Shown here in pieces: positions 1-52,047 of a stretch of 52,047 bases of DNA. The DNA lies in assembly GCA_018883725.1 (NCBI GenBank), contig JAHLFN010000013.1, positions 1 through 52,047 on the forward strand, read 5' to 3'. Made by a program: the position numbers and the translations under genes. Every line of letters begins with the position of its first letter. The stretch's first letter is position 1. This stretch comes from Candidatus Fusobacterium pullicola (GTDB lineage Bacteria > Fusobacteriota > Fusobacteriia > Fusobacteriales > Fusobacteriaceae). The notes under the pieces were generated by a model that made no database searches, was not told where the DNA came from, and was given only the letters and a program-made list of their open reading frames with translations.

Positions 1-143
1 AATGCAAGGGTTAAGTCTTCGACTTATTGAATTTTTTAGCATTCGATTTCACTGAGTTAATCTAACTTCTCTTCATAAATTACACAATTCTTTGAGTTTT
101 CTTAAATTAATTTACTGGCTGAGTAGTTACAAGCAATTTTAAA
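1..143. other. Left edge, no gene recognised
   Basis: No convincing gene is seen here. A short frame on the plus strand is open from base 2 to a stop at 53-55 but is only 17 codons and has no visible ribosome binding site because the window begins there. A perfect 6-bp stem (12-17 with 21-26) with a three-base loop is present. The stretch lies downstream of the minus-strand META lipoprotein gene and may carry its transcription end, but there is no clear U-tract hairpin. Confidence 0.3.
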
Positions 144-572
144 CTATTTTCCTAAGAACTTTAAAGTTTTTCCGTTTCCAGATAAAGTAACAGTATTACC
201 ATCTATAGAGATAGAGTTTACTTCAGCAAGAGCTTTTAAGTAGTTAGACTCCTCTTCCATTTTAGCTGGAGTTCCTGCCATCATTGTTGAAGCTACATTT
301 TCAATAGCTATCTTATTTCCATCTACTTTAATAGAACCAAAATATCTATTTACTCCAGAGAACCCGTATACTTTTGCAGTTTCAAATGTGATAGTGATAT
401 CTGAATTTTCAAGAGTAAACTCTTTTCCACTTATAGAGTTGATATCTACATAAGTTTGAGTTGATTGAGTTGCATTAGCTACTTTTTCAGCTGCAGCATT
501 TGTTTTTTCAAGAGCAGAACATCCACCTAATAGAGCTCCTGCAAGTGTTAATATTACTAAATTTTTTTTCAT
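144..572 (-). CDS. META-domain (HslJ-like) lipoprotein
   Basis: A 142-residue secreted lipoprotein. The N-terminus is a short basic and hydrophobic signal peptide ending in the lipobox LLGGC (Cys18), so the protein should be membrane-anchored after signal peptidase II cleavage. Residues from about 45 to the end resemble the META domain of HslJ, including a G-x-N-R-Y-F-G segment and a closing Lys-Phe-rich strand. HslJ in E. coli is linked to heat shock and novobiocin resistance, but the molecular role of META domains is not established. It is a single gene with its own promoter at 608-636. The family call is fairly sure; the function is not. Confidence 0.75.
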   Translation of the reverse strand: MKKNLVILTLAGALLGGCSALEKTNAAAEKVANATQSTQTYVDINSISGKEFTLENSDITITFETAKVYGFSGVNRYFGSIKVDGNKIAIENVASTMMAGTPAKMEEESNYLKALAEVNSISIDGNTVTLSGNGKTLKFLGK

Positions 573-607
573 ACTTATCTCTCCTTTATTTTATAAATTG
601 CAATAAT

Positions 608-636
608 ATATTACCATATTTAGTAGAGAATAGCAA
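608..636 (-). promoter_or_regulatory. Promoter of the META lipoprotein gene
   Basis: On the minus strand TTGCTA (631-636) and TAATAT (608-613) are separated by 17 bases, followed by an A/T-rich leader and the GGAGAG ribosome binding site of the lipoprotein gene. Prediction from sequence only. Confidence 0.55.
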
Positions 637-638
637 CT

Positions 639-1445
639 TTATTTTAACTTTTTAAATATTGGTTTCATCTTGTCAAAACTGCATATATACTTGATTCCAA
701 TACTTTTTAAAAATTCATATACAATATCAAAATCCATTGTTAAATGCTCTTTAATATGTGAATCAGAACCTATTGTAAGTATCTCTCCACCTAACTCATG
801 ATATCTTTTAATAATATCTTTGCAAGGATAAAATCTATCCTCTTTATATCTATAACCAGAAGTATTTATTTCAATACCCTTTCCTTTAGATATTAATATT
901 TTTAAAATCTCATCTATTAAATCAGCATTTTTTCTATATTCTAACCCTCTATATTCCTCTCCACCATATCTAGTAACAAAATCCATATGACCATACACAG
1001 AGAAATTATTATAGTTTTTAACATTATCTAATACAGTTTCAAAATAATATTGTTGAAGTTGCTCTTTATTTCTTGTTTTCTGCAACTCTCCCCAAGCTAA
1101 ATCGTGTCTATTAATAGCATGAGTAGAAGCAATAACAAAATCAAAAGGATATTTATTAACTTGAGCTTCTAGGTACTCTCTAGTGTGTGGTTGTATTCCT
1201 ATTTCCACTCCAAGTTTGATATCAAGTTTGCCTTTATATTCTCTCTGATAATTAAGAATAGTTTGAACATACTTATCTAAATCCAAAATCCAATTATCAG
1301 TTATTCCCTCAATATCATACTCTAAATGGTCTGTTATAGCTATATCTTCTAATCCAAGAGATATAGCTTTTTCAAATATTTCTCTTAAATCCTGTTTAGA
1401 ATCTCCAGAAAATTCACTATGAATATGATAATCATTTATAAACAT
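639..1445 (-). CDS. PHP-domain histidinol-phosphatase family protein (HisJ/HisK type)
   Basis: A 268-residue PHP-superfamily metal-dependent phosphoesterase. The metal ligands expected for the family are visible in order: H7-x-H9, D39-H40, E81 in GVEIG, H109 in STHA, H153 in YGHMD, and D228-x-H230 in SDSH. This full set suggests an active enzyme. The closest named group is histidinol-phosphate phosphatase, the penultimate step of histidine synthesis, but related PHP proteins act on other phosphates. No other his biosynthesis gene lies nearby, so the substrate is uncertain. It is monocistronic and divergent from the DUF486 gene. Confidence 0.8.
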   Translation of the reverse strand: MFINDYHIHSEFSGDSKQDLREIFEKAISLGLEDIAITDHLEYDIEGITDNWILDLDKYVQTILNYQREYKGKLDIKLGVEIGIQPHTREYLEAQVNKYPFDFVIASTHAINRHDLAWGELQKTRNKEQLQQYYFETVLDNVKNYNNFSVYGHMDFVTRYGGEEYRGLEYRKNADLIDEILKILISKGKGIEINTSGYRYKEDRFYPCKDIIKRYHELGGEILTIGSDSHIKEHLTMDFDIVYEFLKSIGIKYICSFDKMKPIFKKLK

Positions 1446-1634
1446 CTATCTCACCTCAAATTTTATAAAGCTTTTACTTAAGTATTTTACCACATTTTTA
1501 AGATTAATAGTATTTTATTTTTTTATTATAAAAATATTCAAAAATTTTTTATAAATTTAAAAATAAAATATTGATTTTTTTTATGAAAAGGTATAAAATT
1601 TTTTAGCTAAATATATTTAAGGAGGGAAAAATTT

Positions 1635-1967
1635 ATGAAATTTCTACCAATAGCTTTACTTTTTATTTCAAATATTTTTATGTCTTTTGCATGGTATGGA
1701 CACTTAAAAAATACACATAGTGCTCTATGGTTTGCAATACTTAGTAGCTGGGGAATAGCATTCTTTGAATACTGTTTCTCTATACCAGCTAATAGAATAG
1801 GATCACAATTTTTTACAGTAGCTCAACTGAAAATAATTCAAGAGGTAATCACATTAGTAGTTTTCTCTGGATTCTCGGTTCTTTATTTAAAACAAGAGTT
1901 TAAATTAAACTACATATATGCTTTTCTATGCTTAATAGGGGCAGTATATTTTATGTTTAAAAAATAG
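1635..1967 (+). CDS. DUF486 (DMT-superfamily) small membrane protein
   Basis: A 110-residue protein made almost entirely of four predicted membrane helices. It begins with a hydrophobic FLPIALLFISNIFM-type helix followed by the F-A-W-Y-G-H-L segment typical of DUF486. Family members resemble half of an EamA/DMT transporter and may act as dimers, but no substrate is established. A GGAGGG ribosome binding site lies 8 bases before the ATG. A plausible promoter precedes it (TTGATT at 1571, TATAAA at 1592, spacer 15). It is a single gene, ending in front of a bidirectional terminator shared with the convergent membrane-protein gene. Confidence 0.75.
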   Translation: MKFLPIALLFISNIFMSFAWYGHLKNTHSALWFAILSSWGIAFFEYCFSIPANRIGSQFFTVAQLKIIQEVITLVVFSGFSVLYLKQEFKLNYIYAFLCLIGAVYFMFKK

Positions 1968-1984
1968 CTTGAATTGTAGAAAAG

Positions 1985-2007
1985 CTTGTTTTATACGTAT
2001 AAACAAG
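1985..2007. repeat. Near-perfect 23-bp palindrome
   Basis: The half-site CTTGTTTTATA is mirrored by TATAAACAAG around a central CG, with one base of asymmetry. It lies 18 bases past the stop of the DUF486 gene and has only a weak T-rich tail, so it could be a transcript-end hairpin or a protein-binding palindrome. Confidence 0.4.
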
Positions 2008-2050
2008 ATATCTTTATTTAGAATGGTTCTAAAATGATTTCATTAAAAAT

Positions 2051-2084
2051 AAAAAAGCCCTAGAATAATATCTACGGCTTTTTT
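2051..2084. terminator. Bidirectional intrinsic terminator
   Basis: The arms AAAAAAGCC (2051-2059) and GGCTTTTTT (2076-2084), plus an inner TAGA/TCTA pair around a C-C mismatch, form a hairpin flanked by A and T tracts on both sides. It serves the convergent DUF486 and FUSC-like genes and overlaps the last codons of the latter. Confidence 0.8.
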
Positions 2085-3034
2085 ATTTTCTTCATATAAT
2101 CTTTTTTGATTTCTAAAAATACTTCAATATCATTTAAAAATTGAAATAGCATAGCTCTACTTTCAAATTCAACTCTTGTTTGAGGTAAGGGCATATTTTT
2201 GAATATCTCTCTTACATTTTCTAATTCAACTAATACCTCTTGATAGAGTTTATCTACCCCTATAGCATCAGCTACCTTTCTAGTAAATTCAGATATGATA
2301 TGAGCATGGGCACTACTTATATAGAAACGATAAAAATGATTTCTCATTCTTAATAGAACCTTATATTGACTTCTTTTCATTTGAAAAAACTCAATCTCTT
2401 CTCTTGAACTAGTAAAAATATCGTTGTTAAACTCTTTAAAGGCTATATCTCTAGCTGAATCTAATTCACTTTTTAGCTCTTTAAACAGAGTTTCTTCATC
2501 AATGAATACAGAGCCAGTAATTAAAACATCTCCAAAATAGTTAATAAGAGTTTTCATAAGCAAATCTATATTTTTTCTTTTTTCATTTAACTCTTTTTTC
2601 ATATTAGGCATATATGAATTTAAGATGAGAGCTACTAAAATTCCCAGTAGAAGTATGTATATTTCATTTTTTACTATATCAAATGAAACAGTTTTTAAAC
2701 TTAATATATGAGTAGCTAATACTACTGTAGCTAAAAAACCTTGAAATAGGTTAAATTTAAGACAAATAGGCATAAATACCAAAATAAATATTCCAAAGAC
2801 AAAGGGAGTATAGCCTAGAGCTTCAAAAAATACAACAGCTATAAAAAGACCAATAAGAGAAGCTATAAATCTCTCCAATGCAATTTTTAAAGATTCTTTT
2901 TTAGTAGCTTGAATACTTATTATTGTAACTACTCCAGCTGTTACTCCAAATTTTATTCCTAAAAGTTCTGCAAGATAGATAGAGATAAAAGTTCCTATAG
3001 CTGTTTTTATAACTTTATGGTCTATATATTTCAT
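2072..3034 (-). CDS. FUSC/aromatic acid exporter-like membrane protein
   Basis: About 320 residues from the ATG at 3034, which is preceded by GGAGG at 5 bases spacing; an in-frame ATG 39 bases further upstream lacks such a site. The N-terminal half has about six hydrophobic helices and begins like the ArAE_1/FUSC-like group (KTAIGTFISIYLAELLG). The C-terminal half (from about residue 145) is a long charged helical cytoplasmic domain. Relatives are annotated as aromatic acid exporters or YgaE/DUF939 proteins, but no substrate can be read from the sequence. It is a single gene whose 3' end overlaps the terminator. Confidence 0.7.
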   Translation of the reverse strand: MKYIDHKVIKTAIGTFISIYLAELLGIKFGVTAGVVTIISIQATKKESLKIALERFIASLIGLFIAVVFFEALGYTPFVFGIFILVFMPICLKFNLFQGFLATVVLATHILSLKTVSFDIVKNEIYILLLGILVALILNSYMPNMKKELNEKRKNIDLLMKTLINYFGDVLITGSVFIDEETLFKELKSELDSARDIAFKEFNNDIFTSSREEIEFFQMKRSQYKVLLRMRNHFYRFYISSAHAHIISEFTRKVADAIGVDKLYQEVLVELENVREIFKNMPLPQTRVEFESRAMLFQFLNDIEVFLEIKKDYMKKIKKP

Positions 3035-3110
3035 AATTCCTCCAATTTTAATATTACTAATTAATTTTAACATATTTATATTTATAAATCTACATTGAGT
3101 TTAAGAGAAT

Positions 3111-3160
3111 AAAAAAGAGAAGAGATTACTTTCTTATAATTAAAAGCAACACTTCTCTTT
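3111..3160 (-). terminator. Intrinsic terminator after the aminotransferase gene
   Basis: Read on the minus strand, AAAGAGAAG (3152-3160) pairs with CTTCTCTTT (3114-3122) and is followed by a run of six T. The loop is long, about 29 bases. Confidence 0.6.
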
Positions 3161-3201
3161 ATAATGTTAAAATAATTTTATTATGCTAGGTTAATATATA
3201 T

Positions 3202-4452
3202 TTATTTTTTAGCCTCATCAATAATAGATTTTATTCTTTTAGCCAGACCACTTATCTTTTTCTTTGTAACACTACATACTGCTATTCTTATTCCCTTATC
3301 TAATACCACAGTGTAGATATGATTTTTTTCAAGTAATTCTTCAACCTTTAGAGTATACTCACCTGTTGGAATAGCAAGGAAGAAACCACTTATATATGGA
3401 AGAACTTCTAAGTTACACTCTTTAGCTTCAGTTAAGAAAATATCCGCCCTCTCTTTTATAAGATTTCTATAGAACTCTCTCTCTTTTTCAAGTTGAGCAC
3501 TCTTTTTTTCATCTAAGATAATATTGCTAAACATCTTCATTCCACCTCTAGAGATATTAGACCAAGTTGAACGACAGCTAAAAGAGTTAGCATCATAGAA
3601 CTCTTCAATAACTTTTTTAGAAGTAGAAAGAGCCACTTGAGCTCCCACTCTCATACCATAACAAGTTAAAGATTTTGATAGACTAAAAGTAAAAATAGTT
3701 AAAATATTTTCTGGAAGATTTTTAAAGATTTCAAAGTATTCTTTTTTCTCTTCATTATTTCTATCATCAAAATCAATATAGGCAACATCTAAAATAAGAA
3801 TGATATTAGCTAATTTAGAAGCAGAGATTAAAATTTTTCTAACCTCTTTCCACTCTTCAATAGATAATCTATATCCAGTTGGATTTTGACAAGGGTCATT
3901 GATAATAATAACAACATTATCCTGTTTGTTTGCTAATTTTTCTACTCTCATTTCAAAATCCTTGAGGTCAAATTTATTTTCTTTATTAAAAAGAGTATAA
4001 AAATCACAACTTCCATTTTTTTCTTTAGCCATCAGTATATATGGACTCCATAACCATTTTGGTAAAAGTATTGTATCTCCGTAATTAAGATAGTTTTTTA
4101 TACTATTACTTATTGCTCCAGTTCCTCCAGGAGTTGCAATAACCTCAAGGTGATGTCCATTAAAAAAATTTTTATAATCTCTACCAAAAAGAGAAATTTT
4201 TACACTTTCATTGTATTCAGGAGCACCTGTGAAAGATGAAGCATATCCAGCTAATTCTTCTGCTGGCAGTTCTCTAAATACCTCCATAGCTGTATTTAAT
4301 ACAACTAATTTACCATTTTCATCATAAAGAGAACCTATAGTGGCATTAACTACATTTTCTTCACCAAAAGTTACCATAGCTTCCTTAGCTTTTTTAGCCG
4401 TACTAAATACCTTATCTATAAGTTTTCTTTCTCCCAAGTCTTTTGCTAACAT
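3202..4452 (-). CDS. PLP-dependent class I/II aminotransferase
   Basis: A 416-residue fold-type I aminotransferase. Landmarks in order: a glycine-rich TPGGTGA loop (107-113), N190-P191-T192-G193, D222 and Y225 in LDVAY, the PLP lysine K260 in SLSKS, and R268 in GMRVG. This spacing matches aromatic and aspartate aminotransferase-like enzymes, so it likely moves amino groups between an amino acid and 2-oxoglutarate in the cytosol; tyrosine or phenylalanine is a reasonable but unproven substrate. A GGAGG site precedes the ATG. It lies 11 bases downstream of the lipoprotein gene that ends at 4464, so the two are probably cotranscribed. Confidence 0.85.
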   Translation of the reverse strand: MLAKDLGERKLIDKVFSTAKKAKEAMVTFGEENVVNATIGSLYDENGKLVVLNTAMEVFRELPAEELAGYASSFTGAPEYNESVKISLFGRDYKNFFNGHHLEVIATPGGTGAISNSIKNYLNYGDTILLPKWLWSPYILMAKEKNGSCDFYTLFNKENKFDLKDFEMRVEKLANKQDNVVIIINDPCQNPTGYRLSIEEWKEVRKILISASKLANIILILDVAYIDFDDRNNEEKKEYFEIFKNLPENILTIFTFSLSKSLTCYGMRVGAQVALSTSKKVIEEFYDANSFSCRSTWSNISRGGMKMFSNIILDEKKSAQLEKEREFYRNLIKERADIFLTEAKECNLEVLPYISGFFLAIPTGEYTLKVEELLEKNHIYTVVLDKGIRIAVCSVTKKKISGLAKRIKSIIDEAKK

Positions 4453-4463
4453 TTATTTCCTCC

Positions 4464-5630
4464 TTACCAATCTATTATTCTATTAGAATCTAATTTTTTT
4501 AATACATCATTTAACTCTTCATTTCCAAGAAGTAGGACCTGTCTTTCAAGCTGTTCTCTGTTCATAACATATTTTTCAGATTCACTTATTGGAAATCTAA
4601 ATGGTCTTATTCCATATGGAAAAGGACGAAGAGGATAATACTCATACCAAACAGCTCTATCTTCATATGCAATCTTTTTACTATTTGTAGAGATAGAATA
4701 ACCATTTTTTTCTATTAAATTATAATCTAGTTGGTATTCCATAGCTGTAGTTTTAATGTGTTTTACATATCTGTAAAATATTTCAACCTCAACCTCTCTC
4801 TCTACAGGAACCCATCTCTCAACTTGTATAGCCTTTCCATCTACTATTTTAGTTTCTATAACTTTTTCCATAACTGTTTTTCTGACTCTTTCAATATAGC
4901 TATCTATACCACTTTGCACTGTTGTTTGTGGTGGAAAATAGAGAATATTAGAGATATTTATATCGAACTTTAAGTTATAATTTTTGCTATTTCCAATGGA
5001 GAAGAGCGGGTAATTTTTAAAATTTTCATTAAAAAGAGTTTTTAAATTATTATTAAAAGCTCTATTCTCCCCATTAAAGATTAGTAAAAATTTTCCTAAA
5101 GCTGAATTTCTACTACTTATATATTTTTCATCAATGTCTTTTCTTAAATCTAAATCATATATTTTAGCTTGAGAAAAGTAACCAAAGGCTCTCAATTTCT
5201 CTTCATATGTTTCAGTTCGAGTACCATTACCTATTGTAAAAAAGCTTTGAGCTAACTCCTTTTTTATATCTACTCTTTCAGCTTGAGGTGGTTTTATAAT
5301 AGCTATAGAGTTTTTACTTGCGGTTGGCAATTTATAGTATATCTCTTGAACTCTCAAAAGGTTAAGAAGAGCCTTTGTATACCCTATGATATCTCTACCA
5401 CGAGTAATATCTAGCTCATCATAATATTGTTTTTCTGCATTCGGATAGATTACTTCGAAAGCATCTAGAGCTCTTCTATCTTCACTATTTTCTTTAAGAA
5501 TATTGTAAAGCTCTGTTAGAGAAGCTACATAATTTCCGTTATCAGCTTTTTTTATTGCATCTTTTACTTGAAAATATGTACAACTACATAGAAAAGATGA
5601 AAGTATAAAAAGAATAAAAAACTTTTTCAT
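4464..5630 (-). CDS. Lipoprotein of unknown function
   Basis: I do not recognise a characterised family. The start is set at the ATG at 5630, directly behind GGAGGTG; it gives 388 residues beginning MKKFFILFILSSFLCSCTYF, a lipoprotein signal peptide with the acylated Cys in SSFLCSC. Residues 20-75 look like a tetratricopeptide-type helical pair (ADNGNYVASLTELYNIL), and the remainder is rich in Lys, Tyr and Asn with no known motif. An acidic/basic segment near residues 265-285 (EVEVEIFYRY) may be beta-rich. It is probably cotranscribed with the aminotransferase gene. It should sit in the periplasm, anchored to a membrane. Confidence 0.7.
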   Translation of the reverse strand: MKKFFILFILSSFLCSCTYFQVKDAIKKADNGNYVASLTELYNILKENSEDRRALDAFEVIYPNAEKQYYDELDITRGRDIIGYTKALLNLLRVQEIYYKLPTASKNSIAIIKPPQAERVDIKKELAQSFFTIGNGTRTETYEEKLRAFGYFSQAKIYDLDLRKDIDEKYISSRNSALGKFLLIFNGENRAFNNNLKTLFNENFKNYPLFSIGNSKNYNLKFDINISNILYFPPQTTVQSGIDSYIERVRKTVMEKVIETKIVDGKAIQVERWVPVEREVEVEIFYRYVKHIKTTAMEYQLDYNLIEKNGYSISTNSKKIAYEDRAVWYEYYPLRPFPYGIRPFRFPISESEKYVMNREQLERQVLLLGNEELNDVLKKLDSNRIIDW

Positions 5631-5683
5631 AACACCTCCAAAACTTAACAAAAATATTATACCATTTTTTCGAAAAAATAAAA

Positions 5684-6439
5684 CTATTTTTTTATCTTTT
5701 TTTCTTGAATTTTTTTTAAAGATTTTAATTTAATTTTTAAAGGAATAAATTTATCAAGAAAATAGAGGAGTTTATTTAATTTTCCGGGAATGATAATACT
5801 CTTTTTATTTTGAATACCTTTCCATAATTCATTAGCTACCTCTTCAGGAGTGGTAACGTAGAGTTTTTCAAATTTTGAAAGTTCTCTATCCATTCCCTTA
5901 AAACCTGTTTTAGTAGGGCCAGGAGCAAGTAGATATACTTCAATACCTCTATCTCTTCCCTCCTCATAAAGAGATAGTGTCAGAGAGTTTACAAAGGCTT
6001 TTGTTCCATAATATACACTCATAAGTGGTCCACCCTGTTGAAAACCAGCAGTAGAGGAGATATTTACAATCTTTCCTTCGCCTTTTAAAACCATTTTTTT
6101 ATAGAAATGGTGAGTAAATTTTACAAGAGCGAGGTTATTTACCTCTATTAATTTTTTAATTTTATCAAATTCAAGATTTTCAAAATAATCAATCTCACCA
6201 ATCCCAGCACCATTGATTAGAATATCTATATTTTCATTATCTATCTCATTCAAAAATTTATCAATCTCTTTTTCAATATCAATGTTGAGAGCATAGCTTT
6301 TAACATTATAAATCTCTTCTAAATATTTTAATTTGCTATGATCTCTTCCAACTGCTATAATTTCATAGTTATTTTTATAAAAAACTTTTATAATCTCCTC
6401 ACCAATACCACCAGTAGCTCCAGTAATTAAAACTTTCAT
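5684..6439 (-). CDS. Short-chain dehydrogenase/reductase
   Basis: A 251-residue classical SDR. The NAD(P) motif TGATGGIG spans 6-13, NGAG is at 76-79, and the catalytic set is S129/T130 with Y143-x-x-x-K147. R32 and D33 after the second strand are compatible with NADP(H) preference. The C-terminus carries a basic and hydrophobic extension (KLLYFLDKFIPLKIK), as in DltE/YqjQ-like SDRs, which may touch the membrane. Substrate unknown. It has a GGAG site before the ATG and is separated from the upstream rlpA-like gene by a terminator, so it is probably transcribed alone. Confidence 0.85.
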   Translation of the reverse strand: MKVLITGATGGIGEEIIKVFYKNNYEIIAVGRDHSKLKYLEEIYNVKSYALNIDIEKEIDKFLNEIDNENIDILINGAGIGEIDYFENLEFDKIKKLIEVNNLALVKFTHHFYKKMVLKGEGKIVNISSTAGFQQGGPLMSVYYGTKAFVNSLTLSLYEEGRDRGIEVYLLAPGPTKTGFKGMDRELSKFEKLYVTTPEEVANELWKGIQNKKSIIIPGKLNKLLYFLDKFIPLKIKLKSLKKIQEKKIKK

Positions 6440-6470
6440 TTTTAAACTCCTTATTAACTTATATTATAAT

Positions 6471-6530
6471 AAAAAAGAGAGTTAATCATTTTAGCTTTAA
6501 TAGCTTAAAATTAGAAAACCCTCTCTTTCT
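6471..6530 (-). terminator. Intrinsic terminator after the rlpA-like gene
   Basis: On the minus strand AAAGAGAG pairs with CTCTCTTT, with an inner stem around AGCT/AGCT, and a run of six T follows. It sits between the rlpA-like gene and the SDR gene. Confidence 0.65.
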
Positions 6531-6536
6531 TTCATT

Positions 6537-6956
6537 TTATATTCCTTTGATATATTTTTTATACTCAGTTGAAGTAAATTTAGGACTTCCATGTTTATAT
6601 TTGAAAGTATTTTTTTGACTAACTACTTCAATTTTTACATCTATTAATCCATTAGCTGTTGAAGCAATTTTTGAAAAGGCAGCTTTACTTAAATCTATCT
6701 TTCTACCATATTTTTCAAAACCACCTCTGTCTGTAACTACGACTAAAACAGATTTTTTATTTTCATTATTTGTAACCTTTAATACAGTTCCAAAAGGATA
6801 TTCATTTGAGGCACAAGTAAGTTGATTTGAATCAAAAACATAACCACTAGCAGTTAATTTTCCTTCAAATCCCTTTCCATACCAGCTAGCTGTTCCAGTA
6901 GAAGTACATGCAACAAAAAGCATTAGAATTAAGCTTAATAAAAAATATCTCACACT
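6537..6956 (-). CDS. rlpA: RlpA-like double-psi beta-barrel lipoprotein
   Basis: About 139 residues. A GTG at 6956 is preferred as the start because GAGAGG lies five bases before it; an in-frame ATG 12 bases upstream overlaps that site. The N-terminus is a short signal peptide ending in LFVAC, a lipobox. The rest is one double-psi beta-barrel with the RlpA hallmarks TASWYG, TASG, PFGT and TDRG followed by R-x-I-D-L-S. RlpA-family proteins bind or cleave peptidoglycan at the septum. There is no SPOR domain, so this is a minimal form. It lies 26 bases downstream of the DUF368 gene and could be cotranscribed with it. Confidence 0.8.
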   Translation of the reverse strand, partial: SVRYFLLSLILMLFVACTSTGTASWYGKGFEGKLTASGYVFDSNQLTCASNEYPFGTVLKVTNNENKKSVLVVVTDRGGFEKYGRKIDLSKAAFSKIASTANGLIDVKIEVVSQKNTFKYKHGSPKFTSTEYKKYIKGI

Positions 6957-6982
6957 ATCCTCTCCCATTTATATAAATTTTA

Positions 6983-7783
6983 TTAATATAGACTTAACCA
7001 AATTTGTAAAATTGATACAACTATTATTCCTGTTATGAAAAATAGTGTAACACTTCTATGTTTTTGAAGTAATATATTTATAAGTTTAGAGATAAGAACA
7101 AGTCCAATCAACATTCCTAAGCTAAAAGCTGTCAGTGGAATAATATATAAGTTTGTTATAATTTCCCATAATGATGAATAACTCATTATATGGATAAGAT
7201 TAGAGAAAAACTTATTAATAAATCCTAAAATATTGTAGTACTCTCCTAACATAAGAAGTAGTAGAGAACCAGATATACCAGGTATAATCATAGCTCCAGC
7301 AGCCACTCCACCACAGGCAAAAAGCTTTAAGGCATAGCTAGTAGTAATAACAGTAACCAACTCTTGTGAATGACCATCTTTTCCTAATTTATAATCTAAA
7401 TATACAAAGATTGAAGTAAGAAAAGCTCCTAAACAGAAAGATAGGATATTTTTAATATCTTTTTTATTTTCTCCTTTTATAATATAAGGAATAGATGGAA
7501 GGATAAGTAAACTAAATCCTCCAGCAGTAGCTCTAGGGTAGTTAGTAAAACAAAATTCAATAACTCTTGCAAAGAGAATTATTCCAATTGCTGCTCCACT
7601 TCCAATTTGTAATAAAAATTTTATGTATTCTATCTTTTTCTTAATAGGAGCAGTAGGAAAGTTACCAATTGCTTCAGTAAGTTTATCATACACTCCCATA
7701 ATAATAGCTAAAGTTCCCCCAGATACTCCAGGCATAATATTAGCTATACCAATAATAATTCCCTTTAAAAAAAGTTGTAACAT
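6983..7783 (-). CDS. DUF368 family polyprenyl-phosphate transporter (PopT-like)
   Basis: A 266-residue integral membrane protein with about eight helices. It carries the two DUF368 signature repeats, IMPGVSGGT near residue 16 and a matching IIPGISGSL near 170, which form an inverted repeat architecture. DUF368 proteins have been shown in Gram-positive bacteria and Vibrio to recycle undecaprenyl phosphate across the cytoplasmic membrane for cell wall synthesis; that role is assigned here by family. It lies 12 bases after the carbonic anhydrase gene and is followed by the rlpA-like gene, so the three may form one transcript from the promoter at 8415-8443. Confidence 0.85.
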   Translation of the reverse strand: MLQLFLKGIIIGIANIMPGVSGGTLAIIMGVYDKLTEAIGNFPTAPIKKKIEYIKFLLQIGSGAAIGIILFARVIEFCFTNYPRATAGGFSLLILPSIPYIIKGENKKDIKNILSFCLGAFLTSIFVYLDYKLGKDGHSQELVTVITTSYALKLFACGGVAAGAMIIPGISGSLLLLMLGEYYNILGFINKFFSNLIHIMSYSSLWEIITNLYIIPLTAFSLGMLIGLVLISKLINILLQKHRSVTLFFITGIIVVSILQIWLSLY

Positions 7784-7795
7784 CTCATCCCCTCA

Positions 7796-8371
7796 CTAAA
7801 TATAATCAAATCCATTAATTACTACATCTAATCTTCCAGTCTCAGGGTCCATAATTAGACCATGAATAGCTATATTATCTGGCATAAGTGGGTGATTTTT
7901 TACCTTTGCTACACTCTCTTTTACAGACTCTTCAACACAATCAAATCCATGTAACCATTGTTTAACTTTTATTCCAGCACGAGAAAGAGTATCTAAAGTT
8001 TTTATATCAATACCTTGATCAATCATTTTTTTGATTAATTTATCAGTATTCATACTACTTATACCACAGTCATAGTGTCCAATTATAAAAATTTCCTTAA
8101 TATCAAATTCATAGATACAGATTAGTAAACTTCTCATAGCACTTCCGAATGGATGAATAACAGTACCACCAGCATTTTTTATGATTTTAGCATCTCCATT
8201 TTTCAAGTCTAAAGCCTTAGGTAGTAGTTCAGTAAGTCTTGTATCCATACATGAAAGTATAGCAATTTTTTTATCAGGATATTTTGTTGTATTGTACTTT
8301 TCATACTCTTTATTTTCAACAAATTCCTTGTTAAATTTTAAAATTTCTTCTAGATTGTTTAAAGTTTCCAT
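7796..8371 (-). CDS. Beta-carbonic anhydrase
   Basis: About 191 residues from the ATG at 8371, which lies five bases after GAGGTG; a TTG one codon earlier is less likely. It is a beta-class carbonic anhydrase of the small, Gram-positive/archaeal-type group. Zinc ligands and the Asp-Arg dyad are visible as C41-x-D43-x-R45, H99 and C102, in SCMDTR and GHYDCG. It interconverts CO2 and bicarbonate in the cytosol, probably for carboxylation or pH control. A strong promoter lies upstream, and the DUF368 and rlpA-like genes follow closely. Confidence 0.88.
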   Translation of the reverse strand: METLNNLEEILKFNKEFVENKEYEKYNTTKYPDKKIAILSCMDTRLTELLPKALDLKNGDAKIIKNAGGTVIHPFGSAMRSLLICIYEFDIKEIFIIGHYDCGISSMNTDKLIKKMIDQGIDIKTLDTLSRAGIKVKQWLHGFDCVEESVKESVAKVKNHPLMPDNIAIHGLIMDPETGRLDVVINGFDYI

Positions 8372-8414
8372 CAAATCACCTCATAAAAAATTTCAGTAAG
8401 TTTTTATTTAGGAT

Positions 8415-8443
8415 ATTTTAACTTAATTATCAAACTATGTCAA
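8415..8443 (-). promoter_or_regulatory. Promoter of the carbonic anhydrase gene
   Basis: On the minus strand TTGACA (438-443 of kilobase 8) and TAAAAT (8415-8420) are 17 bases apart, upstream of the carbonic anhydrase start. Confidence 0.7.
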
Positions 8444-8452
8444 GTTATCTAT

Positions 8453-9325
8453 TTACTTAAAAATAGATAAAAATGAATCAGGGATTTTACTTGTAAAAGA
8501 TAGTAACTCTTTTGTTAGCGGATGTGTGAATACGATTGTATGAGCATGAAGTCCTAGTCTTTTTATAGGATTTTTAGCAGAACCATATTTTTTATCTCCG
8601 ACAACACTATGTCCTAAATCTTGCATATGTACACGTATTTGATTTTTTCTGCCAGTTTCTATATTTACTTCAAGTAAAGAGTAATTTCTATTTTTTCTTA
8701 AAACTTTATAATGAGAGATAGCTTTTTTTCCCTCTTCTTCATTATCAGTAGAATAAGTTATCATAGCTTTGTTTTCAGCTAAGTATGATATGATTGTATC
8801 ACTATCTTTTTTTACACTCCCTTCTACCAAGGCAACATATGTTCTCTCTTTTACTGAGTCATTCCAAGTCGTTTGTAATATATCTTGAGCCTTTTCACTT
8901 TTAGCAAATATCATTATTCCAGAGGTATCTCTATCTAAACGATGTACTACAAATATTTTATCTTTAGGATTTTTCTCCTTTAGATAGTTTTTAAGAATAT
9001 TATATGCTGTTTTCTCTCTTTCATTTTTAGTTGCTATAGAAAGGATACCCCTCTCTTTTTCCACAACTAAGATATCATTGTCCTCATAGACAATAGATAC
9101 ACCTTCAAGATTATGTTTAGTAATCTTAGTTTTGTTTATACTTACTATTTGTCCCTCTCTAACAGGAGCGTTGTATTGAGATACTACTTTACCATCAACT
9201 AAAATTCTTCTTTGAGTAAGAAGAGATTTTATACTATTACGGCTATTTTGAGGCATTTTTTCAATTAAAAACTTCATTAGCTCATTATCTTTATCAACTT
9301 TAAAACTTGTATTATGTTTTGACAT
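8453..9325 (-). CDS. RluA-family 23S rRNA pseudouridine synthase
   Basis: A 290-residue RNA pseudouridine synthase. Residues about 17-63 form an S4 RNA-binding domain, and the catalytic domain contains HRLDRDTSG with the catalytic Asp at 131. The K-N-Q-I-R-V-H-M motif near residue 227 and a final LGLHA segment are also typical. It isomerises specific uridines in rRNA; which position (RluC or RluD type) cannot be told. It is a single gene behind a GGAGG-type site. The intergenic region on its 5' side contains the terminator of the next gene. Confidence 0.88.
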   Translation of the reverse strand: MSKHNTSFKVDKDNELMKFLIEKMPQNSRNSIKSLLTQRRILVDGKVVSQYNAPVREGQIVSINKTKITKHNLEGVSIVYEDNDILVVEKERGILSIATKNEREKTAYNILKNYLKEKNPKDKIFVVHRLDRDTSGIMIFAKSEKAQDILQTTWNDSVKERTYVALVEGSVKKDSDTIISYLAENKAMITYSTDNEEEGKKAISHYKVLRKNRNYSLLEVNIETGRKNQIRVHMQDLGHSVVGDKKYGSAKNPIKRLGLHAHTIVFTHPLTKELLSFTSKIPDSFLSIFK

Positions 9326-9407
9326 CTTATTTCCTCCATAAAATTTTGTGCTACTTATTATAGCATAATTTCAAAATAAAGTATATGACTATACATTTAA
9401 AATTTTT

Positions 9408-9485
9408 CATAAAAAAGAGGAAGAAAGTTTTACTCCAATCTCTTCTCTTTCAAAAAGTTATTAAGAGTAAATTTTCTCCCTATTT
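9408..9485 (-). terminator. Probable long terminator after the DUF5684-like gene
   Basis: On the minus strand, complementary A/G-rich and T/C-rich stretches (GAAAGAGAAGA with TCTTCCTCTTTT, and an alternative outer GAGAAAA/TTTACTC set) end in a T run. The pairing is imperfect and the exact stem is unsure. Confidence 0.45.
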
Positions 9486-9517
9486 CAATTCAAAGCTTAT
9501 TTAATTTATTAATTATA

Positions 9518-9862
9518 TTAATCGATTATTTCAGCATTATCACCGCAAACAAATTTATAATCTCCAAATCCTAATATAGGATAGAAGATGAAAGCTAAAA
9601 ATGTCATTCCTAAAGAGAATGCAAGTGGTGATGAAATTCTAAAATTTTTAGCAACTTCCATATGAATTTTTATAAGTGCAAAGATATTTACTACTGGAAT
9701 AAAGTATAGTATTACATACCACCACTCTTTTTTGGCAATATATACAGTTTCCAAATAGATATTGTATATAGGGATTATTGCTTTCCAACCAGCTATACCA
9801 GCCTTTTCAAACATTTTCCACATACCAGCTACTAAGATAACATAGATAATAAAACTTAACAT
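9518..9862 (-). CDS. DUF5684-like small membrane protein
   Basis: A 114-residue protein with three or four hydrophobic segments. It carries the pattern W-K-x-F-E-K-A-G-x-x-G-W-K-A-I-I-P-I-Y-N seen in small proteins often found fused or adjacent to signal peptidase I and annotated DUF5684. An amphipathic FFIPVVNIFALIKIH-like region lies in the middle. No enzyme motif is visible and its role is unknown. It has a GGAGG site and lies 30 bases downstream of the cvfB-like gene, so cotranscription is possible. Confidence 0.65.
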   Translation of the reverse strand: MLSFIIYVILVAGMWKMFEKAGIAGWKAIIPIYNIYLETVYIAKKEWWYVILYFIPVVNIFALIKIHMEVAKNFRISSPLAFSLGMTFLAFIFYPILGFGDYKFVCGDNAEIID

Positions 9863-9892
9863 AATGTTTTCCTCCTTAAATATTTTTATATA

Positions 9893-10747
9893 TTATTTTT
9901 TATCAACTAATTTAAAATACCCATCTTCAGTTTTTTCTATTTTACCCTGTTTTAATAGATTTCCAATAGCTCTTTTAAAAGCTTTCTTACTCATATTAAA
10001 ATAGTTTACTATTTGGTCAGGATTAGTTTTATCATTAAATCTAAAACTGTCCTTTAAAATTCTCATCTTTTCTAAAATAAGCTCAGCATCTTTATCAAGC
10101 TGTAAATATGCTAACTCTCTAGGAGATAGGTCAAGTTTTCCATCTTCTCTAACTCTGATAACTCTAGCTTCTATCTCATCACCTATTTTATAGTTTTTAA
10201 AGTACTCATTTTTAGGGATAAGTCCAAAGTATCTATCTTCAACAGCTACAAAGACACCAATCTCATCATTTATTCTATATACAGTACCAGATACTATATC
10301 ATTTTTCTTCATTGTTGTACTAGGAAGTAAAAATTTATATATTTTCATTGTAGCAGAAAGTCTTCCCTTACTATCTTCATATATTCCAACTAGATATTTT
10401 TTTCCAACTTCTACATCAGTTTCTTGTTGTCTTTTAGGAAGTAGTAACTCTTTTTTTAATCCCCAATCCATAAAAGCTCCAAGAGTAGAGTGTACATCTG
10501 TAACCTCTAACTTAGCTAATGTTCCAACTATAGCTTCTGTTTTTCTGAAAGTAGCTACTGGTCTATCTTCAGAGTCCATATAGATAAGAACCTCAACTTC
10601 GTCTCCCTCTTTTAGGTCTCTATCCTCTAACTCGTTGTTAGGAAGTAGGATATTATCTTTACTATCTCCAGTTCCAGCATCAAGATAAGCTCCAACACTT
10701 GCAAAATTATTTATAACTAATTTTTGTCTTTTTCCTATTTTTATCAT
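9893..10747 (-). CDS. CvfB-like S1 RNA-binding protein
   Basis: A 284-residue protein with the CvfB/YitL layout: tandem S1-type beta-barrels over roughly residues 1-215 and a winged-helix domain at the C-terminus (about 220-284, VNYFNMSKKAFKRAIG). The first domain shows G-A-Y-L-D-A, the second G-A-F-M-D-W, and the third G-V-F-V-A-V. In Staphylococcus aureus CvfB binds RNA and influences virulence gene expression; in other bacteria the role is inferred. It is expected to be cytosolic. There is no sign of a disrupted domain. Confidence 0.82.
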   Translation of the reverse strand: MIKIGKRQKLVINNFASVGAYLDAGTGDSKDNILLPNNELEDRDLKEGDEVEVLIYMDSEDRPVATFRKTEAIVGTLAKLEVTDVHSTLGAFMDWGLKKELLLPKRQQETDVEVGKKYLVGIYEDSKGRLSATMKIYKFLLPSTTMKKNDIVSGTVYRINDEIGVFVAVEDRYFGLIPKNEYFKNYKIGDEIEARVIRVREDGKLDLSPRELAYLQLDKDAELILEKMRILKDSFRFNDKTNPDQIVNYFNMSKKAFKRAIGNLLKQGKIEKTEDGYFKLVDKK

Positions 10748-10802
10748 TAAAATCTCCTTCTATCTATTAATCTGTACTTATTATATATCTAATTATATTT
10801 TT

Positions 10803-11480
10803 TTACAAGAGGATTTTTCTAATTTCATCACTCAATTTTTCATTGTTGGTAACAGTGTCAAAAACTCTTTTTACTCTTGTTGGTTTTGAAGAAAATACCA
10901 CTATCTTATCTCCAATTTTTAAAGCTGATTCAATATCGTGAGTTATAAATAGTACAGTTTTTTTATTTTCTTCTTGTAGTAACTTAAAATACTCTATTAT
11001 CTCCCCTTTAGTTTTAATATCTAAAAACTCAAAGGGCTCGTCCATAAAGAGATAATCACTAGGGTATGCAAAGGCTCTAGCAATTCCAACTCTTCTTTTC
11101 ATTCCACCACTGAGATGTTCAGGATATTCATCTTTATACTCTAACAAATTAACCATTTTGAGATATTTTTCTATATAAGTTCTCATCTCTGAAGCAGAAA
11201 TCTTATCTTTGAGTACATACTCTATATTTTCATACACAGTTTTCCAAGGAATAAGGGTATCCTCTTGAAAAATATAGGAGATACCAGAACTAATATCTCT
11301 ATCAAATACAATCTCTCCAGAAAAGTCTTTGATATTATTAGAAAGTATACCTAAAAGTGTAGATTTTCCACAACCAGACTCTCCAAGGATAACTGTCACT
11401 TTTCCCTCTTCTCCCTCAAAGGATACTCCAGCTAAAATCTTCCTTTCTCCATAATTTTTTTTAATATTGATAACTTTCAT
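10803..11480 (-). CDS. ABC importer ATPase, SsuB/TauB/NrtD type
   Basis: About 225 residues from the ATG at 11480, which overlaps the stop of the permease gene (ATGA) and follows AGGTGG; a GTG three codons upstream is a weaker choice. All ABC ATPase motifs are intact: Walker A GESGCGKST (33-41), Q72, signature LSGGM (123-127), Walker B ending D147-E148, and H181. It energises the nitrate/sulfonate-type permease encoded just before it. It is the last gene of a four-gene operon that also encodes a second, degenerate ATPase. Confidence 0.85.
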   Translation of the reverse strand: MKVINIKKNYGERKILAGVSFEGEEGKVTVILGESGCGKSTLLGILSNNIKDFSGEIVFDRDISSGISYIFQEDTLIPWKTVYENIEYVLKDKISASEMRTYIEKYLKMVNLLEYKDEYPEHLSGGMKRRVGIARAFAYPSDYLFMDEPFEFLDIKTKGEIIEYFKLLQEENKKTVLFITHDIESALKIGDKIVVFSSKPTRVKRVFDTVTNNEKLSDEIRKILL

Positions 11481-12226
11481 CTTTTCCACCTACAAAATCT
11501 GTTATTTAAAAGTTTTAATCCTCTTTCTAGAATATAATTAAGGAATATTATAACTATAATCCAAGCAAAAATATTAGGGCTCTCTAAATATATCTTATTG
11601 ATGAAAATCTCTCCACCTATAGATAAACTTTCTTGAGAAAGGACTTCTCCTGCTATGATAACTTTAAAGGTAAGTCCTATATAAGATGGAAGACTAGGAG
11701 AGATAGAGAAGTAGATACTTGGAATAAATATATCCTTAATAACTCTTCTATTAGAGACTTTAAATACTCTAGACATTTTTATTAGATTTTTATCTACCCC
11801 TTCTATTCCACCTAAAATACTTTCATAGAGTATTGGAAATAGTATTAATACTCCGACTACTATTGGAACTACCTCAACACTACTCCAAATAAGTACAAGT
11901 ATGATTATAGCAATAGTGGGAACTGCCCTTAAAAAAATTATAAATGGAGATAGAATTAATTGTATAAAATTATAATTGTATGATATTACAGCCAAAATTA
12001 TAGAGAGTACTAAAGATATAATTATGGATATAAAAAATCTACTTAAAGTGTTCCAAAGGACAAAAATAAAACTTTGTTCTATAAGTATATTTTTAAGAGA
12101 GCTAGCTATCTCACCTATCCTTGGAAAAAGAAGAGAGTTGTCTATATAAAAGGCAACTCCCTCCCAAATAATAAAGAAAAAGATGAGTGATAATATCTTG
12201 GAGCTATTTTGCAAATATCTCTTCAT
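11477..12226 (-). CDS. ABC importer permease, SsuC/TauC type
   Basis: A 249-residue BPD-type permease with about six membrane helices. The ABC-binding EAA-like loop reads G-G-I-E-G-V-D-K-N-L-I-K-M-S near residue 140, as in the nitrate/sulfonate/thiamine-precursor group. Its 5' end overlaps the solute-binding protein gene by 23 bases and its 3' end overlaps the ATPase gene by 4, indicating translational coupling. The substrate is unknown; no riboswitch such as a TPP element is visible upstream of the operon. Confidence 0.85.
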   Translation of the reverse strand: MKRYLQNSSKILSLIFFFIIWEGVAFYIDNSLLFPRIGEIASSLKNILIEQSFIFVLWNTLSRFFISIIISLVLSIILAVISYNYNFIQLILSPFIIFLRAVPTIAIIILVLIWSSVEVVPIVVGVLILFPILYESILGGIEGVDKNLIKMSRVFKVSNRRVIKDIFIPSIYFSISPSLPSYIGLTFKVIIAGEVLSQESLSIGGEIFINKIYLESPNIFAWIIVIIFLNYILERGLKLLNNRFCRWKR

Positions 12227-13136
12227 CAGGTAACTTTCCCCCTATAACTTTTTTATTTGTTAATTCCAATATTTTAAAGTAGTTATTATACTCCTCTTTG
12301 CAATCAATAATAGGAGTGTAAAAAATATTGGCACGAGTAAGTACTTTATCAAGGACAGATGTATCAATACTAAGACTGTTTCTCTTTACATTTTCAACTG
12401 TTTCTCCACTATTTTTATAAAGTTTTGAAATGCTTTCAGTAAGTTTATTAATAAATTCTTTTACAAATTTTGGATTAGTTTCATATATCTCCTCTTTTAT
12501 AACAAGAGTAGATTGAGGGTAACCTAAATCAGAGTTAGTAATATTTTTCCACTCATCATTTAAGTTAGCTACAATAGTGGAAGTTGGACTTTTACTAAGT
12601 ACTTTACTCAACATAGGTTCAGGGATAACAATAGTGTCTACCTTTTTACCTAAATATAGAGAAGCAACCTCGTTACCACTGGAGAGATAATTTATCTTGA
12701 TACTGTTTTTGTTAATCCCTTTTTTCTCCAAAATTGATTGAAATATTAAATCAGGTGTAAGACCTTTTCCAAAGGTATATACCTCTTTTCCCTTTAACTC
12801 TTCTAATGAGTTGATATTGTCTCTACTGACTACATAAAATGAACCCCAACCAATAGTACCAAGGATTTTATAACCTAATTTTTTATTATAAAGTTGTGCA
12901 GAAAAATTAGAAGGAACAATAGCTATATCTCCCTCTCTTTTTAACATATCTACAATTAAAGCATCAGACATCTTTTCAACTTTATAATTTAGTTGAATAT
13001 TATCAATCTTCTTAGTATCCATCATATTGACTAAAGAAAGAGCTGGTAAGCCATCTGGAGTTACTACTTTTATGGTTTCAGCAAATACACTTAGGCTAAG
13101 TAAAATAAATAGGATTAGTAAATTTTTTTTCAGCAT
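12204..13136 (-). CDS. ABC importer solute-binding protein, NMT1/ThiY-like
   Basis: A 310-residue periplasmic-type binding protein with a cleavable signal peptide ending SVFAE, and no lipobox Cys, so it should be soluble in the periplasm of a diderm cell. The NMT1-like fold is suggested by PDGLPALSLVNM near residue 30, the hinge pattern LKGKEVYTFGKG, and the P-E-P-M segment. Relatives bind alkanesulfonates, pyrimidine thiamine precursors, nitrate or formamidopyrimidines; none can be selected here. Its AAGGAGT site overlaps the stop of the preceding ATPase gene. Confidence 0.82.
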   Translation of the reverse strand: MLKKNLLILFILLSLSVFAETIKVVTPDGLPALSLVNMMDTKKIDNIQLNYKVEKMSDALIVDMLKREGDIAIVPSNFSAQLYNKKLGYKILGTIGWGSFYVVSRDNINSLEELKGKEVYTFGKGLTPDLIFQSILEKKGINKNSIKINYLSSGNEVASLYLGKKVDTIVIPEPMLSKVLSKSPTSTIVANLNDEWKNITNSDLGYPQSTLVIKEEIYETNPKFVKEFINKLTESISKLYKNSGETVENVKRNSLSIDTSVLDKVLTRANIFYTPIIDCKEEYNNYFKILELTNKKVIGGKLPDEEIFAK

Positions 13137-13138
13137 AA

Positions 13139-13828
13139 TTACTCCTTATCTTTAAAAAATTCTTGGGGATTTCCAAAGTAGTATGTTCTATCTTTTTTCT
13201 TTAAAAAGAGTAGTTTATTAGCATACTGGCAAATCTCCTTTATGTTATGAGTTATAAATATAACAGTTAGGTTATCAGTTTCACAAAAGTTTTTTAAAAT
13301 TTGATAGAACTCTAATTTATATTTTATATCTAAGGTAGAGCTAGGGCTATCTATAAAGAGAAGTTTTGGCTCATTTATTAGATGTTTTGCTAAACTAGCT
13401 TTAAGTAACTGTCCCTTTGTTAATTTATTTATTTTATTATCCTTTATATCAAAAAGATTTAATTTTTTTAAAAGAGAATCAACTTTTTCCCAATCTTCAT
13501 CATTGAAGATTTTTCCTCTTTTTTTGGACAGAAGAGAAACGGCAACAACTTCTCTCACACTTCCTAAAAAATTTTCTTTTTGTTGTATAGAGTTTTGAGG
13601 AATATAGCTCACCTCAGCTTTTTTTAGATTGTGGTAATGAATATCTCCACTTATTCCGCTGTTTATAAGTCCTAGGATACTCTTAATAAGAGTACTTTTA
13701 CCAGAACCAGGAACTCCACCAATAGCTAGATAATCTCCTTTTTCAACAGAAAAAGAAAGGTTTTCTAAAATGTTTCTATTCTTATAAGATAAACAAAAAT
13801 CATCAACAGTTAAAATACAATTACTCAT
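13139..13828 (-). CDS. Second ABC ATPase of the NMT1-type operon, degenerate catalytic site
   Basis: A 229-residue ABC ATPase, first gene of the operon. Walker A GVPGSGKST (38-46), Q78 and H194 are intact. The residue after the Walker B aspartate (D160) is S161 instead of the catalytic glutamate, and the signature reads LTKGQ (136-140) instead of LSGGQ. It resembles metal/ZnuC-type ATPases more than its partner in the same operon. It may pair with the canonical ATPase to form an asymmetric heterodimer on one permease. It has its own GGAGGG site and follows no obvious promoter of high quality. Confidence 0.75.
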   Translation of the reverse strand: MSNCILTVDDFCLSYKNRNILENLSFSVEKGDYLAIGGVPGSGKSTLIKSILGLINSGISGDIHYHNLKKAEVSYIPQNSIQQKENFLGSVREVVAVSLLSKKRGKIFNDEDWEKVDSLLKKLNLFDIKDNKINKLTKGQLLKASLAKHLINEPKLLFIDSPSSTLDIKYKLEFYQILKNFCETDNLTVIFITHNIKEICQYANKLLFLKKKDRTYYFGNPQEFFKDKE

Positions 13829-13936
13829 CTAGCTTCCCTCCATTAAAATTTATTTCATACTATATTATAACACTTTAAAGATACTAAGTAAACAAAAAGA
13901 GTAAAGGAGAAGAGAGTAAAAATTACTGGAAATTAT

Positions 13937-13985
13937 AAAAAAGGAAAATCAAGAGTAATTTAAAGATAAACACTCTCAATTTTCC
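13937..13985 (-). terminator. Intrinsic terminator after the fumarase genes
   Basis: On the minus strand a 14-bp stem with two G-U pairs (GGAAAATTGAGAGT with ACTCTTGATTTTCC) encloses a short loop and is followed by six T. It separates the fumarase operon from the ABC operon. Confidence 0.8.
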
Positions 13986-14011
13986 AAAAATTTAAAATAA
14001 TAATTTAGTTA

Positions 14012-14569
14012 TTACTTATCAAGTCTATTCCACTTAGCTTGTCCTTCTTGGTAAAGATCTCCTCCATAGATATCGTTGATAACTATAGCAGGAAAATCTA
14101 CTACCTCAAGTCTTCTTAAAGCTTCAGCACCTAAATCTTCATATGTTATCAGCTCTGATTTTTTTATAGATTTAGCTATAAGGGCAGCAGCTCCTCCAAC
14201 AGCAGCAAAATATACAGCTTTTTCAGAAACCATAGCATCTCTAACCTCTTTAGATCTAGCTCCTTTACCAATCATTCCCTTTAGTCCAACATTTATTAGA
14301 GCAGGAGCATAGGCGTCCATTCTATAACTAGTTGTTGGACCAGCACTTCCTATAGGTTTTCCTGGTTTAGCTGGAGTAGGACCAACGTAGTATATTATTT
14401 GTCCTTTTATGTCAACAGGAAGTTCCTTTCCTTCTTCAAGTAGTTTTACAAGTCTAGCATGAGCAGCATCTCTTGCTGTATATATTACTCCAGTTATCTT
14501 AACAGAATCACCAGCTTTTAATTTAGCTATATCTTCATCTTTTAAAGGTGTTGTTAAATGGTATTCCAT
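14012..14569 (-). CDS. Class I fumarate hydratase, beta (C-terminal) subunit
   Basis: A 185-residue subunit matching the C-terminal domain of class I Fe-S hydro-lyases. Conserved segments include GD-x-V-x-I-T-G, [13 protein letters not shown], the [11 protein letters not shown] substrate loop, and GKG. With the alpha subunit it interconverts fumarate and malate. Tartrate dehydratase (TtdAB) is the alternative, since both share this two-subunit layout. It starts 20 bases after the alpha gene behind a GGAGG site and ends at a strong terminator. Confidence 0.85.
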
Positions 14570-14589
14570 ATCTATTTCCTCCTTAGTAA

Positions 14590-15432
14590 TTATAACTCGA
14601 CTTCTTTGTGTCTAGCAGCATGGCAATTAATATTTATAGCAACAGGTAGGGCAGCTATATGGCAAGGGAAGGTGTTGACTTTTACAGCTAAGGCAGTGGT
14701 AATTCCTCCTAATCCTAAAGGACCAACTCCTGTTTTATTTACTAACTCAAGTAACTCTTCTTCAAGTTTTTTTGCTATTGGATCTGAAGTAACATCATTT
14801 ATATCTCTAAGAACAGCTTCTTTGGCAAGAAGAGCAGCTTTTTCAAAGTTTCCTCCTATCCCAACACCAATAATTATAGGCGGACAAGGATTTCCACCAG
14901 CATTTTTAACTGTTTCAACTACTAATTTTTTTATTCCCTCTATTCCATCAGAAGGTTTTAACATCTTTAAGGCACTCATATTTTCAGAGCCTCCTCCTTT
15001 GGGAGCAACAATTATTTTTACTTTATCTGAGTTTGGAATAAGTTTAGTATGAATTATAGCAGGAGAGTTATCCTTAGTATTAACTCTATCTAAAGGGTGT
15101 CTAACTACAGATTTTCTAAGATATCCTTTGTCATAACCTCTTCTTACTCCTTCATTTATAGCCTCATATATATCTCCATTAATTTTAACATCTGTACCAA
15201 TCTCTAAGAAAACAACGACAATACCAGTATCTTGGCACATAGGAACCTGTTCATTCATAGCAATTTCATCATTTTCTATGATCTGTCCTAGAATATTTTT
15301 TCCTACTTCTGATTCCTCTTTTTCATAAGCTTCTTTAATTTTATTTAAAACCTCTTGACCGATAAAATAGTTCCCCTCAATACAAAGTCTCTCCACTTCA
15401 TCAGTAATCTTTTTTAAATCTAATTCTTTCAT
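14590..15432 (-). CDS. Class I fumarate hydratase, alpha (N-terminal) subunit
   Basis: A 280-residue subunit carrying the 4Fe-4S cluster. The likely cluster cysteines are C66 (CQDTG), C183 (NPCPP) and C270 (INCHAARH); their spacing fits class I fumarases. The family motif G-K-G-G-G-S-E-N is also present at about 144-151. The cluster is oxygen-labile, in keeping with an anaerobe. Together with the beta subunit it forms the active enzyme in the cytosol. Tartrate dehydratase remains possible. First gene of a two-gene operon, divergent from the alaX-like gene. Confidence 0.85.
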
Positions 15433-15627
15433 TGAAAAACCACCTTTCTTTTAAAAGTTTTGGAAAAGCTAATTGTTATCTCTAATACAATCATACCACA
15501 AAATGTACTTATTTTAAATAGCGAAGTCAATAGAATTTTAAAATAATCAATGTAAAAAAGATTGATGAAATATATAATAAAGAGTTTTCAAAGAAATTAA
15601 ATTTTATTTAAATTTTTAATTTTTAAA

Positions 15628-15636
15628 TGATATAAT
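15628..15636 (+). promoter_or_regulatory. Extended -10 upstream of the alaX-like gene
   Basis: TGATATAAT, an extended -10 element, lies 42 bases upstream of the start codon; no good -35 hexamer accompanies it. The rest of the 245-base divergent region toward the fumarase genes is AT-rich without other visible elements. Confidence 0.45.
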
Positions 15637-15677
15637 AAAAAAATACAATATAATAATATTAGAAAAGAGGTTAAAAA

Positions 15678-16802
15678 ATGAGAGTGTTAGTAAAAAAGTG
15701 TGAAAAGATAAAAGATGGATATATTTTAGAACTAGAACCAAATGGAGCTTTTTATATAGATGGAAAGGGAGGACAACTTGGAGATAGAGGAAGTATAGGG
15801 GAGGCTAAAGTTATTGAAGTTAAAGAAAATGGAGTTGTTGTAGACAGAGAACTTGAACTTCAGGAGTATGAGATAGAGATAGATACACAAAGACAAGAGG
15901 ATATAGCATGTCAACACACTTCTCAACATATATTTTCAGCTTTAGCTTACAATATATATGGATTAAATACAGTAGGTTTTAGAATGGCAGAGGAGTATAC
16001 GACTGTAGATTTAGACTCTAATACAATAACAGATGAGATTGTAGTTGACTTAGAAAATAGAGTTAATGAAGTCATAAGAGATGGAAAAGAACTAAAAATA
16101 TTTGTTATGGATAATGATGAGGCAAGAAATATAGAAGGACTTCGTAAAGCAATTAAGGAAAAAGTTACTGGTGATGTGAGATTTGTAGAGATACCTGAGA
16201 TTGATTTAGGGGCTTGTGCTGGTTTTCATGTAAAGAATACTAAGGATATTCAACTGTTTAAAATTATAAACCAAGAAAAAGTAAAAGGAAATTATACAAG
16301 ATTCTATTTTATTGCAGGAAAAAGAGCTATAGAGGATTACTCTAATAAGCATAAATTATCAAGAGAGTTGTGTCAAACTTTTAGTTGCAAAGATAAAGAG
16401 ATAATAGAGATGGTAGATAAAAGTATTGGAGAAAAGAGAAAGGTAGAGAGTGAATATAAAAATTTAGCTATGCAATATAGTGAGCTTTTAGCAACTAAAC
16501 TTTTAAAGGAGAGTGAAAAAATAGGGAAGTATCAACCAATTTTCTATTTTGGTGATAGTAGTGTTGCACAATTTTTAGTAAAATATATGGGAGATAATAA
16601 CATTCTTCTCACAGGAAGTGGAAGTAATTTTTCAATATCAGCTCAAGAGTTTGATTGTAAAGAGTTTATAAAATTTTTGACAAATAAATACTCAAATATA
16701 AAAGGTGGAGGAAATCAGAGTAAAGGAAATTTTAAAGGAGAGATAAAAGAGAGTGAGATAAAGGGTATTTTACTTGATTATTTAAAAAATTCTACTCTCT
16801 AA
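15678..16802 (+). CDS. AlaX-L-like alanyl-tRNA editing protein
   Basis: A 374-residue protein with an AlaRS-type editing domain and a C-terminal DHHA1-like domain, but no aminoacylation domain. The zinc ligands H80-x-x-x-H84 (HTSQH) and C180-x-x-x-H184 (CAGFH) are intact. DHHA1 features are seen at the end (GGGNQSKGNFKG). Such stand-alone proteins hydrolyse Ser- or Gly-tRNA(Ala) made in error. A long coiled stretch (about 240-275) joins the domains. It is preceded by an extended -10 (TGATATAAT at 15628-15636) and GAGG. Single gene. Confidence 0.85.
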   Translation: MRVLVKKCEKIKDGYILELEPNGAFYIDGKGGQLGDRGSIGEAKVIEVKENGVVVDRELELQEYEIEIDTQRQEDIACQHTSQHIFSALAYNIYGLNTVGFRMAEEYTTVDLDSNTITDEIVVDLENRVNEVIRDGKELKIFVMDNDEARNIEGLRKAIKEKVTGDVRFVEIPEIDLGACAGFHVKNTKDIQLFKIINQEKVKGNYTRFYFIAGKRAIEDYSNKHKLSRELCQTFSCKDKEIIEMVDKSIGEKRKVESEYKNLAMQYSELLATKLLKESEKIGKYQPIFYFGDSSVAQFLVKYMGDNNILLTGSGSNFSISAQEFDCKEFIKFLTNKYSNIKGGGNQSKGNFKGEIKESEIKGILLDYLKNSTL

Positions 16803-16857
16803 AAATAATGGAGTAAAACAAAACTAAAATAAATTACTAGTATATATTCCTTTAATA

Positions 16858-16886
16858 TTGTGTTTACTATGAAAGTATGATATAAT
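16858..16886 (+). promoter_or_regulatory. Promoter of the rlmN operon
   Basis: TTGTGT (16858-16863) and TATAAT (16881-16886) are 17 bases apart, 34 bases upstream of the rlmN start codon. Confidence 0.65.
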
Positions 16887-16919
16887 GTATCGTTAAATAA
16901 AAGCTTTATGGAGGAAATA

Positions 16920-17978
16920 ATGTCAGAAAGAATAAATTTATTAAATCTTAACCAAAAGGAATTAGAAGAGTTTTTAGTATCTCTTGGAATGAAAAAATTT
17001 TATGGAAAACAACTTTTTAACTGGTTACATAAAAAAATAGTTAGAGATTTAAATGAAGTAACAAACCTTTCTTTAAAAGATAGAGAATTACTTATGGAGA
17101 AAGCTTATATCCCATTTTTAAATCTATTAAAACATCAAGTTTCTAAAATAGATAAAACAGAGAAATTTTTATTCCAATTAGAAGATGGAAACACTATAGA
17201 AACAGTTTTATTAAGACACAAAGATAAAAGAAACACTCTTTGTATCTCATCACAAGTTGGATGTGCTGTAAAATGTGCTTTTTGTGCAACAGGACAAGGG
17301 GGATTTGTAAGAGATTTAAATGTAAGTGAGATTATCAACCAAGTATATACTGTAGAAAGAAGACTTGTGAAACAGGGAGAAAACTTAAATAATATCGTAT
17401 TTATGGGAATGGGAGAACCACTTTTAAATCTAACTAATGTTTTAAAAGCACTAGAAATATTATCAAATGAAAATGGAATAAATATTTCAAAAAGAAAGAT
17501 TACAATCTCAACTTCTGGAATTGTTCCAAATATAGAGAAAATACTGTTAGAAAAAGCTCATGTGGAGTTAGCTGTATCACTTCACTCTGCTATTAATGAA
17601 AAAAGAGATGAGATCATACCTATAAATAGAAGATATCCATTAGAGGATTTACATGCAGTATTACAAGAGTATCAAAGACAAACTAAGAGAAGAATTACAT
17701 TTGAATATATTTTAATTAATAATTTCAATGTTTCTGAAGCTGATGCCAATGCCTTAGCAGATTTTGTACATGATTTTGACCATGTTGTTAATCTAATACC
17801 TTGTAATCCAGTAGAGGGAACAGATTTAACAAGACCATCTGATAAGAAAATAGAAAGATTTGTAAACTTCTTACAAAATGTAAGAAAAGTTAATGTAACT
17901 ATTAGAAGAGAAAAGGGAACAGATATAGATGGAGCTTGTGGACAATTGAGACAAAAAAATAAAAATACTACTAAGTAG
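16920..17978 (+). CDS. rlmN: RlmN, dual-specificity 23S rRNA/tRNA adenine C2-methyltransferase
   Basis: A radical SAM enzyme of about 352 residues that methylates A2503 of 23S rRNA and A37 of some tRNAs. The start is placed at the ATG at 16920, five bases after GGAGG; an ATG four codons upstream overlaps that site. The cluster motif is C115-x-x-x-C119-x-x-C122 (CAVKCAFC). The GMGEPL motif and the C-terminal GACGQL, whose Cys is the second catalytic cysteine, are present. It is followed after 9 bases by a class A PBP gene with its own GGAGG, so the two form an operon. Confidence 0.95.
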
Positions 17979-17987
17979 GAGGAGGCT

Positions 17988-20192
17988 ATGAAGAAACTTA
18001 CATACTTAAAAATATTTTTAGTAGTTGTATTTTTAGGGGGAATACTGGCTTCTGGAGCTGTATTTGGTTTAGTATATAAGTATTATAAGGAGCTTCCAGA
18101 TATTTCAAACTTAATAGAGGATTATTCTCCCTCTATTCCTACTACTGTTTATGATAGAAAAGGCAGAGTAATAGATGTCATATCCCGTGAAAAAAGAGAG
18201 GTTGCAAAGTTTAGGGAGATACCTCAAAATGTAAAAAATGCTTTTTTAGCTATTGAGGATAAGCAGTTTTATTCACATCATGGAATACATTTTAAAAGAT
18301 TGTTAGGAGCTGTAATAGCAAATGTAAGAAGTGGCTCAGCAGCACAAGGAGCTAGTTCATTTACACAGCAATTAGCAAGAAATGCTTTTTTATCACATGA
18401 AAAAAGTATAGCAAGAAAGATAAAAGAAGCTTTGATAACTTTTGAAATAGAGAGAAAATACACTAAAGATGAGATTTTTGAGAAATATCTAAATGAGATA
18501 TATTTTGGTGCTGGAGCCTATGGAGTGAGAACAGCAGCAGAACAATTTTATAGAAAGGATATATCTCAAATTAATTTGGCGGAAGCAGCTCTACTAGCTG
18601 GAATTCCAAATAGACCTGAAACTTACAATCCAACAAGAAAATTGAATAACTCATTAAAGAGAATGAAATTAATACTTTCAGAGATGTACAAAGATGGAAT
18701 GATTAGTGAAGAGGAGTATAATAAGGCTTTAAATCATAAATTCTATAATGAGGGAAAATTGCCAAAAGGTTTTGTAATGGATGAAGATACAACAATAGTT
18801 TACAATAAAAGAAGTGAAGTTGAGTATAACGTACCAGATTTTTCAGGACTTGTTGAAAAATTCTTATTGGAAAAATTTGATGAGGATTTAGTATATACTG
18901 GTGGATTAAAAGTGTATACAACATTAGATTTAGATATACAAAAAATTGCTAAAGAAACCTTTGATAATTATTCTTTCTTTAAAAAAGAGGGAAGAGAGAA
19001 TTTACAGGGGGGAATGGTAACGATTGATCCAAACAACGGTTATGTTATATCCCTTGTTGCTGGAAAAAATTTCAAAGATGGTGGTTTTAATAGAGCTACT
19101 ATGGCTAAAAGACAAATGGGTTCATCATTTAAACCATTTTTATACTTTACAGCTTTACAAAATGGATATGAGTTAAACTCCGTAATAGAGGATAGATATT
19201 TACAGTATGGTAAGTGGATACCAAAAAACTACGGAAATAGATATAATAAAAATTTAACACTACTTACAGCATTAGATAGATCTGTAAATACAGTTTCTAT
19301 TCAACTGTTAGATAAGGTAGGGATAAGTACAGTAAAAAGAAATATAGCAAAACTTGATCCTAATTTAAAAATTCCAGATGATTTAACAGCTTCTTTAGGT
19401 TCCTTTGAAAATACTCCACTACAACACGCACTAAATTATAGTGTATTTGCTAATGGAGGATATAAAATATCTCCAGTTATTGTAACTTCTGTAATTGATA
19501 AATATGGAAATACATTATACGAAGAGTTACCTAAAAAAGAAAAGATATATGATAGTTTAGATACAAGTTTAATAACTTATATGTTAAAAAGCTCTGTAAT
19601 GTTTGGAAGCTCTGGTAGAGCAGCTGTTTATGATGCAAATAAAAGAAGAATTGAACAGGGAGGAAAAACTGGGACTACTAATGAAAATAGAACTCTTTGG
19701 TTTGCTGGAATTACACCAAACTATGTAACAACTATCTATATAGGTTACGATAATAATGCACCAATAGTAGGGGATGTAAGTGGAGGAAATGGAGTTGCAC
19801 CTCTTTGGGCTCAATATTATCAAAAACTTGTAGATAATAATCTTTATGATACAAAAGCTAAGTTTTCTTTCCTAGATAACTATCTAAAAAATGGAGATTT
19901 AGTTATGCAAACTTTAGCCCTTAATACAGGATTAAAATTGGATAAGGGAAGAGATTTTGTCATAAGAAAAGGAAAATTAGAGTTAGAGAGAGATGATAAA
20001 TATAGTAATGGAATAGCTGGAGTATTTGAAAAAGCAGGTTATAAAACAAAGAGTGATGAAGCAAAAGAAAACTCTTTTAAAGAAGTAGATCAGATTGAAA
20101 ATGAGAAGAATAGTATATTACCTTCTCAAGAAAATAAAATACAAAATAGTGGAACAAATGACTCTTTATTCCAAAGATTATTAGGTAATTAA
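17988..20192 (+). CDS. Class A penicillin-binding protein (PBP1a-like)
   Basis: A 734-residue bifunctional peptidoglycan synthase. A short cytoplasmic tail and one membrane helix (about 8-30) precede the glycosyltransferase GT51 domain with the catalytic glutamate E90 in IEDKQFYSHHG and a second motif, GASSFTQQLARN. The transpeptidase domain has S379-x-x-K382 (SSFK), S432-V-N and K560-T-G. All active-site residues are present. The last 70 residues are Lys/Glu/Asn-rich and probably disordered. It polymerises and crosslinks glycan outside the cytoplasmic membrane. Cotranscribed with rlmN. Confidence 0.93.
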   Translation: MKKLTYLKIFLVVVFLGGILASGAVFGLVYKYYKELPDISNLIEDYSPSIPTTVYDRKGRVIDVISREKREVAKFREIPQNVKNAFLAIEDKQFYSHHGIHFKRLLGAVIANVRSGSAAQGASSFTQQLARNAFLSHEKSIARKIKEALITFEIERKYTKDEIFEKYLNEIYFGAGAYGVRTAAEQFYRKDISQINLAEAALLAGIPNRPETYNPTRKLNNSLKRMKLILSEMYKDGMISEEEYNKALNHKFYNEGKLPKGFVMDEDTTIVYNKRSEVEYNVPDFSGLVEKFLLEKFDEDLVYTGGLKVYTTLDLDIQKIAKETFDNYSFFKKEGRENLQGGMVTIDPNNGYVISLVAGKNFKDGGFNRATMAKRQMGSSFKPFLYFTALQNGYELNSVIEDRYLQYGKWIPKNYGNRYNKNLTLLTALDRSVNTVSIQLLDKVGISTVKRNIAKLDPNLKIPDDLTASLGSFENTPLQHALNYSVFANGGYKISPVIVTSVIDKYGNTLYEELPKKEKIYDSLDTSLITYMLKSSVMFGSSGRAAVYDANKRRIEQGGKTGTTNENRTLWFAGITPNYVTTIYIGYDNNAPIVGDVSGGNGVAPLWAQYYQKLVDNNLYDTKAKFSFLDNYLKNGDLVMQTLALNTGLKLDKGRDFVIRKGKLELERDDKYSNGIAGVFEKAGYKTKSDEAKENSFKEVDQIENEKNSILPSQENKIQNSGTNDSLFQRLLGN

Positions 20193-20204
20193 TAGTAAAT
20201 TATA

Positions 20205-20254
20205 AAAAAGAGAAGTAGTGGTAGATTAATCTACTAATACTTCTCTTCTTTTTA
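20205..20254. terminator. Bidirectional intrinsic terminator
   Basis: A long stem built from AGAGAAGTA and TACTTCTCT, extended by GTAGATT/AATCTAC, flanked by A and T runs. It lies between the convergent PBP and aminopeptidase genes. Confidence 0.85.
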
Positions 20255-20266
20255 TGTTGAGATTAT

Positions 20267-21649
20267 TTATTTTCTAAGGGCTTCAATTTCATCAAAGTAT
20301 TTAGGCATTTTATCTCCTAATCTTCTTGCTCCATTGTCTGTTATTAAAAAGTCACCTTCATATCTCATTCCACCGAAATCTATATATTTTTCAATTTCAT
20401 CATAATTTAGATATTCAGTAAATTTATTAGCTTCCTTCCATCTTTTAATAAGCTCTGGTATAAAATAGATACCAGGCTCAACGGTAAATACGTATCCTGG
20501 TTTTAGTTTTCTAGCTAGTCTTAGAGACTTTAATCCGAATTGCATCTCTCTAGGAAAATCTTCATATCCTACATAATTTTCTCCAAGAGCTTCCATATCA
20601 TGAACATCAAGACCAAGCATATGTCCTAGACCATGAGGGAAAAATATAGCATGAGCTCCAGCTTTTACAGCTTCTTCTATATTTCCTTTCATAAGACCTC
20701 TTTTTTTCATACCCTCAGCAAGAACTTTACAAACTTCTAAATGAACCTCTTTATATGTTATTTCAGGCTTAATAAGTTCTTCAGCTTTTTCAAACATTTC
20801 AATTAAAAGAGAGTAGATATCTCTTTGTCTCTCGGAGAATTTTTTAGAAACTGGGAAAGTTGTAGTCATATCTCCACAATACCCAGTGTGAGCTCTAGCT
20901 CCAGCATCTAACACAATAAGATCTCCCTCTTGTAATGTATTTCCATGATAGTGATTATGTAGTGTTTGTCCATTCTTTGTGAATATAGTATGGAATGAAG
21001 TAGAAGCATTATATTTAGCAGCAACAGCTTCTAGAGCGGCAACTACTTCATACTCCTTCATACCAGGTTTAGTAACTTTAATAGCTTCTAAGTGCATAGC
21101 TCTAGTAATATTTACAGCTTTTTCTATCTCTTCTATTTCTAAAGCAGATTTTATATTTCTTTGTTCAACTACAGCTCTAATAAGTTTTTCAGAAACATTT
21201 ATCTCAAATTCAAAAGGATTTAGTTCAAAAGCTTTACTTAGTTGCATAACAGTCTCTGCCCTGTATTGTGGTAAGAATAAAAGTTCTCTATTTTCTTCTA
21301 AAGCTTTAGTAGCAAATTTTTTAAACTCTGTCATTTCGACAAAATTTTTAACTCCCACATCTTCAGCAAAAGATTTAAGAAGTTTCTGTTCTCCCATCCA
21401 CACTATATCATCAAGAGTAAAATCAGTTCCGAAAATATACTCTTGATTGTTGTCTACGTCAATGACTCCAATTAAATTTGGTACATTCATACCAAAATAA
21501 TAAAGAAAACATGAATCTTGTTCGAAATTGTAATCATTGCCTTTATAGTTTCTAGGTGACTCTTGATTCCCTGGAAGAATTACAAGTCCACTTTTCAAAT
21601 TAGTTTTTAATATGTTTCTTCTTTCAATATATATATCTTTACTAAACAT
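20267..21649 (-). CDS. pepP: Xaa-Pro aminopeptidase (M24B)
   Basis: A 460-residue two-domain enzyme: an N-terminal aminopeptidase P domain (about 1-130, starting at an IYIERRNILK segment) and a C-terminal pita-bread metallopeptidase. The metal and active-site motifs are D-A-G-A-R near 248, CGDMT near 259, HGLGHMLGLDVHD near 340, TVEPGIYF near 396 and the closing GGMRYEGD. It removes N-terminal residues next to proline from peptides, in keeping with peptide use. It is a single gene divergent from the marR-MATE operon, with a good ribosome binding site (AGGAGGTAAAG). Confidence 0.92.
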   Translation of the reverse strand: MFSKDIYIERRNILKTNLKSGLVILPGNQESPRNYKGNDYNFEQDSCFLYYFGMNVPNLIGVIDVDNNQEYIFGTDFTLDDIVWMGEQKLLKSFAEDVGVKNFVEMTEFKKFATKALEENRELLFLPQYRAETVMQLSKAFELNPFEFEINVSEKLIRAVVEQRNIKSALEIEEIEKAVNITRAMHLEAIKVTKPGMKEYEVVAALEAVAAKYNASTSFHTIFTKNGQTLHNHYHGNTLQEGDLIVLDAGARAHTGYCGDMTTTFPVSKKFSERQRDIYSLLIEMFEKAEELIKPEITYKEVHLEVCKVLAEGMKKRGLMKGNIEEAVKAGAHAIFFPHGLGHMLGLDVHDMEALGENYVGYEDFPREMQFGLKSLRLARKLKPGYVFTVEPGIYFIPELIKRWKEANKFTEYLNYDEIEKYIDFGGMRYEGDFLITDNGARRLGDKMPKYFDEIEALRK

Positions 21650-21744
21650 CTTTACCTCCTTAATGTTTAATTTGTTATATTATTATAGCAAAAATTTATA
21701 ATAAAAAGAATAGGTTTATTTTATTAAATATAAAAGTAAACTTA

Positions 21745-21770
21745 AAAATAGTTTGATATAAAACTATTTT
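21745..21770. promoter_or_regulatory. MarR-type operator (perfect 10-bp inverted repeat)
   Basis: AAAATAGTTT (21745-21754) and AAACTATTTT (21761-21770) form a perfect inverted repeat with a 6-bp spacer. It covers the -35 hexamer and part of the spacer of the marR promoter, the classical location of a MarR autorepression site. Confidence 0.7.
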
Positions 21771-21781
21771 TGTGATAAACT
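21753..21781 (+). promoter_or_regulatory. Promoter of the marR-MATE operon
   Basis: TTGATA (21753-21758) and TAAACT (21776-21781) with a 17-base spacer and an extended-10 TG. The predicted transcript starts only about 10 bases before the marR ATG. Confidence 0.65.
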
Positions 21782-21798
21782 ACTAAAAGGGTGATAGT

Positions 21799-22233
21799 AT
21801 GGAAAGTTTAGAGATAAGAAATACACTTTTTAGTTATATGAGTAGAGTACATCATAAGGGAGCTAGTTATATAGATGAACTATTGAAAAAAAAGGGAGTA
21901 AAAAATCTATCTTATTCTCATATTAGAATTATTATAATATTGAGTATTCATAATAGAATATCTATGAAAGAGATAAGTGAACTTATAAGTAAAGATAAAT
22001 CAACAGTTACTACATTGGTGAATAAGCTAGAAAAATTGGGGTATGTAAAAAAAATATCTTGTCAAAAAGATAGGAGAGTTACTTATTTAGAATTAGAAGA
22101 AAAAGCAAAGGAGATAGTAGAAACAGTTTTTCAAGTAGCTAATCTGTTTCATCAAAAAGTAGAGAGCATATTAACAAAAGAGGAAATAACTACTCTCTTT
22201 ACTTTGATGGAAAAATTAATAAAAAATTTTTAA
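21799..22233 (+). CDS. MarR-family transcriptional regulator
   Basis: A 144-residue winged-helix repressor. The HTH reads S-M-K-E-I-S-E-L-I-S-K-D-K-S-T-V-T-T-L (about 61-79), followed by the wing with the DRR motif (QKDRRVTYLELE). It probably acts as a dimer. The inverted repeat at 21745-21770, over its own promoter, is the likely operator. It is followed after 23 bases by a MATE transporter gene, so it probably represses drug or metabolite export until a ligand is bound. Confidence 0.88.
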   Translation: MESLEIRNTLFSYMSRVHHKGASYIDELLKKKGVKNLSYSHIRIIIILSIHNRISMKEISELISKDKSTVTTLVNKLEKLGYVKKISCQKDRRVTYLELEEKAKEIVETVFQVANLFHQKVESILTKEEITTLFTLMEKLIKNF

Positions 22234-22256
22234 AATATTTTGAAGGAGTGGATTAA

Positions 22257-23633
22257 ATGGAAAAGAAACATCAGTTGATGGGAACAGAAAAAATTACAAA
22301 GCTTTTAGTTCAATTTTCACTTCCAGCAATAATAGGTATGTTGGTGAATGCCCTATATAATATTGTAGATAGAATATATATAGGAAATATTGAAAATGTA
22401 GGACATATAGCAATAGCAGGTGTGGGAATAACCTTTCCAGTTGTTATTTTTGTATTTGGTTTCTCTATTCTAATAGGATTAGGAGCGGCTACAAATGCCT
22501 CTCTAAATTTAGGGAAAAAAAAGAAAGAGGAGGCAGAAAAATTTTTAGGAGTAGCAGTATCTTTTGGATTTATTGTATCATTGATTTTAATGGTGCTTGT
22601 TTTATGGAAACTGGAATGGTTAGTAAATATACTTGGTGGAAGTGATAAAACTGGAATATATGCAGCTCAGTATTTAAAAATCTTAGCCTATGGTTTTCCA
22701 GCTGCGGTAGTGGGATATGTAGCAAACGCTTCTATTCGTTCAGATGGAAACCCTAAGATGGCAATGGCAACTTTGCTGATAGGAGCTATAACTAATATTG
22801 CCTTAGATCCAATATTTATTTTCTATCTTAAAATGGGAGTAAAAGGAGCAGCTTGGGCAACTATAATATCTCAGTATGTATCAGGAATCTGGGCTATATA
22901 CTATTTTACTTCTAAATTCAGCGGAATGAAACTATATTTAAAAAATTTAAAGTTAGATTTTGGAAAGATAAAGAGTATTTCATCATTAGGAAGTGCTCCC
23001 TTTGCTATTCAAATAGGAGCAAGTGTAGTAAATTACACATATAATAGCACATTGAAAATATATGGTGGAGATACAGCTATAGGTGCTATGGCAATTGTAC
23101 AAGCCGTAATAACTTTTATCTCTATGCCAATTTTTGGAATAAACCAAGGGCTACAACCAATACTGGGATATAACTATGGGGCAAAACTTTATTCAAGAGT
23201 AAAAGAGGCACTTTTCAAAGCTATTTTTGCAGCAACAGTTCTATGTGTAATAGATTTCCTAGCAATTCAATTTTTATCTAAATATTTTATCAATATTTTT
23301 ACTCATGAAAAAGAATTAGTTAGAATAGCCTCTATTGGACTTAGAATCCAAACATTTATGTTACCAATTGTAGGATTTCAAATAATAGCTTCAATATATT
23401 TTCAGGCAATAGGAAAGCCTAAGATGAGTTTTTTTATGAGTTTGACAAGACAGATAATTGTATTAATACCGTGTATATTGATAATGTCTAAATTATTTGG
23501 AGTAGAGGGAGTTTGGTTTGCAGGACCAACAGCAGATTTTATAGCTACAGTGGTAACATTTATTTTTATAAAAATGGAATTGAAACATCTAAAAGAGTTA
23601 GAAATAAAAGTTCAACATAAAATAGAAGAGTAA
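22257..23633 (+). CDS. MATE-family efflux transporter
   Basis: A 458-residue membrane protein with twelve predicted helices. Typical MATE features include the N-terminal segment L-P-A-I-I-G-M-L-V-N-A-L-Y-N-I-V-D and the mirrored Q-G-L-Q-P-I-L-G-Y-N-Y-G segment in the second half. It exports cationic drugs or metabolites in exchange for sodium or protons. Being in an operon with a MarR repressor suggests induction by a toxic compound. It has a GGAG site and is complete. Substrate unknown. Confidence 0.9.
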   Translation: MEKKHQLMGTEKITKLLVQFSLPAIIGMLVNALYNIVDRIYIGNIENVGHIAIAGVGITFPVVIFVFGFSILIGLGAATNASLNLGKKKKEEAEKFLGVAVSFGFIVSLILMVLVLWKLEWLVNILGGSDKTGIYAAQYLKILAYGFPAAVVGYVANASIRSDGNPKMAMATLLIGAITNIALDPIFIFYLKMGVKGAAWATIISQYVSGIWAIYYFTSKFSGMKLYLKNLKLDFGKIKSISSLGSAPFAIQIGASVVNYTYNSTLKIYGGDTAIGAMAIVQAVITFISMPIFGINQGLQPILGYNYGAKLYSRVKEALFKAIFAATVLCVIDFLAIQFLSKYFINIFTHEKELVRIASIGLRIQTFMLPIVGFQIIASIYFQAIGKPKMSFFMSLTRQIIVLIPCILIMSKLFGVEGVWFAGPTADFIATVVTFIFIKMELKHLKELEIKVQHKIEE

Positions 23634-23666
23634 TTAAAATTAAAATGTATATATGGGGGTAATATA

Positions 23667-24881
23667 ATGATTAACAGATTTTTAAAGTATGTAAAGATAG
23701 CAACTGATGCCAATCCAGAGAGTCTTTTATGTCCAAGTAGTGAGATACAATGGGATTTAGCTAAGGTTATAATAGAAGATTTGAAAGAGATAGGATTAGA
23801 GGATATAAGTTTAGATGAAAATTGTTATATAATGGCTACTCTTCCATCTAACTGTGGAAAAGATATTCCTACAATAGGATTTATAGCTCATATGGATACA
23901 GCTCCAACTTATAATGGAAAAGGAGTAAATCCAAAAGTTGTAAAATATGAAGGTGGGGATATAGTTTTAAATAAAGAATTAGATGTAATTCTTTCGCCTA
24001 AAGATTTTCCAAGTTTGAATAAATATATAGGAGAAGAGTTAATAGTAACGGATGGTAAAACACTTCTAGGAGCAGACGATAAGGCTGGAATTGTTGAGAT
24101 AATAGAAGCCATAAAATATTTAAAAGAGCATCCAGAGATTAAACACGGAGAGATAAAAATTGGGTTTACACCAGATGAAGAGATAGGAAGAGGAGCAAAT
24201 CTATTCGATGTTGAAAAATTTAATTGTAAATTTGCTTATACAGTTGATGGTGGAGAGCTTGGTGAGTTAGAATATGAAAACTTTAATGCAGCTTCAGCTG
24301 TAATAAAGATTAAGGGAAGAGATATTCATCCAGGAACAGCTAAAAATAGTATGATTAACTCAATGATTATTGCTATGGAATTAAACTCTATGCTTCCAGC
24401 TGATCAAAGACCAGAACATACAGAAAATTATGAGGGATTTTTTTTGTTAAATGATATGAAAGGAACAGTTGAAAATACAACTATGAACTATATAATAAGA
24501 GATCATTCTATGAAAAAGTTTAATGAGAAAAAAAATCTGATAAAAGCTGTAGTAATGTATCTTCAATTAAAATATAAAGATGCTTCTATAGAGATCGAAG
24601 TAAAAGATAGTTACTATAATATGAGAGAAAAGATTGAACCAGTAAGTTATATAATAGATTTAGCTAAAAAATCAATGGAAGAATTGGGAATTGAACCACA
24701 CATAAGACCTATAAGAGGTGGAACTGACGGGGCAAGACTTTCATATAAAGGACTTCCTTGTCCAAACTTATTTACTGGTGGACATAATTTTCATGGGAAA
24801 TTTGAATACATTCCAGTGAATTCGATGGAGAAAGCTAGAGATTTAATTATAAAAATAGCTGAAAATGTAACTAATTTATAA
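23667..24881 (+). CDS. pepT: Peptidase T (tripeptide aminopeptidase)
   Basis: A 404-residue M20B zinc aminopeptidase that releases the N-terminal residue of tripeptides. Zinc-site motifs: H75-x-D77 in AHMDT, GADDKAG near 136, DEEIGRG near 169, the TVDGGELG segment, and GGHNFHG near the end. The R-G-G-T-D-G-A-R motif is also present. Length and order match PepT. It begins 33 bases after the MATE gene; it may be partly cotranscribed but has a good GGGGG site. It ends before a terminator-like hairpin at 24889-24942. Confidence 0.93.
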   Translation: MINRFLKYVKIATDANPESLLCPSSEIQWDLAKVIIEDLKEIGLEDISLDENCYIMATLPSNCGKDIPTIGFIAHMDTAPTYNGKGVNPKVVKYEGGDIVLNKELDVILSPKDFPSLNKYIGEELIVTDGKTLLGADDKAGIVEIIEAIKYLKEHPEIKHGEIKIGFTPDEEIGRGANLFDVEKFNCKFAYTVDGGELGELEYENFNAASAVIKIKGRDIHPGTAKNSMINSMIIAMELNSMLPADQRPEHTENYEGFFLLNDMKGTVENTTMNYIIRDHSMKKFNEKKNLIKAVVMYLQLKYKDASIEIEVKDSYYNMREKIEPVSYIIDLAKKSMEELGIEPHIRPIRGGTDGARLSYKGLPCPNLFTGGHNFHGKFEYIPVNSMEKARDLIIKIAENVTNL

Positions 24882-24888
24882 TAAACTA

Positions 24889-24942
24889 AGAAAGAGGAGA
24901 GACTAGTTTAAAAAATTTTTAAATAGTTTTTTCTCTTTTTTA
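24889..24942 (+). terminator. Probable intrinsic terminator after pepT
   Basis: AAAGAG and CTCTTT close a long A/T-rich hairpin with an inner ACTA/TAGT and TTTAAAAA/ATTTTTAAA pairing, followed by a T run. The stem is weak in G and C. Confidence 0.55.
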
Positions 24943-25014
24943 TATAAAAGCTTGTAAATTTAATTATTTTCTGCGAGCAAAATTAATTTTTACTAGAGAG
25001 GTATAAAAAAATAG

Positions 25015-25043
25015 TTGAATTATTACAGAATATATGATATATT
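25015..25043 (+). promoter_or_regulatory. Promoter of the xanthine operon
   Basis: TTGAAT (25015-25020) and TATATT (25038-25043) are 17 bases apart with an extended-10 TGA. Transcription would start near 25050, about 100 bases before the riboswitch aptamer. Confidence 0.6.
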
Positions 25044-25148
25044 AAAAGTAAAGTAAAACAACTAATTAAGTGAAACTAGAACAGTATGAAAAAATACTTT
25101 CATTTTAAGAACACAAAAATGTTAGCAATTTAAAAATAAAATATATAT

Positions 25149-25213
25149 CTCATATATCCCTGTAATATGGTCAGGAGTTTCTACGGGTTGCCAATATAAC
25201 AATCCTCTATGAG
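25149..25213 (+). ncRNA. Purine riboswitch aptamer, guanine-type
   Basis: P1 is CTCATA (25149-25154) with TATGAG (25208-25213). P2 is CCTG with CAGG (25159-25162, 25172-25175) around the conserved L2 AATATGG. The J2/3 hallmark GTTTCTAC (25177-25184) follows. P3 is GGGTTG with CAATCC, one G-U pair, around a 9-base loop starting CC. The base just before the 3' arm of P1 is C207, the position that selects guanine-type rather than adenine-type ligands. It lies upstream of a purine permease gene. P2 is only 4 bp and J3/1 is two bases, both unusual. The likely expression platform includes 25271-25276 (TCCTAA), which can pair with TTAGGA in the ribosome binding site at 25305-25310. Confidence 0.85.
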
Positions 25214-25317
25214 TTGAAATAAAAAATTTGAGCTTTTATATAATTTAAAAAAGTTTTCTTATTTTTTGATTCCTAACTGAAATTAGAAGGATATAAGAGA
25301 GTAATTAGGAGGAAAAA

Positions 25318-26652
25318 GTGAGAAACAGATCGCCTTATCATTTAGATGGAGTTCCATCTTTAAAAGAAGCTATACCATTAGGATTACAACATGTCTTAGC
25401 AATGTTTGTAAGTAACATTACACCGCTTATAATTGTAGCTGGAGCTCTAGGGATCCCAGCTGAAACAAAGACCTTTCTAATTCAATGTACAATGTTTGTA
25501 GCAGGATTAAATACCGTGATACAAGCATATACTATTGGACCTATCGGAGCCAAATTACCTATCGTTGTGGGTACAAGTTTTGCTTTTGTACCAGTTGCCC
25601 TTTCTATTGGATTACAATACGGATATGAAGCTATTTTGGGAGCTGCCTTGGTTGGAGGAATTTTTGAAGCTTTCATTGGATTAATTATAAAGAAAATAAG
25701 AAGATATTTCCCACCAGTTGTAACTGGAGTTATTGTATTATCTATTGGATTATCACTATTACCAGTAGGTGTTTCAAATTTTGCTGGTGGAGTAGGAGCA
25801 CAAGATTTTGGATCATTTTCAAATTTAGCCTTAGGAATGGTCGTTTTAATAACAGTTATTTATTTCAAACAGTTTACTAAGGGAATAACAAGTACCGGAG
25901 CTATGTTTATCGGAACAGTAGTAGGATTTATTGTAGCACTATTCATGGGAAAAGTTGATTTAAGTTCTTTATCAGATGCAGGATATTTTAACTTACCAAA
26001 ACCATTTACATATGGTCTTTCATTTCATTTAGATGCCTGTTTAGCTATGATAATGATGTATATAGTTTCAGCTGTTGAAACAGTTGGAGACATGTCAGGA
26101 GTTACTATGGGAGGAGCTAACAGAGAGCTAGAAGATAGAGAGCTATCTGGTGGAATTTTAGCTGATGGAGTAGGTAGTTGTATAGCTGCTTGTTTCTCAA
26201 TATTACCAACAACATCTTTTAGCCAAAATACTGGACTTGTTACCATGACAGGAGTTATGAGTAGGTTTGTTGTAGGTGTAGGAGCAGCATTTTTAATGTT
26301 AGGAGCTTTTATTCCAAAAGTAGGAGCTATTTTATCTGCAGTTCCAGCAAGTGTAATAGGTGGAAGTTTAGTAATGGTGTTTGCTATGATCTCTATTTCT
26401 GGAATAAATCTTATTACAAAGGAACCTTTAAAGGGAAGAAATGCTTTAATTCTTTCAGTTTCACTAGGATTAGGGTATGGACTTGGAAGTGTTCCAACAG
26501 CACTAAATCATTTTCCTGAGAGTATCAGACTTATATTTGGAGGATCTGGTATTGTAGTTTCAGGATCAATAGCAGTAATATTGAATATGATATTACCACC
26601 AGATGAAGAGATGAAAAAACATATAAAATTTGAGAAAAAAATAGAGGCATAA
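25318..26652 (+). CDS. NCS2 xanthine/purine permease (PbuX/UraA family)
   Basis: A 444-residue nucleobase:cation symporter with about twelve to fourteen membrane helices. The NCS2 signature segments include G-L-Q-H-V-L-A-M-F at 22-30 and the S-A-V-E-T-V-G-D motif near 252. The start is a GTG six bases after AGGAGG, inside a leader with a guanine-type purine riboswitch. With xanthine-type dehydrogenase and Xpt genes following, xanthine is the likeliest cargo, but uric acid, guanine or hypoxanthine cannot be excluded. It leads an operon of four or five genes. Confidence 0.88.
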   Translation: MRNRSPYHLDGVPSLKEAIPLGLQHVLAMFVSNITPLIIVAGALGIPAETKTFLIQCTMFVAGLNTVIQAYTIGPIGAKLPIVVGTSFAFVPVALSIGLQYGYEAILGAALVGGIFEAFIGLIIKKIRRYFPPVVTGVIVLSIGLSLLPVGVSNFAGGVGAQDFGSFSNLALGMVVLITVIYFKQFTKGITSTGAMFIGTVVGFIVALFMGKVDLSSLSDAGYFNLPKPFTYGLSFHLDACLAMIMMYIVSAVETVGDMSGVTMGGANRELEDRELSGGILADGVGSCIAACFSILPTTSFSQNTGLVTMTGVMSRFVVGVGAAFLMLGAFIPKVGAILSAVPASVIGGSLVMVFAMISISGINLITKEPLKGRNALILSVSLGLGYGLGSVPTALNHFPESIRLIFGGSGIVVSGSIAVILNMILPPDEEMKKHIKFEKKIEA

Positions 26653-26681
26653 AAAATTTATATAATATTAGGAGGTCAGCT

Positions 26682-27470
26682 TTGTTTAGTTTTAAAAATT
26701 ATTTAGCTGTGACAACATTAGAGGAAGCTTATAATGAGTTGTTAAAAAACAAAAAAAATATTGTATTAGGAGGAACTTCTTACCTTAGAATGGGAAACGT
26801 TTCTTATAATACAGCTATAGATTTATCAAACCTTACTCTTAACTATATAAGAGAAGAGGGGGAGTACATTCATATAGGAGCGATGACAAGCTTTAGAGAT
26901 CTAGAAACAAATGAAATTACTCAAAAAATATTTGACGGAATTTTAGATAAATGTGTAAGAGGGATAATAGGAGTACAGTTTAGAACAAATGTGACTGTAG
27001 GAGCTACAGTTTTTTCTAAGTATGGATTTTCAGATCTAATTCCCACTTTATTAGCTATGGGAGCTACTGTTGTACTTTATAACGATGGAGAGATATCTTT
27101 AGAAGATTACCTAAAAGAAGAGGGACTAAGAAGAGATATTCTAGTAGAAGTAAAAATAAGAAAAGATGGAAGAGGATCATTCCAAAGTATAAGAAAAAGT
27201 AAAACTGATTATGCAATAACAAATGTTTGTGTAACTAAGACAGAAGCTGGAATAAGAGCTGCTATTGGAGTAAGACCAGGTAAGGCGGTTTTATCATATA
27301 GAGCTATGGATATTTTGAATAGTAATGAAATAACAGATGAAATTATTGATAAAGCGTGTGAAGCTATGGGTGAAGAGGTTACTTTTGGAAGTAACATGAG
27401 AGGGACAGGAGAGTACAGAAGAGCTGTTTCTAAAAACTTATTAAAGAGAGCAATTAAGGAGGTATTATAG
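26682..27470 (+). CDS. Xanthine dehydrogenase-type molybdenum hydroxylase, FAD subunit
   Basis: A 262-residue FAD-binding subunit (CO-dehydrogenase medium-chain/XdhB-like). The FAD motif reads VLGGTSYLRMG near residues 28-38, and a second G-V-Q-F-R-T-N-V-T-V-G segment follows near 107. The start codon is TTG, nine bases after GGAGG, and its stop overlaps the GTG start of the next gene by one base. It takes electrons from the 2Fe-2S subunit to FAD and on to NAD or another acceptor. Second gene of the purine operon. Confidence 0.87.
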   Translation: MFSFKNYLAVTTLEEAYNELLKNKKNIVLGGTSYLRMGNVSYNTAIDLSNLTLNYIREEGEYIHIGAMTSFRDLETNEITQKIFDGILDKCVRGIIGVQFRTNVTVGATVFSKYGFSDLIPTLLAMGATVVLYNDGEISLEDYLKEEGLRRDILVEVKIRKDGRGSFQSIRKSKTDYAITNVCVTKTEAGIRAAIGVRPGKAVLSYRAMDILNSNEITDEIIDKACEAMGEEVTFGSNMRGTGEYRRAVSKNLLKRAIKEVL

Positions 27471-27925
27471 TGCTTTTAACTCTTAATGTGAATGGAAGAA
27501 AAAGAGAGATTTCAATCTCAGCTGATGAATATTTATTAGATGTATTGAGAAAATTAGGGTATTTAAGTGTAAAAAGAGGGTGTGATACTGGTTCTTGTGG
27601 TCTTTGTACAGTTCTTGTAGATGATAAACCAGTATTATCTTGTAGTACTTTAGCTATAAGAGCTCAAGGGAAGAGAGTAACAACTATAGAAGGATGTCAA
27701 AGAGAAGCTGAAAAATTTGCTGAGTTTATGGCAGCAGAGGGAGCTGAACAATGTGGTTTTTGTGCACCTGGGTTTACTTTAACAGTTCTTGCACTAATGA
27801 AAGAGTTTGAAAATCCAACTGATGAAGAGATATTACACTACTTAAATGGAAATCTATGTAGATGTAGTGGATATATTTCACAACTTAGAGCTATAAAAAA
27901 CTTTATGGAGGCTGAGAAAAAATAA
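27470..27925 (+). CDS. Xanthine dehydrogenase-type molybdenum hydroxylase, 2Fe-2S subunit
   Basis: A 151-residue two-cluster subunit. The plant-type 2Fe-2S ligands are C38, C43, C46 and C58; the second cluster uses C95, C98, C130 and C132 (QCGFC and CRCSGY). It relays electrons from the molybdenum site to FAD. The GTG start overlaps the stop of the FAD subunit gene by one base and its own stop overlaps the ATG of the next gene by one base, so all three subunits are translationally coupled. Confidence 0.92.
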   Translation: MLLTLNVNGRKREISISADEYLLDVLRKLGYLSVKRGCDTGSCGLCTVLVDDKPVLSCSTLAIRAQGKRVTTIEGCQREAEKFAEFMAAEGAEQCGFCAPGFTLTVLALMKEFENPTDEEILHYLNGNLCRCSGYISQLRAIKNFMEAEKK

Positions 27926-30174
27926 TGAAATTTGTAAATAAAGAGATGAAAAAAGTAGATGGAATTGGATTAATTACAGGAAAACCATTCTATACTGATG
28001 ATTTAGTTGCAAATCAAGAGTACTTAATAATCAAACTTCTAAGATCTCCACATGCTTATGCTAAAATCAAGAGTATTGATACTACAATAGCTGAGAAAGT
28101 ACCAGGAGTAGAGGCTATATACACATATAAAGATGTTCCTCAAACTATGTTTACATTAGCAGGGCAATCTTATCCAGAGCCATCTCCTTATGATAGAAAA
28201 ATTTTAGATGAATATGTAAGATATGTAGGAGATCCTGTAGCTATAGTTGCTGGAGTAGATGAGCAAACAGTTGAGAAAGCTATGAAATTAATAAAAGTGG
28301 AATATGAAGTTTTAGAAGCTGTAGTAGATTATGAAAAGGCTTTAGACTCTCATGTATTAGTACATAAAGATAAAGCTCATACAAATTATGATAATATAGG
28401 ATATGATCACAAAAGAAACTTAGCGTCTTCATATTTACAAGTAAAGGGAGATGTAGATAAAGGGTTTGAAGAAAGTGAAGTAATAATAGAAAATACATAT
28501 TATACACAACCACAAATTCATGCTATGATGGAAACTTATAGATCAGCGGCATATTTTGATGTTTATGGAAGACTTACAGTAATTTCATCTACTCAAATAC
28601 CATTTCATGTAAGAAGACACTTAGCTAGAGCTTTAGAGTATCCTAGTAGTAAGATAAGAGTTATAAAACCAAAACTTGGTGGTGGATTTGGAGGAAAACA
28701 AACTTCTGTTTGTGAGATTTATGCAGCTTTTGTAACATTAAAAACTGGTAAACCTTCAAAAATTATCTATACAAGAAAAGAGAGCCAAGCTTATTCAAAT
28801 ACAAGACATGGAATGAGACTTACGGTAAAAGTAGGATCGGATAGAGAAGGAAATATAAAAGCTATAGACATAAATGTATTATCAAATACAGGAGCTTATG
28901 GTGAACATGCTCCAACTGTTACATCACTTGTTGTATATAAGACCTTCCCTCTATATGCTAAAGTACCAATGAGATGTAAAGCTGATATAGTTTATTCAAA
29001 TACTATGGTTGGAGGAGCATTCAGAGGATATGGAGCTACTCAAGGAACATTTGCTGTCGAGTCAGCAGTAAATGAGTTAGCTCATAAATTAGGATTAGAT
29101 CCTACAGAAGTAAGAATGAAGAACTTAGTAGATCAATCAGAAACTGTAAGTGGAGATATCAAAAAATGTATTGAGATTGGTAAGGAAGCTTTCAACTGGA
29201 AAAATAGAGAAGTAATTGACATGGGAGATGGAAAAGTAAGAGCATCTGGAATGGCAGTAACTATGCAAGGTTCTGGAATAGCTGGAGTAGATACAGGTTC
29301 TGCTACAGTAAAATTCCATGATAGTGGAGATTTTACTTTAATGTTAGGTGTTACTGATATGGGACAAGGATGTGATACTGTTCTTACTCAAATGGCTGCT
29401 GAAATATTAGATGTACCTATGGATAAGATAATAGTTAATACAGCAGATACAGATACATCACCATATGATCCGGGAGCATATGCATCAAGTGGAACTTATG
29501 TTACTGGAAACGCTGTAATTATAGCATGTGAAAAAATGAAGAAAGAGATTGTTAAAGCTGCGGCTCAACTGATGAATAAAACTGAAGAAGAGTTAGAATA
29601 TAAGGGAGAATATGTAGAAGCAAAAGATGGATCAACTCTTACCTTAAAAGAGATAGGAGTAAGAAGTATCTCTTTTGAAGGACAAAATCAAATTACAACT
29701 ACAGGAACTTGGGGAGGAGAAACTTCACCACCACCATTTATAGCAAGTTTTGTTGAAGTAGAAGTAGATACCTTTACTGGAGGAGTCGAAGTATTAGATT
29801 TCTTATCAGTAGCTGATTGTGGAACACCAATTAACCCAGCTTTAGCAAAGGTACAAGTAGAGGGAGGAATAGCTCAAGGAATAGGGCTTGCACTTACAGA
29901 AGAGATCACTATAGATAAGAATGGAAAACTTTTACAAGATACTTTAATGCAATATAAGATACCTTCAAGAAAAGATGTTGGACCAAAGGTTAATGTTTTA
30001 TTTAGTCATTCTAATGAGCCAACAGGACCGTTTGGAGCAAAATCTATAGGAGAGGTAGTTATTAACACAGCAGCTCCAGCAATAGCAGATGCTGTTTACA
30101 AAGCAACAAAAGCAAGAGTTAGAAGTCTACCTATAACAAGTGAAAAATTATTCTGGGAAATCTCTTCAAAATAA
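27925..30174 (+). CDS. Xanthine dehydrogenase-type molybdenum hydroxylase, molybdopterin subunit
   Basis: A 749-residue catalytic subunit. Family motifs are visible: GGGFGGKQ near 252, a GAFRGYGATQ segment near 363, and GPFGAKSIGE near 710 with the catalytic glutamate. It binds the molybdenum pyranopterin cofactor and hydroxylates a purine such as xanthine or hypoxanthine. The presence of yqeB and xdhC elsewhere in the window suggests that the cofactor may carry labile selenium. No in-frame UGA is needed for this. The subunit is full length. Confidence 0.9.
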   Translation: MKFVNKEMKKVDGIGLITGKPFYTDDLVANQEYLIIKLLRSPHAYAKIKSIDTTIAEKVPGVEAIYTYKDVPQTMFTLAGQSYPEPSPYDRKILDEYVRYVGDPVAIVAGVDEQTVEKAMKLIKVEYEVLEAVVDYEKALDSHVLVHKDKAHTNYDNIGYDHKRNLASSYLQVKGDVDKGFEESEVIIENTYYTQPQIHAMMETYRSAAYFDVYGRLTVISSTQIPFHVRRHLARALEYPSSKIRVIKPKLGGGFGGKQTSVCEIYAAFVTLKTGKPSKIIYTRKESQAYSNTRHGMRLTVKVGSDREGNIKAIDINVLSNTGAYGEHAPTVTSLVVYKTFPLYAKVPMRCKADIVYSNTMVGGAFRGYGATQGTFAVESAVNELAHKLGLDPTEVRMKNLVDQSETVSGDIKKCIEIGKEAFNWKNREVIDMGDGKVRASGMAVTMQGSGIAGVDTGSATVKFHDSGDFTLMLGVTDMGQGCDTVLTQMAAEILDVPMDKIIVNTADTDTSPYDPGAYASSGTYVTGNAVIIACEKMKKEIVKAAAQLMNKTEEELEYKGEYVEAKDGSTLTLKEIGVRSISFEGQNQITTTGTWGGETSPPPFIASFVEVEVDTFTGGVEVLDFLSVADCGTPINPALAKVQVEGGIAQGIGLALTEEITIDKNGKLLQDTLMQYKIPSRKDVGPKVNVLFSHSNEPTGPFGAKSIGEVVINTAAPAIADAVYKATKARVRSLPITSEKLFWEISSK

Positions 30175-30184
30175 TTGGAAGTTG

Positions 30185-30193
30185 TGATATAAT
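30185..30193 (+). promoter_or_regulatory. Extended -10 upstream of xpt
   Basis: TGATATAAT lies about 50 bases before the xpt start, without a clear -35. It suggests that xpt could also be transcribed independently of the riboswitch-controlled operon. Confidence 0.4.
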
Positions 30194-30242
30194 ATAAAAA
30201 TATCATTAAATTTATGAGTTAAATATGGAGGCTTATTTTAAA

Positions 30243-30809
30243 ATGGAATTACTAAAGGATTATATCTTAAACAATGGTAAAACTATTGGTTCAAAGATAT
30301 TAAAAGTGGACAGTTTTTTGAATCATCAAATTGACCCTGTTCTTATGATGAAAATGGGAGAAGAATTTAAAAAGAGATTTGAAGGAGTAGAAATCAATAA
30401 AATACTAACGATTGAAGCATCTGGAATAGCTATTGGACTTGCTGCTGCATATGCTCTTAATGTACCATTAGTATTTGCTAAGAAAAAAGTACCTTCTACA
30501 ATGTCAGATTTTTATACAACTAAAGTGTTTTCTTTCACAAAAAATCAAGAATATACAATCTGTGTAGGAAAAGATTTCTTACAGCCAGAGGATAAAGTAT
30601 TAATAATAGATGACTTTTTAGCAATGGGAAATGCAGTTCTTGGGCTTAAAGAGTTAGTGGAGATGGCTGGAGCTAAGGTAATGGGAGCTGGAATAGCTGT
30701 TACAAAAGGTTTCCAAGGTGGAGAAAAACTACTTCAAGATAACGGAATTAGAGTTGAATCTTTAGCTGTTGTAGACTCTTTAGAAAATGGAGAAATCAAT
30801 TTTAGATAA
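30243..30809 (+). CDS. xpt: Xanthine phosphoribosyltransferase
   Basis: A 188-residue purine salvage enzyme converting xanthine and PRPP to XMP. It aligns with Bacillus Xpt from MELLKDYILNNG and keeps the VDSFLNHQIDP segment, the PRPP motif VLIIDDFLAMGNA (about 122-134), and the E-A-S-G-I-A loop. The ATG at 30243 is chosen because it matches the family N-terminus; an ATG six codons upstream overlaps GGAGG. It lies 68 bases after the dehydrogenase genes and may share their transcript or use its own -10. Confidence 0.93.
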   Translation: MELLKDYILNNGKTIGSKILKVDSFLNHQIDPVLMMKMGEEFKKRFEGVEINKILTIEASGIAIGLAAAYALNVPLVFAKKKVPSTMSDFYTTKVFSFTKNQEYTICVGKDFLQPEDKVLIIDDFLAMGNAVLGLKELVEMAGAKVMGAGIAVTKGFQGGEKLLQDNGIRVESLAVVDSLENGEINFR

Positions 30810-30814
30810 AAAGC

Positions 30815-30843
30815 TTGACAAGTTTTTAATATAGGTGTATTAT
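30815..30843 (+). promoter_or_regulatory. Promoter of the histidine leader and transporter
   Basis: TTGACA (30815-30820) and TATTAT (30838-30843) with a 17-base spacer. Transcription should start near 30850, about 26 bases before the leader peptide ATG. Confidence 0.75.
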
Positions 30844-30876
30844 AACATCATACAAAAAATTTAAAAGGAGATTATT

Positions 30877-30936
30877 ATGAAGAGAGAATTTATTTTACTA
30901 AACTTAGCAACAATTCATCATCACCATCATGGGTAG
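30877..30936 (+). CDS. Histidine leader peptide
   Basis: A 19-codon open frame, MKREFILLNLATIHHHHHG, ended by TAG. Five consecutive His codons occupy 30916-30930. AAAAGGAG stands six bases before the ATG and a near-consensus promoter stands before that. Leader peptides of this type make ribosomes stall when charged tRNA-His is scarce; the peptide itself probably has no function. It is followed by mutually exclusive RNA helices and a terminator, and then the amino acid ABC transporter. Confidence 0.85.
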   Translation: MKREFILLNLATIHHHHHG

Positions 30937-31072
30937 AGAGTTTGTTTTGTGAAAGTTATTTCATAGATACAGACTCTGATTAGCATGCAAATTAAGAGTG
31001 TATCTATGATGGTAAAATAAGAGCTTCATAATTTTTAGTAAGACCATCTAGATGAATAGATGGTCTTTTTTA
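30923..31072 (+). promoter_or_regulatory. His-type transcription attenuator
   Basis: Complementary segments: A 30923-30935 (last His codons), B 30937-30945, C 30961-30977, D 30995-31013, E 31040-31053, F 31057-31067. Seen pairings: B with 30969-30977 (9 bp), C with 30995-31009 (10+5 bp around a two-base bulge), D 31002-31012 with E 31044-31053 (10 bp around one bulged T), E with F (11 bp, terminator), and A with D 31001-31013 (13 bp including two G-U pairs). Starved ribosomes would stall before B, giving B:C and D:E and readthrough; ribosomes at the stop codon would mask B, giving C:D and the E:F terminator. Confidence 0.75.
31040..31072 (+). terminator. Attenuator terminator before the histidine transporter
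   Basis: A perfect 11-bp stem (31040-31050 with 31057-31067), six-base loop GATGAA, and a T run up to 31072. It stands only 23 bases before the transporter start codon, so it can only serve regulation. Confidence 0.88.
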
Positions 31073-31095
31073 TTTAATTAAAAGGGGGAATCAAA

Positions 31096-31857
31096 ATGAA
31101 AAAAATAATAATATGTTTAATGTTAATGGTGAGTCTATTTGTAAGTTCTTCTGGAGCAGATAAGTCATTAGAAAATGTAAAAAAGAAAGGATATTTTATA
31201 GTTGGATTAGATGCAACTTTTGCTCCAATGGGATATAGAGATGAAAATGGAGAGATAGTTGGATTTGACATAGATTTAGCTAAAGAGGTTGCAAAGAGAA
31301 TGGGAGTGGAAGCAAGATTTAAACCTTGTGAGTGGGATGCAATAATATTTGATCTAAGAAGCAAGAATATTGATATGGTTTGGAATGGAATGACAATAAC
31401 TCCAGCTAGAGAGAAACAAGTAGCTTTCACAAAACCTTATCTTTCTGATAATCAAATAATATTTACAAAAAAAGGAACAGCTCCTGCAAAGGTTCAAGAT
31501 TTAGCTGGCAAAGTAGTTGGAGTTCAATTGGGAAGCTCTGGAGCTCAAGCTGTAGAAGATAATCCGATTAGTAAGCAGATTAAAGAGGTAAAAAAATATG
31601 CTACTAACGTAGAAGCACTTATGGATCTAGAAGCAGGAAGATTAGATGCTGTAGTAATGGATGAGATATCAGGAAAGTATTACAATCAAAAAAAATCAAC
31701 TTTAACTTATTCAGTTGAAACATTGGCAGATGAAAATTTTGGAGTAGCTCTTAGAAAACAAGATAAGGCTTTAGTAGATGAGATAAATAGATTATTAGAT
31801 GAGATAAAGGCTGATGGAACTTTCGATCAAATAAAAAGTAAATGGATGGCTAATTAA
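31096..31857 (+). CDS. Polar amino acid ABC transporter binding protein, probably histidine
   Basis: A 253-residue family 3 solute-binding protein. A signal peptide (about 1-21) precedes the opening V-K-K-K-G-Y-F-I-V-G-L-D-A-T-F-A-P-M-G. The ligand-binding signature G-F-D-I-D-L-A and the W-N-G-M-T-I-T-P-A-R loop, with the Arg that grips the amino acid carboxylate, are present. There is no lipobox. Family 3 proteins bind His, Arg, Lys, Gln or Cys; the His-rich leader ahead of the operon points to histidine. First of three genes. Confidence 0.85.
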   Translation: MKKIIICLMLMVSLFVSSSGADKSLENVKKKGYFIVGLDATFAPMGYRDENGEIVGFDIDLAKEVAKRMGVEARFKPCEWDAIIFDLRSKNIDMVWNGMTITPAREKQVAFTKPYLSDNQIIFTKKGTAPAKVQDLAGKVVGVQLGSSGAQAVEDNPISKQIKEVKKYATNVEALMDLEAGRLDAVVMDEISGKYYNQKKSTLTYSVETLADENFGVALRKQDKALVDEINRLLDEIKADGTFDQIKSKWMAN

Positions 31858-31878
31858 TAATTAAAAAGGAGATAAGGA

Positions 31879-32505
31879 ATGGAAAATAATATTTTATTTA
31901 TATTGCATGGACTTGGATTAACAGTTAAGTTATATATAGTTACGATGATATTCTCTTTACCATTAGGAGTTATATTATCACTAGGAAGAATATCAAAAAA
32001 TTCAATTTTAAATAATGGAATACAAGTTTATACATGGGTATTTAGAGGAACACCTCTACTATTACAGTTATTCTTTGTATATTATGGACTACCTGTAATA
32101 GGAATAACTTTATCTCCTTTTACAGCTGCAGCTCTTACTTTTATAATTAATTATACAGCTTATTTTTGTGAGATCTTTAGAGGAAGTATATTAGGTATAG
32201 ATAAGGGACAATATGAAGCAGCTAAGGTACTAGGGATGAGTTACTGGCAAACTATGGTAAGAATAATTATTCCTCAAGCCTTAATTACAGCTTTACCTCC
32301 TCTTGGAAACGAAGCAATAGCATTGATAAAAGATACATCTTTAATCTCAGCAATAGGAATGGCTGAAATCTTAAGAAACTCAAGAGAGATTGTAACGAGA
32401 GATTTTTCAATAACACCATTTATAATATGTGCTGGAATATATTTAATACTTTCAACAGTAGTTGTAATATTCTTTAAGAGAATGGAGAAAAAGGTGGTAA
32501 TATAA
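31879..32505 (+). CDS. Polar amino acid ABC transporter permease
   Basis: A 208-residue HisM/HisQ/GlnP-type permease with about five membrane helices. The family motif F-R-G-T-P-L-L-L-Q-L is near residue 55, and the EAA loop that contacts the ATPase reads G-Q-Y-E-A-A-K-V-L-G-M. Only one permease gene is present, so it presumably forms a homodimer. It ends one base into the ATPase gene start (overlap TAATG), indicating translational coupling. Confidence 0.9.
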   Translation: MENNILFILHGLGLTVKLYIVTMIFSLPLGVILSLGRISKNSILNNGIQVYTWVFRGTPLLLQLFFVYYGLPVIGITLSPFTAAALTFIINYTAYFCEIFRGSILGIDKGQYEAAKVLGMSYWQTMVRIIIPQALITALPPLGNEAIALIKDTSLISAIGMAEILRNSREIVTRDFSITPFIICAGIYLILSTVVVIFFKRMEKKVVI

Positions 32506-33152
32506 TGATTATAAAGATAAGAGATTTACATAAGAATTATGAAGGAAATATAGAGATTTTAAAAGGCGTAAACTTAGATATAAAAAAAGGTGAGGTAATA
32601 TCTATAATAGGTGCTTCAGGAGGTGGAAAATCAACACTTCTAAGATGTATGATAGGTTTAGAAGAGATTGATAAAGGGAGTATAGAGACACCAGATAGAC
32701 AAAAAATGGGAATGGTATTTCAATCGTTTAACCTATTTCCACATATGACAGCCCTTCAAAATATAATGGAATCATTAGTTGTAGTTGATAAGATGCCAAA
32801 GGAAGAGGCTAAGAAGATAGGACTGGAACTTTTAGAAAGAGTAGGGTTAAAGGAGAGAGCTAACTTTTATCCTAAAGCACTTTCAGGTGGACAAAAACAA
32901 AGAGTTGCAATAGCGAGAGCTATGGCTAAAAATCCAGAGGTTCTTTTATTTGATGAACCAACCTCTGCTTTAGATCCAGAGATGGTAAATGAAGTATTAA
33001 ATGTAATTCAAAATTTGAAAGATACTACAAAGATGACGATGGTTATAGTTAGCCATGAGATAGACTTTGTAAATAAAATATCTGATAGAATAGTAGTTAT
33101 GGAAAATGGAAATATTAAGGAGATAAGAGAGGTTTCAAAAAATAATAAATAA
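32505..33152 (+). CDS. Polar amino acid ABC transporter ATPase
   Basis: A 215-residue ABC ATPase of the HisP/GlnQ family. Walker A is GASGGGKST, the Q-loop reads GMVFQSFNLFPHM, the signature is LSGGQ, Walker B is VLLFDEPTSALD, and the switch His is in VSHE. All motifs are canonical. It drives uptake of the amino acid bound by the upstream binding protein. It is the last gene of the attenuator-controlled operon and is followed by a strong terminator. Confidence 0.93.
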   Translation: MIIKIRDLHKNYEGNIEILKGVNLDIKKGEVISIIGASGGGKSTLLRCMIGLEEIDKGSIETPDRQKMGMVFQSFNLFPHMTALQNIMESLVVVDKMPKEEAKKIGLELLERVGLKERANFYPKALSGGQKQRVAIARAMAKNPEVLLFDEPTSALDPEMVNEVLNVIQNLKDTTKMTMVIVSHEIDFVNKISDRIVVMENGNIKEIREVSKNNK

Positions 33153-33206
33153 TTATTTAATTATATTTTGAGTTTGAAATAAAAATAAGAATTGTTATAT
33201 AATTTT

Positions 33207-33257
33207 AGAAGTTGATTAACCAAGCTTTATTTAACTGGGTTAATCAACTTCTTTTTA
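33207..33257. terminator. Strong terminator after the amino acid transporter
   Basis: A perfect 15-bp stem (33207-33221 with 33238-33252) encloses a 16-base loop and is followed on the plus strand by TTTTT. It lies between the convergent transporter and double-cubane protein genes. Confidence 0.85.
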
Positions 33258-33297
33258 ATAATATAAATTTTAAAGTTTTATGGCTAGTTTAAAGTTA

Positions 33298-34446
33298 TTA
33301 TCCTAATAATTCTAAAAAAGCTTCCATTCTTATTTTGATTTGTCCAAAATCAGCTTGAGAGTAATCTGTTTCTAAAGCTATATAAGGTATTTCTTTATCT
33401 TTAGTAACAATTTTTCTTATATTATAACTTTCCACAGCATAGGTATGACAAGCTTGTAATACTACCTCAACTACTCCATCTATTTTATACTCTTCAATTA
33501 GATTTTTTATGATATCTTCTCTACCCTTATTTGGACTCATAACTGAACAAGGAATATTTAAATATTTTTTAGCTAAAGCATCAATGGGATTTTCCTTTTC
33601 ATCTACTAACTCTTCTAAATTTTTTATTCCACTACAGCTTTCAAAAGCTACAACTACTCCTCCTAACTCTTCTAAAGGTTTAACAACTTTTTCATAAACT
33701 CCACCTATTGGACAACCAGTTATAAGTATTCTAGGAGCAGATTTAGATATAGGTCCTTCATTATTTTTATGAACCTCTTTTAGATGTTCGATCATTTTAA
33801 TTAATCTGTTATTTTGTTCCTCTTTGTTAAAAGTAAAATTAGCTCCTTCTAAAACTTTATAGATCTCATATCCCGATATTGGAGGAGGAACTAGTTTTCC
33901 AAGAGAATAGAACTCTTTTAAGATTTTTCTTTCTTCGTTACAAGATAATATACTATCTCTTAATTTTTCTTCAGTAATTTTAACATTAAATTTTTCTTCT
34001 AATCTACTTATTAATTTTTCAATCTCTTTTCTCCAAAGTTTTAGAGAATCTTCATCTTTCATATTAGGAAGATTCATTATATGAGTATCTTTTATCTCAC
34101 CTAAAAGCTCATACATTTTTTTCTTTCCATCACAAGTAGTTTCACCAACAACTAAGTCGGAAAAATACATATATGGACACTTATCAGTTAAAGCAAATCC
34201 ATAGCTTGCTTTAATTAAAGGGCAAAGATTTTTAGGAAGATGTTTTTCAGCTTCTGGAATAGTTTCATCATTTGAAGCACAAAGTGAAACTGGGTGAGCT
34301 CCAGCAGCATAAATTACCTCTTTCGGCGTATAAGTACAGAATACTCCAACTATATTTTCTCCTCTATCTTTCATCTCTTTTGCTTTTAAAAATCCTTGCC
34401 TTCTAGCATCGGAAAAAGCATCAAAATCTTTTGGTAAACTTTTCAT
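33298..34446 (-). CDS. Double-cubane-cluster protein (HgdB/YjiM-like reductase)
   Basis: A 382-residue protein of the 2-hydroxyacyl-CoA dehydratase D-component family, in the single-subunit group now known as double-cubane-cluster proteins (E. coli YjiM type). Conserved cysteines lie in GVFCTYTP, SLCASN, KNLCP, KCPY, ETTCDGKK, TGCPIGG and LQACHTY. A characterised relative holds an 8Fe-9S double cubane and reduces small molecules such as acetylene with ATP-driven electrons. The natural substrate is unknown. It follows its activator gene by 18 bases and is the last gene of an apparent five-gene operon. Confidence 0.82.
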   Translation of the reverse strand: MKSLPKDFDAFSDARRQGFLKAKEMKDRGENIVGVFCTYTPKEVIYAAGAHPVSLCASNDETIPEAEKHLPKNLCPLIKASYGFALTDKCPYMYFSDLVVGETTCDGKKKMYELLGEIKDTHIMNLPNMKDEDSLKLWRKEIEKLISRLEEKFNVKITEEKLRDSILSCNEERKILKEFYSLGKLVPPPISGYEIYKVLEGANFTFNKEEQNNRLIKMIEHLKEVHKNNEGPISKSAPRILITGCPIGGVYEKVVKPLEELGGVVVAFESCSGIKNLEELVDEKENPIDALAKKYLNIPCSVMSPNKGREDIIKNLIEEYKIDGVVEVVLQACHTYAVESYNIRKIVTKDKEIPYIALETDYSQADFGQIKIRMEAFLELLG

Positions 34447-34464
34447 ATATTCTCCTTGTTTAAA

Positions 34465-35232
34465 TTATCTATTTTTTATTTTTTTAGCTGTAAGAGCAGC
34501 TCCAATAGCTCCAGCATATCTAGCTAATTCACTATTTGAATAAACTTCTCCATTTAATGATTTACTCAATAGTTCTAAAATATAATCATTGCCACATAAC
34601 CCACCTGTTAAAAAGAAAACAGAGTTTTTAGTATGTTTTTTACATAGAGAACAAACTCTTTCAATAACAGAGTTAACTACTCCATAAGCTATATTCTCCC
34701 TACTCTCTCCTCTTCCAATTAGACTTATAACTTCAGATTCAGCAAATACTGTACACATAGATGTTATTTTAGTATCCTTTCCTTTTTTAGAAAGTTCTAT
34801 GAGTTCATTTATTTTTACTCCCAATATATTTCCCATAACTTCTAAAAATCTACCAGTTCCAGCAGAACATTTATCGTTCATAATAAAATCTGAAACCATT
34901 CCATCTTGTAGAGTAATTATTTTGGTATCTTGACCACCTATATCAATAACTGTACAATCTTTTTTGAAAAGATAAAAAGCTCCTAATCCGTGACAAGTTA
35001 TCTCAGTAACTGTTTTATTAGCAAAGGGTATAGAAACTCTACCATACCCTGTTCCAACTATTTTGGTATCATCTTTCATATATCCCATTTCTGTTAATTT
35101 CTTTAAAATATTTTCAGAAGTTTCTACACAACTCCAACCAGTTGGCATAGTAAACTTATCTATTATTTTATCGGTATCCATTACAACTACTTTAGCTGCT
35201 GTAGAACCGATATCTATTCCTATAAAATACAA
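34465..35232 (-). CDS. ATP-dependent activator of the double-cubane protein (HgdC/YjiL-like)
   Basis: A 255-residue BadF/BadG/HgdA-family ATPase. The actin-like ATP motif GIDIGSTAAK opens the protein and VIDIGGQDTK follows near 97. The two cysteines that hold the 4Fe-4S cluster between monomers are in NDKCSAGTGR and SMCTVFAESE. It hydrolyses ATP to push one low-potential electron into the downstream double-cubane protein. It is 18 bases behind the MalG-like permease gene, so it appears to share a transcript with the importer. Confidence 0.88.
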   Translation of the reverse strand: MYFIGIDIGSTAAKVVVMDTDKIIDKFTMPTGWSCVETSENILKKLTEMGYMKDDTKIVGTGYGRVSIPFANKTVTEITCHGLGAFYLFKKDCTVIDIGGQDTKIITLQDGMVSDFIMNDKCSAGTGRFLEVMGNILGVKINELIELSKKGKDTKITSMCTVFAESEVISLIGRGESRENIAYGVVNSVIERVCSLCKKHTKNSVFFLTGGLCGNDYILELLSKSLNGEVYSNSELARYAGAIGAALTAKKIKNR

Positions 35233-35250
35233 TGTTCCTCCTTAAGTTTT

Positions 35251-36090
35251 CTAAGATACTCCCTTTGTTAAACCAGAAATTAGATACTTTCTAAATATAA
35301 AAGAGAATATCATAGGTGGTAATAATGTTAAAATTCCTGCTGCAGCTATTTGTCCATAAAGTATTAAATCCTTTGATGAAAACTCTGCTAATAGAACAGT
35401 GAGAGGTTTTACATCTCTAGAAGCTGCTAAAATTAATGGAAGTTGATATTGACTCCAAGCTCTTAAAAATATAATAAGCATTCCTGTTAAAATTATGGGA
35501 TATACATTTGGAAGTAGTATTTTTATTATTACTTGAAATCTAGTACAACCATCAATAAGAGCCATCTCCTCAATTTCAATAGGAAACTCTTTAAAATAAT
35601 TTGTAGTTATCCATGTAACCATCGGAAGAAAAGAGGAGATATAAATAATTGCTAGCCATCCTATACTATTCAAAAGATTAAATTTTGCAAAGAGTGTATA
35701 GAGAGGTATTATCGTAGTAAAAAATGGGATAATCATAGTTGAAAGAAGGATTCCCATAAAAATTTTAATTCCTTTTCTATACTTAAATCTTGCAAAGGAG
35801 TAACCACACATAACTGCTAAAGGTGTTCCAATAAAAACTGTAATTGAGCTTGTAAAAAGAGAGTTTTTCATGGCTAATAAAAAGTTAGTTCCTTCTCTTA
35901 TATTTGGATTTAATAATTTTAAATAGTTTATAAAGCTGATATTTTTAGGAAAAAATACACTCATATCATTAAAAATATCTTTTTCAAAACTAATACTTAT
36001 AATGAAACACCAAAGAATAGGAACCATTATAAAAATTAAAAAGATGATAACTGAAATACAGTAGACTATATTATTTTTATAATTTTTCAT
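35251..36090 (-). CDS. Sugar-type ABC permease (MalG family)
   Basis: A 279-residue permease with six predicted helices and the MalG-type EAA loop E-E-M-A-L-I-D-G-C-T-R. Its start overlaps the MalF-like gene by 14 bases. MalG-family proteins import mono- or oligosaccharides, glycerol-phosphates or similar solutes. No ATPase gene is in the operon, so a shared MsmX/UgpC-like ATPase from elsewhere is needed. No substrate can be inferred. Confidence 0.85.
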   Translation of the reverse strand: MKNYKNNIVYCISVIIFLIFIMVPILWCFIISISFEKDIFNDMSVFFPKNISFINYLKLLNPNIREGTNFLLAMKNSLFTSSITVFIGTPLAVMCGYSFARFKYRKGIKIFMGILLSTMIIPFFTTIIPLYTLFAKFNLLNSIGWLAIIYISSFLPMVTWITTNYFKEFPIEIEEMALIDGCTRFQVIIKILLPNVYPIILTGMLIIFLRAWSQYQLPLILAASRDVKPLTVLLAEFSSKDLILYGQIAAAGILTLLPPMIFSFIFRKYLISGLTKGVS

Positions 36091-36958
36091 CTTTTTTCAC
36101 CTTTTTTAAAAATCTTATATATAAAAATCCTAAAGCTCCTAAAATTATTGTCAACATATATGAGATTGCACTTCCATATCCGATATTAAAGAAGGAAAAA
36201 GTTTGATTATAATTATAGAGCATAAAGGGTTCACCTATTTTTCTAAATCCAACAAGGGCAACTACTTCATCAAATATATTTATTCCAGCTAAGATTAAAT
36301 TAACTATAACAATTATAAATGAGGGTTTGAGAATAGGAAGTAATATATCCTTTATTTGATAAAAAGTAGATGCTCCATCTACTTGGGCAGCCTCAAAAAT
36401 ATCATCTGGAATAGCTTTAATATTAGCTAAAATAAGTATGCTACAAAAAGGAATAACTCTCCAAGAGAGTATAATTCCTAAAATTATCAGTGATATATAT
36501 CTATTATTTAACCAGAGTATTGCTCCATCAACAATTCCTAAAGAATATAAAATTTTATTTATTAAACCAAATTCAGGATAAAATATAAATTTCCATATAA
36601 CCCCATTCACAACTGGTGGAAGAGCCCAAGGGATAATAGCAACAGCAGTAAGAATATTACTTAATTTAGTATCTCTATTCAAAATTAATGCTATAGTAAA
36701 GCTTAGTATTGTTCCAACCACTAAAACTACTCCAATAATAACTCCTGTATTTATGAGAGTTGTATAAAAATCAAAGTTCTTAAATATTTCTATATAGTTT
36801 TGAAGCCCTATAATCTTTCTATCATAGGGCTTTGTAAGTTTATAAAACTGTAAACTATAAATTAAGGTGAGTAGTATTGGATAAAGTATCGTTAGAACTA
36901 CTATAAAGACTCCTGGTAGTATTAGAACATATGGTAATACTTTATCTTCTCTTTTCAT
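36077..36958 (-). CDS. Sugar-type ABC permease (MalF family)
   Basis: A 293-residue permease with six predicted helices. The EAA loop reads F-E-A-A-Q-V-D-G-A-S, which contacts the ATPase. The N-terminus is short, as in MalF-like proteins of oligosaccharide importers without the large periplasmic P2 loop. Its start codon overlaps the end of the binding protein gene by one base, and its 3' end overlaps the MalG-like gene, so the three are tightly coupled. Confidence 0.87.
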   Translation of the reverse strand: MKREDKVLPYVLILPGVFIVVLTILYPILLTLIYSLQFYKLTKPYDRKIIGLQNYIEIFKNFDFYTTLINTGVIIGVVLVVGTILSFTIALILNRDTKLSNILTAVAIIPWALPPVVNGVIWKFIFYPEFGLINKILYSLGIVDGAILWLNNRYISLIILGIILSWRVIPFCSILILANIKAIPDDIFEAAQVDGASTFYQIKDILLPILKPSFIIVIVNLILAGINIFDEVVALVGFRKIGEPFMLYNYNQTFSFFNIGYGSAISYMLTIILGALGFLYIRFLKKVKKDEKL

Positions 36959-38217
36959 TAATCTTTAATAAGCTCCTGAATTTTTGAATCTATTTGGTTA
37001 ACAGCCTCTTCAGGAGTAAGGTTCCCACTAGCCATACTATTTATAGCATTGTATATAGAGTTACTCATTTCAGCATAATAAGCTGGAACTCCATTAGGGA
37101 AAGGAGATTTAACAAGTATAGAAGTTTCCTTCATAGCACCAGAATTTTTTATTTCACCAGCATCAATAACTTCATTTAATACAGAAGTTCTAGTTGGAAT
37201 AGCACTAATCTCTTTAAAGAAAGCTTTTTGAGTTTCTTTAGAAGTGTACCATTTAACAAACTCTTTAGCAGCTTCTTTATTTTCTGATAAAGAAGATACT
37301 CCTACAGCCTCTGTAAGAGCCATAGTTTGAGTAGCTTTACTATCTTTTCCTGGAGGTAAAATAACTTCGATTTCACCAATAGCTTTTGATTGATCAGGAT
37401 CAACAGATCTAGCTATAAAAGATGTAGGTCCTACCATAAAAGCAGCATCTTTACTTAAAATTTGTCTATAAGTATCTAAACCATTCAAAGTTAAGTTAGC
37501 TGGATTAATAAGTCCTTTCTTTAACATATCATTGATAAAATTTAAAGTTGTTAAAGCATTTTCTCTATTTAGTGTACCATCATCATTAAATACTTTACCA
37601 TCTCTTAGATAAGTTAGCCAAATAAATGAAGTCGTAGTAGCTTCATTTGCATTTAAAGGGAAAGTATATGGATATTTTAATATATTTTTCTCTTTAAGTA
37701 TTTCCATATCTTTCATAACATCATTCCAAGTTTGAGGTTCATCTAATCCAGCTTGTTGATAAATCACTTTATTATAATATCCTATACGGAAATCATTTGC
37801 ATATGGAATAGCTAAAACTCTATCATTCACTATAAAAGTTGATATACTTGGAATATCTTTAATATCTTCCTGTGATAATTCTATTGGCTCTAGCCATTGA
37901 GCATCTTCAAACTCACCAATCCAAGACCAGTCAACTTCAAAAACATCAGCTGCAGCTTTATTTCCACTAGCGGCAATAGCAATTTTATTTCTTATATCAT
38001 CCCAAGAAACAGTTTCTATATTAACTTTAATTCCTTTTTCCTTTTCAAATTCAGCTAACATACTCTGCGGTGGTACTCCCCAATCAGGTATCATAAATGT
38101 TATCTCCTGATTTTTATTCTCTTTTACAGTTCCCTCATTTTTTTCTTTTGAACATCCAGTAAGAACTAAAATACCAGATAGTGTTAAAAATGTTGTTACC
38201 CAAAATTTTCTTTTCAT
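36958..38217 (-). CDS. Family 1 extracellular solute-binding lipoprotein
   Basis: About 419 residues from the ATG at 38217; a GTG five codons upstream overlaps the GGAG site and is less likely, although the spacing to the chosen ATG is long. The signal peptide ends in the lipobox VLTGCSK. The body shows the sugar-binding-protein pattern (GIKVNIETVSWDDIRNKI near 65 and ADVFEVDWSWIGEFED near 85). It delivers an unknown solute to the MalFG-type permeases. It is the first gene of the operon that ends in the double-cubane protein, and it has a strong promoter. Confidence 0.85.
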   Translation of the reverse strand: MKRKFWVTTFLTLSGILVLTGCSKEKNEGTVKENKNQEITFMIPDWGVPPQSMLAEFEKEKGIKVNIETVSWDDIRNKIAIAASGNKAAADVFEVDWSWIGEFEDAQWLEPIELSQEDIKDIPSISTFIVNDRVLAIPYANDFRIGYYNKVIYQQAGLDEPQTWNDVMKDMEILKEKNILKYPYTFPLNANEATTTSFIWLTYLRDGKVFNDDGTLNRENALTTLNFINDMLKKGLINPANLTLNGLDTYRQILSKDAAFMVGPTSFIARSVDPDQSKAIGEIEVILPPGKDSKATQTMALTEAVGVSSLSENKEAAKEFVKWYTSKETQKAFFKEISAIPTRTSVLNEVIDAGEIKNSGAMKETSILVKSPFPNGVPAYYAEMSNSIYNAINSMASGNLTPEEAVNQIDSKIQELIKD

Positions 38218-38258
38218 TTTTCTAATTACCACTCCTTTTATTTTTGTTAGCTAGGAAT

Positions 38259-38287
38259 AGTATAAGTTATATTTTTAGTAATGTCAA
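38259..38287 (-). promoter_or_regulatory. Promoter of the importer/double-cubane operon
   Basis: On the minus strand TTGACA (38282-38287) and TATACT (38259-38264) lie exactly 17 bases apart, about 40 bases before the binding protein start. The remaining stretch to the tRNA gene is A/T-rich with nothing else recognisable. Confidence 0.75.
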
Positions 38288-38459
38288 TAAAAGAAGATAA
38301 AAAATAGTGTTTTTTTTTATTCTCTTTTTGGTTAGATTTATATCAATAAAAAACAAAAAATAAAAAAAGAGAAAATAATTAGTTACAATACTTACTAATA
38401 AAGTTGATCATAACATATTTTTTCCCTTTTTTATAAAATTAAATAATTTATTAATAAAA

Positions 38460-38535
38460 TGGTGCTCCAGAGTGGAATCGAACCACCTACCTCTTGCTTA
38501 CCATGCAAGTGCTCTACCTAATGAGCTACTAGAGC
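38460..38535 (-). tRNA. tRNA-Thr (anticodon GGT)
   Basis: A 76-base tRNA with encoded CCA. The acceptor arms GCTCTAG and CTGGAGC pair with one G-U. The D-arm is GCTC/GAGC, the anticodon stem CTTGC/GCAAG holds the loop ATGGTAA, giving anticodon GGT for threonine codons ACC and ACT. The T-arm contains TTCGATT. All arms are intact. It stands alone between the importer operon and the radical SAM gene. Confidence 0.93.
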
Positions 38536-38576
38536 TAACTTATAAAAAGTATAACATAATTTTATATAAAATACAA

Positions 38577-39281
38577 CTATTGTTCAAAAACTCCTAAATC
38601 TTTATTATCTATTAAAAGTTCTATTCTTTCATCATTGATAAGATAAAAATAATTTTCAATAAACCACTTTACTAATTCATTATCCCTTTTTACAATAGTT
38701 CCATTATCGATAAAAATATTAATAGTAATACCTTTAAAATATTTCAGTCCTAATTCAATATCTCTCTTTATCATCTCTTTAGTTTGTCCCTTGGTGCAGA
38801 TAAGTAAGCATACAGAGTATACTTCTTTTCCAAGTTCAATTAGCTGATTTTCATTTAGAGTAAAATTTTTATTATAACCTTTTATTCTATATTCATTATC
38901 AAAGGTTTCTAGTCCCATTCTAAATCTAATGTCTATTCCTTCAAAATAGTTTCTAATCTCATTTAATCTTTTTGTATATCCGTAGTAAATTTCAAAATAT
39001 AGAGTTTTAATATTTTTTTCAATAACTATTTTTTTTATTTCAGCTAAAGTTTGCTTAGGAAGTTCAAAAACAGAACCCGAATTTATAACTTCAAGTACCC
39101 CATATTCTCCTGTAATCTCTTTGAGTACTTCTAAGTTTACTCTGTTTATTTCATTTTCATCAATAGAATTATCTTCAATGTAGTTACAAAAGCTACACTT
39201 TCCATATTTACATGGGAAGCTTTTGAGTAAAACAATTTCTCTTTTATGTTTATTTTCAATTTTATTATATCTTATTCCCAT
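38577..39281 (-). CDS. Radical SAM protein with CX4CX2C motif
   Basis: A 234-residue protein of the radical SAM type, of unknown function. The cysteine motif near residue 24 reads P-C-K-Y-G-K-C-S-F-C, that is CX4CX2C rather than the usual CX3CX2C. It is followed by strand-like VLEVINSGSVFELP, in place of the GGE motif, and G-L-E-T-F-D-N later, both typical of a TIM-barrel radical SAM fold. No auxiliary cluster is evident. AAAGGAT lies before the ATG. It is near the transposase-like gene on the same strand, but separated by 108 bases, so a link is unproven. Confidence 0.7.
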   Translation of the reverse strand: MGIRYNKIENKHKREIVLLKSFPCKYGKCSFCNYIEDNSIDENEINRVNLEVLKEITGEYGVLEVINSGSVFELPKQTLAEIKKIVIEKNIKTLYFEIYYGYTKRLNEIRNYFEGIDIRFRMGLETFDNEYRIKGYNKNFTLNENQLIELGKEVYSVCLLICTKGQTKEMIKRDIELGLKYFKGITINIFIDNGTIVKRDNELVKWFIENYFYLINDERIELLIDNKDLGVFEQ

Positions 39282-39389
39282 ACTTTATCCTTTCAATATT
39301 AAATTTAATGTAATATCTATTATATATTATTTTATAAATATCTTCAAATTTTTTTATTCTTAATAATAAATTGAAAGCATTATCTAAAA

Positions 39390-40517
39390 TTATTTAGATA
39401 TATCAAAATTTAAATTTGCAAATCCAAGATAAGCTGTACTGGTGAAAAGATAGATAATATTAGGATTGATAGGAGAAAACTTTATAAGTATATCTTGACC
39501 ATTTAATCCTTTCAAAATAGAAGAAATATATTGAAAATTTTTAACTCTAACCTTTGAATCAGTTATTTTTCTAGTTGTAAGTTGTAAAAAGATATCCAAT
39601 TGACGAATATATTTAATGCTATTTATTATATTATAATTTATAGAAAAAGCAAACTCTTTCTTTTGTAGATAAATATAATTACTCAAAAACTCCGTAAGTT
39701 TTACTAAAGTTAACTCATAATTATTTCTTTTATAAAAATCTTCAATATCATTTTTAATAAATTCAATGAATTTATATACCTCACTATTTTTAGTATAGTG
39801 CTCACTAATTTTTATCCCCAGTTTATTATATATCTCTTTTAAAATTTTTTTATTATTTATATTTTTTGAAGCAACTAAAATTTCTTTTGGAATAGTAAAT
39901 TTATTATGTTTAATAGAAACCTTTAATATTCCTTCTCTGATGAAGCCTAAAAGAGAGTAAAAATTTGAAAAATAGTAATCGATTGCGAAATTTATTGGCT
40001 CTAGAGAGGCAGAATCTAACATAATAAGTAGCCTAGGTACAACTTTTTTATTAGAAAAGAAATCATCTACTAGTATATAAAGAGGAATATCAAAAACTAA
40101 ATAACATTGATTTTCTTTTTTTATTTTTTCCATATATTTTACAGTAGTTTTATTAAAAAACTCATCTATGTTATTAACAATTCTATAAAAGGTTGCATAA
40201 CTTATAGAAAAGGTTTCGGGAAAATTATCCTTACAATCACTATAGAGTTTTGTAATATTTGTTTCACCAGACTCTTTACATATATTTTTTATTTTTTCTA
40301 AGCTATCTTCATCTATATTTCTAAAGGAGTTTTTATCTTCTCTCTCTTTTTTTTCTAGTCCAAGCATTCCCTTTTTTTTATAGGCATTTACCCATCTTTT
40401 AAGAGTTGAATAGGAGATATTTTCCTCCAGTTCTATCTCTTTCAATTTTTTTTCCTTTTTTAAAAAAGGCTCAATTATTTTGAAACGAGTTATTTCTAAT
40501 TCTTGTTCAGTTTTCAT
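39390..40517 (-). CDS. Transposase-derived HTH protein with degenerate DDE core
   Basis: A 375-residue protein. Residues 1-60 form a transposase-type helix-turn-helix (ENISYSTLKRWVNAYKKKG, then MLGLEKKER), followed by a second HTH-like region (about 72-115). Residues 135-265 resemble the RNase H-like core of Mu/Tn552-type transposases: VFDIPLYILVDD holds the first Asp (143). The expected D-N-G position reads ASKN (216-219), so the catalytic triad is broken; a lGI segment and an E-D-F stretch (259-261) follow. No inverted repeats flank it. It is divergent from a PTS gene and probably acts as a DNA-binding regulator. Function is inferred. Confidence 0.6.
   Translation of the reverse strand: MKTEQELEITRFKIIEPFLKKEKKLKEIELEENISYSTLKRWVNAYKKKGMLGLEKKEREDKNSFRNIDEDSLEKIKNICKESGETNITKLYSDCKDNFPETFSISYATFYRIVNNIDEFFNKTTVKYMEKIKKENQCYLVFDIPLYILVDDFFSNKKVVPRLLIMLDSASLEPINFAIDYYFSNFYSLLGFIREGILKVSIKHNKFTIPKEILVASKNINNKKILKEIYNKLGIKISEHYTKNSEVYKFIEFIKNDIEDFYKRNNYELTLVKLTEFLSNYIYLQKKEFAFSINYNIINSIKYIRQLDIFLQLTTRKITDSKVRVKNFQYISSILKGLNGQDILIKFSPINPNIIYLFTSTAYLGFANLNFDISK
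40461..40485 (+). repeat. Copy 1 of a 25-bp direct repeat (inside the regulator gene)
   Basis: Exactly the same 25 bases occur at 40592-40616. This copy covers codons 12-19 of the transposase-like gene. The repeat contains the imperfect palindrome TTCAA-N5-TTGAG on the minus strand. Confidence 0.85.
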
Positions 40518-40555
40518 TAAATTTCTCCTATAACTATTGTCTTTATTATAATAAA

Positions 40556-40584
40556 ATAATACACTATTTTTTAAAAAAAATCAA
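40556..40584 (-). promoter_or_regulatory. Promoter of the transposase-like gene
   Basis: On the minus strand TTGATT (40579-40584) and TATTAT (40556-40561) with a 17-base spacer, about 40 bases before the start codon, which follows TAGGAGAAA. Confidence 0.6.
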
Positions 40585-40591
40585 TTCTAAA

Positions 40592-40616
40592 TAAAAAAGG
40601 CTCAATTATTTTGAAA
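40592..40616 (+). repeat. Copy 2 of the 25-bp direct repeat (upstream of the PTS promoter)
   Basis: Identical in sequence and orientation to 40461-40485, 131 bases away. It ends six bases before the -35 hexamer of the PTS gene and lies just behind the -35 of the divergent regulator gene, a position suited to a regulatory site. Confidence 0.85.
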
Positions 40617-40622
40617 AAAATA

Positions 40623-40651
40623 TTGACTTTTTTAAAAAACTAAGATATATT
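40623..40651 (+). promoter_or_regulatory. Promoter of the PTS IICB gene
   Basis: TTGACT (40623-40628) and TATATT (40646-40651) with a 17-base spacer. Transcription should start near 40658, about 35 bases before the ATG. Confidence 0.7.
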
Positions 40652-40691
40652 AATAGTGTCAAAAAATATAAATTTATGGAGGAAAATTTTT

Positions 40692-42179
40692 ATGAAAATC
40701 TTCGCAGAAGTTCAAAAAATTGGAAAAGCTTTAATGACTCCAGTAGCTATATTACCAGCAGCAGGATTATTTTTAGCTTTTGGAAACAAGTTACACTTTA
40801 CTCTTATGGAGCAAGCAGGACAAATAATATTTTCTAACTTACCTTTACTATTTGCAATAGGAGCAGCTATAGGTCTTGTAGGTGGAGATGGTATAGCGGC
40901 TTTAGCAGCAGTAGTAGCTATATTAATAATGAATACAACTATGGGAATTATGACTGATGCAGCAGCAGGAGTTGCAAGTGGAGACCTATCATATGCTATG
41001 GTATTAGGAATTCCTACTCTACAAACAGGAGTATTTGGAGGATTAATAGCAGGTATTATCGCAGCAATTTGTTATAAAAAATTCTATAAAACTGAATTAC
41101 CAGCTTTCTTAGGATTCTTTGCTGGAAAAAGATTAGTTCCAATCATGACAGCAATATTAGCATTTTTAGTAGGATTAGCTATGCCAACAATATGGCAACC
41201 AGTTCAAATCGGATTAGCAAAATTATCTTTCTTAGCTAATGAAGTTAATACAAATGTGTCTACATTCATATTCGGAATAATAGAAAGAGCTTTAATCCCA
41301 TTCGGATTACATCATATATTCTATGCACCATTCTGGTATCAATTTGGAGAGTACACAACTAAAGCTGGTCAAGTAGTACAAGGAGACCAAACTATATGGT
41401 TTGCAATGTTAAAAGATGGAGTTCACTCATTTTCATCATCTACATATCAAGGAGCTGGAAAGTTCTTAACTGGAAAATTTGTTTTCATGATGTTTGGATT
41501 ACCAGCAGCAGCTTTAGCTATGTATCATGAAGCTAAGCCAGAGAATAAAAAAGTAGTTGGAGGAATTTTATTCTCAGCAGCTTTAACAGCTTTCTTAACA
41601 GGAATTACTGAGCCATTAGAGTTCTCATTCCTATTTGTTGCTCCAGTTTTATATGGAATACACTGTTTATTTGCAGGACTTTCATTTATGTTAATGAACT
41701 TATTCCAAGTTAGAATTGGAATGACTTTCTCAGGTGGATTAATAGACTATGTAGTATTTGGAGTATTACCAGGTACAAGTGGATTTGAAACAAGATGGTA
41801 TATGGTTATAATAGTTGGAATTTTCTTCTCTATAATCTATTACTTTGGATTCAGATTTGCAATTAGAAAATTCAATTTAAAAACTCCAGGAAGAGACGAA
41901 GCAACTTCAGAAGGTGGAGAAGCTCAAGCAGTTGAAGGAGATGCTTTAGCAGTAGGAGTTTTAGAAGCTTTAGGTGGAAAAGAAAACTTAATATCTTTAG
42001 ATTCTTGTATCACAAGATTAAGAGTAGAAGTTAAAGATACAACTATAGTAAAAGATGCTGATCTTAAAAAATTAGGAGCTTCAGGAGTGTTAAAAGTTGG
42101 AGCTCATGGAGTTCAAGCAATATTTGGATCAAAAGCACAATTCATTTGTAACGATTTAAAGAAAATGACTGGAATTTAA
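40692..42179 (+). CDS. PTS glucose-family transporter, EIICB component
   Basis: About 495 residues from the ATG at 40692, which follows GGAGG; an upstream in-frame start lies within the predicted transcript start and is rejected. The EIIC domain (about 1-395) has ten or so membrane segments and the [10 protein letters not shown] motif. The EIIB domain (about 420-495) has the phosphorylated cysteine in L-D-S-C-I-T-R-L-R. There is no EIIA domain, so a separate Crr-like EIIA must donate phosphate. Glucose, maltose or N-acetylglucosamine are possible substrates. It is monocistronic and divergent from the transposase-like regulator. Confidence 0.9.
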
Positions 42180-42225
42180 TAAGAAATTTTAGTTAATGTC
42201 ATATGGGTAATTTAATAAGGGTGGG

Positions 42226-42256
42226 AAAAAGGTTGTAATATACAGCCTTTTTTCTT
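42226..42256 (+). terminator. Intrinsic terminator after the PTS gene
   Basis: AAAAAGGTTGTA (42226-42237) pairs with TACAGCCTTTTT (42241-42252), 12 bp with one G-U, loop ATA, ending in T residues. Confidence 0.85.
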
Positions 42257-42329
42257 TTATATAAAAAAGTATTAAATTTATAAAATTTAGTGTTATAATT
42301 AAATTATTCAAAAAAATTGGAGGATGAGA

Positions 42330-43133
42330 ATGAGATATCTTATGCATAATAGAGAAGCTTCTTTGAAGCTTGAAAAAAGAATAAAGGATTATTTTCTTAA
42401 GATAAAAACTATAGAGATTAAGATAAATTTTTTAAATAAGGAGTATATAGGTATTATTGATGTAGAAAGCTTTAGATGGTTAAGCAATTTTGACTGTTTT
42501 AACTGTTTGACCAATTGTTGTGTGCAGTTCCCTTATAATTTTAACTCTAAAGCTAGAGAGGTAATATTAAATAATTTAAAAGAGTATAATGAGTTAACAA
42601 AAGCTGTTTCTATTATGAAAGAGGAGGGAATGACAGAAAAAGAGATAGAGGAATCTATAAAATTAGATGATATGCTTATTCCAAAAGAGTTTGAAGAAAA
42701 GGTGTTTGATAGATGTACTTGTTCTTGTGTTTACATAGATAGAAGTCTTTGTGCTTTACATAAAATATGTATAGATAAGGGAATGACACTTGAAGAGATT
42801 ATTGATACAAAACCTTTTTGGTGTTCAATTTATCCTTTAGAAATGATAGAAGATGGAAATAAATTGTATATTTTTGTCCCTACTCAAGGAAATAATTTTC
42901 TTTCAATGAATGACTGTGATTTCCCTTGTATGAATATAGAGAAAGCAAAATCTCCATATTTTAGAAGAGAGAATCCAATAGGATTTAAGATTGGTGAGTA
43001 TAAAGCTTTTATAGAGAATTATTATAGTGTATTAAATTATATATTCGGAGATGAATTTACTGAAAAAATATTAGAAAAGTTAGAGATAACTATAGAAAAG
43101 ATAGAAGATGAACAGTATATAAAGAAAAGATAA
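42330..43133 (+). CDS. Cysteine-rich DUF3109-like protein
   Basis: About 267 residues. The ATG at 42330 is seven bases after TTGGAGG; an ATG two codons earlier is too close to it. Cysteines are concentrated in D-C-F-N-C-L-T-N-C-C, C-T-C-S-C, S-L-C-A-L-H-K-I-C, W-C-S-I-Y-P and D-C-D-F-P-C. This resembles DUF3109/YkgJ-type proteins, thought to hold zinc or an iron-sulfur cluster. No enzyme role is known. It has no signal peptide, so it is expected in the cytosol. Single gene. Confidence 0.65.
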   Translation: MRYLMHNREASLKLEKRIKDYFLKIKTIEIKINFLNKEYIGIIDVESFRWLSNFDCFNCLTNCCVQFPYNFNSKAREVILNNLKEYNELTKAVSIMKEEGMTEKEIEESIKLDDMLIPKEFEEKVFDRCTCSCVYIDRSLCALHKICIDKGMTLEEIIDTKPFWCSIYPLEMIEDGNKLYIFVPTQGNNFLSMNDCDFPCMNIEKAKSPYFRRENPIGFKIGEYKAFIENYYSVLNYIFGDEFTEKILEKLEITIEKIEDEQYIKKR

Positions 43134-43150
43134 CTAAATAGTTACCAATA

Positions 43151-43204
43151 AAATATAAAGAGGGAGATTCTAACTGAAGTATTAAAATTTCCCTCTATTT
43201 ATTT
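43151..43204. terminator. Bidirectional intrinsic terminator
   Basis: AGAGGGA and TCCCTCT close a stem extended by AAATA/TATTT, with A and T runs on each side. It separates the convergent DUF3109-like and NhaC genes. Confidence 0.75.
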
Positions 43205-43205
43205 T

Positions 43206-44588
43206 TTATTTTTTTATTTTTTCGATAGTAATACCCGTAAAGCCGTAAAAGGCTGATATTACAGGAGATATAAGATTAAATAGGCAATAAGGTACATATA
43301 TCCATGGACCTATACCTAAAGCCCCCATCATAAAGGCACCACAAGTATTCCAAGGTATAAGAGGTGAAGTCATTGTTCCTGAATCTTCTAAAGCTCTAGA
43401 AAGATTTTTAGGAGCTAATCCCCTCTTTTCATAACTTTCTTTAAACATTCTACCTGGAATAACTATAGAAAGATACTGATCTCCTGCAACAGAATTTATA
43501 AATATAGGAGTTAGAAGTGTAGCTAATATTAATTTACCAGTAGTATCAGCAAACTTTAATATCTCTTGAGCTATTCTTCCAAGCATTCCAGATTTTTCCA
43601 TTATTCCACCAAAGGTCATTGCACATAAAATAATAGAAACTGTCCACATCATAGAGTTTAGTCCACCTCTATTTAGAAGCTCATCAACCATAGGGTTACC
43701 AGTATTTCCATTGAAACCATAATGAAGAGAGTAAAGAGCTGTTTTTAAAGAAGCTCCCTGGAATAGTATTCCAGCTCCACCACCAATTAAGGCACCAGCA
43801 AAAAGTCCTGGAATAGCAGGGACTTTCATAACAACCATTCCTATAACAAAAACAGGAATCAATAAAAGAAATGGGCTGATATTAAATGAGTTAGAAAGAG
43901 CACTTAATATCTCATTAACCTGAACAGTATCCACCTCTCCACTAGAACTATATTTTATACCTAATATTATAAATCCTATCAATGTAAAAATATATGAAGG
44001 TATAGTAGAACAAAGCATATGTTTTATATGATCAAATAATGTTGCACCTGCCATAGCTGGGGCTAATGTTGTTGTATCAGACATCGGAGATAATTTATCA
44101 CCAAAATATGCTCCAGAAATAATAGCACCTGCTATAACTGGTCTAGGAAGTCCTAAACCTTCTCCAATTCCTACTAAAGCAATTCCCACCGTAGAAGCTG
44201 TACTCCAAGAACTACCGGTAGCAAGAGAAACAATAGAGCAAATTATAACTGTAATAGGTAAAAATACTAACGGATTTATTATTTTTAAACCATAGTAAAT
44301 CATAGAAGGAACAATTCCTGATAGAATCCAACTTCCAATAACCATACCAATTATCATAAGAATAAGTATAGCTCTCATAGACATTTTGATAGTTTCAACT
44401 ACTCCATCTTCTAACTCATCCCAAGTGGAATATTTACATATCAAAGCAACAAAACCTGCAAACATAGCAGAAATAAAAATTGGTATATGTACTTCTAGTT
44501 TAGCTATCTGTACTGAATAAAAAAGTATTATTACTAAAAATATTATTGGTAATAATGCACAAGAAAGGGATACTTGTCTCTTTTTCAT
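43206..44588 (-). CDS. nhaC: NhaC-family Na+/H+ antiporter
   Basis: A 460-residue membrane protein with about twelve helices. The NhaC signature S-S-W-S-T-A-S-T-V-G-I-A-L near residue 127 and G-D-K-L-S-P-M-S-D-T-T-T-L-A-P near 162 are clear. It exchanges sodium for protons (some relatives move malate/lactate) across the inner membrane, for pH and sodium balance. The GGAG ribosome binding site lies about 14 bases from the ATG, rather far. It is a single gene with its own strong promoter. Confidence 0.9.
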   Translation of the reverse strand: MKKRQVSLSCALLPIIFLVIILFYSVQIAKLEVHIPIFISAMFAGFVALICKYSTWDELEDGVVETIKMSMRAILILMIIGMVIGSWILSGIVPSMIYYGLKIINPLVFLPITVIICSIVSLATGSSWSTASTVGIALVGIGEGLGLPRPVIAGAIISGAYFGDKLSPMSDTTTLAPAMAGATLFDHIKHMLCSTIPSYIFTLIGFIILGIKYSSSGEVDTVQVNEILSALSNSFNISPFLLLIPVFVIGMVVMKVPAIPGLFAGALIGGGAGILFQGASLKTALYSLHYGFNGNTGNPMVDELLNRGGLNSMMWTVSIILCAMTFGGIMEKSGMLGRIAQEILKFADTTGKLILATLLTPIFINSVAGDQYLSIVIPGRMFKESYEKRGLAPKNLSRALEDSGTMTSPLIPWNTCGAFMMGALGIGPWIYVPYCLFNLISPVISAFYGFTGITIEKIKK

Positions 44589-44635
44589 TTCTTATTTATC
44601 AACTCCTTTGATTAAAATATTTTTTTTAACAATTT

Positions 44636-44664
44636 AATATACTTTACATTAGAGAAAAAGTCAA
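44636..44664 (-). promoter_or_regulatory. Promoter of nhaC
   Basis: On the minus strand TTGACT (44659-44664) and TATATT (44636-44641) with 17 bases between, almost the same hexamers as the PTS promoter. Confidence 0.65.
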
Positions 44665-44694
44665 TATTTTTTTAAAAATTATTCTAGAATACAA

Positions 44695-44737
44695 GAATAG
44701 ACCTCACTTCTAAATTATTTAGAAGTGAGGTCTATTC
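44695..44737. terminator. Perfect 20-bp inverted repeat, probable terminator
   Basis: Arms at 44695-44714 and 44718-44737 are perfectly complementary with a 3-base loop, beginning GAATAGACC. It sits 10 bases past the stop of the cyclophilin gene, in the position of a terminator, but lacks a strong T run on either strand. Confidence 0.6.
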
Positions 44738-44746
44738 AAATTAATA

Positions 44747-45556
44747 TTAAAATTCATAAGAACTAGTTTCAGTTTCACCTTTGATTTTTTTCTCTACAGC
44801 TCTTATTAATCTAGGAATAGGCCACTCTTTATCCTCTTCCTTTTTTTCCTGTTTAGTATATATTCTAGTAAGTTCTTCTTTATAGGCAAAAGCTTCACCT
44901 TGATATTCCTCTATTGGCTTAACAGGATACTTTTTTAATCCCGGATAAGTTTTATCTAGAATTTTATTCCATTCATCTATTTGATCTTTATGAAGAGATA
45001 GGAAGAAATCAATATCACCACTGAATTTAATCTCTTTTACAATATCTCCAACTTCTAATTTTTTTATTCTTTCAAAGTCAATATCACTTACATATTCACC
45101 AAAAATAGTATGTTTTCCATTTAACCAATCAGCAGGATAAAGTGTCATAAAAAATTGAGAACCACCAGTTCCAGGTCCAGCATTAGCCATAGCTAACATT
45201 CCCTGTTGAAAGAAATCTAGCCATTCAACATATTCATCAGGAATAGAGTAACCAGGACCACCAGTTCCGGTACCTGTAGGATCTCCACCTTGTACTACAA
45301 AGTTTTCAACAGCACGATGTATTTTAGTATTATTATAATATCCTCTTTGTGCTAAGTTTATAAAGTTTGCTACAGTAATAGGAGCTGCTTCTGGATAAAG
45401 ATAGAATGTAATATCTCCTTGAGTAGTTACAAATGTCGCTCTAATATCATTATATTTAGCAGCTTGCTCTCTTTTAGCTATTTCTTTTAAACTAGTACAA
45501 GAGAAAGTAGAAAAAACAAGAATTAACATAAGTAAAAATTTAATCGATCTCTTCAT
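44747..45556 (-). CDS. Cyclophilin-type peptidyl-prolyl isomerase lipoprotein
   Basis: A 269-residue lipoprotein. The signal peptide ends in FSTFSCTS with a lipobox cysteine. A cyclophilin domain covers about 38-190 with T-T-Q-G-D-I-T-F-Y-L-Y, the I-H-R-A-V-E-N-F-V-V-Q-G-G-D-P core, M-A-N-A-G-P-G-T-G-G-S-Q-F-F, and a W-L-N-G-K-H-T-I-F-G motif. The C-terminal 80 residues are charged and Tyr-rich. It isomerises Xaa-Pro bonds in the periplasm. It lies 66 bases after potC but is likely expressed separately from an A/T-rich upstream region. Confidence 0.88.
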   Translation of the reverse strand: MKRSIKFLLMLILVFSTFSCTSLKEIAKREQAAKYNDIRATFVTTQGDITFYLYPEAAPITVANFINLAQRGYYNNTKIHRAVENFVVQGGDPTGTGTGGPGYSIPDEYVEWLDFFQQGMLAMANAGPGTGGSQFFMTLYPADWLNGKHTIFGEYVSDIDFERIKKLEVGDIVKEIKFSGDIDFFLSLHKDQIDEWNKILDKTYPGLKKYPVKPIEEYQGEAFAYKEELTRIYTKQEKKEEDKEWPIPRLIRAVEKKIKGETETSSYEF

Positions 45557-45622
45557 TGTTTTAGTCCTCCCAAATTTATTATTTAATAAATTATACTATA
45601 ATTTTTTTTATTTTCCAAGAGT

Positions 45623-46396
45623 TTATTTTATTAAATACTTTTGTAAGCTCTTTGTAGATAACGTAAGAATTATAGATATACCAATTAGTAAAACTGATAA
45701 AGCATTAATAACAGGAGAAACTCCCAATCTAATCATAGAATAAATTCTTAGAGGTAGTGTAGAGGAACCAGGTCCAGCTACAAAGAAAGTAGTTACAAAA
45801 TCATCAAAGGAAAGAGTAACAGCAATTAAGAAACCAGATATAATTCCAGGAAGTATTGCTGGTATGATTACCTTTGTAAGAGCTTGCCACTCTGTTGCAC
45901 CAAGATCATAGGCAGCTTCTACTATAGAATAATCAAATTCTTCTAATCTTGATAAAATTATAAAAAGTACAAATGGTATATTAAAAGTAGTGTGTGCAAT
46001 AAATATAGTAGTTAGCCCTAACTCAAATTTTATAGTTGCAAAAAGGATAAGTAGGGAAACTCCTAAAATAATTTCAGGAATAACAAGTGGAATATAAGTT
46101 AAAGTTTGTAAATATTTTTTTCCTTTAAAATCATACCACTGTAATCCAATAGCACCTAAAGTTCCAATAATAGTAGAAGTAAGTCCAGAGATAATAGCAA
46201 TTACTACACTATATCTAAAGGCTTTCCAAATATTATCAGAATACATAAAAAGTTCTTTGTACCATCTTAAAGAAAATCCTTTCCATACCATAGATTTTCC
46301 ATTATTGAAAGAGTAAACAATCAATATTACCAATGGAATATAGAAAAATAACATTGAAAGTATAAAAAAGAATAATGAAGTTCTTCTTTTATTCAT
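45623..46396 (-). CDS. potC: Spermidine/putrescine ABC permease PotC
   Basis: A 257-residue permease with about six helices. The EAA loop reads V-E-A-A-Y-D-L-G-A-T, and the S-F-D-D-F-V-T-T-F-F-V motif near 200 is typical of PotC. It overlaps the potB gene by 8 bases. It is the last gene of a potABC cluster; no binding protein follows it. Confidence 0.88.
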   Translation of the reverse strand: MNKRRTSLFFFILSMLFFYIPLVILIVYSFNNGKSMVWKGFSLRWYKELFMYSDNIWKAFRYSVVIAIISGLTSTIIGTLGAIGLQWYDFKGKKYLQTLTYIPLVIPEIILGVSLLILFATIKFELGLTTIFIAHTTFNIPFVLFIILSRLEEFDYSIVEAAYDLGATEWQALTKVIIPAILPGIISGFLIAVTLSFDDFVTTFFVAGPGSSTLPLRIYSMIRLGVSPVINALSVLLIGISIILTLSTKSLQKYLIK

Positions 46397-47246
46397 CTTC
46401 AGATATCACCTCTACCTTTGTTTCTTTAGTACTGATTTTCATAAATATAAGTATCGCTATTGATGTTACAAGTATCAATGCCCCAGATATTGTAGAGGCA
46501 AGAGGCCAGTTTCTAGTAACAGTAAGATGTTGAGCTATTATATTTCCTAACATAGTTGCCTGTGTTCCACCAACAAGCTTTGGAACAGCATAAGAACCTA
46601 GAGCTGGAATAAATGTAAATAATACAGCAGTTATAATTCCAGGTTTTATATTTGGTATAAATACTTTAAAGAAAGCCTCTCTGTTTGTTGCCCCCAAATC
46701 TCTAGCAGCCTCCATAAGTGAAAAATCAAATTTTTCAATAACAGCATATAGAGGTAAAATAGCAAAAGGTAAGCTTGTATAAACTGAGATTAAAATAACA
46801 GCACTGGTATTATATAAAAATTGTAGTGGAGCATCAATTAATCCAAGCTTTATTAGAATATTATTAAGAAAACCATTATTTCCTAAAACTGCTATCCACG
46901 CATAAATTCTTATAAGAAAATTTGTCCAAAATGGAATAATTACAAGGAATAAAAGTTCCTTTTTGTACTTTGATCTTGCTATATAATAAGCTGTAGGTAA
47001 AGATAAAAGTACAGTAAATATAGTGACCATAATAGAGATATAAACTGTTTTAAATAGTATAGTCAGAAAAATTTTATCAGTGAAGATGTAGAAGCTAGCA
47101 AAAGATAATTCTAGTTCTACACCACCATATGTTCCTTTTTTTAAGAAAGCGTATCCTAAAACAACTGCCATAGGAATAGCAAAAAATACTACTAACCACA
47201 ATGCAATGGGAAGAGTATAGTATGAACCAAGTTTACTTTTCTTCAC
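46389..47246 (-). CDS. potB: Spermidine/putrescine ABC permease PotB
   Basis: A 285-residue permease with about six helices and the EAA loop M-E-A-A-R-D-L-G-A-T near 184. The P-A-L-G-S-Y-A-V-P-K-L-V-G-G motif near 222 is characteristic of PotB. Its start overlaps the potA gene by 14 bases and its end overlaps potC by 8, so the three proteins are made in coupled fashion. Confidence 0.9.
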   Translation of the reverse strand: MKKSKLGSYYTLPIALWLVVFFAIPMAVVLGYAFLKKGTYGGVELELSFASFYIFTDKIFLTILFKTVYISIMVTIFTVLLSLPTAYYIARSKYKKELLFLVIIPFWTNFLIRIYAWIAVLGNNGFLNNILIKLGLIDAPLQFLYNTSAVILISVYTSLPFAILPLYAVIEKFDFSLMEAARDLGATNREAFFKVFIPNIKPGIITAVLFTFIPALGSYAVPKLVGGTQATMLGNIIAQHLTVTRNWPLASTISGALILVTSIAILIFMKISTKETKVEVISEDE

Positions 47247-48375
47247 CAGATATCACCTCTACTAAGAAACCGTCATCAGCATCCCAAGCTATATAAGCTT
47301 CTTCGTCCCACCAAATAGCTCCTTCATCATTATCATCAAAATAAACTGCATGTTGCTTAAAAACTTTAAAAGTAAGTTCTTTATCATTATTTAAGAATAC
47401 AAAATACTTACTTTGGAAACCAGAATATATCAATTCATTAACATATACTCTTAATACATTTATTTTCTCATTTTCATTAACAGCTTTTGGCATTGATTTA
47501 GAAAGTTTAATTTTTTCAGGTCTAATGGAAACTTTTACTTTATCCCCAACTTTTACAGATTTATCCATTTCAAATACTAAGCTTCCTAATTTTTCATTAT
47601 GAAGTTTAGCAAATTCTTTATCTATAATTTCAGTTACAACTCCATCAAAAAAGTTATTTTCCCCAATAAAATCAGCTACAAAAGAATCAGCTGGAGATTC
47701 ATATACTTCTGCTGGAGTTCCTACTTGTAGAATCTCTCCTTTATTCATAACGGCTATTCTATCTGATATAGAAAGTGCCTCTTGTTGATCATGAGTTATA
47801 AATATAAATGTAATTCCAACCTCTTCGTGAATTAAGTCTAGTTCTATTAATAGATTTTGTCTTAACTTAGCATCTAGAGCAGAAAGTGGTTCATCTAGAA
47901 GTAAAAGTCCAGGTTTATTAATTAGTGCTCTAGCTATAGAAACTCTCTGCTGTTGTCCACCTGAAAGTTGATTTGGCATCTTATTAATATGTTCTGATAA
48001 TCCTACTAATTTTACAAATTTTTTAACTTCACTATCGATAGTGCTCTCATCTATTTTTTTTAGTCTCAGTGGAAAAGCCACATTCTCATACACAGTTAAA
48101 TGAGGGAAAAGGGCATATTTTTGGAATATTGTATTAACATTTCTCTTGTTAGGTGGTAACTTTGTAATGTCTTCATCACCTAAATATATAACTCCACCAT
48201 CTGGTTCAGTAAATCCTGCTATCATTCTGAGCAAGGTGGTTTTACCACATCCTGAAGGTCCCAAAATAGAAAAAATCTCTCCATCTTTTATATCTAAATT
48301 GATGTTTTTCAACACTTGAACTCCATCATAGCTTTTAGTAACATTTTTAATTTTTATGTCTTTTTTCAATTTCAT
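47233..48375 (-). CDS. potA: Spermidine/putrescine ABC ATPase PotA
   Basis: A 380-residue ATPase of the PotA/MalK type. Walker A GPSGCGKTT, Q-loop TIFQKYALFPH, signature LSGGQQQR, Walker B LLLLDEPLSALD and switch H in THDQ are intact. The C-terminal 140 residues are a TOBE/OB regulatory domain. It powers PotBC for polyamine import. GGAGG precedes the ATG. The upstream region holds a TATAAT-type -10. It is first of the potABC cluster. Confidence 0.92.
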   Translation of the reverse strand: MKLKKDIKIKNVTKSYDGVQVLKNINLDIKDGEIFSILGPSGCGKTTLLRMIAGFTEPDGGVIYLGDEDITKLPPNKRNVNTIFQKYALFPHLTVYENVAFPLRLKKIDESTIDSEVKKFVKLVGLSEHINKMPNQLSGGQQQRVSIARALINKPGLLLLDEPLSALDAKLRQNLLIELDLIHEEVGITFIFITHDQQEALSISDRIAVMNKGEILQVGTPAEVYESPADSFVADFIGENNFFDGVVTEIIDKEFAKLHNEKLGSLVFEMDKSVKVGDKVKVSIRPEKIKLSKSMPKAVNENEKINVLRVYVNELIYSGFQSKYFVFLNNDKELTFKVFKQHAVYFDDNDEGAIWWDEEAYIAWDADDGFLVEVISGEEK

Positions 48376-48473
48376 ACCTCCATTACTCAGAATTATTATT
48401 CAATTCTTTTAGTTTAATAATATATTTTTTTAATCACTCTTAAAATTATAACATAGATTATAAAAAATGAAAA

Positions 48474-48494
48474 GAGATAATATTAAATTATCTC
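48474..48494 (-). terminator. Short terminator after the MOSC gene
   Basis: GAGATAAT (48487-48494 on the minus strand) pairs with ATTATCTC across a 5-base loop, followed by a T-rich tail. It overlaps the MOSC stop codon. Confidence 0.6.
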
Positions 48495-48914
48495 AATACT
48501 ATCTCCCTCTTTAACTTTTCCACCTTTTATAACTCTTGTAAATATTCCCTCTCTTGGCATGATACAATCTCCAACACTATGATAGATTGCACAATGTGAA
48601 TGGCACTCTTTTCCTATTTGTGTAACTTCTAATATAGCTTCATTATTTATAATTAATCTAGTTCCAACAGGAAGTTTGGCACAATCCATACCGTCTATTA
48701 TAAGATTTTCTCCGAAATCTCCATCAACAACATTTCCACCTCTAGCTATAAAATCGGTAACTTTTTCTTTAGAAAGTAAACTTACTTGTCTATGCCAATT
48801 TCCAGCATGAGCATCTCCTTCTAATCCGAAGTTTTCTATTAACACTCCTTCGTGAACATTAATTTTTTGAGTTCCTTTTCTCTCACTGATACATACTGCT
48901 ACTATTTTTGCCAT
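48483..48914 (-). CDS. MOSC-domain protein
   Basis: About 143 residues from the ATG at 48914, which follows GGAGG by four bases; an ATG four codons upstream overlaps that site. It is a stand-alone MOSC domain with F-G-L-E-G-D-A-H-A-G, G-D-F-G-E-N-L and the conserved cysteine region G-K-E-C-H-S-H-C. MOSC domains carry sulfur for, or bind, molybdenum cofactors. It lies directly after moaA (2-base overlap of its signal region), so it likely takes part in cofactor synthesis or sulfuration for the hydroxylase encoded at 26.7-30.2 kb. Confidence 0.88.
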   Translation of the reverse strand: MAKIVAVCISERKGTQKINVHEGVLIENFGLEGDAHAGNWHRQVSLLSKEKVTDFIARGGNVVDGDFGENLIIDGMDCAKLPVGTRLIINNEAILEVTQIGKECHSHCAIYHSVGDCIMPREGIFTRVIKGGKVKEGDSIEII

Positions 48915-48915
48915 T

Positions 48916-49893
48916 TTATCCTCCAATTCTATTCATATATCTTTTATCAAAGTTTTTATCCTCTTCTTTTTTTTCCATATTATGTTTATCAGGTTTGTTC
49001 TCAAGTGCCTGTAAAATTTTCTTTTTTATTTCCTCATTTGAAGAGCCATTTCTTAGAAGCTCTTTTAGATTTAAACCACTACTCCAATGTAGGCAAAGTT
49101 TCAAAAATCCTTCAGGTGTAACTCTAATTCTATTGCATTGTTCACAAAAATTATGAGATATTGGAGTAATAAATCCAATACAACCAATCCCCTTCTCCGT
49201 TTTGTAATATTTAGCAGGTCCAGAACCAATTCTTTTATTAAATGGAGTCAAACTCCTTTCTTTTGAGATAAGAGATAAAACTTCATCATTTGAAATGGGT
49301 AAAAACTCTTTACCTAAACCGATAGGCATGAGTTCGATAAATCTGACATCTATTGGATATTTTTCTGTAAGATTTACAAAGTCCATAATTTCACTATCAT
49401 TTTTTCCTTTGACAAGAACAACATTCAATTTAATTCTTTTAAATTTTAAAGCTATAGCTTTGTGGATAGAATTTAAAACTTTATTTATATCTCCACCACC
49501 AGTAATATCTCTATATAGATCAGCTTTTAAAGTATCAAGACTAATATTTAAACTTTGAATTTTTTTGTTGCTTAAAAACTCGAGTTCCTCTTTGAGTCTA
49601 ATTCCATTTGTAGTAATATTAATCTCTTCAATTCCAGAAATATTATTAATATTTTCTACAATTTCACGAAAATTTCTTCTTACAAGTGGTTCACCACCTG
49701 TGATACGAAGTTTTTTTATTCCAAGTTCTGAAAAAATTTTTACCAATCTTTCAATCTCATTTGATGATAATAATTCATCTTTTGGTAAGAATACTATATC
49801 TTTATTTCCCATACAATATTTACATCTAAGATTGCATCTATCAGTAATAGAGAGTCTTAAATAGTCAATATTTCTATTTAATTTATCTTTCAT
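48916..49893 (-). CDS. moaA: MoaA, GTP 3',8-cyclase
   Basis: A 325-residue radical SAM enzyme performing the first step of molybdopterin synthesis. The SAM cluster is held by C20-x-x-x-C24-x-x-C27 (CNLRCKYC). The second cluster ligands appear as C-E-Q-C followed by a C in L-C-L-H-W. The I-T-G-G-E-P motif is at about 60-65. The usual final double-Gly tail (IGG) is present and is needed for catalysis. First gene of a two-gene operon with the MOSC gene, divergent from yqeB. Confidence 0.93.
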   Translation of the reverse strand: MKDKLNRNIDYLRLSITDRCNLRCKYCMGNKDIVFLPKDELLSSNEIERLVKIFSELGIKKLRITGGEPLVRRNFREIVENINNISGIEEINITTNGIRLKEELEFLSNKKIQSLNISLDTLKADLYRDITGGGDINKVLNSIHKAIALKFKRIKLNVVLVKGKNDSEIMDFVNLTEKYPIDVRFIELMPIGLGKEFLPISNDEVLSLISKERSLTPFNKRIGSGPAKYYKTEKGIGCIGFITPISHNFCEQCNRIRVTPEGFLKLCLHWSSGLNLKELLRNGSSNEEIKKKILQALENKPDKHNMEKKEEDKNFDKRYMNRIGG

Positions 49894-49969
49894 TTTATCC
49901 TCTTTCTAATTTTTTTATCCTCCTTTAATATAGCACATTTATAAAAATATTTCTATATAAAAAATTAAG

Positions 49970-49998
49970 TTGACATATTTTATAAACTGGATTATTCT
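49970..49998 (+). promoter_or_regulatory. Promoter of the yqeB-xdhC operon
   Basis: TTGACA (49970-49975) and TATTCT (49993-49998) with a 17-base spacer, 35 bases before the yqeB ATG. Confidence 0.7.
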
Positions 49999-50033
49999 AA
50001 AAGAAAGGAGTTAAAGTTAAGGGGAGTGAAAAA

Positions 50034-50849
50034 ATGTTAAATATTAATGAAACTGTAGTGGTTGTTAGAGGTGGAGGAGATATTGCCACTGGAAGTATTC
50101 AAAAACTATATAGAGCGGGATTTAAGGTTTTAGTTTTAGAGATTGAGAAGCCATCTGCTATTAGGAGAGAGGTTGCCTTTTGTGAAGCTGTATATGAAAA
50201 AGAGATGATAATAGAGGGAGTAAAGGCAAAGTTATGTTTTACTTTGGAAGAGATAGAGAGATGCTGGAGCGAAAAAAATATACCAATAATTATTGATCCA
50301 CAAGGGAAAATTATAAAAAAAATAAAACCACAAGTAGTTATAGATGCAATTTTAGCTAAAAAAAATTATGGAACAAATAGAGGAATGGCTCCTATTACCA
50401 TAGGACTTGGACCTGGATTTATAGCTGGAGATGATGTGGATATCGTAGTTGAAACTATGAGAGGACATAATTTAGGGAAACTTATTTTTGAAGGAAAACC
50501 AATGGAAAATACAGGAATACCTGGAATCATAAAAGGAGTAGGAAAAGAGAGAGTTATATATAGTCCATGTAAGGGAATTGTAAAAAATATATCTAAAATA
50601 GGTGATATGGTAGAGAAAAATCAAGTTATAGCAACAGTAAATGGGGTAGATGTATTGGCTACTATAAGTGGAGTTTTAAGAGGGCTTATTAGAGATGGAT
50701 ACGAGGTTCCAGAAAAATTTAAAATGGCAGATATAGATCCGAGAGAAGAGGAGCAAGCCAACTGTTTTACTATTTCAGATAAGGCGAGGGCAATAGGTGG
50801 AGCAGTATTAGAAGCTGTTCTATATTTAAAACATCAAAGAGATATATAG
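50034..50849 (+). CDS. yqeB: YqeB/EF2563-family selenium-dependent molybdenum hydroxylase maturation protein
   Basis: A 271-residue protein matching YqeB by the opening V-V-V-R-G-G-G-D-I-A-T-G, the P-S-A-I-R-R-E-V-A-F-C-E-A-V segment, I-I-D-P, and the I-G-L-G-P-G-F motif. In genomes it travels with selenium-dependent xanthine dehydrogenase-like enzymes and orphan SelD, and is thought to help build a selenium-containing molybdenum cofactor. Molecular function is not established. GGGGAG precedes the ATG. It is first in an operon with xdhC and perhaps ridA. Confidence 0.88.
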   Translation: MLNINETVVVVRGGGDIATGSIQKLYRAGFKVLVLEIEKPSAIRREVAFCEAVYEKEMIIEGVKAKLCFTLEEIERCWSEKNIPIIIDPQGKIIKKIKPQVVIDAILAKKNYGTNRGMAPITIGLGPGFIAGDDVDIVVETMRGHNLGKLIFEGKPMENTGIPGIIKGVGKERVIYSPCKGIVKNISKIGDMVEKNQVIATVNGVDVLATISGVLRGLIRDGYEVPEKFKMADIDPREEEQANCFTISDKARAIGGAVLEAVLYLKHQRDI

Positions 50850-50861
50850 AGGTGAAATTGA

Positions 50862-51629
50862 ATGGAGTTAAATATTCTGAAAAAAATAGAGGAAAAATTA
50901 TCTCAAGGGGAGAGAGCTGCTTTAGTTACTGTAACTGAAGCAACTGGATCTACCCCTAGAAAAAGTGGAACAATTATGGGTGTATTTAAAAATGAGCTGA
51001 TGGGGACTATTGGTGGTGGAAAGATTGAAAGTGTTGTTATAGATAAGGCAAGGGAGCTTTTAGAAACGGGAAAAAGTGAGGGATTTGAATATAATCTTAC
51101 AACTACAGATGAGCTACAGATGAATTGTGGTGGAACTATGAAAGGTTATATTAAAATTTTTTCTCCCTTTCCGAAACTGCTAATTTGTGGAGCTGGACAT
51201 GTTGGACAAAAAATTTTTAAAGTAGCTAAAACTCTTGATTTTGATTTGAAAATCATTGATGACAGAGAGGAATTAAAGTTTGATATACCTGAACTTACTT
51301 TAGGAAAATTTAAAGATATCTTGACAAAAGAGAGAATAGATGGTAATACTTATATAGTGATTGTAACAAGAGGTCATCTATTAGATGAAGAAGTATTAAA
51401 TTTAGTAAAGGATAGAGGAGCTAAATATATAGGTATTATTGGTAGTAGAAGAAAAATTACAACTTTAAAGGAGAATTTAGAAAAATCCGGAGAGATTAAA
51501 GATAATATATATGCTCCAATAGGTTTAAAATTATCTAACGGAACACCAGAAGAGATTGCCATTGAGGTATTAGCAGAAATTTTAAAAATAAAAAATAATG
51601 GAGAATTAGTTCATAGAACAATTATATAG
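50862..51629 (+). CDS. xdhC: XdhC-family molybdenum cofactor insertion protein
   Basis: A 255-residue XdhC/CoxI protein with an N-terminal domain (about 1-100: V-T-V-T-E-A-T-G-S-T-P-R-K-S-G and G-G-G-K-I-E) and a C-terminal Rossmann domain (C-G-A-G-H-V-G-Q near 117; I-G-S-R-R-K near 198). XdhC proteins bind molybdenum cofactor, help sulfurate it and insert it into xanthine dehydrogenase. It starts 12 bases after yqeB behind GAGGTGAA. Its natural client is probably the hydroxylase encoded at 26.7-30.2 kb. Confidence 0.9.
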   Translation: MELNILKKIEEKLSQGERAALVTVTEATGSTPRKSGTIMGVFKNELMGTIGGGKIESVVIDKARELLETGKSEGFEYNLTTTDELQMNCGGTMKGYIKIFSPFPKLLICGAGHVGQKIFKVAKTLDFDLKIIDDREELKFDIPELTLGKFKDILTKERIDGNTYIVIVTRGHLLDEEVLNLVKDRGAKYIGIIGSRRKITTLKENLEKSGEIKDNIYAPIGLKLSNGTPEEIAIEVLAEILKIKNNGELVHRTII

Positions 51630-51703
51630 TTAAGCTAAAAATCTTTATAAAGAATAAAGATTTATATAAAGTATATTAAATTTTAAGTAGGAGGAATAAA
51701 AAA

Positions 51704-52047
51704 ATGAATAAAGTAATTCACACAGAAAAAGCACCAGCAGCATTAGGACCATACTCACAAGCTATAGAAGCTAATGGAATGTTATTTGTATCAGGACAAA
51801 TTCCGTTTGTACCAGAAACAATGACATTAGTATCAGATGATGTAAAAGCTCAAACAAGACAATCATTAGAAAATGTAAAAGCGATAGTAGAAGCAGCAGG
51901 ATACTCAATGAAAAATGTAGTAAAAGCAGGAGTATTTATAAAAGATATGAATGATTTTGCAGCAATAAACGAAGTATACAATGAGTATTTAGGGGATGTA
52001 AAACCAGCAAGAGCTTGTGTAGAAGTAGCAAGATTACCAAAAGATGT
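51704..52047 (+). CDS. ridA: RidA-family enamine/imine deaminase, cut by the window edge
   Basis: The first 114 codons of a RidA/YjgF protein; the usual length is about 125, so only the last ten or so are missing. It shows [20 protein letters not shown], and the [12 protein letters not shown] motif with the conserved Arg. RidA hydrolyses reactive 2-aminoacrylate and related imines. GGAGG lies 8 bases before the ATG. It begins 75 bases after xdhC and may be cotranscribed or separate. Confidence 0.9.

Follow-up and report, generated by a model that had tools for sequence, protein, structure and literature searches.

Why should a short open reading frame that ends in a run of histidine codons stand directly in front of an amino-acid importer operon? 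The question is raised by a 52,047-nt stretch of DNA from Candidatus Fusobacterium pullicola (contig JAHLFN010000013.1, positions 1 to 52,047; the window, in what follows), in which such a frame is followed by a series of alternative RNA helices, an intrinsic terminator and the genes of an ABC transporter. We hold it to be very probable that this element is a ribosome-mediated transcription attenuator responding to charged histidyl-tRNA, that the operon under its control encodes an ABC importer for an amino acid, probably histidine, and that the element is one of a paralogous family in the Fusobacteriota.

The importer operon and its leader

The locus comprises the following features.

30815-30843 (+): sigma-70-type promoter TTGACA-17-TATTAT, from sequence (TTGACA 30815-30820, TATTAT 30838-30843)
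30865-30870 (+): Shine-Dalgarno site AAGGAG of the leader peptide, from sequence, 6 nt before the ATG at 30877
30877-30936 (+): leader peptide ORF, MKREFILLNLATIHHHHHG and a stop codon, from sequence; counterparts at 37 of the 50 orthologous loci examined
30916-30930 (+): sensor, five consecutive His codons CAT CAT CAC CAT CAT, from sequence
30923-30934 (+): segment A, overlapping the His codons and predicted to pair with D when the ribosome is absent (minimum-energy fold, A:D pairing)
30937-30954 (+): segment B, predicted to pair with C during a His stall or without translation (folding, B:C covariation)
30959-30981 (+): segment C, pairing with B or D; 5' arm of P1 of RF04312 (B:C and C:D alignments, RF04312 match)
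30990-31013 (+): segment D, with a 3' part (31002-31013, ATCTATGATGGT) for which A, C and E are alternative partners
31040-31053 (+): segment E, forming an antiterminator with D or a terminator with F (D:E and E:F pairing)
31057-31071 (+): segment F and U run, 3' arm of the intrinsic terminator (folding, E:F pairing)
31096-31857 (+): regulated gene 1, amino-acid ABC transporter substrate-binding protein (NCBIfam TIGR01096-like, below cut-off)
31879-32505 (+): regulated gene 2, amino-acid ABC permease (TIGR01726, over cut-off)
32505-33152 (+): regulated gene 3, amino-acid ABC ATPase (NCBIfam)

An earlier sequence-only reading of this DNA had placed a promoter, a ribosome binding site, a frame with a His run and a terminator in front of the importer, and all of these were found where it placed them. 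The pairings that it claimed can also be seen in the window with small extensions, one of them concerning B:C: this helix is present, but the segment B proposed there (30937-30945) was too short, as 30937-30954 pairs with 30959-30977. C:D carries a 2-nt bulge in this species. The terminator stem is formed by 31040-31050 with 31057-31067, the U run occupies 31066-31071, and about 24 nt separate the end of the terminator from the start codon of the substrate-binding protein (ATG, 31096). The leader RNA folds at -58.3 kcal/mol, against -38.4 +/- 3.95 kcal/mol for dinucleotide shuffles (z -5.0, 0 of 200), and its minimum-energy fold combines A:D, B:C and E:F, the very combination that had been assigned to the state without translation. 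Furthermore, the window contains a single run of five CAY codons, whereas 200 first-order Markov windows contain none, both strands being counted.

Solved homologues of the substrate-binding protein are polar or basic amino-acid binding proteins, and no histidine-specific NCBIfam model was matched above its cut-off by the transporter proteins. We predict that the imported substrate is probably histidine. The transporter gene is identical to its counterpart in Fusobacterium mortiferum An814. On its 5' side, the leader directly follows a gene for an Xpt-like phosphoribosyltransferase (30225-30809), which itself lies downstream of a purine riboswitch (RF00167, 59.6 bits, window 25130-25229, plus strand) placed upstream of a xanthine-dehydrogenase-like cluster (26682-30174). 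Beyond the operon, the minus strand at 33298-35232 carries genes whose products resemble a subunit of 2-hydroxyacyl-CoA dehydratase and the ATP-dependent activator of that enzyme.

Conservation of the His run and of the helices

Among 61 genomes belonging to the GTDB family, 53 have an orthologue of the substrate-binding protein, and the upstream DNA was read at 50 loci, comprising 48 orthologues and two tandem paralogues. The 37 loci with a counterpart have a Shine-Dalgarno-led ORF that ends in three to six in-frame His codons; Gln or Tyr breaks the run in a few of them, and Arg plus the stop codon usually come next. A promoter resembling TTGAC...TAT.AT also stands upstream of the leader ORF in orthologous loci, and a Shine-Dalgarno-like site precedes it there as well. 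The N-terminal parts of the peptides diverge widely (e.g. MFNRSFSIFITVHHHHHR, MSQLFVVLNSLHHHHRY and MKVISVLKNTLHHHHHR). Sensor codons number 169 in all: 139 CAT, 28 CAC, one CAA and one TAT, the last two being the only ones that do not encode His.

These data bear on two alternatives in which the His run would not be read by a regulating ribosome. We attach a vanishingly small probability to the idea that the ORF encodes a functional small protein, acting for example by metal binding through its His run, and that the terminator simply ends an upstream transcript. Poly-His can bind metals, and the ORF does have its own promoter and Shine-Dalgarno site, but the N-terminal sequence is unconserved, other homopolymers replace the His run before other genes, and the mutually exclusive helices covary. 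It is also extremely unlikely that the CAT repeats are kept merely for A:D pairing, acting as RNA under a regulator that is a protein or temperature. Pairing in A:D stands at 94%, and segment A does share bases with the His codons; against this, the His codons 5' of the helix are conserved too, from which it follows that the run is retained for its codons, beyond any role as RNA. Third positions moreover vary between CAT and CAC while the encoded residue hardly changes, the start codon and Shine-Dalgarno site are kept, and in paralogues the codons are those of Asn, Thr, Tyr or Met, in agreement with the downstream genes.

The attenuator reading further calls for helices that are conserved as such. 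The alignment comprised 31 leaders. In it, B:C proved to be 98.2% paired, both sides having changed at 4 of its 7 pairs; for C:D the figures are 89.9% and 4 of 15, and for E:F 97.5% and 6 of 9. D:E is 95.3% paired, with two-sided changes at 2 of 9 pairs and otherwise mostly one-sided or wobble changes. A:D is 94.1% paired and covaries at 1 of 11 pairs, located at a His codon third position (Fisher p 0.07 for the third base versus D), the remaining changes being mostly wobbles. When the partner is slid by 1-3 columns, pairing falls to 15-55% in all five helices. The covariation support for D:E and A:D is thus the weaker, which is expected, because the sequence of D is constrained by three partners, A, C and E. 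Conservation of the His run and compensatory change in the five helices across relatives, the check put forward in the sequence-only reading, turned out as foreseen for the His run and for B:C, C:D and E:F; A:D and D:E are conserved, but mostly by wobble. The lack of conservation that was named there as refuting the reading did not occur.

Fusobacterium-genus g5 genomes (loci L016, L017, L019 and L020) have the transporter gene without a His leader upstream. Their loci instead carry a terminator bordered by TTTAGTAGACTAAAGTAA and ACTTTAGTTAAATAAAGTAA-like repeats, and the attenuator seems to have given way there to a different regulator.

Proposed switching mechanism

We infer that ribosome stalling, transcription-translation coupling and a read-through response to histidine work together in the following manner. 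When histidine is plentiful, the ribosome would reach the stop codon and cover B, allowing C:D and then E:F to form, and transcription would terminate. When histidine is short, it would stall on the His codons, covering A and leaving B free to pair with C; with B:C formed, D would be available for the D:E antiterminator, the terminator would be absent and the importer would be made. If translation is absent altogether, A:D and B:C would form, E:F would follow, and transcription would again stop.

A crude simulation, in which the RNA left free downstream of the ribosome was folded as fragments at equilibrium, supports this three-state scheme, already outlined in the sequence-only reading, for the window leader. 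In the model, E has an upstream partner before the synthesis of F with a probability of 0.32 when no ribosome is present, 0.99 when one has stalled at the first His codon and 0.79 when it has reached the stop codon; for D being occupied before the synthesis of E, the corresponding values are 0.85, 0.30 and 0.76. As E is still left pairing upstream at 0.79 in the stop-codon state, the OFF state would depend on C:D forming before E, and hence on kinetics. Across 104 elements the stall value exceeded the stop value in 65 and the reverse held in 11 (Wilcoxon p 3e-10, for elements that are related and not independent). The simulation misses the logic for Met leaders and does not clearly reproduce it for Thr and Tyr leaders.

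A family of leaders for different amino acids

A covariance model trained on His-transporter leaders only (R1) was used to search 98 Fusobacteriota genomes, and it returned second and further matches per genome that proved to be leaders for other amino acids. With downstream genes identified from NCBIfam, several of them below the curated cut-off and the transporters least certain, the leaders fall into the following sets:

Asn-run leaders: before asnA
His leaders: before hisZ
Pro codons, scattered: before putP
Thr-run leaders: before thrS and asd
Tyr-run leaders: before tyrS
Met-run leaders: before metG, metN, homoserine dehydrogenase and O-acetylhomoserine sulfhydrylase
aromatic leader WYFYYY: before DAHP synthase (aroF)
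Trp-codon leaders: before TrpX-type and sodium-dependent transporters

One Asn leader, MRFHIFGLTAQFNNNNNNMSRFGL, lies in the same genome as the window (locus L092, G000:C67:46528-48166; element G000:C67:46828-46966), where it shows the same RNA architecture and precedes asnA.

The agreement between codons and genes was assessed with the leader ORF chosen by its Shine-Dalgarno site alone and with homopolymer runs of at least three codons, a rule that misses the scattered codons of Pro and short Trp leaders. Of 51 homopolymer leaders, 48 match the downstream gene, compared with a mean of 11.9 and a maximum of 24 over 10,000 shuffles. The Asn, Pro and Met leaders show specificity re-aimed on one RNA scaffold; to our knowledge, leaders of these three kinds have seldom or never been described.

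A second model (R2) gave matches at E <= 0.001 in 64 of the 98 genomes, up to seven in each and almost all in families f1 and f4. Antisense matches to the covariance models, which stem from the near-palindromic C:D hairpin, were left out. Among about 290 genomes outside the phylum, R2 matched one, with two weak matches that are leaderless gene-end terminators. R2 matches outside the Fusobacteriales (G184 and G097) were rejected as gene-end terminators with no leader, and a search of viral contigs for the exact leader pattern found none.

Relation to the RF04312 motif

At gathering score, no Rfam family matches the leader element. Below it, the 'trpB motif' RF04312 matches 30960-31075 over its full length (1-107) with 47.2 bits and E 4.8e-6, the gathering score being 59. 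The stems align, such that P1 corresponds to C:D and P2 to the E:F terminator, with the antiterminator in the 3' arm of P1. RF04312 matches were found in 38 of the 98 Fusobacteriota genomes, mostly at the leaders described here and in none of the 98 over the gathering score; among control genomes, Lactococcus lactis alone gave a match, which is below cut-off. RF04312 (SRC-39-1), reported from Firmicutes and Fusobacteria, was published in 2024 without a leader peptide and classed as a strong candidate for a riboswitch; most often it precedes an uncharacterised amino-acid-type ABC transporter (PMC11109978).

The match and that publication are what could be said for a metabolite-binding riboswitch, in which the 3' half corresponding to RF04312 would bind its ligand directly and the short ORF would be incidental. 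We nevertheless regard this as very unlikely. From one regulated gene to another the codons of the run differ (His, Asn, Pro, Thr, Tyr, Met, Trp) while the hairpin chassis stays constant, no conserved unpaired core exists beyond short motifs, and the His codons outside the helices stay His. Additionally, a BLAST search with the RF04312 consensus led to a Fusobacterium vincentii element that is preceded by the leader MKQILTTTMRYWQNWHR, which has two Trp codons, and the authors of RF04312 themselves left a classic attenuator open (PMC11109978).

In Fusobacteria, comparison of these elements indicates that RF04312 is probably the 3' half of leader-peptide attenuators, and we predict that it is an attenuator half in Firmicutes as well. 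With moderate confidence we favour a wider proposal: that one ancestral chassis, its codons swapped among His, Asn, Pro, Thr, Tyr, Met, Trp and mixed aromatic runs, provides general amino-acid control in the Fusobacteriota in the role played in Firmicutes by T-boxes, and that RF04312, in Firmicutes included, is the 3' half of such attenuators and not a riboswitch. The attenuator reading offers a testable answer to an orphan riboswitch candidate and spares a hunt for its ligand.

Several candidates with an RF04312 match alone were set aside. Two of them (G009:C1:409409 and G011:C14:30262) look like chance terminators after a rubredoxin-like ORF, and at a third (G035:C7:6408) no leader was found. 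Nine matches to an RF04312-like hairpin pattern in viral contigs are unrelated palindromes. The Fusobacterium vincentii sequence NZ_CP084075.1 (L222) is filed as plasmid pSB055A, although at 2.1 Mb it is evidently a chromosome.

Comparison with known attenuators and T-boxes

The element in the window resembles the enterobacterial his attenuator (RF00514) in its consecutive-His leader peptide, its exclusive segments A-F and its intrinsic terminator, and derepression on His-tRNA shortage is predicted here as well. Unlike that system, it controls a transporter, and it stands within a paralogous Fusobacteriota family that serves several amino acids. The wiring predicted without translation also differs, being A:D, B:C and E:F here and A:B, C:D and E:F in E. 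coli, and RF00514 gave no match in the element, either at gathering score or at E <= 10. The earlier suggestion that enterobacterial his logic is reproduced was therefore right in that the element appears to work like his, but it is not a his leader.

Also comparable are the His-leader attenuators of three Firmicutes lineages, which control the his operon and/or the hisZ*YX transporter and consist of 3-5 His codons followed by an attenuator and terminator (PMC9413887), and the hisZ and hisS leaders of bacilli (PMC2965389). The Firmicutes leaders were described for His alone and in three lineages, and their likeness to the fusobacterial chassis is drawn from description. A His leader on a transporter is thus already known in Firmicutes, and the window element is of a known kind in a new phylum; what is new is the chassis with many specificities, together with the proposed explanation of RF04312. 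A literature search found no report of leader-peptide attenuators in Fusobacteria, which is weak evidence of absence, as subscription papers lay largely outside its coverage. Taken singly, the element resembles a textbook attenuator, in a phylum where it was unexpected, whereas the family amounts to a predicted amino-acid regulatory network for the Fusobacteriota, a phylum with little known RNA-based regulation.

The family as a whole is reminiscent of T-box leaders, in which one chassis is likewise re-aimed among amino acids and controls aminoacyl-tRNA synthetase, biosynthesis and transport genes. Such genes are under T-box control in Firmicutes (PMC2494555, PMC9413887), yet we give almost no credence to a tRNA-sensing T-box at this locus. 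A T-box binds tRNA directly through a specifier codon, whereas here a ribosome would read the codon run of a peptide. RF00230 is unmatched in the window and in its own genome, and T-boxes exceed the cut-off in 2 of the 98 Fusobacteriota genomes, in line with the zero reported for Fusobacteria and Thermotogae (PMC2494555).

Paralogous leaders and predicted transporter substrates

Within the attenuator family, the f4 paralogues begin alike with MKRFREAM/S but differ in their ends (HHHR, CMS or CSHRC) and in the transporter genes that follow, an apparent case of specificity re-aimed after duplication. For the MKRFREAM/S leaders L096, L176 and L220, the downstream genes code for a substrate-binding protein, for a MetN-like ATPase and for a permease. 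Elsewhere, the Tyr-run leader MNNKNFVTTSYYYYYRNQDLN precedes an AGCS-type symporter (L203), which suggests tyrosine-controlled uptake by a member of this symporter family. Finally, a YYYYYY leader before a TrpX-like substrate-binding protein (L157) hints that this transporter may carry tyrosine rather than tryptophan.
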